Below are positions 1-64,000 of a DNA stretch of 64,000 bases, in pieces. The notes beneath the pieces were generated by a model. The model saw only the letters and a list, made by a program, of their open reading frames with translations. It searched no databases and was not told where the DNA came from. Origin of the DNA: Diospyros lotus (taxonomy: Eukaryota; Streptophyta; Magnoliopsida; Ericales; Ebenaceae); NCBI RefSeq assembly GCF_014633365.1, contig NC_068344.1, positions 19,483,669 through 19,547,668 on the forward strand, written 5' to 3'. Position numbers and translations under genes: made by a program. Position 1 is the stretch's first letter, and each line of letters opens with the position of its first letter.

Positions 1-1315
1 GTGAGCTGCACGCGCGGATCTCACGTACAGCCCACGCGCCAGCGCGTGAGGGTGCATGAAGGTCTAGAAAATTGTGCAAAAAATGTAGAAAAATCTGGAA
101 AAATATTTTATGAGGGTTTGTGTAGAAAGTTTTGGTGTTTGTCATCCCGATGTCTCGATTTTCAAACCAAATAGCCTTGTTTTGAGTAAAAATGAAATAT
201 CCGGGTAAGTTCAGTAATTTTCCTTTGAAATTCATTGGATATTATAAATTGTTATGCAAAGAAATTTAAGAAAATAGTCTTGAGGGTATTTATTCAGATT
301 CTTAGAAGGAAAAAAATGAGAGAAAATAAAGGAAAATAGGAGAAAATGGAATATTGAGTTATTTAGTGATTAAATATGCTTTTAATGATTTATGTGTTTT
401 AGAAAAAGTGATTGGTGCAACTTTCGAGAGTTGGCACGGAAATCAAGGCAATGCGCATTTTTTGAGGTAGTCCGAACTTCGTGCTAAAGGTGAGTGGTTT
501 TATCCCGAGAACCTATATATGACATGTTTACTTCATTATGCATGATATTTATTGAAGTTATGATCATTTTGTCATATTGCATAGAAAGACGTGATTTTTA
601 CATGGCTTGCTATTATTGGCATATTGATATTCGTGCATGGGATTGAGATGTCGCCCTGATAGTGTAGCCGTAATTTTTCGAGGACAAATGATGGAACAAC
701 GTTAGGATTATCCTGAATGTAGGTCGGGATTCCGTGCTGGGTTGGTGGGCCAGGGAAGTTACACTAGGGCATATGATTGTTTATGTTATTGCATCATGTA
801 TTCATGTTTCTAAACCCTCACTTGAAGATTCATATTCTAATTGGGTTATGCCGCTGGAATATTCAAACGGTCCAGTTAGGATTTGCAGCTATGGCAAGGG
901 GATGATTGATGACGTGGCCGATGGGTTTGGTGAGTTGTTCGGGTATATGCTCCTTCGTGAGGATTCAAGATAAGTCTTTAGCCATGGTTAGAAGATTATA
1001 CTACATTGAAGATCATGTATAATTATGTATTTCTGAGGAATCGTCAGATTGTGTAGATAAGTCTCCATGTATTTAAGTATTCAATGATATGTTGGTACAG
1101 ATTCTTATGATGTGATTAAGTGAATTCAGATATGTACCATATCAGGTTTCGATTATTGGTTCCGCATTTATGATGATTACCTGTCTCAACCTATTGATTT
1201 TTATTTTGGTATGCTGAGAAGGTAGAACGGGATTGTAGGGAAATGTTTATAGTTAAAAAAAAAATATTCCCAAAATTTTTAAGTTATTTAACGCTCGAAA
1301 AAGCGGGGTGTTACA
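1..1315 (+). mobile_element. 3' part of a long Ty3-type LTR (left end outside window)
   Basis: The sequence runs to a typical LTR end (GGGGTGTTACA at 1305-1315). It shares many blocks, in inverted order, with the LTR at 6003-8426, and also with the LTR at 16302-19172. Shared blocks include the GCGC/CACGCG-rich patch at 1-60, the phrase GATGTCTCGATTT near 150, the AACTTTCGAGAGTTGGCAC block near 420, a CTAAAGGTGAGT splice-donor-like block near 485, and TATGCTGAGAAGGTA near 1211. It abuts transposase coding sequence of a Mutator-like element at 1316, so it appears inserted in that element. The left end and its target duplication lie outside the window, so solo LTR versus full element cannot be decided. 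Confidence 0.75.
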
Positions 1316-4234
1316 ATAACAGTTAAGATGATGACTACCAGCCCATTGAGGCAGAAGAATTAGGGAGCTTATCAAGTTTTGGTCCATAGTCCTCTAATGA
1401 TGATGACTATGACATTGTAAGGCGAAATATAAGGAGATTGAAAGAAACTAGTATAGACCATAGATATGGTTAAGGTCTTGATAATATGAATAATAGGACC
1501 ACACATTACTTTATTAGGAGTGGTGAAGATGATGATGGAGATAGAGAGAATGATAGTAATGATAGTGGCTACCATAGTGTATATAATGACACTGATAATG
1601 ATAACAAGACACCTAGACAGTAGTGAGGAAGGGCACTTGATTGTTAGGGTACGAAGGAAGAAGAAATTGAACATTTATAACCATGGGTGTGACCACAAGG
1701 AGTTTGACTTTTCTCTTGGCATGAGGTTTAACAATGTTGCACAATTCAAACAAGTTGTTTAGAAGTATGGAATCAATCAAGGGTATAATATAAGATGGGT
1801 GAGAAAATCTGATACAAGAATGAAAGCAAAGTGTAATGAGGCATGCAAGTGGATGATATATGCCTCTCAGAACGAACGTGATAGAACTTTTATAGTTAAG
1901 ACTTATGATTCTAGCCACACAAGTTTTAGATCCATGAGTAATAGGCAAGCCACGATAGAGTGGCTGGTAATGGAATATTTATCTGAGTTTAGGGAGAACC
2001 CTAACTATTAAGTGCATGCAATGGAGAAGGATTTGATGGAGTGACATGCCATGTCTGTTAGTAAAGTTTTGTGTTATAGGGCAAGGAAAAAGACTTTGAG
2101 CAAAATTAAAGGAACCTTGGAAAAACATTATGAATGGTTGGTGGATTATATTCTTGAGTTAAAACGAGTGGATCCCGAAGGCACATTTAAGCTGGGAGTA
2201 GATAGGGATAATCAAAATAATGAACCTATATTTAAATGGCTATATATAGGTTTCAACAGTTTGAGAAAAGGGTTTAATGTGGGTTGTAGGCTCGTGATTA
2301 GAGTAGATGGTGCTTTCTTGAAGACACTGATTGGTGGGGCCTTTTTTATTGCAATTGTAAGAGATGGAAACAACTAGAAGTTTCTAATTGCATGGGCAGT
2401 TGTGAGAGTTGAGAATGAAGCTACTTGGACGTGGTTTTTGTCCTTATTGGCAATAGATCTAAGGATGGACACTGGGCTTGGTTATACTATCATCAATGGC
2501 CAACAAAAGGTTAATCACTATAAGTTGTTTCTCTTTGTCTTGTACTTAGTTACAATGTTGTTGCTTTTTGTGTATGTTATTAACTCATAATTTGTTTGTC
2601 TTTTATATAAGGCTTATTAAATGTTGTGGTTAATCTATTTGTATATGTTGAGCATCGAAATTGTGCAAGGCACATCTATGCAAACTGGAAGAAAGTGCAC
2701 AAGGGATAAGAGCTGAAATTTCTATTCTGGGAGGTTGTGAATACAACTTATGAGGTTGAATTCAATGCTGCTATCAAGGAATTAAGTAATGCAGTACCAC
2801 AAGCTGCTGAAGATTTCTTGAGTAAAGGAATGCACCACTTTTGTAAGGCTTTTATAAGCATTATCCCTAAATGTGATAACGTGGATAACAACATTGTTGA
2901 AACCTTTAATGGTTATGTTTGTAAGGTAAGAACAACGCCTCTTATTTGGATGTTAGAGGAGATTAAGACATCACTTATGGAGAGGATGCACAACAAAATG
3001 AACATGATGCTAAACTGTGATGATGTGTTGTGTCCTAGAATTAGAAAGAAGATTGAAAAAGTGAAGGTAGATTTGAGATGGTGCACTCCTAAACTAGCCC
3101 TAAACAATAAGTTCCAAGTTGGAGTTGGGAAAGATCAGTTTATTGTGGATTTAAATGAATGTACTGTTCATGCAGATTATGGAGTGTTAGTGGTATTCCT
3201 TGTTGTCTTGCTATTTCCTACATTCATTACATGAAGCAAGATGTTGATTTTGTGGATGACTATTATAAGGAAAACGCTTACTTCACGGCTTACAAGTATG
3301 CATTGGAGCCTTTAAATGGAAGAAGGATGTGGCCTACTACAGATGGAGAAAAAATGAAATCCCCACCTTATAAGAAGGGTCCTGGTAGACCTAAAATTAG
3401 AAGGAGAAAATAGTTGATGAGAGAGAAAAATCCTCTCGAAAGATGTCGAGAGTTGGGGTTAAAATGCAATGCCAGATTTGCTATGAATATGGGCACAATA
3501 AAAAGGGATGTACAAGAAAAGACAATCCTCCATCTAGGTAAGAAAATTCAGTAAGTTTTCTAACTCTTTTATTTTTATATTCTTCTTGTGTTACATTTTT
3601 ATATTTTGAGTTGTAACACTTTTATATTATTACAGTCATCAAGAAGGAAAAAGGCCAAAGAGAACCAAACTAGTTCATCTCAAGATCAACGTACTCCCAG
3701 TTCATCACAGACTCAATCAATTCCTATTGAGGCACAGCAAAAGATGGAAACACAAGCCAGTCAAACAAGTCATAGGCATGTAATGAACAAAGAGAGTGAT
3801 TAGGTATAATTATTAACTTCAGTCTCAATAATTTTATTTGGTTCACATATTGGTGCACTCATTTTAGATTGATTTCCACATACTAGAAAAGGATATGGAG
3901 TGAGTTTGTTCTCTAAGACTAGGAATATGTATTTATGTGTAAAGCTTCACAATGTGTTCATTTCGAATTTAATTTGCATATATTAAATTCTTATTACTAT
4001 ATTTAATATTTTCCATAGATGATAGGAGAAACAAATGTTAGATTTGTTAGTGGGTCTTCTGCAGCAGTAGTTGCTGCTAAGGTAGTCTCCAAAAAAGCTA
4101 CTACTGAGGTAGTCCTTAAACGAGTAGCTGATCAGGCAATGGCTAATGTGGAGTTGTTTATTTCATCTAGGTGTCAAAGCAATTATGTCCAATCAAGCAC
4201 TCCTCTTCCTTCTCAACTAGATACTCTACTTTAG
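1316..4234 (+). pseudogene. MULE (MuDR-type) transposase, degenerate
   Basis: Reading three frames in turn gives the domain order of a plant MULE transposase. An N-terminal MuDR DNA-binding stretch (1680-2000) includes a KCNEACKWMIYAS motif. The transposase core (2051-2500) includes RVDGAFLK, the first catalytic Asp block, and IVRDGNN. A HRNCARHIYANWKK block lies near 2652-2700, a helical region at 2737-3110, and a SWIM-like zinc finger with CSCRLWSVSGIPC at 3165-3205. After it come a CCHC knuckle (CQICYEYGHNKKGC, about 3468-3510), a possible intron (about 3539-3635) and low-complexity C-terminal pieces to 4234. In-frame stops near 1760, 2009, 2042 and 2375 and frame changes near 2600 and within the SWIM finger break it. 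The second catalytic Asp block reads IINGQQK where the family usually has SDRQKG. It is therefore dead; it would have catalysed MULE excision and insertion in the nucleus. Confidence 0.85.
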
Positions 4235-5183
4235 TCTCAATCTATCCAACCAAATACTTCCACTTGTTTGCCTTGTTCCCAACCACCAAGACCAAAGGTA
4301 TCGGTAAGGTAGTCATCTAGGATTGCAATTCAAGTCAAGAGTAGTTCTAGCAAGAATACATATTCCTAGTCTTAATTGAAACAATAATTTTTATTTGAGT
4401 TATTGTTATTATTTAGAGATGGGACGGGTTTACAAAATGTGATGATGTTGTTGGTGTTATCAATGTTTGTGGTGTTCATGTTTTTTGGAGACGGGTTTTA
4501 ACCAGCCTATTGTTTCGAACTATTTTGGAGGAAATTATAAATGCTTTTTGTGATTGTGATTGTTGTTGTTGCTGTTTTTTATGTGTATTTGTTATAAAAC
4601 ATGCATACTTATTATGAAATAGGCACATTTGATATGAAAGCTTTTGGTATGAAACATGCATATTTGTTTGTGTTTTGAAACAAGTTACTGTTATTAGGAT
4701 ATGAATGCTTTTGTTAGGAAGCCAATTTTTTTTTTTTCTAGGTGTTATGCTTTTTTTTTGGTGAAACTTGCTTTTTAAGGATGTCTCTTAATTGGCACAT
4801 CTATTGACATATACTATCCAAAATGCCTAAAATTGTGTTCATGTTTTAACACTGGCTAAGAGACAAGCATCAAGATATTAATTAACATATCAGTTTTCTA
4901 ATAACTAAGATAACAATTACATGCAAATACATTATAAACAAACAACAAATGTACTTATATCACTTAGATGGAAATACATTAACAAAAAAGCAACCAAACC
5001 CTAACACTTTCCCAGCATACTTCATGCCTTACAATTGTTCATACACTGATTACACTAAAGTCAAATACCTACTTCCTTCATTTTTCATCACCCATAAAAT
5101 CCACAAAAAACAACCCAACCCTAATACTATCAGACCCCTAACAAACTTAATTTCTTTTGTCCTATACTTTTAGAGCTTCATTT

Positions 5184-5649
5184 TTAATTGATTTTTTTCA
5201 TAATACATCTATGGTCTTTCTCAGGCTTTTGTAGTTTTTCTTTTCTTCGTAAGGCTTTTTCTTTAATAACCCTCGCTTGTTCTTGTAGTATTTTCTCATT
5301 TTCAACCATTTCTACCATGTTACATTTCATTCCATTTAACTTATCCAACAAAACTTCGTATAATGCTTTCTCATGAGCTATGCGTTCATCATTAATCCAT
5401 TTAAACCATATGGAATTATCTTTCTATCCACTAAATCGTCCAACAATCAATTTCATTCACACTAACAGTTTTTTCATTTATAAGAGAATAAATTACCTTC
5501 CATAATCGACACCCCAGGAATTTTCTTCCAGGATTGGCCTTACTTGATGATGTGTAGCACCAAACAGATACACTATGCTCACAGACAATTCTTTGATGCA
5601 AGGTAGAGGAGTTGATAGAAACTTCACCTATTTCCAAATTGGGAGTCAT
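5184..5649 (-). pseudogene. GRF-type zinc-finger/coiled-coil ORF, frameshifted
   Basis: Minus-strand ATG at 5649. The first 72 codons contain a GRF zinc-finger signature: a Cys-His pair (CEHSVSVW), the NPGRKFLGC core, and a following basic-aromatic stretch. A frameshift near 5430 is needed to continue into IWFKWINDERIAHEKALYEV and a heptad-rich Glu/Lys coiled coil that stops at TAA 5184. GRF fingers bind nucleic acid. Small plant proteins with a GRF finger plus coiled coil are common and, to my knowledge, often lie in or next to MULEs. Here the gene is antisense to and downstream of the transposase, inside the same element. It could be a captured host gene or an accessory ORF; the frameshift suggests it no longer works. 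Confidence 0.65.
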
Positions 5650-6002
5650 CTTAACTGAGGCAGGCAGTAATATTTGATTCAGTTAAATGATTGTAGCTTA
5701 AAGGTTTTAACATTGTCAATATCCTCCAATTTATATGATATAAAGTATGTAAAAAAACATTACTAATGGATTAAGTAAATTGATAGGGTGCATTGTTTAG
5801 TTGATATTACCCTCTTTGTAGCCGTCGCTGTTAGCAAGGGCTGGTTCCATCACCATTGTTGCGTGTTAATTTCGTGACTGTCGCTATGCGTCGCTTCCGC
5901 CTTCGTTACCCTGCGTCTGTTCTGTCGAGTTGGCTACTATTGCTATGTGTCGATTCCTTTAACGTTGGTGTGGGTCATTTCCATGGTTGTCGTTGTCCCT
6001 TC

Positions 6003-8426
6003 TATAACACCCTGCTTTTTCTCTTACCGAGTATGTCACTATGCTGGGGCCCAAAATATAGATAAATCATTTTTTTCTTTTTTTCTCGGTACATAACTTA
6101 ACCTTAAGTACCGAATTCCAAACAAAAACCCCCAGCAAAACATTAAAGATGCGGAAGCAATAATTGAAACCTGATATGGTACGTAATCAGTTTACTTTAT
6201 AACATAAGAATCCGTAATCCTCAATATTGAAATACATAAATACATGGAGATTTCATAATATTCTAACAAGGCTAATCATCAATAAAGCATCAACTAAAAC
6301 ATATCCAAGTCAGCTCGCTGAATCCATCAGTCATGCCATCACGTGCCGTCTCATCTCAATCTGCTCTTTGACTAAGCTGCAAGTCTAAACTGGAACGTTG
6401 AATGTTCTAAGGGCATAACCCATTAGAAGAAACTTCTAGTGAGTGTCCAAAACATATATATGAATGCATGATGCAATAATATGAATAACATTTGCCCTTA
6501 ATGTAACTTCTCAGGCCCACCAGCCCAGCACAGAATCCTAGGCAAATCCCGAACCTCTACAGGATATGCCTAACGTTATTCCATCATTGCCCTAGGGGAA
6601 TTACGGCTATACTCTGGGGGCGACATCCCATTCCCATACACAAATATTAACGTGACAATAATATCGTGCCATGCAATTATCACTACTTTCCATGCAATAT
6701 GACAAAATGAATCATATCTTTCATAAATATCATGCATAATAAACAATCATATCATGTAGGATAGGAAAACTCACATTTGACCAAAGATCAAGACACCTCG
6801 AAAAACGTGCACCCCCCAATGTGCGTGCCTGACCTCGATTCTAGTGCCAACTCTCAAAAGTTGCACCAATGACATCATCTCTATCTCCTTAATCATAAAA
6901 TAATATTTAGTCACTAAATATCCTTGATATTCCATTTATTTCCTATTTTCCTCTATTTTTCTTTCTAAAAATCCCAATAAATACATCGGGACCATTTTCT
7001 CAAATCTATCTTCACAACAATTCATAATAGACTATAAACTTCCAAGAAAAAATACTGGACTTACCCGGGTGTTGCTTTTTCACGCAAAATGAGGCTCTTT
7101 AGCGCAGAAATCGAGACATCGGGAATCTCAAATCCCAATCTTTTTACACGAACTTCCATAAAACATTTTTCTTGATTTTTCCAAAATTTTTGGCCCATGC
7201 ACGCGCCCCCATGCATTGGCGCGTGGCTCTACGCGTGAAGGCCACGCGTCGGCCATGCCGGCGATGCTGGATTTCGATGCCATTCTCTTCCTTTCATCAA
7301 GTCGATCAGGATGGCCAAGTTTGAGCCTCAAAGGACCACCGGAAGACCTCAAATCGACCGGCCAATCTCTTGGCCAAACCGCCTGCCTCCAAACTCCGGC
7401 GAGCCTTGAATTACTATGAAACCTCGATCAAAACGGCCTAAATTTTCTAGAAACGATCCTCAGGCCATGGGCAACAAAACCCCTCTATTTTGGAGGCTCA
7501 ATTCGTTCGTTAAAGCCCTTGATTTGAAGCTCCATTTCTCCCTATTTTCGGCCTTCATGAAACCCTATTTATAGGTATCTTCGATGCTTCAAATGCCTGA
7601 GATCGGCCAACCCATGAGCCTTGGAGCATCTACCTCCCTTATATGGCCCTGGAACGAGCCTTACCCAAACACAAAAAGCAATTTGCAGCCACTCAATCGC
7701 GCAACCATTTTCAGTCGCTTTTTCATGCTTTTCTGGCCAACCCAATGGCCATTGTCGGATCCTCCTTTACAAAAGATGCTCCCCCGACCATGCATCGTGC
7801 AACCCCGTGGTCTATTTCAGCCATGGCCGACTGGCCATGTGCTGGTCATTGGCCAACTTTTAGCTTTTTGCATTTTGGCCTTTACCTTTTTGACCCTTTT
7901 TACTTAGCCGCTGAACTTTTCAATGATGCATTTAAGACCCTCAAGTCCCAAAACATCAATTTGACTCCTGAAAATTCCAAGAAATTATCGTTTCGACCTC
8001 CCTCAGGAAATTTCAAAAAATTACACTTAAGCCCGAATCTTCGTTTTGGCACTAAACCTCTTTGTTTCTTCCTGAAACCATTGAAGGGTTGTTTCTCATG
8101 AAAAACCGTAGCCCCTCAAGTTTTCGTTGACTTCCGGGAAGTCGTCTATAACAATTCGGTATTACAGCCTAATTGGCAGCTGCCTTTTTGCTGTACCAAA
8201 AATTATTCCCGATTTGTTTTCTTTCGGCATCATAAATTCTATCTCAGGGTGCTCGTTAATACCACATCATTTTCCTTTGGCATCTCAGCTCCAAGGTACT
8301 CCCGGTAGTCAATTCAATTATCCATACGGTAATAAATTACTCTTATACCCTCAATTTATCCTTAAATTCCATTTTTGCCCCAAGATAAATTACCCTTGAG
8401 TCCTTTAGAATTTCTCAAGTATTACA
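6003..8426 (-). mobile_element. Solo LTR, Ty3-type, 2.42 kb, with perfect TSD
   Basis: On the minus strand the element begins TGTAATACTTGAGA (at 8426) and ends GGGTGTTATA (at 6003). It is flanked by the direct repeat CCTTC at 5998-6002 and 8427-8431, a perfect 5-bp target duplication. It is collinear with the LTR at 1-1315: a CACGCG/CGCGTG-rich patch near 7200-7255, the GATGTCTCGATTT block near 7110, the AACTTTTGAGAGTTGGCAC block near 6850 and the GGGCGACATCCCAT block near 6620. No internal retrotransposon sequence adjoins it, so it is a solo LTR left by LTR-LTR recombination, sitting in the 3' part of the MULE. Confidence 0.85.
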
Positions 8427-8689
8427 CCTTCCTCGCCATGGGTCATCGTTGTCGTCCGTCGATTCCTTCAGCGATGGTATGGGTCGCTTCCTCTACAATC
8501 ACCATCACTTTCTCATTGTGCGTCACATTTCATCTCTTTTGCATGCATCACCATCGCTGTCGTTGTTGATTTCCTCCTTCTCCTCATCTTCTAACTAAGG
8601 CAAAACGACAAAGGGGTTGTTTTATGCACAAGGCAAAACAGAGTTGTTTTACCTTGTGCAATAGTTAAAAAAAAATGACATTTTATCGT

Positions 8690-8830
8690 TTGCATTGATG
8701 GATTAGAACAGTAAATGGTCCATGTTGAGGACACATTAACACGCCACCTCAGTTACCTTTTATGCTGGGGCACACGCCTGACCAATTGAGGATAAAATTG
8801 AAACCAAACTTAAAGTTCGATGACTAAATC
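8690..8830. repeat. Probable right terminal region of the MULE
   Basis: This stretch reads on the minus strand as GATTTAGTCATCGAACTTTA and onward into TTTGGTTTCAATTTTATCC, a form typical of terminal inverted repeats of plant MULEs. The partner terminus is not in the window, so the assignment rests on wording and on its position just before the next LTR-like sequence. Confidence 0.4.
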
Positions 8831-10866
8831 TGTAACAACTCGGTAGTGGGTCTAGGAGTTTATTAATATTTTATTTATGGGCATTGAAAATTTTTCCCTT
8901 ACTAAATTAAATTTTGAAAATATTTTTATTTGGAAAAATGTATGTAAGTAAATTATGTGTTTAATTTAATGGATTGGGCTTTGAAATTGGGTTGAGGCCA
9001 AGTGTAAATTTTGTTGTGATTTATGGGAAGTAAAGTTGTAAAACCCATTGGGCCCTAAGATGGAAGTGGGCCATCTTATTTAATTGGGCCATTGAGTTAG
9101 GCTAATGAAATGGGCATTGGGCCCATGTGCATAAATTGTGTGTTTTATTTAATAAAAATAGAAATGAGTATTTTATATAAATAATATTGTGTGAATTATT
9201 GGGTGAAAAGAAAATGGGAAAAGACGATAAAATGACCATTGCGGGTTTCATGAATGTATTGGAGGAGAGAAAAAGTTAAGGGTAATTATGGAAATTCATA
9301 AATGAGGATATAAAGAAAAGAGAAAATAAATAATAAAAATGACAAATGTCTAAAATAGACTTGGATTTTTGTGTGTGTGTGTATAAGGTAGGGGCAAAAT
9401 GGTAAAATTCCAAGGGGGTGGTTGGAAACCCACTCCTCCCCATTTTCTCCCTATGCTCTTGTCTTTTCTTCATTCATTTATTCTTCTTCTCTTTTGGTTC
9501 CCGATAGTTCCTCCTCATTCTTCTTCCATTTTCTTTTTCTTCTTTTCTTTTCTTCATATTCTTAATTGAAGCTTCGAGAGGGAGGATTTCCTGATTTTAA
9601 GAGGGGTAAGCTTCTTCTTCGGTTCAAGCATCATTAAAGGCAAGTTCTCCTTGCACTTTTATTTTCTTTTGTGCAAGCTTTCCTTATTTTTCATTGTGAC
9701 GTCGAAATGTTTCACGGTTTTTCATCTTCTCATTGTTAAAATTATTTTTGGTATCGATTGTATATTTTCTTCGAACTGTATGTTATGTTAAAACTTTTGT
9801 TGGGTCTTGTTGTTAGTCTCGTTGGGGCTTGTTCACCCCATTTTTCATTCATTGAATGACATTTGTGGGTTAGGAAGCTAGTAGTGGTCATTTTGGGGGT
9901 GTTTCAAGTCCATTTTGTGTGTTATGTGTGCGCTTAGTCGACTAATTTTGGGGTTTAGTTGACTCAACAGAGGCTTGTTTTCTCAGATTTTAGTGCTCGC
10001 CCTCGGCCCAATCGACTAAGCATTAGTCGACTAAAAATTTCCTTAGCCGACTAAGCTTTAGTTGACTATTCCTTTCAAAAGTCGACTATTCCTTCCAATA
10101 GGCAACTATTCCCTTTCTTTCAATTCTGCGCACCTTGTACTCTTTAGACCATAACTTTTTGTCCTGTTATCGGAATTAAGATTCATTTTTTTGTTGCGAC
10201 CCTAACTCGATAAGCTTCGATTTGGAATAGGATTTGATCTATTTGAGCAACTATTGAACCTTTGGGCTTCCTTTGAATTATATGCTTGATTCGTGGCTTT
10301 CTATTTTCTTAAACTTCGTTCAATCTTTAATTTTGGAAACGAATACTTTCTCCTTGACCCGATTACTAATATTATCAAAGAATTACCCTTATGTGGTGGA
10401 ACCTATTTAAATGTGAAATGTGTAAAATGACCAAGAACCTTAATAGGCAATAACTGCGGGTGTGTGAATGTCACATGTTATAGCATTGTTTGTGGCTATG
10501 CTGCATGGCATTGTGATACTATATTGCTTCGCATTATGATGTTGGGTAATGGGTTGCATTCATTGGGGGGACATGCTTTATTTGTGGTGATGTGTGCGCA
10601 TTGACATGACTCAGTTGGCCTAAAAGCCAACTTGGGTATACTAGGTGAGCATATGCATTTAGAGTATTTGTGTGGATGAATTCCTACGTGGGCATAGCAT
10701 GACCTGATGCTTGGTTTATGGGGGGGCCTTGCCATCACGTTAATGTTGCAAGTGCTATTGTATTTCTTTATATGTTGCATTGCATGGTTCCTTTTTGCGC
10801 ATTGATTTTATCCACAAGATGTACATCTATTTCGGAGATCGGAGGACCATTCTGATGGAGCATTAG
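8831..10866 (+). mobile_element. LTR-like retroelement sequence, left part
   Basis: It starts TGTAACAACTCGG, like the Ty3-type LTRs elsewhere in the window, and has LTR composition. There is a GGGCC-rich patch near 9050-9125, a long pyrimidine-rich leader-like stretch (9430-9560), and a cluster of TCGACTA motifs (9935-10090). No coding sequence is evident. It is interrupted by a CACTA element at 10867, and a short continuation appears at 15816-15948. It is then cut off by TRIM LTRs, so its 3' end is missing. Family assignment is weak. Confidence 0.45.
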
Positions 10867-11568
10867 CTCATGAGTTTTACACACGTAAATGTGAGTAAAA
10901 ATTAACTTATGTGTCAACTATAATTTTTCCTTACACATATTGCAAATGTCAATATGTGTGGGTAAATGGGGGTTAGAAAATAACTCTTACCCACACATAT
11001 ATTTATGTGTGGATAAAGCTTAATATATTATTACCCACACATATATGTGTAGGTAAATATTTCTATATATGTAGGTATTTTTATATCAAGAAGTTGTAAT
11101 TGTGGCGTAGCTGATGACGTGGCTTTAATTGGATAATGATGTGGCATGACACGTGTATTTGTTTATGTGTAGGTAAAGTTAAGATTATGTGTGGGTAATA
11201 ATATAAAAAATAATTTTCATATGTGTGGATAATAATAGAAAAAAAAATTAAATATGTGTGCGTAAAAAAAATATAATGTGGGTAACAAATATATTATGTG
11301 TGGGCAATAATAAAAAAATAATTTACATATGAAAGGATAATTTCCATATGTGTGGCTAAAAAACATATCATGTGTGGGCAAAGCTAAAATTTTATATTTA
11401 AAATTTCAATTGTTGCAACTTGCAACATCATTTACAATATACTTCAAACATATTAGCATCTAAAAAGTCATAAAGTCACAAAATAAGCATAAGGTCACCT
11501 AAAAAGTTCAAACATATATGAAAAAAAAAGCATAAAATATATTATTAAATCCTTATTGCCAAATTCCT

Positions 11569-11940
11569 ATTCAACAGAATGGAAGGAAGGGCTGGAGCTA
11601 GATGGGTCGAGGCGGGATCGTCTTGAACTATGATCTGATGGTAAATGTGAAGTAGACGGAAGATGCATAATATTCTTCTCAATCAACACTTGTCACAACA
11701 TGTTTACATCTCCTTGAAGCTATTGAAAAATAGACTTGTACTGGTTCAAATTTTCAACCAATTGATTATAGGTTGGACGACTAAACTCCTCACTAGTGCA
11801 TGTTGCCCTGGAAGTACTAGGAGATCGCTCCCAACCAAACAAGCGAACATATTGTCGTCCAAAGAGCTTCTCTAAGATATCCTTATCAGTCATTTTATCT
11901 GGAGAATTATCTCACTTTAGCTGCATCATGTGTTCCTGTA
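11569..11940 (-). pseudogene. CACTA TNPA/transposase_24-like coding fragment
   Basis: On the minus strand from about 11940 the sequence reads as a continuous but stop-interrupted frame. It contains KMTDKDILEKLFGRQ and YVRLFGWERSPSTSRA, then a helical stretch (PTYNQLVENLNQYKSIFQ) and a Ser/Arg-rich tail ending at TAG near 11569. The order of Gly-Arg-x-Tyr-Val-Arg-x-x-Gly, then coiled coil, then Ser-rich tail resembles the C-terminal part of plant En/Spm-associated proteins that bind subterminal repeats. Internal stops fall near 11916, 11726 and 11696. Upstream exons probably lie between 11990 and 13560 (CT-rich acceptor-like and GTA-type donor-like sites are visible), but I could not join them. 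It is nonfunctional as read. Confidence 0.5.
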
Positions 11941-14389
11941 AAAAAAAAAATAGCATATTCTTAATCAACTGAAAAGAAAGTAGTCTTTTCATGGTTTTTA
12001 CCTGCTAAGAAAGACCCAACAATAATAGTTACACCATTTAATATCTAAGAGAACCAAGTTGATTCAAAAATGATGCGAAGAACATGAAAGCGATGAAACT
12101 AAAAAAAAAAAAAAAAAAAGCATCCTTGGAGATGTAATTTCACAAGACCAGTTGACATGAATATAATCATCCCCGCTCAAAAGTTTATGACAAAGAATTT
12201 ATAAAGTTTGCACAAGCTTCATATACCGTAATACAAAAACAAAATTGCAAAAAAAAAAAAAAAAAAATTAAAGGACTAAATAGAATTGTTTTTGATGTTT
12301 TTTCATATTAATTTTTTCCCATATAAGAACCTCACCTTAGGAAGCCCTTGAAAAAGAACACCTCTACTCTAGCAACATTAACACCAACATACTTGTAATG
12401 CTAGATGGTTCCCATAACAATTCCATCAACATAAACTTGAACCCCACTAACATGGTATTAAGTTTGGATATGTTTACATAGAATTGCCAAGAGCATTTTG
12501 CCCTTACCAGAAACTTGTTAATTATTTAGGAAGGTAAATAGAATGCACCTGAAGATACATATTTTTTGACCAAATAATAGAGGTACTGAAACCCAGAAAT
12601 TGTAGTTCCTTGTTTTTCTTTCAATTAAAAAAATTTAGTTCCATGTTATATCGTTGTCACATTGGAAGATGAGCAATCGCATCAATTAGATATATCGTTT
12701 ATACAACACTAAAACAAATCTATCATATAACACTCACAGTCGCCAAGCTACGTATCTTGTATCGCACACGCACAGTGCATAAGCCTTACCTTACCATCTC
12801 TTTTGCACTTCTTATTTTTCATTTTGTTATCAAGTCAAACCATTTATCGCTTTGTGCAGCAATTAAAGGCAATGCAATGAGATTCATGTCCCTGTGCTAT
12901 ATATTAGAGTCGTAACTCTTTTGCATATCATGCCTCAGCCTCAGAGGACCATTCCTAGTACTTTTTTTCTGTTGATTGACACAATTTTATAATCTGGACA
13001 GAAAATTTTAGTTGTTATTCGAATAGTGGGGATGAAATTAGCTTGCTCAACCAATTTATTTATGAATTAGGAGTGAATGTCATTTGAAAAAAGAATTCAT
13101 AATACAACAGGACATCAAAGAAACAAAATAATGAATAATACAACATAATTGTGAACAAACCAACACAAAAATATGCGGTTACTTGTTGAAAGTGTCAAAT
13201 AGACAAAAACCACAAAATGAGGGAAAATAAAATAAAATTGAAATTTCTACAACGAAAAACATGCAATTTAGGTTTAATTACCTTTCGTATGTAATATATT
13301 TGTATATAGAAGTAGATATTCAACGGAAACAGTCCCATAGAAAATGAAAAATTGATGGAAAGGCAAGCAATCAAATAAAGTCGACGTCGTTTCGTTGAAA
13401 GGCGTTGATTCAATGTCCTGAATGCATGAATAACATGGAATCAATTGGAGATAGAAACAGAGTTGAAGACGAAATTACCTTCTACTACCAGTAACACCAC
13501 TCGTGGAAGAATAATACCTCGCGCTTCTCTGGAAAAGATCTCTTGTGGGCTTAGTGGCAGCGAGAGGCGATGGTAGCGTTGAGGCGGTAGAAGGAAGAGG
13601 CTAGAGAAGGCAAGGAGTTATAGTGAGAGGAGAAAGGCAGGGAGTTAACAATGAGACGGGGTTTACAACAATAAGTGATTTAAGGATTTGCAAAAAAGAG
13701 GCGGGACTTCTCCTGCTAATATTTTAGTTTTTTTTATTTTGTTTGAAATATTTGGTTATTAAATAAAAATTAAAATAGTTTATAAAAGTAATATTAATAA
13801 TTATTTAATTGATAAAAATAAAATAATTTAATATTATGATAACTGATAAAATAATTTAAAGTATGAAAATTATTAAATAATTTAAATTATAATTTATGAT
13901 AATCATCTAAAACATGATAATAAAATAATTTAAATTATTGTATCAAATTAATATTTATTTAAAAATTTAACTATATAATAAATCTAATAATTATAATAAA
14001 TTAGTTTCATATATTGTATTCTTTTTAATATGTTCATAATTTTTAATATATTGTATTATCAATAAATAATTAATGCTTAATTATAATAGCTTGATAATTA
14101 TATTCGTGCATTTACAGAATTATATTAGGAATTGCTTATAATAGTGTTAGTTAAATCTTAATAATTTTTTTTTTGGTTAGAATTAATGAAAATAGATTCA
14201 ATAAAAAAAAAATTATAAATATAACCCTAAATACAAAAAAAACTAGAGAAAAGAGAAAAAAGATAAGAGAACAGAAGAGATGAGATGAGATGGGATCATA
14301 TAAACAAGGTTAAAAGAAATTGAGATAGACCTAAAAACTAACTAGTATGAGAAACGTTGAAAAGGACAAGAAAAGGTCCAGAGCTTTGT

Positions 14390-15034
14390 TGTAATGCCCC
14401 AAGAGTCCAGAAAATGGTAATATATATTGAGGATAAGTAAGGAATGAAACAACACCAGCTGGATACCTTTTGGGTTGAATGTAGGCAGAGAACTCCCGGG
14501 TTAAGCGTGCTTGAGCTAGGGAAGCTTAAGGATATATGACCCCTTGAGAAGTTCGCATAGGCTCATTAGGGTAAGTTGTTTTGATCATTCCTATCGCCCG
14601 ATGCGGGATGTTACAAATGGTATCAGAGCCAACCCTTGGTGAAGGTAGTCCGATGAGGGCAAGGAGTGGCACCGGGGCTTGAGGGCTTGTACAATGAGCT
14701 GTTTTTGGCAGGTTTCTAGGATGGTAGCCCCCAAAGAGGAAAAGGTCTGGAACCAGTTGTAAGGTTGTATGACGAGGATGTCATGTGCTCAAGGGGGGAG
14801 AATGTAATGCCCCAAGAGCCCAAAGAAATGTAGTATATATCGAGGATAAGGATAAGTAAGGAAGGAAATAACACCAACTGGATACCTTTTGGATTGAATG
14901 TAGGCAAAGAACTCCTAGGTTAAGCATGCTTGAGATGGGGAAGCTTAAGGATGGGTGACCCCCAAGGAAATTAGCGTAAGCTCATCAGGGTAAATTGTTC
15001 CGGTTCTTTCTATCGCTCGATGCGAGATGTTACA
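14390..15034 (+). mobile_element. TRIM (terminal-repeat retrotransposon in miniature), complete
   Basis: Two LTRs flank a 187-bp internal region with no coding capacity. The 5' LTR is 14390-14615 (226 bp, TGTAATGCCCC..GGGATGTTACA). The 3' LTR is 14803-15034 (232 bp). Just after the 5' LTR is a primer-binding site, TGGTATCAGAGCC at 14618-14630, complementary to initiator tRNA-Met. Just before the 3' LTR is a polypurine tract, AAGGGGGGAGAA. Flanks are TTTGT and TTTGC, a near-perfect 5-bp target duplication. It lies inside the CACTA element. TRIMs need enzymes from other elements to move. Confidence 0.9.
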
Positions 15035-15815
15035 TTTGCACCTTTGTCTCTGTTCCTATAGGAACTTTTTATGAGGTTAATGGTACCGTGTATTTGTTAA
15101 GATTTAGTTTTAGAGGTTTTAGAAATGAGCAAATGAGCAAAAAAGGGATTTTAGAAATTAGAAATTAGAAATCGGGTAGGGATTTAATTTTAGGGAAGGG
15201 AGAATTTTAGTGTAGGAATTTAGTTTTAGGTTTATTATTTGTATTTGTAAATAAAATAAAAATAAATAAATTATTTTAAATTATAAAAATTAAAACGATG
15301 TAGTTTTTTAATTTAAGTATAAAATCATAGATAGTGGATACCTACACATATATAAAGTTTGTAATTATATGTTAATAAATTTTTTAAGTAATACCCACAC
15401 ATGAGTAACATTTATTAATATGTGTGGGTAGTATAATCCAACAAAATGCTACATCAACTAATACGTGAATACCCACACATATATAACATTTGTAATTATG
15501 TGTGGGTAAGTTTATAAATAATTACCCACAACTTATCTACACATGAGTAACATTTATTAATATGTGTGAGCAATATAATTCCAAAAAATTGTTATATCAG
15601 TTAAAATTTTATTGAAAAATATTTCACCAACTTTTGAAAGGGGAGGGAATTTTTTCGCCAAAATAAGTGTTGGTATATTAATTTACCCACACATAATAAA
15701 TGTGGATAATGTAACGAGTTTGTCTAATTTAATCACCCATACATATTACCATTATGTGTGGGTAAATATCCACGTATAATATATATGGGTAAATCTCTCA
15801 AATTCTTGTAGTTAG

Positions 15816-15948
15816 ATTACAACGGCTTGAGATCTTTGATATGGTGGTATTCATAATTCCATTTGGTAGCCTGTTATGGCTGCTAGCTGGTTTGTATATC
15901 GGTTCTTGGGTGCTAGTGTCTACATTTTATGTGGGCCCCAAGCACACT
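15816..15948 (+). mobile_element. Continuation of the LTR-like sequence after the CACTA
   Basis: The sequence after the CACTA right end (ATTACAACGGCTTGAGATC) is interpreted as the continuation of 8831-10866 because TAG repeats on both sides of the CACTA. It is cut off near 15948, where TRIM LTR sequence begins. No homology within the window tests this join. Confidence 0.35.
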
Positions 15949-16217
15949 TAACCCGGGAGTTCCTTGCCTACATTCAGTCGAAAAAGGTATCCAGCTGGTA
16001 TTATTTTCCTTTCTTACACTATCCTCGATATATATTAACTTCTCTAGGCTCTCGAGATATTACAGGGTCACCCATCATTGAGCTTCCCTAGCTTAAGCAC
16101 GCTTAATCCCATAGTTCTTTGCCTACGTTCAGCCCAAAAGGTATCCAGCTGGTGTTGTTTCATTCCTTATTTATCCTCGATATATACTACCATTCTCTGG
16201 GTTTTTGGGGTATTATA
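15949..16217 (-). repeat. Two truncated TRIM LTRs in tandem
   Basis: Two partial copies of the TRIM LTR, minus orientation, lie back to back at 15949-16064 and 16065-16217. Each contains the conserved AGTTCTTTGCCTAC-like, AAAGGTATCCAGCTGG and TCCTCGATATATA blocks and each ends in a TATTACA-like LTR start. A remnant primer-site block (ATACCA, 16217-16222) separates them from the next TRIM LTR at 16225. The arrangement suggests unequal recombination among TRIM LTRs, leaving an LTR array. Confidence 0.75.
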
Positions 16218-16301
16218 TACCATCTGTAACATCCCGCATCGAGCGATAGGAAGGACCAGAACAACTTACCCTGATGGGCCTATGTGAACTTCCAGGGGGT
16301 C

Positions 16302-19172
16302 TGTAATACCCCATATCTGTGTGAGGTTATTGCATAATTTAGATAAATTTAAAATACTGAAAAGTGGGTTTAAAAGTAAAATAAATCGCTGAATCGACCG
16401 AAAGGAGTACCTCTGACCCTAGATAATTAAGAAAAATGGTATAGCATCATCAAGTAATATAAGTTATGATTTTTGGTGATGAAATAAATTGGATCGGGAA
16501 CAGTTTTTGGTACATCTGTTGACTGGGCTGAGAAAATCGAATCGACATAAGAGACATCTGAAAAGTCAACGGAGCGTGTCAATGACTAATATTTGATGTA
16601 TAGAAAAACCCTTAAGTGATTTCGGGTTGAATCGAGTAGATTTAAGGTCAAAACGATCAGTCGGGCCTAAGTGCAATTTTCTAAATTTGCCCAAGGGAGG
16701 TCAAAACGGTAATTTTTTAAAAGTTTCAAGAGAGAAATGAGAAGTATTAATCTTGTGGGTCTTAATGATGGTGTTGGGAAGATCAGGGGCTTGAGAATGG
16801 CGAAGCATGGCCGCGATCGTTGGATTTTTGTGAAGGACGATTCGCACAAAATCATCACGATTTGAGACCATTAAATGGTTGTAAGGATGATAGAGGCATC
16901 GATTTGACCAGGTATGGCTTGATTGAGCTTCGAAAACGGGTATAAATAGAGGTTCGAATGTGGCCGAATGCATCAAAAATTTTACTTCGGATTTCTCACG
17001 TTTGGGAGCGAATTAGAGGTCTGGGATAAGGGGCTTTTATTCTCCATGTATTGAGGATCATTTCTGGAGAATTTCGTGAAGTTTCATTGAGATTTGAAGG
17101 TGTTTCGAAGCTTGCCGGAAAACGCAAAGTTTTGCCGGAGCGGGACTGTATATTGTCCAATCAGGCTATTTTCGACGAGTTTTTCGGCCATATGAGGGTG
17201 CCATTGTGATCGACTTGAAGAGGGCTTCAAGGTGGTGTCGTCGGATCAGCCATCGGAGCAGGTCGCCAGAAAAGATGACCGGAGGTATTTTTGTATTTTT
17301 TTAAATGTTGAAAATATAAAAAATTTGAGAAAAAATATAATTAATGGAAATAAAATTTTGAAAAAATATCCAGAAATTCAATAAAGAGGAATATTTTATT
17401 TTGATGAATTTTTATCTTGAACATTTCTTGAGGAGATAATTATTTTGGATTTTTGAAAGGAAATGTAAATGGAAAATAAATATGAGGGCTTTTTATAAAA
17501 TTATGAGAAAATTCTATAAGGATAAGGAATTTATTTTATGAGTTTTTGTGATTTTTCATGAAGGATATTCTGAGGAAATCAAGGAGAAATAAATTTTCTC
17601 AAGGAAAAGTAATTATGGAAATTTGAGAAAATAGGAGAAAAATCTGGAAAATTTCCAGAAAATTTCAGAGGCTTATAAATATTTTTTTATGAATTCTTGT
17701 GGAGAAAAAGTTGGAAAAATGCTTGAATAGGTATTTATTTGGAATTATCGAGAGAAAAATAGGATGAAATTAGAGAAAAATTATGAGAAAATTGGGAAAA
17801 TAGATATTTATTTTCTTTTGAATGCATATGATGTCTAGGGTATCCTTGAAGCTCGATGTTGAACTATAGAGTGTCTGACACGAGAATCGAGGTCGGGCAC
17901 GCTTTTTGAGGAAATTGAGTTGCGTCTAAAGGTGAGTGTTTTTCCCTATGGCTTGGTTTATTGTGAGTGGTTCTACCGAAAAAACTAGTTTGTGCCATGT
18001 GAATGGTTTACTGTGAGTGTTCTTCTCGATGGCTTGGTTTATTGTGATGATTTGTCCAAATGATTATTTACACTTGTATTAGATTTTGTACGGTAAATTG
18101 CATACATTGAGATGTTGATTTTATGTATGTTATGATTTTTTTGGCATTGGCATGTTGTGTTGTGTATGTGGGACGTGGGTTGTTAACTTGTGACGTAGTC
18201 CTGAGTGACAACACTCGGGATGCGTACCAAGTATTAATACTGGGTGACCCACTTGGGATGGAGCTGAGACGGACTTCACCCTATGGTACTCAAGTGGCGG
18301 GGCTGAGAATAGACACCACCCCGGATGTTGGCTCAAGTGGCGGGGCTGAGAATGGACACCACTCCAAGTTCCTTTGAGCGATAACATTAATAACGAGGTG
18401 GCGTTGATTCTGAGGATAGTGCTGATGTGATACTCTTAGGGCTAGGGTTATGTTGGATTTTGGAATGCTTCTGAGTGGGAGCGTAATGCCTAACAATGAC
18501 AATGGGGTGGTTCCCAGGTTCATATGTCAAGGTTATCCCTCTTAAGCAGAGTTGTGTTTGCCAATGGGTCGATGTGGTTGTGTCGCCTTTAGAGAGATTG
18601 CATTTTCCCCGGTTAGGGCTAAGTGCTATGTGGGATTCTCTTAGGCTGGGGCATGTCAGGATTTATCGGTTTTATATATGATTTTGCATATATTCATGAA
18701 AACATTTTTGAACTCTCACTTAGATGATTCAGCATCTAATTTAGACTATATCCCTGTAATATTCAAACGTTCTAGGTGAAAGCAGTGGCGCCAAGGGAAA
18801 GAATGTCATCGAGATGTAGCTGCTATATTTAGTTTTCGTAGGTTTTTGTCTATGATTACGATGTTCAGAGGTTATGTAATATTTTGATATTTTCATGTGA
18901 AATATCGATTTGGATATTTAATTGTAAGAGGAATTGGTTGGTTATATATCATTGAGGTTTCGATCTTGCTTCCGCTGATATGATTGATAATATTTGTCTT
19001 AGTCTATTATTTTTTTAAATTTTGATATGCTGAGAAGGTATAATCGGGATTGTCGGGAAATGAATATGATGAGGGTATGTATATCGAGAGACTTATGTTG
19101 TGTACGATGTTGGAAAAAAAAAATTCTTGAAATCTCGAGGTAATGCGTGTTCTGGGAAAATTGGGCGTTACA
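16302..19172 (+). mobile_element. Solo LTR, Ty3-type, 2.87 kb, inside a TRIM LTR
   Basis: It begins TGTAATACCCC and ends GGGCGTTACA. The flanks GGGTC (16297-16301) and TGGTC (19173-19177) form a 5-bp target duplication with one mismatch, and removing the element restores a continuous TRIM LTR. It shares blocks with the LTRs at 1-1315 and 6003-8426: GAATCGAGGTCGGGCACGC near 17883, CTAAAGGTGAGTG near 17926 and TATGCTGAGAAGGTATAA near 19026. Inside, GGCGGGGCTGAGAATGGACACC-like wording is repeated two to three times (18290-18365). No internal coding region is present. Confidence 0.85.
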
Positions 19173-19702
19173 TGGTCACCCATCCTTGAGCTTCCCCAAC
19201 TCAAGCACGCTTAACCCCCAGAGTTCTTTGCCTACATTCAGCCCAAAAGGTATCCAGCTAGTGTTATTTCTTTCTTTACTTGTCATCGATATATACTACT
19301 CTTCTCTGGGCTCTCGGGGTATTACATTCTCCCCCCTTAAGCATATGACGTTCTTATCATGCGATCTTATAATCAGTCCCAGATCTCCACCATTTGCATA
19401 GCTAATGTGGGATTTGCCTAAGGTGCCTACACGCACCCCTCCTTAAGGACTCAATTTCCTCGCTGAGGGTTGCCCCACCACCGCGCTCAAAGGCTCGAGG
19501 GTCAGCTCTAATACACCTGTAACATCCCGCATTGAGCGATAGGAAAGACCGGAACAACTTACCCTGATAAGCCTACGCGAACTTCTTAGGGGATCACTCA
19601 TCCTTGAGCTTCCCAGGTCAAGCACGCTTAACCCGGGAGTTCTTTGCCTATATTCAGTCCAAAAGGTATCCAGCTGGTGTTGTTTCCTTTCTTACTTATC
19701 CT

Positions 19703-20483
19703 CAGAGATGGGAAATGGGTGGGCGGGTTGGCTCGACCCGCATCCTGCTTAGCCCACCCATTTGATGGGCCAAGCTGAATTTGGCCAACGAGGGAGACGG
19801 GCCGGGCAAGGTTAGGGAAATGGAAATTGGGGCCCAGCACGGCCCTGTGGCCCTTAATAAATGGACCAAAGTGGGTCGGGCCTGGCTGTTTGGGCCGACC
19901 CATAAACCATTTATTTTTAATTTTTTTAAACATAATTTTTTTTTCTCAAATATAACTAATATTTTTTAAAATTTATTTATAAGTAAACATTGTTTACTTA
20001 TAAATTTTATGTTTGTAAAATTATGTTTACAGTAAACATAAATTTACAAACATAATATTTACAGTAAACATTATGTTTACAAACATTATAATCAAATTAT
20101 GTTTATAATCATAATTTTACAAACATAATAAATATTATGTTTACAAACATAATTATGCTTACAAACATTACATTAAAATTATGTTTACACTAAATATAAT
20201 TTTTAATTATTATGTTTAAAATATATTTATAATTACTAATTACAAACATAATTTTTTAAATATTTTTTTTATTTTTGGTGGGTCAGGCCGGGCCATTTTA
20301 GCGAACCAATTGGTGGGTGGCCATGGGCCATTTTGGTGGGCCAGGCAGGGCCGAGCCGGGCCGTAGGCCACATATCGCTGGCCCGGCACGGTCCTTATTT
20401 TGTTAGGCGGGCTTGCCCGGCCCGTCTGCTACAGTAACGGGATGGGCCGGCCTATGGGCCGCCCAGTCCATTTTTCATCTCTA
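19703..20483. mobile_element. Non-autonomous hAT element, 781 bp
   Basis: Ends are CAGAGATGGGAAATGG (19703) and, inverted, TAGAGATGAAAAATGG (20483), fitting hAT terminal repeats. The 8-bp flanks CTTATCCT and TTTATTCT match at 6 of 8 positions. Excising the element restores the TRIM LTR phrase around TCCTCGATATATAC seen in sister copies. Both termini carry dense GGGCC/GGCCC words. The centre (19920-20270) is AT-rich, with repeated AAACATAATTTTACAAACAT-like words able to pair. There is no transposase. Confidence 0.8.
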
Positions 20484-20641
20484 TTTATTCTCGATATATA
20501 CTATCATTCTCTGAATTCTTGGGATATTACATTACTAATTAATTTATTATTATTCAAAATGTATTTATCTAAGTTTTACTTGTCCGTATCAACTTTTTTC
20601 TTAACTGTAGCTAGCCATGTTGATAGGAAGAATAAGTAATA

Positions 20642-23600
20642 GGGAAATTCTATTCACAGCGAGAGTTTTACTCTTTGCAGTCTTTTCCCACCAAAATTTT
20701 TCTTCATTTTTCATAAATCCTATTTTACCATTCTATCAACTCACCACGTTATCTTTCTCATAGTCACTCCATCTCTCTTTCTCTCTCATTATATCAATTT
20801 TTTTCTTTTTCACACCCATCTCTCCATTTCTCTCTCCCAATCAGCACACACACAAATATGTATATATATATATATACAAACACACACACACAGATAATTT
20901 ATTATAATAAAATAAAATTAAAAAATATAAATAAATATCTGTATTTTAAATAATTATAAATTAACTAATTATAGATTTTTTAACTAATTTTAAATATTAA
21001 ATTATCGTGAGTTAAATTTTTGATACTCAAAAATATTTAAAATTAATTAATTTATCTTATTAAATTACTTAAAGATACATATACTTAAAATTAGCTATTC
21101 AATCAACTAATTTAATAAAATATATATTTTTTAAAAATAGTTGAATTTATTTAAAATTATATATGTATCTTTTTAAAAATAATCTATTAAATAAATTCAA
21201 CTAATTTATTTTTTAAAAAAATTAACTAATTTAATTTATTTAAAGATGGAGGTATATTTTTAAAAGAATTAACTAATTTATTTATTAAATAAATTCAACT
21301 AATAAGATAAATGTATCTTTTTTAAAAAGAATTTATTTATTTATATTTTTTTATTTTTTTATAATAAAAAAATTAATTTAAAAAAACAAAAAAAAAACAA
21401 AAAAAACAAAAACTTCCCCAAAAGCTAGCTTTTGGGAAACATTGGGTTCCCTGAAAGCTGGCTTTCGGGGAACCTTTTAATAGTCAAAAAAATATTTAAA
21501 AAAATTAGTTATTTTATTTTATTAAATTATTTAAAAATACATATACTTAAAATTAGTTATTCAATCAACTAATTTAATAAGATATATATTTTTAAAAAAT
21601 AGTTGAATTTATTTAAAGATATATGTATCTTTTTAAAAATAATTTATTAATTAAATTCAACTAATTTATTTTTAAAAAAATTAACTAATTTAATTTATTT
21701 AAAGATGGATGTATCTTTTTAAAAGAATTTACTAATTTATTTATTAAATAAATTCAACTAATAAGATATATGTATCTTTTTAAAAAGAATTTATTTATTT
21801 ATATTTTTTTATTTTTTTATAATAAAAAAATTAATTGAAAAACAAAACAAAAACAAAAAAACAAAAACTTCCCCAAAAGCCAGCTTTCGGGAAACATTGG
21901 GTTCCCCAAAAGCTGGCTTTCGGGGGAACCTTTTCATAGTCAAAAAATATTTAAAAAAATTAGTTATTTTATTTTATTAAATTATTTAAAAATACATATA
22001 CTTAAAATTAGTTATTCAATCAACTAATTTAATGAAATATATATCTTAAAAAATTAATTGAATTTATTTAAAGATATATGTATCTTTTTAAAAATAATTT
22101 ATTAAATAAATTCAACTAATTTATTTTTAAAAAAAATTAACGACCCCCAGCATTCCCCGACCCCCAGCTTTCGGAGAAGTTTTTTTTTATTTTAATTACT
22201 TTTTTATTATAATAAAATAAAAAATACAACTAAATAAATTCTTTTTAAAAAGATACATATATTTTATTAGTTGAATTTATTTAATAAATAAATTAGTTAA
22301 TTCTTTTAAAAAGATACATCCATCTTTAAATAAATTCAATTCGTTAATTTTTTTAAAAAATAAATTAGTTGAATTTATTTAATAAATTATTTTTAAAAAG
22401 ATACATATATCTTTAAATAAATTTAATTAATTTTTAAAGATATATATCTCATTAAATTAGTTGATTGAATAACTAATTTTAAGTATATGTATTTTTAAAT
22501 AATTTAATAAAATAAAATAACTAATTTTTTTAAATATTTTTTGACTATGAAAAGGTTCCCCCGAAGGCCAGCTTTCGGGGAACCCAATGTTTCCCGAAAG
22601 CTGGCTTTTGGGAAGTTTTTGTTTTTTTTTTTTGTTTTGTTTTTTTAATTAATTTTCTTATTATAAAAAAATAAAAATATATAAATAAATAAATTCTTTT
22701 AAAAAGATACATATATCTTATTAGTTGAATTTATTTAATAAATAAATTAGTTAATTCTTTTAAAAAGATACATCAATCTTTAAATAAATTAAATTAGTTA
22801 ATTTTAAAAAAAATAAATTAGTTGAATTTATTTAATAAATTATTTTTAAAAAGATACATATATCTTTAAATAAATTCAACTATTTTTTAAAAATATATAT
22901 CTTATTAAATCAGTTGATCAAATAACTAATTTTAAGTATATGTATTTTTAAATAATTTAATAAAATAAAATAACTAATTTTTTAAAATATTTTTTTACTA
23001 TTAAAAGGTTCCCCGAAAGCCAGCTTTCGGGAACCCAATGTTTCCCAAAACTAGCTTTTGGGAAAGTTTTTATTTTTGTTTTTTTTTTAAATTAAATTTT
23101 TTTATTATAAAAAAATAAAAAAATAAAAATAAATAAATTCTTTTTAAAAAAGATACATTTATCTTATTAGTTGAATTTATTTAATAAATAAATTAGTTAA
23201 TTCTTTTAAAAAGATACCTCCATCTTTAAATAAATTAAATTAGTTAATTTTTTTAAAAATAAATTAGTTGAATTTATTTAATAAATTATTTTTAAAAAGA
23301 TACATATATCTTTAAATAAATTTAACTATTTTTTAAAAATATATATTTTATTAAATTAGTTGATTGAATAACTAATTTTAAGTATATGTATCTTTAAGTA
23401 ATTTAATAAGATAAATTAATTAATTTTAAATATTTTTGAGTATCAAAAATTTAACTCACGATAATTTAAAATTTAAAATTAGTTAAAAAATTTATAATTA
23501 GTTAATTTATAATTATTTAAAATATAGATATTTATTTATATTTTTTAATTTTATTTTATTATAATAAATTATCTGTGTGTGTGTTTGTATATATATATAT

Positions 23601-23820
23601 ACATATTTGTGTGTGTGCTGATTGGGAGAGAGAAATGGAGAGATGAGTGTGAAAAAGAAAGAAATTGATATAATGAGAGAGAAAGAGAGATGAAGTGACT
23701 ATGAGAAAGATAACGTGGTGGGGTGATAGAAGGGTAAAATAGGATTTATGAAAAATGAAAAAAAATTTTGGTGGAAAAATGCTACAAAGAGTAAAACCCT
23801 CGCTATGAATAGAATTTTCC
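20642..23820. mobile_element. Giant foldback (long inverted repeat) Mutator-like element, 3.18 kb
   Basis: The left end GGGAAATTCTATTCACAGCG and the inverted right end GGAAAATTCTATTCATAGCG begin two arms of roughly 1.5 kb that are inverted copies of each other, with the centre near 22150-22200. The flanks are TAAGTAATA at 20633-20641 and at 23821-23829, a perfect 9-bp target duplication, which points to the Mutator superfamily. Each arm contains two tandem units of about 450-460 bp. Each unit is marked by a GC-rich palindromic block with GAAAGCTGGCTTTC and GGGGAACC (near 21415-21477, 21874-21937, 22557-22615, 23006-23065). There is no coding sequence. The transcript of either strand would fold into a very long hairpin. 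Confidence 0.85.
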
Positions 23821-23829
23821 TAAGTAATA

Positions 23830-24084
23830 TGTGTCGCTATAGGTGGCTGGTAGTAGACTTCAACTACCCACAGAACGTGTTGAGAGCATTAATTTGGTTC
23901 TATTAGCCAATCCCATAGAAAGTTGTATATGGAGTATGTGAACAATTTGTAGTTTTCATGTATCATAGTAGACTACAATAATATTAATATTAAAATTTTG
24001 TATGTTTTTTCTTTGATAAAAAATGTTGTGTCTTAACCAAGTCAATATACCCTAGTTCACAATTTTTTTTTTTTATGATGCAAG
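23830..24084. other. AT-rich spacer, nothing recognised
   Basis: Unique-looking AT-rich sequence between the foldback element and the next LTR. I see no ORF, RNA gene or repeat in it. Confidence 0.5.
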
Positions 24085-25600
24085 TGTTAGACTATATGTG
24101 CCTAAGAGTATATCTTTATGTGTTTTTTGTCGACATTCGAAATAAGTATTGATGTGTAGTAATTTATTTTTGAGCAATTGTTCGATGATCGTAAAGATGT
24201 TATAAATTGAGTACTTAAGTTGTTAAGTATAGAAAAATTCTATTTATAATGCGATCTAAATTTGTTGTCCATGACTAGTGAATAAATTGCGAACACTTTA
24301 TTTTGATAAGATCGTTTTGATTTTACTAAAAGTTTATCTTTGGTTTTCGCAGTAAAATTAAGAGTATATTTTAGATATATTGGACTGGACCAAGTTGAAT
24401 TTAATTTGCGACAATGACCACGTGAAATTAAATTCTATTTAACATATTGTACATGAGACCTTAATCCTAAGTAAATAATGGACTTTGATTATTAACTTGA
24501 ACTTTGGGAATTAAAGTGAAGTAATGAGGAACATATATTTACAATATGGAATCCGTCACCTGTATAAGGTACGATCATTAACTCAAGGGATTTTTTGATA
24601 GACAGTTAAATCTGAGCTCAGTAATTTGACAGTTCTAGTCAAATTATTATTGTGATGTGATCATGATCAATTGTCGGATCGAAAATGGGACTCGAGGAAT
24701 TATAAATATTTTGAAAGAGCTCTCTGGTCATTTTAGTTGAATTTCAAATATTTCAAATGGTTGACGGGGGTCATGTGCAAGATTATTTTTGTTAGAGGAC
24801 AAAATTATTGATTTTATTACTTCAGTAATTTTCATTGACTTGAGAGTGTAATTTCATTCTTTTAGTGGAATAGAACAAAATTAATAAATTAATTTTGACT
24901 AGTCAATAGTTGATTGGGTAAAAATTAAATTATTGGAGCTTAAGTTAATTGAGTCCAATCAGGTCCCTTTAGTGGCTTCAAAATAAGAATTGGATTTAAA
25001 TTATAAAGTTATAATTTAAAAGGGATTACATTGAAATTATTAGATATTTTTGGACAAATTGCTTGATAATTGGCAATACGATAAATGACTGCAATGTATC
25101 TAGACAGATATCATGACTAAATACGTTCCAATCTGCTAAGATTGAAAGATATGTATTAGGTGGTTGATATGAGTGATTTTGGAGTAGGAAAAAGGAAGTC
25201 TTTATTTTTCCTCCTAAATTCATATATTTGATTGTCCAACTTATTTGGGAAAATATAATTTTTCAAAATTGGTATTTGCTACCTTCTTATATCTTGTGCC
25301 CACACACAAAATGAAAAGTAGTGATAACAAGAAAAGTGTAGAAATTCTCTTAGAATTCTTGAAGAACACCGGAGAAGATTTGGAGGTCTGAAGGAGTTCT
25401 CAAAGGAAGAAATCTTGATCGTGGAATCGCTAGTAAGAATTAAAGCATGCTTCAAGGGTAACCGTCTAATCTCCTTCGTGTTTTATTTCTAGTAAGTAAT
25501 TGTTTTAGTTTCTAGTTAACACAGAAAAGTGAACGAATCCTAATCGTTTTTTTATCGTATGAAAAATTAATTTTCATTATGGGGAATTACGATTCCATCA
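24085..25600 (+). mobile_element. Probable solo LTR, 1.5 kb
   Basis: It begins TGTTAGACTATATG and ends GATTCCATCA. The flanks GCAAG (24080-24084) and CCAAG (25601-25605) match at 4 of 5 bases. Composition, lack of coding and a leader-like 3' part (AACACCGGAGAAGATTTGGA near 25366) suit a plant LTR, probably Copia. No internal domain adjoins either side, hence the solo call. Family and orientation are inferred. Confidence 0.6.
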
Positions 25601-27099
25601 CCAAGTGTCCAAACTTTGCCCGCTTAATTTTGGAGGAGATCGGTCTTCCCCTGTCATTCGACTTTTGAATAAATTGGATGCAGTTATAAGGTTATACATT
25701 CTTAAATGGACATGCAATTAGTCCCCACCAAATAAGGAATTTTTGCCTATTCTAAGAGTTAATCTCCCGCCACTTTAAAAAAATTTAAAAATTTTATCAC
25801 TTACGCCATACCCTAAGATTATACAACTAACATCATGCTTGTAAGTCGTAAAATGGGTGTCACTCAAGATTAGGAAATCAGATTTAATTCTTTTCCCACT
25901 TCTATAAATACATGAAATATCTGCTTTCTCCTACCGTTGACATGTCTTGTTAGGTTAGTCACACTCTTGTATTTTCCCTTTTCATTAAATAAAATTTGAA
26001 TAATTTTAGCTTGGAATTTTGGGCTGTCGATTTATGAAATTTAGAGCTCATTGGGTCGATAAGGCTTCTTATATTAAACAATATATTGCTTAAAGTAATG
26101 TTTGTTAACAAAGATATAGACTGAAAAAGATAAAATATGAAAAACATTTCAAATTTTGTCATTTTTAATGTGTTTATTAAACTTATCTGATGATATTTGA
26201 AAAAGAAGTTACATGACTTCTTATCTGACATTTTCTAAATATGCTTATCTCTCTCACTCCCTCCCTCAATTTCAAATAAACATATCTTGAACTTTATAGA
26301 TAAGAAAAAAAGACTCATATGTCTTCCAATACATTTTAAAAAAATTAACAAATAGTTTAATAAAAAATTTAAAATACTTTTTAACCTTATTTTAAGTATT
26401 ACATATCTTAATTCAAAAAATATTATAATCTTATCTTTATATAATCTTATCTTACTTATTTTAATAAACGCTTCCAAGTATAAATGCACATCAAAAGACA
26501 CTCGAAATCATCCAAACCAAACCAAAGAGTTAAAAACAATCTATCATCTTTATGAACTAATACAATGAAAATATAAGCAAGATAAAAAAAAATGAAAAAA
26601 ATTTAAAAAATGAAAAAGTCTATAAACAATAGTAAAGGACAAGAAAGAAAAAGGTTAAGTACAGGACAGTGAAGGAACAACAACTCCGAACTGCATTCAT
26701 GAGGGTCAGTTGCCCCAAAGCAATGTGCCCTTCATACATCAATGTACAATTCAATGAAAGTAGTGGATCTACAAAACAACAAACACACCATATATTGAAA
26801 GGAATTAAAATTGAAGTCTTTACCGTACGAGTTAAATGATTAGATTATGAAAAATTAAAATTTTTATTAATAAATTATAGATTCGATTTATTTTTTTTTA
26901 TTTATAATTTATTTTTCCAAAGCGAAATTTCTATCTATAATTTATTTTCTCAAAATCGTGAAAAGACACTAATCCTAAGAAATTAAAATTGAGTTTTGGT
27001 CAGTCAACATCCATGAAAAAAGAGTCGTTCCAACTTCAACCTCCGGTGCCTCCACGGCCACGCTATAAGCACCGCCTAACAGTTGTTGGACTGCACAGC

Positions 27100-27109
27100 G
27101 CCACGTGGC
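27100..27109. promoter_or_regulatory. Perfect G-box palindrome GCCACGTGGC
   Basis: A 10-bp perfect palindrome with the CACGTG core bound by plant bZIP and bHLH factors. It lies in a locally GC-richer patch about 1.7 kb upstream of the OTU-protease start codon. Function is not shown; chance occurrence is possible. Confidence 0.35.
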
Positions 27110-27445
27110 TTCCATGCCATCGCTAACTAAGTATACTTATTATTTAGAAGAAAATAATTTTCTCAATTACTCTTCTCCCTTACCCTTACGTAAACTTTCC
27201 TCTAATTTTAGTTAGTGACAATTTTTTAATTTCTTATTTGAGCCCCTCATAAATATAGTCTGATTCCATACCAATATTTAAATTGTTTTCTTTATTTGCT
27301 TTCTAAGAAAAAATAAATTACACTATTAGTCCTTATATTTTTCATCTTATAACACGTACCGCCACCTATTTATTTCTCATCAAAAATGTCAAATGAGATA
27401 TTTTAGCCTAACTACTTATTCTGTTCATATTCATATTCATGTGTA

Positions 27446-27472
27446 TTTAATTTAATTTAATTTAATTTAATT
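27446..27472. repeat. (TTTAA)n microsatellite
   Basis: Five perfect tandem copies of TTTAA plus two bases. Confidence 0.9.
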
Positions 27473-27710
27473 GATTTGGGAAGAATTCAAGAAGAGTGTC
27501 GTGTCGTTGGCAGACTTGAACTTTTTCCCTGCTTAGTATAACAACTCCCAAATTTCCTGGTAAACACGTGAACAATTTCCTGGCTCTGTCGCCCATCGCT
27601 TGGACGAAATTACCCTTCCCCCGTGGTTTCGAGGGGTATTCAAAATGGGAGGGTAGGTTCGGAATTTTACAGAGTTTTTTTGGAAAAATCGGACGGACTA
27701 AGGCTCTGTT

Positions 27711-28616
27711 TGGCGAACTATCTGGAATCTCTTAATGGGAAAACCCCAGCCCTCCTTTTGTGGGCCCCACTCGAGCACCCGCCCCCCCCCCCCCCCCCCC
27801 CCCCCCCCCCGAAAGAATAAGGCTCTGTTGATAGACAATTTATTGAAAAAGATAACTTTTGCTGTATTTAATTTCTGATAAAATTTCCTAATATATTAGT
27901 TTGCAGAGACTAATATGCAATAAATCTTATTTTTACTATAAATTATTTTTCTTTTTATGAAAAATAAGAAGTCCTTTACTTTTGCTTTTTAGGTAACTTA
28001 ACTTAGCTTAATAAGGTGTATTTATTGTATTTTATTTTTAATTTTTAACTAATTTTATTAGTTGATTAAATGGTTCAAATACAGTATATTTATCATCAAT
28101 TAATAAAATTATCTAAAGATTAAAAATAAAATGTAATGACTATACCTTATTTGAAAATAAAATACATTTATTACTCTTAAGTATTATTTTTATTAACATT
28201 ATTTACAAATAAAATATAATAAATATACATTATAAAAAATAAAAAAATATTTATATTTGTCCGCCATTAGGTCTTAAAACAAAGTTACGTGCAGTCTTAA
28301 CTTTTTGGTTTGATTAAAAAAATAATATTGATAATTAAAAGTGTGTTTAATTTTAGGTAATAATTGCTTGAAAAATAAAATCACCCCACTTTTTTAAAAA
28401 ATAAATTTTATGAAAATAAGATTTAAATGTTTATACTATATATATATTTTTTATAAAAAAATTAAGAATATTTAATTATTTTATAAAAAATATATATAAT
28501 AATTATATATTTTCTATAATAAATATTTGTAATCAAACACAATCTAAAATCAATTTGAGTGTAGTATAAAAATAGGAAAGAAAGGATCACCTTTTTGCGC
28601 AAGTTCCAAACAGAGC
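27711..28616. mobile_element. Possible MITE or composite with GGCTCTGTTTGG ends
   Basis: GGCTCTGTTTGG after TAA at 27711 and the inverted CCAAACAGAGCC near 28605-28616 could be terminal repeats of a Tourist/hAT-type MITE. A second left-end-like GGCTCTGTT, also after TAA, occurs at 27822. The right flank (TGTAA) is not a clean match to TAA, so the ends are tentative. The interior is very AT-rich. Confidence 0.3.
27782..27810. repeat. 29-bp poly(C) tract
   Basis: A run of 29 uninterrupted C residues in an AT-rich region. The reverse strand is a strong G-quadruplex former. Length may be affected by sequencing or assembly error. Confidence 0.85.
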
Positions 28617-28619
28617 CTG

Positions 28620-28812
28620 TAAAGTTTTTCTCTCTCTCCCCCACCCCACCCTCTCTCTAAAACGCTCCGCCGTCGCCAAGTTTCTAATGGGGAGCTGTGC
28701 TTGAGTCATGGCTGACGACTAGGCGCATAGCCGACTTCTTGTTCCGATGACTGTGTAGGATTGCCGTCGATTCACCGGCGAGCGCACGTTAGCGATTGGT
28801 CCCATTCCGGTG
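28620..28812 (+). promoter_or_regulatory. Pyrimidine-rich leader of the OTU gene
   Basis: A CT/CCCC-rich stretch (about 28627-28660) followed by GC-richer sequence precedes the start codon at 28813. Plant core promoters and leaders often carry such pyrimidine patches. The transcription start is not identified. An in-frame stop at 28756-28758 with no ATG before 28813 supports the chosen start. Confidence 0.4.
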
Positions 28813-31800
28813 ATGCTCGGGGTACTCTGCGCACGCCCCAAGCCTTGGATCCTCGCATCGCTGTCATTGGCCGCGAACACCTCCGCGGCGGCTCACCACT
28901 ACCGCCTCTCTGGAAGCGCTACAAGGCTTGTTGGATACCTCGGTGGAAGCCAGCAGCCGCGCCGCCACCACTCCAGTGCCTGCCGAATCGGCGGTGGCGG
29001 CGCTGCTTCGATATGGCACGCGATTCTGCCCTCCGGCGCTGGTATCAAGCCGCTGGCCTTCCACCAAGAGCAGATGAGGGGCGAAGGCTCGTGGAATGTG
29101 GCGTGGGACGCGCGTCCCGCCCGGTGGCTCCACCGCCCCGACTCTGCTTGGCTCCTCTTCGGCGTCTGCGCCTGCCTCGCCGCGCCGCTGGAGTGCACCG
29201 ATGTGAGTCCTCCGCCGGCCACCTCCGGCGAAGATATCGAAGGTCGTAGCACGGAAATCATCCTCTATGAAACGAACGGCGAGAACTCTGTTAATTACAG
29301 AGTCACAGGTTAATTTAGAATTCTCAGTCTTGGATTATATGTATATGCTGAGTCTAGTTTCCTTTCTAATGATTTTATATTTGTTAATCAATTATAAACA
29401 CTGGGAGTGGTTATAGTTTTAGGTTTTTGATTTGAAGTTCGCTTTTGGAGCAAAATTTGAATTTGTTATAGTTTGCATTGAATTCAATCATTACGCGATT
29501 GCGTTCTTTTGAATCACTGAACGGATGTTGTCTAAATTTCAGTCTTAAAAATAGAAGAAAATGAATTGAAATGACCTTATTTTTGCTTTGGGAGTTGTAT
29601 ATACTATATGCTTTTACAATTTACGTACCATGTTGGGTCGGACTTGAACCAATGCACCAGGCTTCCACTTACTGCAACATAGGTTTGCCTTTACACAGGG
29701 AGGTCTGATTACTGTGACTTCAACCATAGTAGAAATCTTTGTTCTGTAGCGGTATTTGTAATTGCAAAAGTAAAGGAACAATTATGGGTGATTCGATATA
29801 TTAATTTCTAGACATGATCTTTAAGTTCTGTATTTATGTGTTATATATATATATATATATATAAACCGTGTCTAAAAATTTTAAGCAATTTTTACTCCAA
29901 CCATGTACGTTCTCCCATTACATTCACATCACATTATTCTAAATCATCTACTCTTAACAATCCATTCTTTCTGCATCTCTTTGCTAAGCATCAACAGGCG
30001 ATTTGAATAAATAACCAACTATAATACTTGGGTTAAGTTGGCTACTTGTCCTGCATCTCCTATTTAAACCAAGTGTCTTAAATATACCCAAAACAAAGAG
30101 CCTCAATTACTAGAAGAAGACCACTTTTACAAGAAAAGATTCAGTGAATACCTTCTGTTTGTTTGTGCTTATGTTATTTCTATCTTTCCATTTCTAAAAT
30201 TCTGCATTTGCTCATGTAGGTGAGTTAGCAAATTCATTGAGTTGTGAACATATGATTTAAGTTTTAAAACATGTCATCAAGTTTTAACTAACAAATTCAG
30301 TTATAATGAGTTCTGTTAGTGTGTATGTTGAAGTGAGTGTCTGAAAATTCTTGGGTAATTCAGGGGTGACAGCTGATGGCCGATGCCTGTTTAGAGCAAT
30401 AGCTCATGTGGCTTGCTTGAGAAATGGAGAAGAAGCTCCTGATGAGCATCGACAGAAGGAACTCGCTGATGATCTACGAGCTCAGGTAGGTTCTAACCTC
30501 ATCTCAAACAAAAACCCTAGCTTGTTTAGCGTCTTCTCCTGATATATTGTTATTTGTAGGTTGTCAAAGAGCTCTTAAGGAGGCGCAAGGAGACTGAATG
30601 GTAAGGCTTCATAATTGTGTCGATAACATCATTGTACCTAGGTCATCTGGAATGGAAGTGTTCATTTGTTCTCTCCATGTGTTTTAGGTTCATTGAAGGA
30701 GATTTTGATGCATATGTGGATAGGATTCAACATCCATATGTATGGGGTGGAGAGCCAGAGTTACTTATGGCATCCCATGTTCTTCAGTGAGTTCTGTCCA
30801 CTGTTTTACTGAAGCATTTGTTTTAGCTACCTGAAGCATTTTCTGATAGAGCAAATATTGTGTGCCCTTGGAATTTTGCCCAGCATAATTGAAATTTGTT
30901 AATTAATTAGTTTGACTGGTTACGGAAGAGATTAGACTTGACAAGCCAGAGGAAAGTTAATTAGAAGAGAGAGAATTTCTGGAAGTTCTTGAAAAAGTTC
31001 CAGAATTAAGAGTGTAGGTAATTGGGCTAAATTATGCATAAGAGTTTCAAAATACTAATAATAATGAGGCTCAATTTCTTTAATACTTTCCTTTTTACAC
31101 TGCTCGGATACTGAGTTGCTGAGGGAAAAGAAAAGGAAGTTATAGATCCTATGTTCTTTCTTTTTCTTTTGTTTGGTTTCTAGAGCAATGAGTAGGGATG
31201 GGTTGGGGTTAGGTTGATCTTTGGAAAAAAACTATAACCATGTTAACCATGTCCAACAAACAAGGTTACAAACCAGGAGGGAATGGACACGGACACAGCT
31301 ACAAATACAAGATTAGAAAAACTGATGGTTACAGTTACTATTATGGTTATGAAAATTTTACCGTAACCAAAACAATATTAGTTATTAAAATATCCATAGA
31401 AGTTTAATTAATATCCATAGAAGTTTAATTATTTACATCAATCTTATGCAATTGCTATTTTTTTGTTGTAACTTTATTTGTTTGTTTTTCATATTATTAT
31501 AGCACTTGAATTGTTTAAATTGTTGTTGAAATTGGATTTTTGTTGTATAATTTTATTTTTATATATATTTTTGCTTAGTTTATTATTATTTATCCATTTA
31601 AGTTATTTGTATTGTTGTTGTTTTGTATTATTTGTATCTATTTATTGTATAATGTAATTTTATTTTGAACTCTATAGATCTCACTTTATTTAAAAAAATT
31701 ATTTATTTAGCATGGTTATAGATAAAATCCAATGGTTACCGTTGTCCGGCAATTAAGGACACAGTTACAATTACAATTTCTCCCAGAAATCATAACCGAT

Positions 31801-32478
31801 TCGATATGTGCTCAGCCCTAGCAATGAGGAAAAATAGTTGAAATTGAAAAGGAATTATTCAAAGGATTTTCCTTTTGTTCATTTACCTATTACGCACATA
31901 AAATACAAGTATGGAGGTAGTTTCACTTCTTTCTCCCTTTACAAATACAATATCAGGATCTACAATTATTGCCTCTGTTTTGTTTCCTTATCTATGGCCT
32001 TTTATCTTTTGTAAGGCCATAGATAGAAATGACCAGTGAGTTAGAGCTCATACGTCTAGGCTGATATAGTAAGATAAAGACTTGGTATTTTTTTTTTTGT
32101 TGGTGCTGCTGTGCTCAACTGTGAGCACAACTGTGTGCATTTTTATGTGACATCAAAGAAGAGTCATATCATGGTAGTGCCGAAATGTTTGTGACATCCC
32201 TTAAGAATGGAAGTCCGTCTCTGTTATTAGATATTTGTGCTTAAATCCTTTTTTCCATTTGCTGCTTCTAATCTATCTTCATATTACACCATCCTCTCTG
32301 TACCTGTTGTGGCCTCAGGACGCCGATATCCGTATTCATGATAGATAGAAGTTCGGGTGGTTTGGTAAATATAGCAAACTATGGGGAAGAAGAGTACCAG
32401 AAAGGAGGAGAGAGTCCCATTACCATTCTGTTCCATGGCTACGGCCACTACGACGTACTGGAAGCCATCAGAGACTAA
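28813..32478 (+). CDS. OTU-domain cysteine protease (deubiquitinase), five exons
   Basis: Exons are 28813-29308, 30364-30485, 30560-30600, 30688-30786 and 32319-32478. They join to 918 nt, 305 aa plus TAA, and all introns are GT..AG. Residues 1-60 are Ser/Ala/Arg-rich with few acids, like an organelle transit peptide. A hydrophobic stretch lies at about 112-127. The OTU domain (about 166-305) has the catalytic block TADGRCLFRAIAH with nucleophile Cys173, then ETEWFIEGDFDAYV, YVWGGEPELLMASHVLQ and FHGYGHYD with the probable catalytic His296. OTU enzymes cleave ubiquitin or ubiquitin-like chains. Order and wording resemble the Arabidopsis OTU3/OTU4 group (At3g57810-like). The start is the first in-frame ATG after a stop at 28756. 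Exon 1 is strongly GC-rich compared with the surroundings. Intron 4 carries a hAT MITE. No break is seen, so the gene looks functional; exon 1 is the least conserved part. Confidence 0.9.
29842..29863. repeat. (TA)n microsatellite in OTU intron 1
   Basis: An uninterrupted TA dinucleotide run of 22 bases. Confidence 0.9.
31193..31820. mobile_element. hAT-type MITE in OTU-gene intron 4, 628 bp
   Basis: Ends are TAGGGATGGGTT (31193) and inverted TAGGGCTGAGCA (31820). The flanks GCAATGAG at 31185-31192 and 31821-31828 are a perfect 8-bp target duplication, diagnostic of hAT. It contains no transposase. It carries GGTTAC/GTAACC words in both orientations that could pair within the element. It lies within the 1.5-kb fourth intron, away from the splice sites. 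Confidence 0.85.
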
Positions 32479-33100
32479 ACTGGACGTGCGCCGTGAAGTT
32501 TGAGGAGGCGTCTTCAGCTAATCAATCTGGGTTTGTAGCAGCAGGTCTGGATCCTGTTTTGAAAATTCAATCAATTTTCTGAACCGAGTTAAATTCAGGC
32601 AATAGGGTTGTTCCAATTTTTTTTTTCTTTTTTTATTTTGTAGAGTTCATGCGTTCTTTTGATAGCTTGAATCTAAGAATAGAATAAAAACATTAGGTCA
32701 ATCTGCGCGCGTGCCCTTATTTCAGCTTTAAGTTTCTTCAAGACTGCTGTTCTGTGGTTATCCCCCCTTCACTCAAACATCGTTTCTGCATCTCTCTCTC
32801 TCTCTCTGCATTTTTGTGATGGTTTTTTGACCTTTTGAGGTATTAAATTTGATCAGATTTGTGGTCAGGGTGCCAAGATTTGAGTTGCCCTCGTTGTTGT
32901 AACGTGAGATGGGAAATAAATAAATTCTCAGAAATATTTCTCTGGGATTGGAATTTTTGTTGGATGATGGACACAGTTGGCAGATCTCGTCCTACTGTCA
33001 TCTTAATTCTCTTTTTGTTTATTCTATTTGGAACGTATCAGATTATATATGCTGTAAATATAATTAACTTTCGTCTTTAATTGGTTCTCAATTTGAAACC
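32479..33100 (+). other. Probable 3' untranslated and downstream region of the OTU gene
   Basis: No coding follows the TAA at 32476. The stretch has T-rich tracts and a (CT)n run near 32793-32807. No single poly(A) signal can be chosen confidently. Confidence 0.4.
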
Positions 33101-33772
33101 TAGAATCGTTCCGTTGGACCCCAAAAAACATGGGTTGCTTTGTTAAAAGTATAAAACCGAAACTATAGTCTATAGTTGTGAAGTAAATAATGTATAAAAA
33201 ATAAAAATCATAGTTATTAATACTGTATTATTTTGGTCGGTATGGTATCAGATGGTATGTATCGTACCCAATCACAAAATGCTAAATGCTAAATGTGCTT
33301 GGTGGTATCTTTTCACTAGAATAAATCTCAAATCTCAATCAATATTAGTTGTACCTGTATCCGACGGTGTCAGTTAATATTAAATCTTAAGATATTGTCA
33401 TATTGTTTTGGTATCTGTCTTCAAGCATTTTTGTTTTTCTCTTAAGATCTATATATTTAAATATATATATAATTGACCTTTTATTCTTACTTGGTGTAGA
33501 TGAAGACGAAAAGTTAGAACCCTTCATTAGTCTTCAAGTTGTGTAAAAAATGGAAATAGTATTTTATCTTGTTTAGGTAAAATTGTTATTTTGTTTAGAT
33601 TAAACATGTTTATGTTAGTTTATGATTTTTTATTAAAAAAATTATATATAATATTTATATCATTAATTCATTATAAATTCAAAACGACACCTTAGCATCC
33701 TCTAATACCGATATCACGTTGTATTGATAGAAAATTTAGTATATTGTATGGTATGATATTGGCTAGTATGAT
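33101..33772. other. AT-rich spacer with GGTATGGTATC-like words
   Basis: No gene is seen. GGTATGGTATCAG-like words near 33237 and ATTGTATGGTATGATATT near 33741 hint at an old small transposon, but no clean ends or target duplication could be found. Confidence 0.35.
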
Positions 33773-33813
33773 AAAAAAAAAAAAAAAAAAAGGGGGGGGG
33801 GGGGGGGGGGGGG
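33773..33813. repeat. A19-G22 homopurine tract
   Basis: Nineteen A residues are followed directly by 22 G residues, then the truncated Copia LTR. This is a possible triplex or G-quadruplex former, or an assembly artefact at the broken LTR end. Confidence 0.85.
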
Positions 33814-34894
33814 CAATAGATTGGATGTATGACACTTGAGAGAGAGAGGGTGAATTGGGTGTTTTATAAATTATTTTTTTTAAATAATAAGAATGCTAGA
33901 AATATAACAATTAAGTACAATGTAATGGAAAATTTTAAGGAAATATAAAAACACAAGAGAGAATAAGATTTAGAGTAGTTTGATTCAATCCAACTATATC
34001 TACAGTTGTAACTCTCCACTAGAGGTTTTAAAATTATTATAAAATTTTTAGGTTACAAACCACAACCTTTTACAGACACTAACTCTCAATCTAGTTCTTT
34101 TAGTACAATCTGTTAGGAAATAAATAATATAATAAAGATAATGAAAACAATCACTCTCTAAGATAACAAACTAATACATGGATTTGAAAAGAACTTATAA
34201 TGAGAGAAATGGCTTTTACTGAAAATGATAGTGAAAGATGAAATAAAAAAACACTTGAGAATGTATAATATGAAACTTGAAAACCCAATTCTCAATCTCT
34301 ATCTTTAAATTTCAAATCATCTCCTATTTATAGGTTTTGTTCTCCCTTTTTGAAGATATAATTGTTAAAAAAAAAAATAAAATTGTAAAGATTAAATACA
34401 ATTAACTGTTGAAGTTTCTATGACAAAACTGGTCAATTAATTTGGTTGATTGATTTTTAAATTTATAAATGGGCTAGTCGATAGTTTATAAAAATCGATC
34501 AACAGTTCTTTAAACTTTCGATTAAAAATGATGAAATAATTATTAACAACAAATGACTGATAGTATGTATAATTGATTGTTCGTAGTTTTCAAGGATTGG
34601 CAGAATATTTTAACCATGAAAAGCTTTGTTAAGAAAATTATACAATAATCAATTGACATATAACATTACCTACTCGACAATTTTGACATTTAACTTCAAA
34701 ATGAGTGTTTCAATACTATTTATTTAAAATTTTGTGAAATCAATATTTGTCATCAAGACATCATTAAAATTAATACAACAATCTCCCTATTTTTTATGAT
34801 GGCAACATTTTAATAAAAATATTACAAAATATTTTTAAACACACATTTCTCTAATTTATTTTTTGTCAATAATAAAAAAAGTAAGCAATAAGCG

Positions 34895-34923
34895 CCCCCC
34901 CCCCCCCCTCCAAAAAAAAAAAA
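34895..34923. repeat. Poly(C)-poly(A) homopolymer junction
   Basis: Fourteen C residues, then TCC, then an A run of about 13, within the deleted internal part of the Copia element. Confidence 0.8.
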
Positions 34924-35559
34924 AGAAAACAAATAAGTTCCCTTTTGACATAAATAAAAAATTTCAAAGAACAATTTTGATAATCACATTTACAGCATTG
35001 TTATGTTGTTAGCATTGAGTAGCATAACATTTACTAGACGCATGCAAATTGAGAGAGAATCATGTGCCCTATTGAGAGGGATGGACCCACACACCCACCC
35101 CCTCTACAAGCTCGAGTTAGGTAACAACATAACAGTGCTCATCACATTTATGTTCATGTAACTCTCCCTTTACGAGTCAACTTAATGATTCCATATTATC
35201 AAAAAAAAAAAAATTATTCTCTCCTATTTCAACAAGTAATTCCTTTCATAGAAAATTAATTTGAAAGTTTATTTCAAAACTAGAAATATAATGTATTCAA
35301 GGATTTATGCATAAGAAATATACAAATAGGATTAAATTTTTATAAAAAGAAATTATCACATCAACTCATGCACAAAGCTGGTAGTCATAATTATTACAAG
35401 TGCATGGAGAGTTAAGATATACCATGCAAGATTGAATTTTAAATCTTCTTACTCTTGGTTGGCAGTCAAAATACTTCATTTGAGAGATGGCTTCTCTCTT
35501 TCCTCTTTCCTTTACACCTAGTTCTTTTCTTTGATTCTTTGACCTTGCAGGTCTATTTG

Positions 35560-37000
35560 GAAGTTAAACAAGCCTACAAAATTCACTTATCCACAAACTT
35601 TTGGTATCTAAATCATTTTGGATCCATCATTATTAGTATGGAAAGTTTCATTTGGAATCCATATTTATTTAAATTAAACTTGTGGGATGGTTTCTTATGA
35701 AACACTTGTTGATAGAATGCTCGTATTTTCCACGATATTGAAAAAGAATATTAGAATGCGAGGCTAAGGAGTTTTGTGTTCTATTTTATAAAATTGTATT
35801 GTTCTTTTCTTCTTTTATGAAAATCCTTTCTTTGATTACTTAGGCCATTTTTCACTTCCTCCACTTCTTTGTTGAGATTTTCAAAAAATACCTTTAAACC
35901 TTGGTTTTTCTCTCGATGTTCATCATTTTGAGTTTTCAAAAGTTCATTCTCACTTTTCAAAGAATTTACTTATGTTTCTAAAGACAATTTTCTTTTTCAA
36001 CAAAGCATTTTCCAAGCTTAATTTCTTAAAATCATAGGCTAATTCATCAAAAGCATCTTGCAATTCTTCAAAAGATAAATTATTTTCTAAAATATCAAAA
36101 TTTTGAGATGTTAATTAGATCAAGATTTTCATGTTGAACCATCAAGAAAATATTGTCATCAGCTTCATCACTTGATTCATTGCTTGATGTGGGTTTATCT
36201 TCTTCACTCCACATTGCAAAGTTTTCCTCTTAGATTTCTTCTCATTCTTCTTGATCAATGGACATTCGGCTTTGACATGTCCATGCTTTTTACACCCAAA
36301 ACATTTGATTTCTCTTCTATTTTGCTCCCCCTTAAACCTAACATTCTTTTCCCTTGGGTTTCTTCTTTCCACCAACTTCTTCCTTCTAATAAATCTCTTG
36401 CACTTTCTTTGTAAGTATTATTACATCATCATCACATCACTTTCTTCATCATCACTAGATGATTGTGAAAATTTGAAAGGAAGAGACTTATTCTTTTTCT
36501 TCAAATCTTCATTATCTTCTCTCTTCATCATAATCTTATAAGTCATGAGAGATCCAATCAATTCATCAAAATACAAGGCATTTAAATCTTTAGCCTCTTG
36601 AATGGTCATCACCTTGGGATCCCACTCTTTGGGTAGAGTTCTTAGTTTTTTTCTAACTTTCTCTCCTTATTCGAGTAAGTCTTTCCAAGAGTTTCCAAAC
36701 TTGTGACAATATTATTAAATCTTGTAAACATATCCTTGATAGATTTTCAAGATTTTAATATAAAAAGCTCATATTCACAAATAAGTATATTTACTTTTAT
36801 TTCCTTAACTTGATTGGTACTTTCATGAGTGATTTCCAACTTGTCCTAAATCTCTTTGGCCATTTTGCATGAGGATACCCGGTTGAATTCTTCCAAGTTG
36901 AGTGCACAAAATAAGATGTTCTTGACCTTGGCATTTGTCTCCATGATCTTTTCATCTTCTTCGATCCACTCCCTCATTTTCTTCATTGAAGGCATTGTGA
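35560..37000 (-). pseudogene. Copia gag (UBN2-type) with zinc knuckle, broken
   Basis: On the minus strand from about 37000 the sequence reads, with frame breaks, as a Copia gag. There is MPSMKKMREWIEEDEK, then ILFCALNLEEFNRVSSCKMA and KEIWDKLEITHEST, KEIKVNILICEYELF, a stop, then SIKDMFTRFNNIVTSLETLG and LRTLPKEWDPKVMTIQEAKD. An acidic Ser/Asp tract near 36430 follows. The CCHC knuckle CFGCKKHGHVKAEC (about 36256-36300) follows. Near 35605-35640 a GSKMI-stop-IPKVCG block matches the GPKKIWVPK segment that usually starts the pol part. The rest of pol is deleted. Gag would have packaged the element RNA into cytoplasmic particles. Confidence 0.8.
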
Positions 37001-37095
37001 CTCCTTCATGATGGTATCATAAACATTGAAATTTTACATCAAGTAATATGAAATCATCTTCTTCCAATATTTGTAGTTGGATCTGTTAAAGAATG

Positions 37096-38071
37096 TGTTG
37101 GGATAAATATACCCAATCCCTAACTTGTGAAAACTTGTGAGGAAACAAAGCAACTAGCCAAGTAACAAATGCAATCACAAAAATAAAGGAGACAACCAAT
37201 TTACATGAAAAATCCACTCAATGTGAGGAGTTAAAACTACGAGACTGAGATCCACCCAAAATTCCAGTAATATCACCAAATCTGGGTTACAAAATCCTCT
37301 CAACAATCACAATATGCAAGAGACAAAATACAAAATCAAACTTATCTTAAATCAATGAAATAACAAAAGAGTTAGGAAAGAACAAGTCGAACCACAAGGT
37401 AGTATAAAAACAGCTAGATTCCCAAGAATCCCAACCTCCAAATCAGATCTCACCGTTCAAATCCTAGAACCATGAGTCAAGAATGTACACTCTAAATTTT
37501 AGCTCAATCGGACCATAAAACACTATCTAATGGTCTGTTTAATCACATATGTGTTGGCAAAAATTGAAATCCGAGCTGAACCACAACGCAGTACAAAAAT
37601 GGCTTAATTCCTGAGGATCCTAGCCTCCAAATTAGATCTCTACCTTCAGATCCTAGAATCACGATTCTAGAATGTACCCTCGAAATTTCAGCTCAATCGG
37701 ACCATAAAACACCATCTAATCATCAATTTGATCACAGTTGCATAGACAAAAACTAAATCTAAGTCGAACCAAGAACTCTTCCATTTTTCTTCTTCTTCTT
37801 TCTTCTCTCCCTTATGCATGAATTTTATAGCCCAAGAGACACATAACCCTAGTCTCATCAAGGGGTATTTTAGTCCCATGAGATAAAAATATTAGTGATA
37901 GAAATCGGGGCATCATTTTAAGAATATCCAACCATTATCGAGCCATTCTTTTATGAATACCCAACCATTATTGGGTCCTTTTATGAATACCCAACCATTA
38001 TTGGTTCATCCTTTTAGGAATAACCATCCATTACTGAGTCATCCTCTTAGGAGGGAAGCTTTGACCTAACA
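37096..38071 (-). mobile_element. Solo LTR, Copia-type, 976 bp, perfect TSD
   Basis: In plus-strand view the element runs from TGTTGGGATAAATATACCC (37096) to TTGACCTAACA (38071). It is flanked by GAATG on both sides (37091-37095 and 38072-38076), a perfect 5-bp target duplication. A minus-strand TATA-like CTATAAAATTC near 37825 suggests minus orientation. It contains a 188-bp tandem duplication (near 37391 and 37579, both starting GAACCACAA) and a run of about four 30-40-bp repeats with ATACCCAACCATTATTGG (37915-38045). It lies in the leader of the larger Copia element. Confidence 0.8.
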
Positions 38072-38177
38072 GAATGGTGGTCTTGATGTGCTTTGGCTTT
38101 CAAAATGTTGAGCTTCAATGAATTGTGTCATCTAATGATCCTTACTAGGTGATTAAACTCGAGAACAAGGAAACCAA

Positions 38178-38190
38178 ACTCTGATACCAA
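38178..38190 (-). other. Primer-binding site of the Copia element
   Basis: The minus strand reads TTGGTATCAGAGT, complementary to the 3' end of initiator tRNA-Met, directly beside the LTR end TGTTAGATT at 38192. Confidence 0.8.
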
Positions 38191-38560
38191 TTGTTAGATT
38201 TGTGCAATAGAATGGCATCACACACCCATGAAGGGGTGATTTGGTGTTTCAAAAACAAATTGTTTTAGAGATTGATTTTATGAAAATAGTGAATAAGAAG
38301 AATGTTGGAAATAATATAAAAATTAAAGAACAATGCAACAAAACTTTAAGGAAATATAAAAGCACAAGAGAGATAACAAGATTTAGAATGGTTTGGCTCA
38401 ACTTAGCCTACATCCACTACTCTAGCTTCCTATTAGAGATTTTGAAATCCATTATAAACTTTTAGGCTGCAAACTATAACCTTTTACACCAATCAGTTCC
38501 CAAGTTATTTCTTTTACCATAACCCGCTAGGAAGTTGATAATGTAGAGCCGATCACTCTC

Positions 38561-39170
38561 TTTTGTCACGGACCAAGTACCTACAAACAAAGTTGGGGAC
38601 TCGCTCCCCCATGATCACTCTAACGCTCAAGTCAGTTCACAAGATTATGAAAACTGGAGTATTTTAGTAGAAGCATAAGAAAAATGATCCCCTTACCTGT
38701 GTGGATTCACCCATATTTATGAGGAGCGGGGGTGGCCCCATAGAGATAGGAATTTTCCCCTTTTCCATTGGAGGAAATCTCCCCGATATTGTGGAGAGAT
38801 TTTTTGCTGAGTTTGTTTCCATGAGTGGGGGAGAAGTTATCCTCCGAGCATTTTGGGATAATGATACCCTCAATTTAGAAACCATGATCTTGGAAGGAAC
38901 GGATATGCCCATCATCTTCGAGAATCTCGGGATAGCAATCGCTTTTAGAGGCTTCGGGGGAACCACGGAGGCCGAACATACTGGGATACGCTTGCTGGAC
39001 TTGGATTTGGGCTTCCGGGTATTCTCTGGGATGACTCGAACACATGCCCTTCCTAGCTTAAGCCAGGTGGTAATTCTCAATTGTCCCTTGGCGAACACGT
39101 GTCCTTCGTCTGTTGGCTAATTTGCAGTGGCATTAAGGTAATTATGATCTTCAAAATTTTTCCCTCATCA
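38561..39170 (-). other. Foreign 610-bp insert in a Copia LTR with an open frame and splice donor
   Basis: This block is absent from the sister LTR at 33814-34783. Imperfect copies of the same LTR phrase (GAAGTTGATAATGTAGAGCC at 38531 and GAAGTAAATAATAGAAC at 39171) flank it, so it arose by insertion or recombination between related elements. It is less AT-rich than its surroundings. The minus strand is open for 144 codons (39098-38664) and has a consensus splice donor (CACAG then GTAAGG) at 38697. The plus strand is also open for 139 codons (38701-39120). I do not recognise either product. It may be a captured exon, or a piece of another retroelement leader. Confidence 0.45.
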
Positions 39171-39866
39171 GAAGTAAATAATAGAACAAAAATAATGAGA
39201 GCAACCACTCTTAAAAACATACCACTCTCTAAGATAACAAGCTAATACAAGGTTTTGAAGAGAATTTACAATGAGAAAAGTGGCCTTAACTAAAAATAAG
39301 AGTAAAAGATGAAGCATAAGAACACTTGAAAGCCTAATTCTCAATCTCTATCTTTAAGCTTCAAATCTTCTTCTATTTATAGGATTTGTTGTCCCTTCTT
39401 GAATATATAGCCATTAGAGACCAAAAAAAAAAAAAAGTAGAAGAAAACCAACCTGTACAGATTAAGTACAAGTAGCGGTTGAAGTTTCGTGACAAAACTG
39501 GTAAACTAATTTGAATAAGTGGTCGACTAATTTTCAAAATCAATTGACAATTCTTAGAACTTTCGATTAAAAATGTAGTAATTGTTAACAGTAAATGACT
39601 AAGAACGTGTATAATAAAAGGTCAACAATTTTCAAGAATCAATGGATAGTTTTTAAGAACTGATTGATAGTTTGTAAAAACTGATCGACTATTTTAACTA
39701 CAAAAAGTTTTGCTAAGAAAATAATATAATAATCGGTCAACAAGTAATATTACCTAGTCGATAGTTTTGACCTTTGACTTCAAAAAGAGTGTTTCAAGGT
39801 TATTTATTTAAAGTTTTGTAAAATCAATAGTTATCATTAAAAACACCATCAAATTGTTAAGTTTGC

Positions 39867-42330
39867 TGTTGAATGTGTTTTGATGATGGATGTTCTATGC
39901 AAAACTTTAATGTAATCTTAAATGTTCTCATATGTTAGGAATGTTCTCATATTTCTTAAGAGCCTGCTTTGATATTTATAAAATAAAGGAACCTTTCTAT
40001 AGGATATTTATGGTTTATCTATGTGCTCTATCTATGCTCACATATTTGATGTGTTAGGCTTTGTTGTTTTGATATGTTGAAGTTGAAAACCTTAATATGT
40101 TAAATAGACTTTATCTGTTAATATGTTGTTCCATGATCATTTTAAGTATTTCTAATGCAAAAGTATCATGTGGAGCTCATGGTATTTTAAGTGTTCAAAA
40201 TATGTGGCAACATTTCTTGAGAAGTAATTTGCCTTACATAGTTATATTCTTAATGTTTGTGGATTGATCTATAGATCTTAGATTGCCTATTTGATATTTA
40301 ATATCAAATTCCTAAAATTCTCAAGTCTTGAAATTCTATAAGGAACTCTTGAAGAACTTAAATACTAAATGTTCTCTACTTGATAAGCAATACATTCAAG
40401 TAATATTTTATGTGCCTAATTTAATCTGTTAAATAAGTATTCAAGTGAATGTGATTAGAAATATAGTTTTAACCATCTTTTATATACAACACTTGAATAA
40501 TCATATGTTTCTACTTGGATGGATAAGTGTTTTGAGCCCTTATGCATGATTCAAGTGAATCTTGAATTCATAACTACTTTAGTAGGAGATTAGCTAGCAT
40601 CTGAGTGAATGGAATGAGCAAGGTTAAATTTCATCTATCTTTCACTACCACTAGAGGGAACTCTTGTTAGGTATCATGTAGAACATATTTGAGCTTACAT
40701 AATCAAGTAAAATATATTCACCAATCGATTGGAGTTAAAATGTTAAAATATCAAACCTCTGTGCTTGCACATCAACAATCGAGTGAACTACTCACCAATC
40801 GAGTGAAGAAAAATATGCTAAAATATCAAGCGTTTGTATTTAAATCTTAAATTGAGTTGAGTCTTTACCAATCGAGTCCTAGATTTGCTATAGGATATTA
40901 AGTTCTAAATTTAGACAGCAATCAAGTAGATTAAGCGCTAGTCGAATACTTAGAACAGAACAGAGAGTAGGGTTATGCATCCTGTTATCAAATCAACTGC
41001 TAGAATTGATATACTCAAGTAATAATATGAAAAATTGAAAATAAAAAATTAATCAATCGAGTGTTCCTTCTATAGCTATTTCAAAACCGATTAAAGACTA
41101 ATAGGTGTTCGAGTATTGGTATTCAACCAATCAAGTATCTAGTATCATCCAATCGAGTGAATTAGCATGGACAGAGAATGGTTCTCTATAGTCTAAAGTG
41201 CAATCGACTGAGTATTTGTCTATTTGAGTGAACTTGAATTCGATCGACTCAAGCAGAAAATCATTCGCATAATATGATGATTCCCTTGAATACTTCTTTT
41301 CATTAGTCGAGTGGTGGCAAGCCAAAATTGAATTTTATGATCATTAACTAGTTGTTACTTAAAGAAGTCAAAGAGGACAATTTAACCGTTTAAGCTTTAT
41401 TTCATTATTCTATAAGGTCAGATTATGTTCTCTTATAGTGGAATGATAAATATACTTATGAATGGTGTGCAAAATGCTTTATCTTAATATTATGTATATT
41501 TGTTTTAATTAATTTGACTGTTATCAATTAAAATCAAAGAAACTGTGAGCATGTACAAATTACAAATGCTTAATTCAAGAGTTCAAGCTTCTATATAAGG
41601 CCATGGAATGCATGAGATGATGTAGCTGACTTTCTAGCCATATCCTTGATGATGTTGAGCTAAAAGGTGCTAATGTCCAACCATGTTGAATATGTTTTCA
41701 GGCCATATCATTACTTGAGTTTTGTCTTCATGATCATATATTTCTTCCAACTCAAGTAAAGTCTAGTTGCACTATATGAAGCCTATCCTTACTAGCAAAA
41801 AATCAAGAAGAGTGGAGTGCTTAATTCTTATTTCTGTCACTCGTTCTTGTATTAATCCTCATAAGCATTGTTTCTTATCATTTTGAGGGACAACTTATTG
41901 CGAGTTTACTTTGCAACTCTTCTTCCAACAAGGGTTTGTAAGGGTTCTACCTTATCCCATAGAAGGTGTGTATGGTTGTTGCTTTGTCCTTATAAGCAGA
42001 GGTTACTACTACACCTGTACAAGCGAAGGTTCCAACTTATCCTTGAAAAGTTGAGCTTTCAGTTTAGCTTTTAAAAACCTAGAGTTTCTACTCAACATGT
42101 GAAAAGTAGAGGTTACAACTATTCCTATAAAAGTTGGAGTTACTTCTTAGTCCATTAAAAGCGGAGGTTTCCGTTGAACTTGCAAAAATTATGTATGAGT
42201 TATAGTTAATTCCCTTAAAAACTAATCACTTAGTGGATGTTTTAAATTCTTAATGAGGAGCAAAGGTAGTAAACTAGTCTTATTGGCCGAATCACTATAA
42301 ATTGGTGTGTCTTGTGGATTGCTTCCTGTG
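39867..42330 (+). mobile_element. Long Copia-type LTR, 3' end missing or unclear
   Basis: It starts TGTTGAATGTGTTTTGATGATGG, the usual opening of a class of plant Copia LTRs. It contains phrases also found at 59180-60850 (TCAAGTGAATGTGATTAGAAA near 40442, ATATGTGGCAACATTTCTTG near 40199). A cluster of ATCGAGTGA-like words occupies 40725-41320. The 3' part (42190-42310) carries a GAGGAGCAAAGGTAGTAAAC block matching GAAGAGCTAAGGTAGTGGAT in the next LTR. No internal domain is attached. The end is an estimate. Confidence 0.55.
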
Positions 42331-42401
42331 TTTTGATGATGTTGTCTTATTTTTTTTTTCTTGCCATATAATATTTACATATTTGAAATCAGATTTGTTT
42401 T

Positions 42402-44067
42402 TGTTGTTTTACGTTTGTATACTTAGTTTTGATGATGAAAAATAATATTTTATTTATTACCTAAGTCATGAATCAAGGTTGTGGTTTTCAACATAAATCA
42501 ATTTTAATATCAAGTATTACTTTGTGAAAATAAAACCAAATGAATTTCAAGTATCGAGATTTCAAAGTCATATTTTTTTAAGTCTGGAAGATTAGCACCT
42601 TACAAGGAGACATATATGAAAATATTTTCTTTTTAGAAAACTAACTCCCGGTAATTCAATAGCTAACATTCATTAGTGATAAACTGTTTTTTAACGAATT
42701 TTTCAAGAAATAGAAAGTGTATATCTTGGAGGTGGTAAAATCGCAAAATCCTAAGTTTCTACTAAAACCCAAATTCTACTTTCTTATTTTTATGGATTTT
42801 GATTTTTTAGATATTTTTATTGAAACCAAATGGGGGGCACTTTCTTATTTACATTTATGTATTAAAGTAAATGGAAGGTAAAATATAAATTAAACAAAAT
42901 GAGGGCATTTACTTAAACTAAAGAAATGTAAATATGTGGTGATGTTTTGTATCAATCAAGTGTGCTTCTATATGTTATCTATTAAGTTTTCAGATTTTTC
43001 AAATGGATAGTCGATTATGTTGTTTAGTGTTGTCGACTATGCTTGCATAATAGTTGACTATGTTATTAAGAATAGTTGACTATGCTTATATAATCTGTCG
43101 ATTATGTGTGACTTTTATTGACTATTTTTCATTATGTCGGCTATCATGTAAGGATAGTCGACTATGATTTTTCTTCTGTTGACTATGTTTGTATATGATT
43201 TTCAAAATCTTCTTCATATTTTTGTATCTGTCGACTATGTGATTATGTTTGTCAACTATGGGTAATATGTGTGAGAAGATAGTCGACTATGCCTTCTTGT
43301 CTATTGACTATACCTTTGTTTTACTTGAAAATATAGTTGACTATGCTTTCTTGTCTGTCGACTATGCATTTTCTTCTGTCGACTATCTCTTTTCGTAGAA
43401 AGCTTCCAACGGCTAGTTTTTCAAATCCCAACGGTCACAAACGGCTAGTTTCCTCTTCAATCTTTATGGATGCTTATATATACAACTCAAGGATAATCAA
43501 GATAAGGCTAATGGACGGAAATGAGATGATCTAAATATTACAAATCATTTTATTCGAGCTTACAGTGTTCTCTGTGCTTTCAGTGTTATATTTTTCTCTC
43601 CAAGGCTTCGTTCTATTATTGTTAATATATTCTTAAGCCTTATTTTCATTGTGAGAGATCTTGTAATTAAGAGTGTTAACTCTTAGCTTCTCTCTTTGAT
43701 TTGTATCATTTTTATTTTCCTAACTTGTATAGCTAGATGGCTCATTTGAGTGAGAGGTTTTGTAATTTTCCTAGTCTTGGACTAGAAGATCTACTTGGTT
43801 TAAGTAGAGGGTTTTAGTGGATGGTTTGAAAAATTCTTAGTGAAGAGCTAAGGTAGTGGATAGGTTAGTTAAGCCGAACCACTATAAATCTTTGTGTTAT
43901 CTCTTGCTTATGTTATTTGATTTGTTTATCATTGCTAGCATTTCATTATCCTCACTTGCATTGAATTTTTATTTTCAATCAAAAGGATTTCAAAATTTTA
44001 TCAAGTTTTTAAAATAACCAATTCACCCCTCCTCTTGATGTGTGCCATAGCACCTCCCGATCTATCA
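42402..44067 (+). mobile_element. Solo LTR, Copia-type, 1.67 kb
   Basis: It runs from TGTTGTTTTACG (42402) to CCGATCTATCA (44067) and interrupts a local repeat whose uninterrupted copy is at 44280-44330 (TTTACATATTTGAAATCA on the left side, TTTCTAGCATAATAATTTT on the right). It has a TATA-like ATATATACAACTC near 43477 after the AACGGCTAGTTT blocks, and a cluster of TCGACTATG words (43011-43386). A clean 5-bp target duplication was not found, so the ends may be off by a few bases. Confidence 0.65.
43011..43386 (+). repeat. Cluster of about 16 TCGACTATG-like motifs
   Basis: About 16 copies of TCGACTATG or one-base variants (TTGACTATG, TCGATTATG, TCAACTATG) occur in about 375 bp, all in the same orientation but with irregular spacing. 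It is therefore an interspersed word cluster rather than a tandem satellite. It sits in the U3 region of the LTR, upstream of its TATA-like site. Confidence 0.85.
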
Positions 44068-44520
44068 ATTTCTAGCATAATAATTTTAGTTTTCTTTAAA
44101 AACATAAAAATTTGTTTTCATCATCATTGCTTTTATGTTTACTTCTGGAATACATATGTTTTTTCAAGAAATTTGAAGGTTAAAATTTAGAAAAGCAAAT
44201 AGATTCATATTGTTGCTAGCAAAAATAGTTTTTTTATATTTATTTTCAAATGCAGCCACCTGTCTATATATTCAACTACATATGTTTACATATTTGAAAT
44301 CAACTTGTTTGTTTCTAACATAATAGTTTTAGTTTCCATAGAAAGTATAAAAGTTTGTTTTCATAATCACTGCCTTTATGTTTACTTCTAGAATGCATAT
44401 ATTTTTCCAAGAGATTTGAATGTCAAAATTTAGAAAAGTAGATAGATTCATATTGTTTCCATCAAAATAGCTTTCTTAAACTTTTTTTTTCAAATGTAGC
44501 CACCTATCTATATATTTGAT
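44068..44520. repeat. Degenerate tandem duplication, about 240-bp period
   Basis: The block starting TTTCTAGCATAATAATTTTAG (near 44070) recurs as TTTCTAACATAATAGTTTTAG (near 44310). Matching successors include TTTGTTTTCATCATCATTGC versus TTTGTTTTCATAATCACTGC, and CAGCCACCTGTCTATATATT versus TAGCCACCTATCTATATATT. A further piece lies left of the LTR at about 42361-42400, showing that the LTR inserted into this repeat. Confidence 0.75.
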
Positions 44521-45575
44521 TGTTGTATTTTGTTATGAAAAATATATTTTCAATTCAGTCTTGATGCATATTTTTTTAAATTTGCAAAAATGTTCAATAC
44601 ACCTAATTCACCGTTTTCAAAAATTAATACATCCTTTTCTAATTAATAAATATATCTAAAAGAAAAATTATACATGTTATATTTGAGGTTTAAGAAAATT
44701 GTAAGAATATGTTTGAGAAAATATATTAAATACTTTTGAAATTTAATACCATGTTATAATTTTCTCATACCTTTAAGTAATCTTAGTTAAATAATCATGA
44801 ATGGCTCAAATGTTTTTATATTTTAAAAAAAATTCTCTTTTTCTCTCTTCCATTCTTTTCTTTAGAAATTGGATTGTTGTCATTGCCACCAACATGTCTT
44901 GTTCTTTTTTTTTTTTCTTTTTTTTTCTTTCTTTCTCTTTTCTCTTGTGATTGAATTGCTCTACACAACCATCACCACCAACCGCCTCTACTCTCGTCCA
45001 ACATGAGGTAACTTTTCTTCTCATTCCTTTTTTCCTCTTTCTTAGCCTATTTGTGTGTTTGTCTATTGAACCTTAGATCACACCCTCTCTTTCTCCTTAC
45101 TGATTTCTTCCTTTTCTTTCTCACCCATTGTTTTGCTTAGGATTTGATTTCTCCCTTGCCTATTTTTCTCTTCTTTTTCCGTCAAACACCATCAATAGGG
45201 TTAAGGTTTTGCTCTATTCGGGTTCAACTTTACATATCTCTCTCTTTCTCTAGCACAAACACAAATAAAGTTCATTTGGGTTTCACAATCCGACCTCATT
45301 CATCTAGGTTCGATTAAGGTTGTTGGCAATTGATTACCATTGGTTTTTTTTTTTTATTATTATTTTTAGTTTTTCAAAAGATAAGGGAAAGAGAAAAAAA
45401 GGAAAAATGAGAAAGAATAAATGTTAAAATGATCATTTTATCCTTTTGTTTAATAGAATGAGAAGTTTTCACTATTTTCAAAATATAAGAGGTGATTTTT
45501 ACAATTATATCAAACCTTAGAAGTGATTATTACAATTTTACCACACATACATGCAAATCAAGGCTTTTATACTTG
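44521..45575. other. Non-coding region with CT-rich tracts
   Basis: No supported gene. It contains long T/CT-rich tracts (44830-44945, 45010-45240). The phrases GTGATTTTTACAATTATATC and GTGATTATTACAATTTTACC near 45490-45540 look like a MULE-type terminus, with a weak inverted partner near 44660-44710. The pairing is too degenerate to call an element. Confidence 0.4.
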
Positions 45576-46316
45576 AGGCCAGCCAAAAGCATAATTATAC
45601 TCTTCAATTTTTGTGTTTTTTTCTTGTGAAACTTTAAAACTTTTTATGGTTCTAAATATGCCACTAAAAATGCACCAAGACACTCATTTAAACACTTGGC
45701 CAACAAGTGATATACACGCGTGTTGACATGACAGTTTCTTGGCATCTCCTTAACTCATTCTCTCTCTCTCTTTTTCTCTTTTTGACATCTCCTCTCTTTT
45801 CAGTGTCCCAAATGCTCTCCCCCACTTCTCTCTCTCTCTAATGGCATCTCTTTAACTCCATCTCTTTCTTCGGCATCTTCTCAACTCTCTCTCTCTCTCT
45901 GTCTTTTTTTTGACATTTATCGCTTCTCCTCTGGCTGCGTCTCATTCGATTGTGTCTCTAACAAGAACTGTTACCCCCAGACTTGACTCATCTTCGATCT
46001 CCTCAAATGGCGGGGTGATCATTGACCTGGGCACCTAAGTGACCCGTCTAACCCAACTGGCCTACGTAGCCCAATCAAATGAGATGTAAAAGATGTCGAA
46101 GAGAGAAGACATGCAACTGGAGAGATATCAAAAAACTATCACGCCAGTGCACGTGTATATTATTTGTTGGTCAGATGTTTAAATGAGTTATTATACACAA
46201 TTAAAGAGCACGTTTGAAACCACAGAAAAGTTCAGGAACACATTTGAAATTACAAAAAAAATAGAAATTTATAAGAGAAAACACAAAAATTTAAGAACAT
46301 AAATATACTTTTAGTC
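45576..46316. mobile_element. Small Mutator-like (or similar) MITE, 0.74 kb
   Basis: Degenerate inverted repeats of roughly 130 bp bound the element. Left AAAAGCATAATTATACTCTT and inverted right AAAAGTATATTTATGTTCTT both continue into AATTTTTGTGTTTT. Further in, CATTTAAACACTTGGCCAAC pairs with CATTTAAACATCTGACCAAC, each followed by ATATACACG. TACTTG flanks both sides (45570 and 46317), a partial target duplication. The centre is CT-rich and non-coding. Confidence 0.5.
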
Positions 46317-46645
46317 TACTTGCCCCTAATTGGGCTCGTATGAGTATTTTTCATTTGCCTATACCCATTCTATACGCTCTACTAGATAGATAGCTTAACA
46401 AAATCATGAATCCTGGACTTGCTCAAACTCACTCTACCTTCCAACAGAAGTTTTTGAAGCCACAATGGTCTTTAATTCCATATATCAAATTCATTACACA
46501 AGTGACCGCGAGTTCATGAACAAAAATTTCAAGTCCACCCACACTAGTCTTAGATGGATCAAATTTGTCAAATAGCTAGCCAATCAACTAAAAGTTGTCA
46601 TCCTTAATAAAATTATTAATGAATTGCAAATTTTAATTTCTCTAA

Positions 46646-46828
46646 GTCAGTGTTTGACTGAGCTTAAATTATAAGTTATAAGAGCTAATTATTTGATAGG
46701 ATATTTTGATCTCTTTACTTGATTAACAAAAGTTTTTTTTAGACAATTTATACTATACAATTAGTTTTTTCAACTTTATCAAATAAATATAAGCTGGGTA
46801 CTAATAAATATATAAGCCAAACGCCTTC
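46646..46828. mobile_element. Tourist-like MITE, 183 bp
   Basis: Ends are GTCAGTGTTTGACTGAGCTTA and, inverted, GAAGGCGTTTGGCTTATA. TAA on both sides (46643-46645 and 46829-46831) matches the 3-bp target duplication of PIF/Harbinger elements. The interior is AT-rich with no coding. Confidence 0.55.
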
Positions 46829-47387
46829 TAAGTGCATGGGTTGATTACATAAAATTTTAGACTAACATGCATCTCTATCCTTATCATATATATCTTCTAT
46901 AATGATATTATTAAGTCTTATATTATTTTTGAAAATTTTCTACTAGGTCTTTTAGATCTTCCTCTATCCTTTGCTCTAAATTTTTTCCATTTTACTCACT
47001 AACGTACGTAGAATAAGAAAAAAGAAAAGAAAACATATAGTGCTAACAAAAGCATCTTAATTATATGCAAGTACTCTAATTATTATTTTTTCTTTTTAAT
47101 TTATAATGTTGGTAGAATCTCGACATTAATTGGACTACCTACCTAAATATCTCTCTCTCCCTTTTCAACCCAAGCTAAAGTACTCCTGCCCTTTTTCTTT
47201 GTTCGACTACCACTAGTTTTTGTTTTCTTTTTTATTCTCTATCTCTAAGTTCTAATTCCATTCTATGGGAAATTTCATGGAAGGAACCCAAAGTTTGGTT
47301 CACGAACCTAGCCAGGAACGATGGGGGGGTTGATTTACTGGCCACCGAAGTCATTTTTTTTTTATTTAATTATGTTCCTGTAACTAT

Positions 47388-47391
<4 letters not shown>

Positions 47392-47433
<42 letters not shown>
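47392..47433. repeat. (GA)21 microsatellite
   Basis: An uninterrupted GA run of 42 bases. The pattern is also a potential GAGA-element array. Confidence 0.9.
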
Positions 47434-47438
<5 letters not shown>

Positions 47439-47449
47439 TAAAATATATA

Positions 47450-47557
47450 GTCATTTTATGGGCATTTGTCAATTTTTTAAAACATGAATAGAATTTTTAT
47501 TTTACAGTCATTTTATGGGCATTTGTCAATTTTTTAAAACATGAATAGAATTTTCTA
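47450..47557. repeat. 58-bp tandem duplication
   Basis: The block AGTCATTTTATGGGCATTTG, continuing through AAAACATGAATAGAATTTT, occurs twice with a 58-bp period and almost no divergence, indicating a recent duplication. Confidence 0.9.
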
Positions 47558-47604
47558 CAAATAGAGCAAAACTCAAGACGGATTTATGTAGTTTATTCCT
47601 CCAA

Positions 47605-47661
47605 CCCCCCCCCCCCCCCGCCCCACCCCCACCCCCCCAAAAAAAAAAAAAAAAAAAAAAA
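47605..47661. repeat. Poly(C)-rich block joined to poly(A)
   Basis: C runs broken by single G/A bases lead directly into about 23 A residues. This resembles the C/A junction at 34895 and the A/G junction at 33773. Confidence 0.85.
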
Positions 47662-48040
47662 CAAGAAGTCAATTTAACCAAACAAAAATGGGTAAATGCA
47701 GTTTCTACATTTAGGGCAAAAAACACACAAATATGAGGTTTACCCAAAGACCTAATTAATCTCATGGCATTATTCTTTTCTTTTTTTTTTCAAGAAATAA
47801 CAATTTTGATTTCCTAAAAACTACGACTCTGATTTTTGCAGAGCTTTAAAGTGGGGAAGGAACATAGAAGCCAAACCAACAATGGTTATGGATACACTTG
47901 GTATTTGGTGCACACTGTTTGCACCTTGAAGAAAAATAGACTTTGGCATTTCATTGCTTTTCCCCAACATGCACACATTCATTCCTTGACGACCTTCACT
48001 GGCGGCAATTGCCCATGATGGCTATCCACCACTCACTCAA

Positions 48041-51000
48041 TCAATCCCCCAGAGAGGCTGCTGCAGCTGCTGCATTTGCATTGCTCAAGCCATCATTGAA
48101 GACCACAGTGCGGGTGCTCGCCGCCAAGGATCGCCTGATGGATTTGACCATGTCGAGATGGCCAACTTTTACGTGCGTTTCCAGTCCATCCACAACCTGT
48201 ACACGAACCAAAACACACATAACGGATCAGCAGACAGCAGTCATTGCAGTGATGGCGATCCAGGCTGCTGGGCTAACAGAATGCATTGCACATTGCTGCA
48301 GCAAGCCCCTAGTCTAGAATTCAATTTTCTCGTCTTCTCTCTATTGTTATTTAAAGAAAATACATGGCTCGGTGTAACTATAAAAAATTGTAAAAACAAA
48401 TTAGAAAAGATGCTGGAGTCTACAACATTACCAGTAAGGAAACTCCAGATAGATCGATGGCCTTCAAAGATACGAGCTCCAGAAGTCTCTCGGGGGTAGA
48501 CACAAGGAACTCTGGCTCGCAACTCTTTAGCCTGAATGAGAAAAATGCAGCTTTATACGAGACAAAGATAGAAGGATGAAACAAAGACTCGCCCCTAATT
48601 CCTTAACTAGACTGTGACGTAGCATGTAAAACAGCCGAGGGGGATAGCATGTACATGAGCACTAAATTAATCTTTCCTACTTAATTTTTCACCTTTTTTT
48701 TTTTAATCTTTTTTGTATTAACATACTCTTCTTCCTCGTTCATTTCTCACATGTTTCTCTTCAAAAATATTCGAGAAAGAAAACTAATTATAAAGAAAAT
48801 GGTAATATGATACTAGTTACAAAGTTGCACATTTTTCTCAAGGTGAAGTTGTATAAAAGTTTACTTGACAGGACAAAATGGAAGTTGTATATGAGTTATC
48901 ATAAAATTGGTCAAAACAGGATATAACTAGAATTTTAAAGGGATTTGTCATTCCAACATGTGACACGGCTGGAAAATATGGGGAAACCAAATTCCTATTT
49001 TCCGTTTACATAGTAACATTGGAGTGACCTATCAGAATAAACATGAAATGTAGACGGGTCTAGGGAAGCAAGTAAAAATGTGAAGTTTTTTTGAACGCAT
49101 AAACTGACGAGGATGACCTTCAGTTATGACACTTGGAGATAAAATAGTCCACTGCAGTAACCCATCAATATGCTTACTTGGAAGTATCAATCATGCTGGT
49201 AAATGACACTTCCATGTCGAGATCACTGTTTTAATAAAATTGTGCAGATATATCTAGAAGGCAATTCATAAACCAGTTGTGATACTCTTGCAAGTACATC
49301 CAGAATAAAATTTAAATTTTGCAAGGAAGCTTTGGCCACGGAATGCCATTAATTGAGGTCCGCTGGTGATGAACATTCTCAATCAATACCACCAGCATGG
49401 CGCCTTTTCTGAAAAATTACTAGGAGAATCTGTACTTACCCACGAATTTGGTGATCCAGGGAGGTACCAAGATGCAGACTCACAGTATGTATTCCAAGTG
49501 GTTTCAGAGGTTTGCAAACAGATCGTACCTAAGCACAATAAAAGAATCCATCAGCTGACCATACTTGTAATTCCAGGGTCTCAGTAATCTCATCACAGTC
49601 ATAAGGTGACTTGGCTAGAATTCTTCTTTTGGATCACAAGAAAAACAATATAGACCAAAATAACAGCATGTGATGTTCAAAGATTTTGTTATTTTATTTT
49701 ATTTTATATTCAAATTTTGAGAAGCACTGCAGAAATTTTATTCTTTTTCCTTTTTGCTAATCCGAAGATTTTATTCTTTACCCTTTCTGTTAATAATCCA
49801 GTTTAATTTATGATGTAGAACCCAAACCAAAAGAAATAAGAGTAATTCCGATTACTCAAAACTAATAGCAATATTCAATATTATTTATCAAAGTCTATTC
49901 TTCAATACTTCACTAAAGGACGATATGTAGACAATTAATAAATAGAAACCTATTCTAATGAGGATTCCATTTTAACTAAGATACCTTGGTAATTACGCTT
50001 ATAAACATAATACTAATCTAATTAGTATTCTAGGAAATAAAAGAAATTAAAAGAAAATAGGAAACAAATTAAAATAAAGAAATTAATAAAACAATATTAA
50101 TTTCTACTTTTTACACCCAAAATATTGTTTACCAAAATATTTGTCTCTATGATTTTCATCAGTTTGCCTTCATAAAATCATTAACAAGCTGACAGCTAAT
50201 AAATAACAAATACAATGTCTTGTATATCATACAAAAACATGAGCAGGATGTATCAAAATTCTTCCACCAGCATTTGGAAACTGCACAAATTAACCAGTTT
50301 CCTCATTTGATATGCTTGGCTTATATCCAAAAGGAGGATTTATCTGAAATTCCATAAACAAGAAATTTACAACTATATATGTCCAAGTGAAAGATAATCT
50401 TAAATGATACTGTAATCAACCCATGCTTCCAAAACTTTCAGCCAAAAAGATAATGCATGGTGAGGAAGGATTTAGAAATCCAGAGTAACAAAAGTGAGAA
50501 CAAACCTTAATTGCTTTCTCTTGAGAAGGTACGAGAAATAAAAGAAATGGAGTTATCACTGATAAACCTTCTTTCTCCTTTCTCGCAATGCTATCAGCAG
50601 CAGTTGCAGCTATCCAGGCTATTTGTTCTATGGTAGAACAAATGCCACTTATCTCCATTATGTTATTTCCAGCTGAATAAAAAAATTTCCAAAACTCAAT
50701 TCCCCAAGAGTCAGCAAACAAAGGCTTGTCCTCTTCAGTAATGAAGAATCCATCATGCCTTGATGCATCTTGAATAGCATTCAAGCATAGAATTAGGTAT
50801 TTGGTTGGACAATCGGAAAGGTTAAGGGCCTGTTCATCTTTAGCACAGTCACCTCCAGTCTGTCTTAGCTGTATCCTCACCTTTTCAGGCTTGAGAACAT
50901 TTTTCAACTCCATATTGTCAATGGATGGGAGTGAGACTCTGTGCTCATTATCCAAATTCTTCAACTTGATCACTCTGTTCTCTCGCTGCTCTGATTTAGT

Positions 51001-54000
51001 TTCTATTCTTGATGCAACACCATTACCACTAAAAGCCACTCTACGTTCCACTTTGGGAGGCACAACTTTCTTGGTTTCCCTTATTTTAGAATCCATTTTC
51101 CCATGACTCTCATTAAAGGGATCCTCGGGAGTAGGCAGGCTAAAACACATTCCCTGCAGAGACACAATAGATTGAAACAGGATAAGAAATACATGACAAG
51201 ATCATGCTGTTTGCATTTAATGATAGTGTTAAGAGAATAGATTATCAAATGCTGGTACCAGAAAAACAGAACACTACCAGTTTCACACACCAAAAAAAAA
51301 AAAAAAAAAAAAAAAAAACAAATAGCAAGCAACTTACTCTCCTCATACATTCTATTTGAAGAAATTTCAAATTCTCAGCAGGACATGATAATAAATGCTT
51401 AGAGAACATCAATAGAAAACAGAGAAGAGTCAGTTTATGTATATGAAACCCAATTCAATCAAACGAATAAACTGCAAAATAAAAACACAACATTCTGAAA
51501 TATTTCATATTTTTCATCAGAAAGATACAAAATTGATCAGTCTAAGAGCACTCTCTAGTGTCAAATTTAGTGATTAATAAACATTAAAATCTGAGACAAA
51601 CAATAATGCAGTAAGCATATGCTTGACGATAATAAATCAAAAATAAAACAACTAAAATAAAAAATAATAAACTAGTGTGTTACAGACTGTCCTTTTCCAA
51701 GAAACAATAAGTAATCAATATCATCAGTGTCTCCACAAACAGCCTGATAGCGATGCAAATAACAGGAATCAAAATGACATTCAATCTGATGTGATAAAAA
51801 GCCCCTAATAGCTTGGAGTTGTATGGCATTTTTAGTAAAAAAACAATTCCGTGAAAAGGGCGTCTTGAATGCATGAAGCTCCCTGCTTTACGAGGGTTGT
51901 GGGAGTCATATTTGCATGCAACCTCCCGTTCACATTTTTTTCTTTTTTGAAAAGAGTGTGTTTCTACAACCTGATCCCATGACCTTCCCAATCACAAAGG
52001 AGAGTGATAAGGGTAATTTGTGTGGCTGGGTTGTTGCATGGTTTGTGTGTATATAGGAGTGTTGCAGGTGGACGTGCACATAACTAAAGTAGGAGTCTTT
52101 TGTTTCTGTTGTTTCTGTTGCAGGAGAATAAGCGTAGCCTATAATGTAGGATTGGCTAGTTATAGGCTGCATAGAAATAGCTTGCATTTCCCATTTTCCC
52201 AATTATTTGCTGTTAGTTGGTGTCATGGGTGTTATCCCTTTTTAATTCTTGTAATTTGGTGGCTGATAAATAGCCATGGTAGTTTGAGAAGAAAGGAGGT
52301 TGAATTCTGCTAAACTACTCTCTCACGTCTTCTTCTATTCTCCTTTCCGCCTTCCCTTAATTCTGAAAATTCACCTATCAGTGGTATCAGAGACAGGTTC
52401 CGTCTATGGACACCTGCGGTAAAACTAATGCTGAGTTCAGTAATGAAGTTCATGAAATATCGGGACGCCAGGAGTCCAGTATTGATGAAGTTCACGCCAC
52501 TCTCCAAACTGTTCTGCAAGAACTCCAAGCCTTGCATGCATCACAGATTCCTCATACCCCTAACCCAGACATGAACCCATTCGCCCCGACCGAAGCATCC
52601 CATCAAATTAATCATCCCACAGCCACTCACTCCCAACCTTCTTACTTGCACTATAACCACCTTCAACTCAAACTTACCTTCCCAAAATTTGATGGAGAGG
52701 ATCCAACCGGATGGGTCTACAAAGCCGAGCAATACTTCGACTTCAAGGAAGTTGCCCCAGACCAACAAGTCTCCCTTGCCTCCTTTCACCTCAAGGGAAT
52801 TGCTCTCCAATGGCATCGCTGGTTCTCCAAATTTCGAGGACCTGTAACTTGGGCAAAATTCACCAAGGCTCTATTACTTCGTTTTGGACCGACGGACTAT
52901 GAAAATCCCTCCGAAGCACTCCCTTGCCTCAGACAAACAACCACTGTTACAGCTTATCAGGAAGCTTTCAAGAAATTATCACACCGGGTAGATGGGCTGC
53001 CAGAATCTTTTCTGGTTGGGTGTTTTATAGCTGGCTTATGAGACGAGATAAGGCTCGACGTTAAAATCAAACAACCCAACTCTTTGGCTGATGCTATCGA
53101 AGTGGCTCGACTAGTTGAGGAGCGTAATGGCCTGCAAAAGAAAGGGACCAGTTCATATAGGACCTCCATTCATGGCATCCCATCCAAGTCTACAAACAGC
53201 AGCCCTGTTGGAATCCTAGGACCTCCACCTGCGCCTAAACTACCATCTGGAAATAACAACAACCCACTTACTTTCAAACGACTCACTAGTCAGGAAGCCC
53301 ATGAACGGAGGGAGAAGGGGCTATGCTACTACTGTGACGAACAGTTCGTTCAGGGCCACCGATGCCAACAGCCACAGCTCTTCATGATGGAAGACACGGC
53401 AGAGGTTGAAGACGAGCCACCTAGAGGGCGGATTGAGAAGCAAGAAGGTGAGGAGATAGCGGAAATTTTATTTCATGCTATTGTAGGGAAAATGCACCCC
53501 CAAACCATACGACTCCAAGGATGGATGAAGGGGCGGAGCGTGACTGTTTTGGTTGACAGTGGGAACACTCATAATTTTATGGATCAGTCCCTGGTAAAGA
53601 AGTGTGGGTTAACTATAACCAATGACCAAACTTTCCAAGTTATGGTGGCCAACAGAGAGAAGATTGATTGTGTTGGAAGATGCTTGGCACTACCATTGGA
53701 AATTCAGGGATACTAGGTGAAGGCAAATTTCTATGTGTTGCCTATAGCTGCTTGTCTGCTTGTTTTGGGGGTCCAGTGGTTGGCAACTCTAGGACCAGTG
53801 GAGATGAACTATCAGCAGCTCACCATGACTTTCCAAGAAGGTGGCAAAACCTATACTCTCCAAGGCGTATGACAAATTGGGTTGGAAGCTCTTGAAGACA
53901 AGGGAAGCCACCACATTCAGGGTTCCAGCCTATTCCTCCAACTAACGACTACAGACGAAGCTGTGAAGGGTAAAACTTACCCCCCCGACCTCACTCAATT

Positions 54001-57000
54001 CCTTGATGGATTCAAACAAGTCTTTGAACCACGCCCTCAACTACCCTCGGTTCGTAATCAAGATCACCAAATCCCTCTACAACCGCACAATGGTCCAATC
54101 AATGTAAGGCCCTACCGATACCCCTACTACCAAAAATCGAAGATTGAGAGAATGGTTCAAGAGCTTCTGCGTTTAGGGCTAACCCATCCAAGCCGCAACC
54201 CTTTTTCATCCCCAGTTCTATTGGTAAAGAAATCAGATGGAAGTTGGCGTTTTTGCGTGGACTACAGAGACTTGAATGAAATTACAGTAAAAGATAAGTA
54301 TCCAATTCCTGTGATTGATGAACTACTTGATGAACTTCATGGGTCTAGATATTATTCGAAGTTAGATTTGCGCTCCGGATATCACCAAATTCGAGTGCAG
54401 GAAAGTGACATTCCAAAGACCGCATTCCGTACACACGAGGGACATTACGAATTTGTGGTTATGCCCTTCGGACTCACCAATGCACCTGCCACCTTCCAAA
54501 GCCTCATGAATGACATCTTCAAGCCTTTCCTTCGTATGTTCATTCTAGTTTTTTTTTATGATATATTGGTGTACAGTAAATCTTGGCAAGACCACCTACT
54601 TCATTTACAAACGGTATTGGAAATTTTAAGAAACAACAGTTGTTCGCCAAGGAATCCAAGTGTCGGTTTGGAGTAGTACAAGTAGACTACTTGGGTCACA
54701 TTATTTCAGAAAAAGGTGTAGCAGTGGATCCAACCAAAATTCAGGCTATCATGGAATGGCCCGTGCCAACTACAACTAAAGGGGTCCGTGGATTTCTGGG
54801 ATTGGCAAGCTACTACCGTAAGTTCATTAGTGGGTTCGGAAGTATTGCAACACCCCTAAACCACCTCTTGACCAAGGAGGGGTTCACATGGACGACTGAG
54901 GCCAAAAAAGCTTTCAACAAGTTGAAGGAGGCTTTATCCTCCCCACCAGTTTTAAAACTACCTGATTTCTCCCAGCAATTCGTGGTAGAATGCGATGCAT
55001 GGGGGTTGGGGATCAGAGCCATTTTGTCACAACAGGGGCAGCCCATCGGGTACTTTAGCGAGGCATTGAAAGGGACAGCTTTGGCTTTATCAACATATGA
55101 AAAGGAGATGCTCGCAATAGTGAAGGCAATCCGTAAATGGCGACCATATTTGCTGGGAAGGCATTTCACTGTGAAAACTGATCAAAAAAGTTTGAAGTTC
55201 CTCCTAGAACAACGCATTACCACCCCAGCTCAGGCACGTTGGCTCCCCAAGTTACTCAGATACGACTACAAAATTGAGTATAGACGTGGTCAAGATAACA
55301 AAGGGGCTGATGCCTTATCTCGTCAAGTTGAGATTAATTTATTAGCAATATCTTCTCCTAGTGCTGACTGGTGGAGGGCACTCCAACAAGAGATTAACCA
55401 AAACCCATTTTACACAAGTTTTCCCAAAAAGAATTCCTCCAGGGCCAACCCACTCTATATGCAGCGCGATGGTGTGTGGTACTTTAAAGGTAGAATTTAT
55501 TTGAGTCCCACTTGCACTCTACTACCTGCTATTCTAGCTTGACTATCATTCTTCTCCTACTGGTGGTCACTTTGGATACCATAAGACATTGGCACGCATT
55601 CAGCAGAGTTTTATGTGGCCGGGTCTACGAAAGTCCTTCAAAGAATTTCTACAAACTTGTATTACTTGCCAACGCTTCAAGATAGAAAGTTTGAGCCCGA
55701 TTGGTCTCCTGCAACCGCTTCCAATCCCAACTAGGATATGGACCAACTTAGCCATGGATTTCATAAAGGGACTACCTCCTTCGCAGGGCCACACGATGAT
55801 CATGGTTGTGGTGGATAGACTTTCAAAATACAGTCACTTCATTCCCTTACGACATCCATTCACAGCGGCAATAATAGCCAAGGCTTTTGTGTCCAATGTC
55901 GTCAAGCTACATGGGATACCAAGTTCCATAGTAAGTGACAGGGATAAAATATTTGTGAGTTCGTTCTGGAGCACTCTTTTCAAATTGCAGGGGACCGAAC
56001 TCAAGATGAGTTCAAGTTATCACCCTCAAACCGATGGCCAGACTGAAGTTGTCAACCGTACACTGGAACAGTACTTGCGTTGCTTTGCTGGAGACCAACC
56101 CCGGAAGTGGTTGGATTGGTTGCTTTGGGCCGAATACAGCTACAACACCAGCCTGCACTCGGCCACGAAAATCACCCCTTTTGAAGCCATCTGTGAACTG
56201 CCACCACCTACATTGCTTCCTTATGTCCCAGGTACCACCCAAGTACAAGCAATTGACGAGTTCCTCTCCAATAGACAAGCTATCCTCAAGAACCTGAAAC
56301 GGAATTTGAGTTTGGCCCAAGAGCGTACGAAGCAGCAGGCAGATCGTGGTTGACGTGAGGTTCAATTTCAAGTGGGAGACCTTGTGTACCTGAAATAACA
56401 TCCCTATAGGCAGACTTCTGTTACTTTTCGTAGATCCCTGAAGTTGTCTCCACGATTTTTTGGACCATTTGAAGTCTTGGAAAAAATTGGGCAGGTGGCT
56501 TATTGACTTGCCTTACCTCCAGGAGCCCAAATTCATGATGTGGTCCATGTGAGTCTCTTGCAAAAGCATCTGGGAAACCGGCCACCAGCTCTTCCCTCGC
56601 TTCCACCCGTTTCTGACAAGACAACCATCATGCCAATTCCTCAAAGGGTGCTCAATCGTTGTGTCATCACAAAAGGGAAGTACCGACCCCGAATCGAAAT
56701 CTTGGTTAAGTGGGCAGGGGCTCCTACGGAAGATGCCACCTGGGAGAACTTGTGGCGATTCTCGTGGACCTACCCTGACTTCATCCTTGAGGACAAGGAT
56801 TCTTTGGCAGGGGAGGAATGATAAGGGTAATTTGTGTGGCTGGGTTGTTGCATGGTTTGTGCGTATATAGGAGTGTTGCAAGTGGACGTGCACATAACTA
56901 AAGTAGGAGTCTTTTGTTTCTGTTGTTTCTGTTGCAGGAGAATAAGCGTAGCCTATAATGTAGGATTGGCTAGTTATAGGCTGCATAGAAATAGCTTGCA

Positions 57001-57924
57001 TTCCCATTTTCCCAATTATTTGCTGTTAGTTTGTGTCGTGGGACTATCAGAGAGACCTTGCCATTGCCACCAAAGCTTGCCTTCTATAAACCAATTCCAT
57101 TATAATATAACCATACAAACAGGCAACTTCTCTTAAATTGGAAATTCAGTCAAATTTAGTTCTGATGGTGAAGTATAATAATGCCAACAATACGAATGGT
57201 CAAAACGGCAAACAAATATACAAATTGATCTTTTGTCGGACAAATATACAAGCTGATTCTTTCCCAATATTGGCGGCTCAAGATCAATTCTACAACCAAA
57301 GATGCTTCAAAAAATCAACTTTGAGTGACACAATCATGAATATAATAATTCTTGTTTAGGGCAAAAGGAGGGTAAACATCAAAACTCGATACCATCAACC
57401 TGATCAACTGAAGTGCAGTATTTTGATTAGTTTTTTGGATGAATTACGTTCCACTTGCAGATATCAAACTCTAATCCTGAAGTATAGTAATTCCAGCAAT
57501 ACAGCCGGGGGCGCCCAAGCAACTACACGTACTAGTCTTTTCTCCTACCAATAAACAGTCACTTACAAGAGAACGTAATACCCAACGTAATAAGTAGTTA
57601 GTTACCATAGCAGACTTTAAAAAACCCAATTATGATTCAAACATTCAATCACTAATAAATCACAGAAATATAACAGAAGGACCAAACGCTTGATATTCAA
57701 GAAAGCAGAAAAAAAATGAAGGATCCAAGAAAAGGTCAAGGACGCAAGTGATGAAGCAACGGGGTCACCTGACAGAGGCGGCGTTTGCCGGTCTGTCGAC
57801 GCTTTTTGGCGGCGACAATGGCGGCCACGCGATTGGAGAGTGAAGAAGAAGAGTCCTTTTGCCTGTTTTTCTTTCGGGTCAGTTTATTCTTCTTCCTGCT
57901 CACTGCGTCGTCGCCTTTGGCCAT
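48041..57924 (-). CDS. DEAD-box-helicase-like protein with degenerate motifs, five exons
   Basis: Minus-strand exons in order are 57924-57769, 51153-50506, 49528-49440, 48531-48432 and 48196-48041. They join to 1149 nt, 382 aa plus TGA, with GT..AG introns and consistent phase. Exon 1 (1-52) is a very basic Lys/Arg tail, like a nuclear or nucleolar signal. Residues 53-220 start with [13 protein letters not shown] and hold a charged linker. Residues 221-382 resemble the first RecA domain of DEAD-box helicases: LVPSQEKA (259-266, motif Ia position), STPERLLEL (309-317, motif Ib, TPGR-like) and VVDG (332-335, motif II position). No Walker A GKT is visible, motif II is not DEAD, and the second RecA domain is absent, so ATP-driven unwinding is unlikely. 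An RNA-binding or ribosome-assembly role is only a guess. Intron 1 (6.6 kb) contains a complete Ty3 element in the opposite orientation. The start context AGCAATGGC is good. No break is seen in the coding sequence. Confidence 0.85.
52005..52380 (+). repeat. 5' LTR of the chromovirus
   Basis: 376 bp, TG..CA ends, directly followed by the primer-binding site. Near-identical to the 3' LTR over the shared 5' 215 bp or so, with only a few substitutions, so the insertion is fairly recent. Confidence 0.9.
52382..52394 (+). other. Primer-binding site of the chromovirus
   Basis: TGGTATCAGAGAC, complementary to the initiator tRNA-Met 3' end apart from the last base or two, two bases after the LTR. Confidence 0.85.
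52406..56818 (+). pseudogene. Chromovirus gag-pol polyprotein, inactivated
   Basis: One long frame from ATG 52406 would encode about 1470 aa. Gag has [20 protein letters not shown], then a CCHC-like knuckle ([14 protein letters not shown], near 53325). Protease has [10 protein letters not shown] (near 53550). Reverse transcriptase spans 54090-54600, RNase H 54960-55320 ([28 protein letters not shown]), and integrase 55589-56350 ([19 protein letters not shown]). A chromodomain follows near 56700-56770 ([17 protein letters not shown]). In-frame stops fall at 53039, 53714, 53870, 56351, 56396 and near 56504. The frame shifts near 54640 and returns near 55550. The reverse transcriptase active site reads FFYDILVYS where the family has FFDDILVYS, losing a catalytic Asp. 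It is dead. The chromodomain is the part thought to direct such elements to chromatin marks. Confidence 0.9.
56819..57049 (+). repeat. 3' LTR of the chromovirus, internally deleted
   Basis: Matches the 5' LTR from its start to about GTCGTGGG (57042), then jumps to the terminal CTATCA. About 145 bp, including the probable transcription start and leader part, are missing. Confidence 0.85.
57055..57768. other. Remainder of helicase-like gene intron 1
   Basis: Non-coding, AT-rich. No transposon or RNA gene was recognised. Confidence 0.5.
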
Positions 57925-58250
57925 TGCTGATCGTGATCCTGATTCGTGATTGTGCCAAAGAGGCGGTTTTTGTTGCGATGTGGTGTGGGTTCTTATGTTG
58001 GGGTGGCGGCAGGTAGGTCAGATATTCGGGGCAAAGTGCAGGCGTTTTTAGTCATTTTATTGTTTCATGGCCCTCCAAAGCAAATGGATGAGAGTACCTT
58101 CCCCTTCTTACAACCTGAAGGAAAAGGAAAGAAGAAATTAAGAATGACACGTTTAAGAATAGACACTTTTAATTATAATAATTTTTTATAAATAAATACA
58201 AAGATTTGAACAAATTATACAATATGATATATAAAGTCTTTTGAGAAAAA
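57925..58250 (-). promoter_or_regulatory. Leader and promoter region of the helicase-like gene
   Basis: Sequence upstream of ATG 57924 on the minus strand. It is GC-richer up to about 58110, then AT-rich. No definite TATA box can be assigned. Confidence 0.4.
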
Positions 58251-58865
58251 AAAATAAAAGTACAAAAATAATTAAAAAGTAAAAATATAAATGTTAGCAC
58301 AAATGAATTTATTCTATCTCATTAGTTTCATCCAAAACTCTCTTTGGGCTAAATTTATAGGCCTCTTCAATGCTTTAAAAGAAACTAGTTATTTGTGATC
58401 GTTGGAGTTTGCAAAATTAACCGTTAGAGAGATTTGTGATGAAAGTGTTTTGACAGGTTTTAAGAAAATGTTGACCAATTAGATAAAAACACAAAAGAAA
58501 CGGTTGACATGAAGGCTAAAAACGGTCGACTAAAAATGATGCAGTAGCTCTCGACTACATACGATCGAGAGCTTACATAAAAATGGTCGACATGCTTGGA
58601 AAAACAGTTAACTATTTTTTAAAATGGTTGATTCATTTTCAAAAATGGTTGACATGCTGGCCTACAAAATTAAAACATGAATTTGAAATTCAAATGCGAT
58701 GTGGCCAATTTTGATATAAAAAAATTCTTTTGACAATAAAAACTTATTTTTCAAAACCAAATGCCATCAAGAATATTGAACACAAGATTTTTAGCAGGAT
58801 GAAATTGATTTTCATTTTGGTGCTTGAAAAGAAAAATAGATGCACTAAACAAATTTCAACATAAA
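58250..58865 (-). mobile_element. Partial Copia-type LTR, minus strand
   Basis: The minus strand matches parts of the LTR at 42402-44067. There is an opening like TGTTGAAATTTGTTTAGTGC near 58862, a TCGAC/TTGAC word cluster (58470-58650), paired CAACG blocks before a TATA-like CCTATAAATTTAG (near 58355), and similar spacing. The downstream end is eroded or absent. Confidence 0.55.
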
Positions 58866-59148
58866 ATCAATATTTGATTTTTACCATCAAAACCATATCA
58901 AAGGCAAAACAACATTGCAATATGCAGGAGTCAACTTCAACCTTAAGGGAGTCAACTAGCACATACATGCATGCAGAGTCGATTACGTGCTTCCAAGAGT
59001 TGACTTCTTACAATGGGCAGTCGACTCTCTTGAATGCATGGTCCAAAATTAAATACTCTACATCCATTAAATGCCAACTAATTTGTTATATTTGACACAT
59101 ACAAACACGTATATGCATTAAATACTAACCTGAGGCTCTAATACCACT
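58866..59148 (-). mobile_element. Retroelement fragment with decayed tRNA-Met primer site
   Basis: It holds GAGTCAACT, GAGTCGATTA and CAGTCGACTCT words (58925-59025). The plus strand reads GAGGCTCTAATACCACTAAAAG near 59130; inverted, this gives GTGGTATTAGAGCC, a one-base variant of the usual primer site. The neighbouring LTR end is not clear. Confidence 0.4.
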
Positions 59149-60853
59149 AAAAGAATTCACGTATGGTGATGCAGGTAAAATTAAAAATTTTATGTGCATT
59201 AGACATACACAACGGAAGCTATAAATACACACCATACACAGTTTGGATATTTAAGTAACACGTAATTTCATCATATGCTAAACTTGTGTTAACCATATGC
59301 TTTGTTGATATATTTTTTAATAAGCTTATCGTTCAAAATGCATAAGTGCTTTGTGAAGACTCATGATATTTCATTTGCTAAGTGTTACATGTGGCAACAT
59401 TACTCAAGTTTTAGAGTAATGTATTCTATATATGTTGTTTAATGTTTAAGTGTTAAAAATCATTTCAACATCATATCTTTTATGTAAAAGATTAAGGGTA
59501 CTTGAGTTTTGATTCATAGGATTTATATTGTCTTATTATTCATGATAAGGTTATGTCTTAGTATATTGTCTTATTATATATGTGATTAATCTTGCTCTTG
59601 CTTATATGTTTAATATGTTGTTATGTCGCTTGCTTTAGGATTTCAAAGGATATTTTAGGTATCCCAATACATTAGTGTCATGGATAAATGTTATATATAT
59701 ATATATATATATTCTCATGACACTTAGAGTAAGCTTAAGGTTGAGGAATATCTTGAGCTCTCAAATTATGCAAAGCATTACTCAAGTCTAAGAGTAATGT
59801 GCCTTAGTTGATATTTTAATATCAATCATCTTTGCTCTTGAGTATATGCTTAGGCAGTGATTCTAAATTCTAATTCATAGAGTTATCACTGCCTATGTGA
59901 TATTTGATATGAGCCAGCTGAATTTTGGTTGCTTTGTTTTATGTAGCTATTAGCAACATTTTATTAAGTTGTCTTCTCCAGCTGATAATCGAGTGATAGT
60001 TAATCACTTGAATTGAGTGATTATATTTTAAAGTATCTAGATATAGTTTAAATGTTGCATGTTTTCGAAGTAATGCTTTCTAGTGTTGCTAGTATTTAGA
60101 TTCAATGCATTTGAATAATAGAATTCTAAAGTTTATATCTTTCGAAAAGAATTCAATTTATGCATTAGCAGTATATGTGGCTGAGGGCTTATAGAATAAG
60201 AAATCATGTATGTTTTGTTAAGTGTATATGTGTTCTTGTGAATGATTGATAAATCATGATGCTAGAGTTAGAGCATCTTGATATGTTGCATTTTATGTGT
60301 GCTCTTGTCTTGATATATAGATGAGTTATCATAATCATCATACTAGAATATCTTTGTGTTACTGATGTGCCTTATTGTTGAGTAGCATATATTGTGCTCA
60401 ACATATTTGAAATGTTTTATGTGCTTTAATTCAATCAAGTGAATATAAGTTACTTGGCCCGTGAATTTTTCATGAGAATATATTTTATAAAGTCATTACG
60501 AAAAATCATGTTTCTATGTGTTTTGCATCCTTATATTTTATGCTAAAATAATTCTTATTTGAATTTAGAAATAGGATGTTTTTTGTTGAGTAATATATAG
60601 TGTTCTCACCTTATCATCTTTTAAGAATCTAGTGAAATTTCATGAGATGAGAGTATTTCATTATCTTGGCTCCTCTAAAGGTTTTTATGTAATCAAGTGA
60701 ATATGATTGGAAATTTAGTTTTATTCTTTCACAAACAACACTTTGTTTGTTTGAGCTTAAGGTTATATGTTTTTGAGAAAATTGAGTTTTGCATTTAAGC
60801 TCAATGTTTATGATATTTAGATGTTGATAAGAAACTTGTGCTTCATATACTAA
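59149..60853 (+). mobile_element. Copia-type LTR relic, left part (Helitron target)
   Basis: It shares phrases with the LTR at 39867-42330, for example TGTGGCAACATTACTCAAG (near 59390) and ATCAAGTGAATATGATTGGAAA (near 60693). It has no coding. The Helitron interrupts it at 60854; the sequence after 63930 is its continuation. Confidence 0.5.
59692..59712. repeat. (TA)n microsatellite
   Basis: A TA run of about 21 bases inside the LTR relic. Confidence 0.85.
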
Positions 60854-61132
60854 CTAGGGTATACCCGTGCCTAAAGGCACGGTATAAATAATATTAAGAT
60901 TAAAATGAAGTTATAATTTATATGTATTATGTTGTAATAATTTTGTTTGTATTAAACGCTTTACAAAACTCAAATAAGAAACAAACATATAAGACTTATA
61001 ATGTTCACTAATATTGCAAATCAAAATATAAGTGTAAGTAAAAAAAAATTGTAAACACTGAACAAAAAATAAAAATTAAAGTTATTGTATACTTGTTAAC
61101 GTTTTATAATAAAAAGAAAAAAAATTACTAAA

Positions 61133-61258
61133 TCTATATAATAAAACATGATGGTTTTTGAAAATGTCTCAAAATAGAGACATTTAGATGGCTATGATCA
61201 TTTCTAATGCATTTGATGGCTAGGATTAAAAGTTTTCCTACCCACAACAGTCATCTCA
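61133..61258 (+). repeat. Inverted second copy of the Helitron 5' end
   Basis: TCTATATAATAAAACATGATG on the plus strand, preceded by A, continues for about 125 bp in close match to the inverted sequence at 63806-63930. Shared words are GAGACATTTAGATGGCT, ATGCATTTGAT and GGATTAAAAGTTTTCC. It makes the inner 2.8 kb look like a TIR element. Confidence 0.8.
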
Positions 61259-62039
61259 GAAAGCTTTGATGTCATTATTAAAGCATATCAGTAAGTGCTC
61301 TTCAATCTGAATAAATTAAATATCAAACAATACATACCAGCTGTTGTCGGTCGCCATTTCTACGGCCATCAACCGGGGGAGGGGTGAACCCTGGTTTGGG
61401 GTTTAAGAACCTTGGGTTCCCGATAGTGAGTGGTCGGGAACCCTTGTGTTCTCGAACCTTGGGTTCCCTGACCATGTGTGATCGAGAATTTTTTGATTTT
61501 TATATTATTTTAATCTTAAAAAATTATTGTACCTAAAATAAAAAAATAAAATTAATAAAATAAAAATAATAAATAAATTCTTTTTGAATATTTGCATCTT
61601 TAAGTAACTCAATAGGATATATTAACCAATTTTACATGTCTTTAAGTATCAAATATTCAACACCTAAATGCTATTTATTTACACTAAAAACAACATTTAA
61701 TCATCAATGATTTAAAAAAGAGATTTTTATTTCTTTTGAAATTGAATCATTCATGTCAAATTCTAAATGTTAAATTCTTATACATTAAACTTACATTGTT
61801 GATTTTTTTTATTTAAAACTTACATGATATTTTAAAAAATTTCAAAAACTTATAGTGTTAGATATTTAGAATATTTAAAAAATAAGTATTAAATGCCTTA
61901 AAAATTATTTTTTTTTAAAAAAAATAAAAATTGAAAAAAATCCCCGACCGTCGCTGGTCGGAGGCTTTAAAGGCCCCCGATAGCGGCCAGTCGGGGGCCT
62001 GGGTCTGGGGTTCGTTGAATCCTCGTCGGGGGTTCCTCA

Positions 62040-62360
62040 AACCCCCATATCGCCGCTGATCAGGGGCAATGGGTCAGCCACTACCAGTGGCCAACCAATG
62101 CGAGCACTGCCGTCACCCCTCCCACCGACGTGAGCAACGTTTGCCGTCTGTCGCCCCTTGCTGCGAATACTGTCCTCCATGTCCCTCCCTTTGCTGCTCG
62201 TATTGCCTCATTCGGTCGCCCTCTCCACCGGCCACAGACGGCCATCACCCCCCCTCCCACCTTCTCTCGGACCGCCATTGCCTTTCTTGCCAGTCGCTCG
62301 CAGAGCCTCGCCCCCACCTATTGTCCTCCCTCCCACCCCCTCTTCGCCGTCTCATTCCAT
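62040..62360. other. GC-rich patch within the Helitron, possible captured sequence
   Basis: It is markedly GC-richer than the flanks, with open frames on both strands (62069-62362 plus; 62317-62081 minus). The products are low-complexity Pro/Ser/His or Arg/Gly-rich and I do not recognise them. Host gene capture is possible but unsupported. Confidence 0.35.
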
Positions 62361-63259
62361 AAAATATATATCTCTAATATTAATATTTAAGAATATATAT
62401 TTTTTACTTTAGTCTAAAAAATATTTATGTGAGAATTGTTGTGCATCTTCTAATCATTCTCTTTCTTGTAAAGTTTACACAATTTCTCAATAAATACATT
62501 CATTATTATTGTTGTGTTACAAAAATGGAATGGCAAATTCATTTTTCATTTATCTAATTTGAAACAAAAACTGTACACAAAAGTTTTAAAATGAACAATA
62601 AAATCAAATGAGGGATGCTTAATTTATTTGTGATAACTAATTCCACAAATTTAATTAGAGGCATTTCTTGGAAGCCACCATTCCAGGCCACTCACACTTG
62701 ACACTTGACAGGTCGCCCACCTACTTCCACCGCACTTTCTAAAAATTGCCACCGCTCAACCTATGACAGTGCATTTGCTACTGCATTTGAGAAATAGAGA
62801 CAGAAGCGAATAACAATTGCATTATAATTTATTTGAGTTTTATTTGTAATTTAAAAGTGTGATAGAGATAAGCTGTACATACAAATCATATCATATCATT
62901 GCGATAATTCTAATTATCTCACATTTGCTTATTAGTTTAGATTTTAAACCCTCAAAAAGTAGGGGTCCATCTATGTATCTATTATTATATAGATACACAG
63001 CTGTGGTGGGTTCCAAGCGTTGATGGCAGCCATTGGCTTTAGCAGTAAATCTCCAAAAAAGTAAAATGTGTATCTTATTGCTTAACAGTGGCTTGCATGA
63101 CCCGAACTCGAAGCAAAGAGATATTGAGGGATTGAACAGTTGAAAGTGATACAGATGTAGAATGTAAAGAATAGCCCAACCCCAATGATATCGGTTGAAG
63201 TGAAACTAAATAAATACAATCACATGAAACCCTTGAGCCCATAGATTATCATACAACAC

Positions 63260-63690
63260 TTGAAGGCATTAATTAATCATCCCCAATTTTCAATCCCAAC
63301 TCTCTACGTTGCTTTAAATCGCATCGAAGCTCGAAACCTTCAATCCACTGCACTTTGGCTTGCATTGGCCGAGCTCAACGCACCCTCAATCTCCTTCGCC
63401 TCTTCACTGGTCTCCAATTTCGAATCCTCTTCTTCCGCTTTCCCCTTGCTCATCGCCGAAACCTGACGGCACCGCTCCAATTCAAGCATGGTGGCGAAAT
63501 TGAATGACCCAAACCTGGGCGTGGATTCTGGCGTGCTGACGAAGTTGCTATCGAAGGTGAAGGAGAAGCTAGAATTGAGCGAGGATAGCCTGATTGCTTC
63601 CAATTGGTCGAGGGAGGCGGCAGACACAATGGTGGTAGCGACGGACACAATGGTGGCGGCGGCGGCTAGAGGCAACGGACAGTTTTGACT
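63260..63690 (-). other. Possible captured gene fragment in the Helitron
   Basis: A minus-strand open frame (63675-63340, 111 codons) has a non-repetitive centre with FATMLELERCRQVSAMSKGK, then an acidic Glu/Lys stretch, in a GC-richer block. Helitrons often carry host exons in either orientation. I do not recognise a parent gene, and the opposite strand is also partly open. Confidence 0.35.
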
Positions 63691-63709
63691 GGAGTCTAAG
63701 AAGGGTTAG

Positions 63710-63805
63710 AGAGGGGGATAGGTGGGTGGGTGGGAGGGAGAGAGAGAGAAAGAGAGATGGGGCTAAAGATGGGATGGGTGGGTGGGAGGGAGAGAGAGAG
63801 AGACT
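63710..63805. repeat. GGTGGGTGGGAGGGAGAGAGA-type purine-rich simple repeat
   Basis: Two similar blocks of GGGTGGGTGGG followed by AGGGAGAGAGAGAGA (near 63720 and 63775), separated by about 55 bp. The tandem GGG runs are potential G-quadruplexes just inside the Helitron 5' end. Confidence 0.75.
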
Positions 63806-63930
63806 GAGATGGCTGCTGTGGGTGGGAAAACTTTTAATCCTAGCTATCAAATGCATCAGAAATGATCCCAGCCATCTAAATGTCTCTCTTTAGATACATT
63901 TTCAAAAACCATCCTGTTTTATTATATAGA

Positions 63931-64000
63931 TGATTTATGTTTCTCATTTAGTTGTAGTTATTAAGGAGAAAATTGTTTTGATGTTATTCAAAACAATATA
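63931..64000 (+). mobile_element. Continuation of the LTR relic after the Helitron
   Basis: AT-rich sequence of the same kind as before 60854. It is assigned by position only and runs off the window. Confidence 0.35.

Follow-up and report, generated by a model that had tools for sequence, protein, structure and literature searches.

The window analysed here, a 64,000-nucleotide stretch of the Diospyros lotus genome (C7:19483669-19547668), contains a near-palindromic element of 3179 bp. Such a structure raises the question of whether it is a genuine transposon and of which kind, a product of the assembly, or a locus that gives hairpin RNA. The initial annotation, made from the sequence alone, had placed at 20633..23829 a foldback Mutator-type element (MULE) with two inverted arms of about 1.5 kb and an exact 9-bp target duplication. 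These coordinates proved exact, both duplications included. Inverted self-alignment over the full length recovered two arms of ~1.5 kb each (1433 identities, 48 mismatches and 33 gap positions; 96.8% identity without gaps), and the 9-bp sequence TAAGTAATA was perfect on each side. The GC content of the element stretch is 16.9%, and an AT-rich low-complexity alignment had been named as a possible source of the arm similarity. The best local arm score was 1350.5, against 186 ± 10 (maximum 212) in 100 dinucleotide shuffles; the match is therefore not low-complexity noise.

The arms are composite (Table 1). In the left arm a tandem array with a period of 455 (2.5 copies, 21018-22141) was detected by TRF, and in the right arm one with a period of 446 (2.8 copies, 22180-23448), while the outermost ~375 bp lies outside the array. 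The tandem units of about 455 bp described initially were thus recovered, but the palindrome reported within them is a pair: two GC-rich palindromes ~33 bp apart occur at every unit boundary, and the exact 14-mer GAAAGCTGGCTTTC is one among several palindrome variants. The centre is asymmetric, as left unit 3 ends early (~22141-22153) and is followed by a scrap of GC-rich repeat; the central loop, read off the repeat coordinates, measures ~175-200 bp. From 22146-22159 on, the centre matches the edge of the central array of L015, L019, L031, L032 and other copies of the family described below. An exact search for the junction string TTAACGACCCCC in the 33 other delimited copies gave no match, and the window copy is therefore probably an internally deleted derivative that has lost most of its central array.

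Table 1. Features of the foldback element, in window coordinates.
Feature	Position	Strand	Evidence
Left target site duplication TAAGTAATA	20633..20641	.	Exact match to 23821-23829
Non-autonomous foldback element, 3179 bp	20642..23820	.	Inverted self-alignment; dispersed family in same genome
Left terminal non-repeated segment, start GGGAAATTCTATTCACAGCGAG	20642..21017	+	Consensus of 68 arm ends; unit mapping
Left unit 1, AT-rich block	21018..21410	+	Unit mapping; TRF period 455
GC-rich palindrome pair	21416..21472	.	Repeat and palindrome mapping
Left unit 2, AT-rich block	21472..21866	+	Unit mapping
GC-rich palindrome pair	21871..21927	.	Repeat and palindrome mapping
Left unit 3, truncated	21933..22141	+	Direct repeat family D2; TRF array end; junction
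Remnant of central 33-bp GC-palindrome array	22142..22178	.	Matches array edges of other copies
Right unit 3, AT-rich block	22180..22556	-	Unit mapping
GC-rich palindrome pair	22557..22615	.	Repeat and palindrome mapping
Right unit 2, AT-rich block	22617..23009	-	Unit mapping
GC-rich palindrome pair	23009..23064	.	Repeat and palindrome mapping
Right unit 1, AT-rich block	23067..23448	-	Unit mapping
Right terminal segment, inverted copy of left terminal segment	23449..23820	-	Self-alignment
Right target site duplication TAAGTAATA	23821..23829	.	Exact match to 20633-20641

A genome search for other copies, proposed in the initial annotation, revealed a dispersed family. At least 247 matches to the element were obtained in the 630 Mb of the assembly (43 contigs; best 40 of 623 candidate regions scored), and copies occurred on at least 14 numbered contigs among the matches listed. 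A 30-base end pattern (up to 3 mismatches) located 159 family ends genome-wide (75 + 84), and the reversed pattern, used as control, located 0. In a sample of 40 copies (the window copy and 39 further ones) both ends could be placed in 34, with L014, L018, L029, L034, L036 and L047 not delimited. A perfect 9-bp duplication flanked 25 of the 34 delimited copies, compared with 2 of 1120 trials in which left and right flanks of different copies were mispaired with equal search freedom. Among the nine delimited copies lacking a perfect 9-bp duplication, one showed a perfect 8-bp duplication (L011), four a 9-bp duplication with one mismatch (L017, L023, L030 and L044) and four no convincing duplication (L020, L028, L031 and L042). 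The 25 perfect duplications had an AT content of 78%. Two copies, L039 and L040 (C6:16.016 and 16.056 Mb), were separated by 40 kb and shared their duplication as well as identical flanks of 400 bp, indicating either a segmental duplication or assembly redundancy; since both lie within one duplicated segment, 24 of the 25 perfect duplications are independent. When the flanks of the 34 delimited copies were compared with the fetched loci in search of empty sites, only the L039/L040 pair (both filled) and one weak match were recovered. The foldback structure with its 9-bp duplication is thus a feature of the whole family.

The same dispersal bears on the possibility that the palindrome derives from a chimeric or folded read, palindromes of such size being typical of whole-genome-amplification chimeras. 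Many copies were found with differing flanks and target duplications, and the arms of the window copy differ from each other at the sites and gap positions given above. A query with the two flanks joined recovered both window flanks, overlapping by exactly the 9 bases of TAAGTAATA; genome-wide it matched the window's own two flanks only, so that the empty site sought for the window copy was not found, although a lack of further matches in this type of search is no proof of rarity. The element is no assembly artefact, an explanation that can be considered refuted in practice.

The delimited copies had a median length of 2943 bp (range 2412-4637) and shared a common plan, with a terminal segment of ~375 bp followed by usually two or three AT-rich units of ~450 bp per arm, GC-rich palindrome pairs between units, and often a 33-bp GC-palindrome array at the centre. 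According to unit mapping, most arms had two or three units, with extremes of 1-4 in left and 0-5 in right arms, some of them inverted. In 25 of the 34 copies there was a GC-rich island 150 bp or longer, the window copy being among the nine without one, and the longest island measured within a copy reached 510 bp (L015). The centres of five copies (L015, L017, L019, L031 and L032) were plain arrays of ~33-bp palindromic units; that of L039 was an interrupted array, and that of L046 was mixed with another kind. At least 173 matches to the central GC array were found (40 of 102 candidates scored), corresponding to short arrays located mostly inside foldback copies, with a longest single match of 429 bp among the matches listed. 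Satellite expansion of the array was considered and discarded, as no expanded satellite was present among these matches.

The units also carry a record of the history of the family. Among 164 units, compared with gaps ignored and hence with generous absolute values, identity was highest between units at mirror places of one copy (0.961; 60 pairs), followed by units of different copies that occupy the same position (mean 0.940; 4025 pairs) and units of one arm (0.925; 150 pairs), and was lowest between units at different positions in different copies (mean 0.917; 8649 pairs). Since same-place units are more alike than different-place ones, the units and the mirror symmetry appear to be older than the spread of the family. 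In the outer 380 bp, the two arms of one copy did not, as a rule, resemble each other more than they did the nearest other copy, which was often the arm L025_L, whose own left-right overlap spans only 162 columns. Shared derived sites between arms averaged 0.43 within a copy and 0.21 between copies. Taken together, these data allow no clear claim for or against gene conversion between arms. The arm divergence of the window copy (K = 0.033) corresponds to 1.3-6.6 million years under three different substitution rates, a range too rate-dependent for use.

Regarding its class, the element combines several traits of MULEs, whose target duplications measure 8-11 bp and mostly 9 bp. The prevalence of perfect 9-bp duplications, the G-rich start of the ends and the very long terminal inverted repeats (TIRs) of the window copy are consistent with this group, and the long composite inverted repeats, with tandem subrepeats and little or no spacer, conform to the foldback type. 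The MULE assignment of the initial annotation is therefore likely; it relies on the size of the duplication, the sequence of the ends and the length of the TIRs, as no transposase-bearing partner was found among the ends and MULE matches compared. The genome yielded at least 151 MULE-domain matches (150 of 925 candidates scored), and a comparison of 100 of the 159 ends with the MULE matches listed provided no transposase partner with the same ends. With regard to the captured gene fragments typical of Pack-MULEs, no stop-to-stop frame of 75 or more amino acids was present in the window copy between 20954 and 23558, and three frames of 78-86 amino acids lay at its outer ends. The copies are longer than MITEs, which have an upper length limit of ~800 bp. 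They also differ from MULEs with tandemly repeated ends, since an extra internal end (22-base end motif, up to 6 errors) was found only in L039 and L040, a single duplicated locus, among the 34 copies.

Three MULE-domain places, at C2:19.02 Mb, C2:21.45 Mb and C1:32.44 Mb, lay ~4 kb inside family ends in the same relative orientation among the matches listed (chance being put at ~0.1 by a rough hand estimate). They were rejected as autonomous partners, as they represent a different element with an embedded 155-bp family end. At least 7.5 kb is common to the C2:19.02 Mb and C2:21.45 Mb copies, with a ~99% match to the left and to the right of the supposed end, and two pieces from C1:32.44 Mb also match, partly to the left of the embedded end. 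The stretches examined at the C2 places, 13.9 and 9.0 kb long, moreover contained no second end (up to 8 mismatches). This different element (L048, at C2:19.02 Mb) has an 816-residue open frame at 2514-4961 with FAR1, MULE and SWIM domains according to Pfam. Many GGCGGACTT/AAGTCCGCC motifs were observed in it. It has copies at L053 and L056/L057, and L048-type elements have spread with the 155-bp end fragment of the foldback family inside.

The lack of a partner would also be compatible with a foldback element of another superfamily that makes similar target duplications. Foldback-like TIRs have also arisen in Galileo, a P-superfamily element of flies described as having composite TIRs with internal tandem repeats. 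An origin of this kind is improbable here, however, considering that the duplications are of MULE size in most delimited copies, that this genome is rich in MULE transposase domains, and that P-type elements are rare in plants. The copies very probably constitute a non-autonomous family of foldback DNA transposons, whose members most likely move by means of a MULE transposase provided in trans.

Which parts of the element such a transposase would require is suggested by two sibling elements, L050 and L051, found via the family end and flanked by perfect 9-bp duplications (TTTCCCTTA and AGTAATTTT, respectively). They share with the foldback family only the last ~40 bp; their bodies are unlike those of the family and contain other GC-rich palindromes. 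In a blockwise comparison, the left and right ends of L050 agreed over only ~40 bp, and those of L051 are alike over ~40 bp as judged by eye. In addition, L046 (C11:26.49 Mb) is a hybrid, with the left arm of the foldback family and an L050-type right end (a 369-bp match at 91% and three inner matches of 352-522 bp). Its two arms do not match as inverted copies (0.51 across the outer 380 bp), yet it carries the perfect 9-bp duplication ATTCCTTTT. Given that the short-ended siblings and the hybrid all have perfect 9-bp duplications, an end of ~40 bp seems to suffice for movement, and the long arms seem to be passengers; we infer that one transposase may serve both groups.

According to the mechanism proposed here, a Mutator-type transposase from elsewhere would act on the outermost ~40 bp of each end and insert the element by a 9-bp staggered cut, compatible with the duplication observed. 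The mirror arms, ~450-bp units and GC-palindrome arrays would be passengers already present in the source element; they differ in number among copies and, judging from the siblings and the hybrid, may be dispensable for insertion. After insertion, copies would decay through C-to-T changes such as methylated plant DNA undergoes. An extended scheme of modular end swapping, in which the transposase needs only the ~40-bp end, unrelated repeat bodies (those of the foldback family, the L050/L051 family and hybrids such as L046) are traded between identical ends, and hairpin RNA tunes the silencing of the end-sharing group and so preserves the mirror arms, seems improbable.

Hairpin RNA had already been invoked in the initial annotation, which expected read-through transcripts to fold as at the maize Muk locus. 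The fold itself was supported: RNA of the whole window element was predicted to form one hairpin with 1442 of 1499 pairs in register and an MFE of -1868 kcal/mol, against about -470 (-456 to -495) in 5 shuffles. Of the 3156 24-mers of the window copy, 2460 are also found in one or more of the 33 other copies, and the fully paired 24-mers number 557, so that read-through RNA diced to 21-24-nt RNAs might silence the family in trans. Decay of the methylation type across the family is consistent with such silencing. Changes from the end consensus, which stands in for the ancestor, were scored in 66 arms over their outer 388 bp (outliers L032_R and L046_R dropped). They were dominated by 635 C>T (11.6% per site) and 193 G>A (17.2%), against 158 T>C (1.7%), counts for which sites and copies are not independent. 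By context, the figures were 93/385 in CG, 164/787 in CHG and 556/5323 in CHH, the order CG > CHG > CHH being that expected of plant transposons under methylation. The same decay, however, would result wherever a repeated transposon is subject to ordinary RdDM. Furthermore, AATAAA signals occur in both arms (43 and 40 on the two strands), the first ~265 bp inside either end, and the inner arms offer no coding frame of 75 or more amino acids as a silencing target. No gene was recognised beside the element in a Pfam scan of 20 of the 109 window frames of at least 75 amino acids; of these 20, 15 had no match and 5 fell within an LTR element (52-56 kb). Muk itself is a rearranged copy of the autonomous MuDR, transposase sequence included; the window element resembles it in its long inverted repeat, predicted to be able to give hairpin RNA, but has no recognised coding sequence, inverted transposase copies included, and is one of many alike. 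That it is a natural hairpin-RNA locus of the Muk type is consequently very doubtful, and we regard it as an ordinary transposon of uncommon shape, not a special regulatory locus.

Other repeats were observed in the window. The LTR element at 52367-56350 shows Gag, protease, reverse transcriptase, RNase H and integrase domains in consecutive frames and is, by its domains, of the Ty3/gypsy type. A second long inverted repeat pairs 10-1313 with ~6000-7249 (941 of 1167 aligned positions identical; by blastn, 77-890 with 7192-6375); it begins near the window edge, and its own edges showed no target duplication. Inverted copies of ~80-210 bp with 81-88% identity also lie within 5.3 kb, at 14390-15034, 15939-16301 and 19174-19704, a cluster that is possibly another foldback or nested repeat.

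Among plant elements, the family resembles FARE of Arabidopsis, a foldback family with long palindromic ends, now classed under MULEs; the likeness refers to its general description. FARE is also named in the account of MuTAnT from Medicago truncatula (PMC4486113), a foldback MULE that likewise has modular TIRs and 9-bp duplications. As described there, MuTAnT consists mostly of short non-autonomous copies (90% of 200-300 bp) and targets TA microsatellites, whereas copies here measure 2.4-4.6 kb and a TA repeat served as duplication only in L027 among the 25 perfect ones. The MULEs with tandem-repeated ends reported from tomato and Arabidopsis (Ferguson and Jiang 2012; PMC3310237) are similarly amplified non-autonomous plant elements with long duplicated sequence at both ends; in their published description the end itself is duplicated, unlike here, where the terminal ~375 bp is single and the inner units repeat.

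The unit-within-arm architecture, which the initial annotation considered unusual, is real but common to the family, and composite TIRs with tandem repeats have been described in Tetris, Galileo and Tm1. Tetris, a foldback element of Drosophila virilis, is reported to have TIRs that reach 1735 bp and consist of an outer flanking domain, ~220-bp AT-rich tandem repeats and an inner domain, duplications of 8-10 bp and no apparent coding capacity, and it was assigned to Mutator by duplication size (PMC4079207). The present family shares with that description the long TIRs, the outer domain followed by AT-rich tandem repeats, duplications within that size range and the lack of apparent coding capacity. 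It differs in its ~450-bp units, the GC-rich palindromes between them and the frequent central 33-bp array, and also in that its array showed no counterpart, among the matches listed, to an expanded satellite. Tm1, a Mutator/Foldback element of the root-knot nematode, also has composite TIRs that vary in length and contain tandem repeats, as well as duplications of 8-10 bp (45 of 53 elements) that correspond to the 9-bp ones found here; its reported repeat unit, however, is 13-15 bp, and a transposase-bearing member is known (PMC3169594). In Galileo, repeats inside the TIR are reported to bind the THAP domain of the transposase. By analogy, a binding role for the ~450-bp units is possible, although the short-ended siblings L050 and L051 argue against its being essential. 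The exact end and palindrome strings had no match in the literature searched.

The element is thus one of a large, new family of a known kind, a foldback transposon and probably a MULE. It adds a well-documented plant foldback family in which long-armed copies, short-ended siblings and an end-swapped hybrid constitute natural experiments, and with their 9-bp duplications these separate what the transposase needs from the functions of the arms. If the hairpin-RNA idea were true, the family would provide a multi-copy model for inverted repeats that start silencing.
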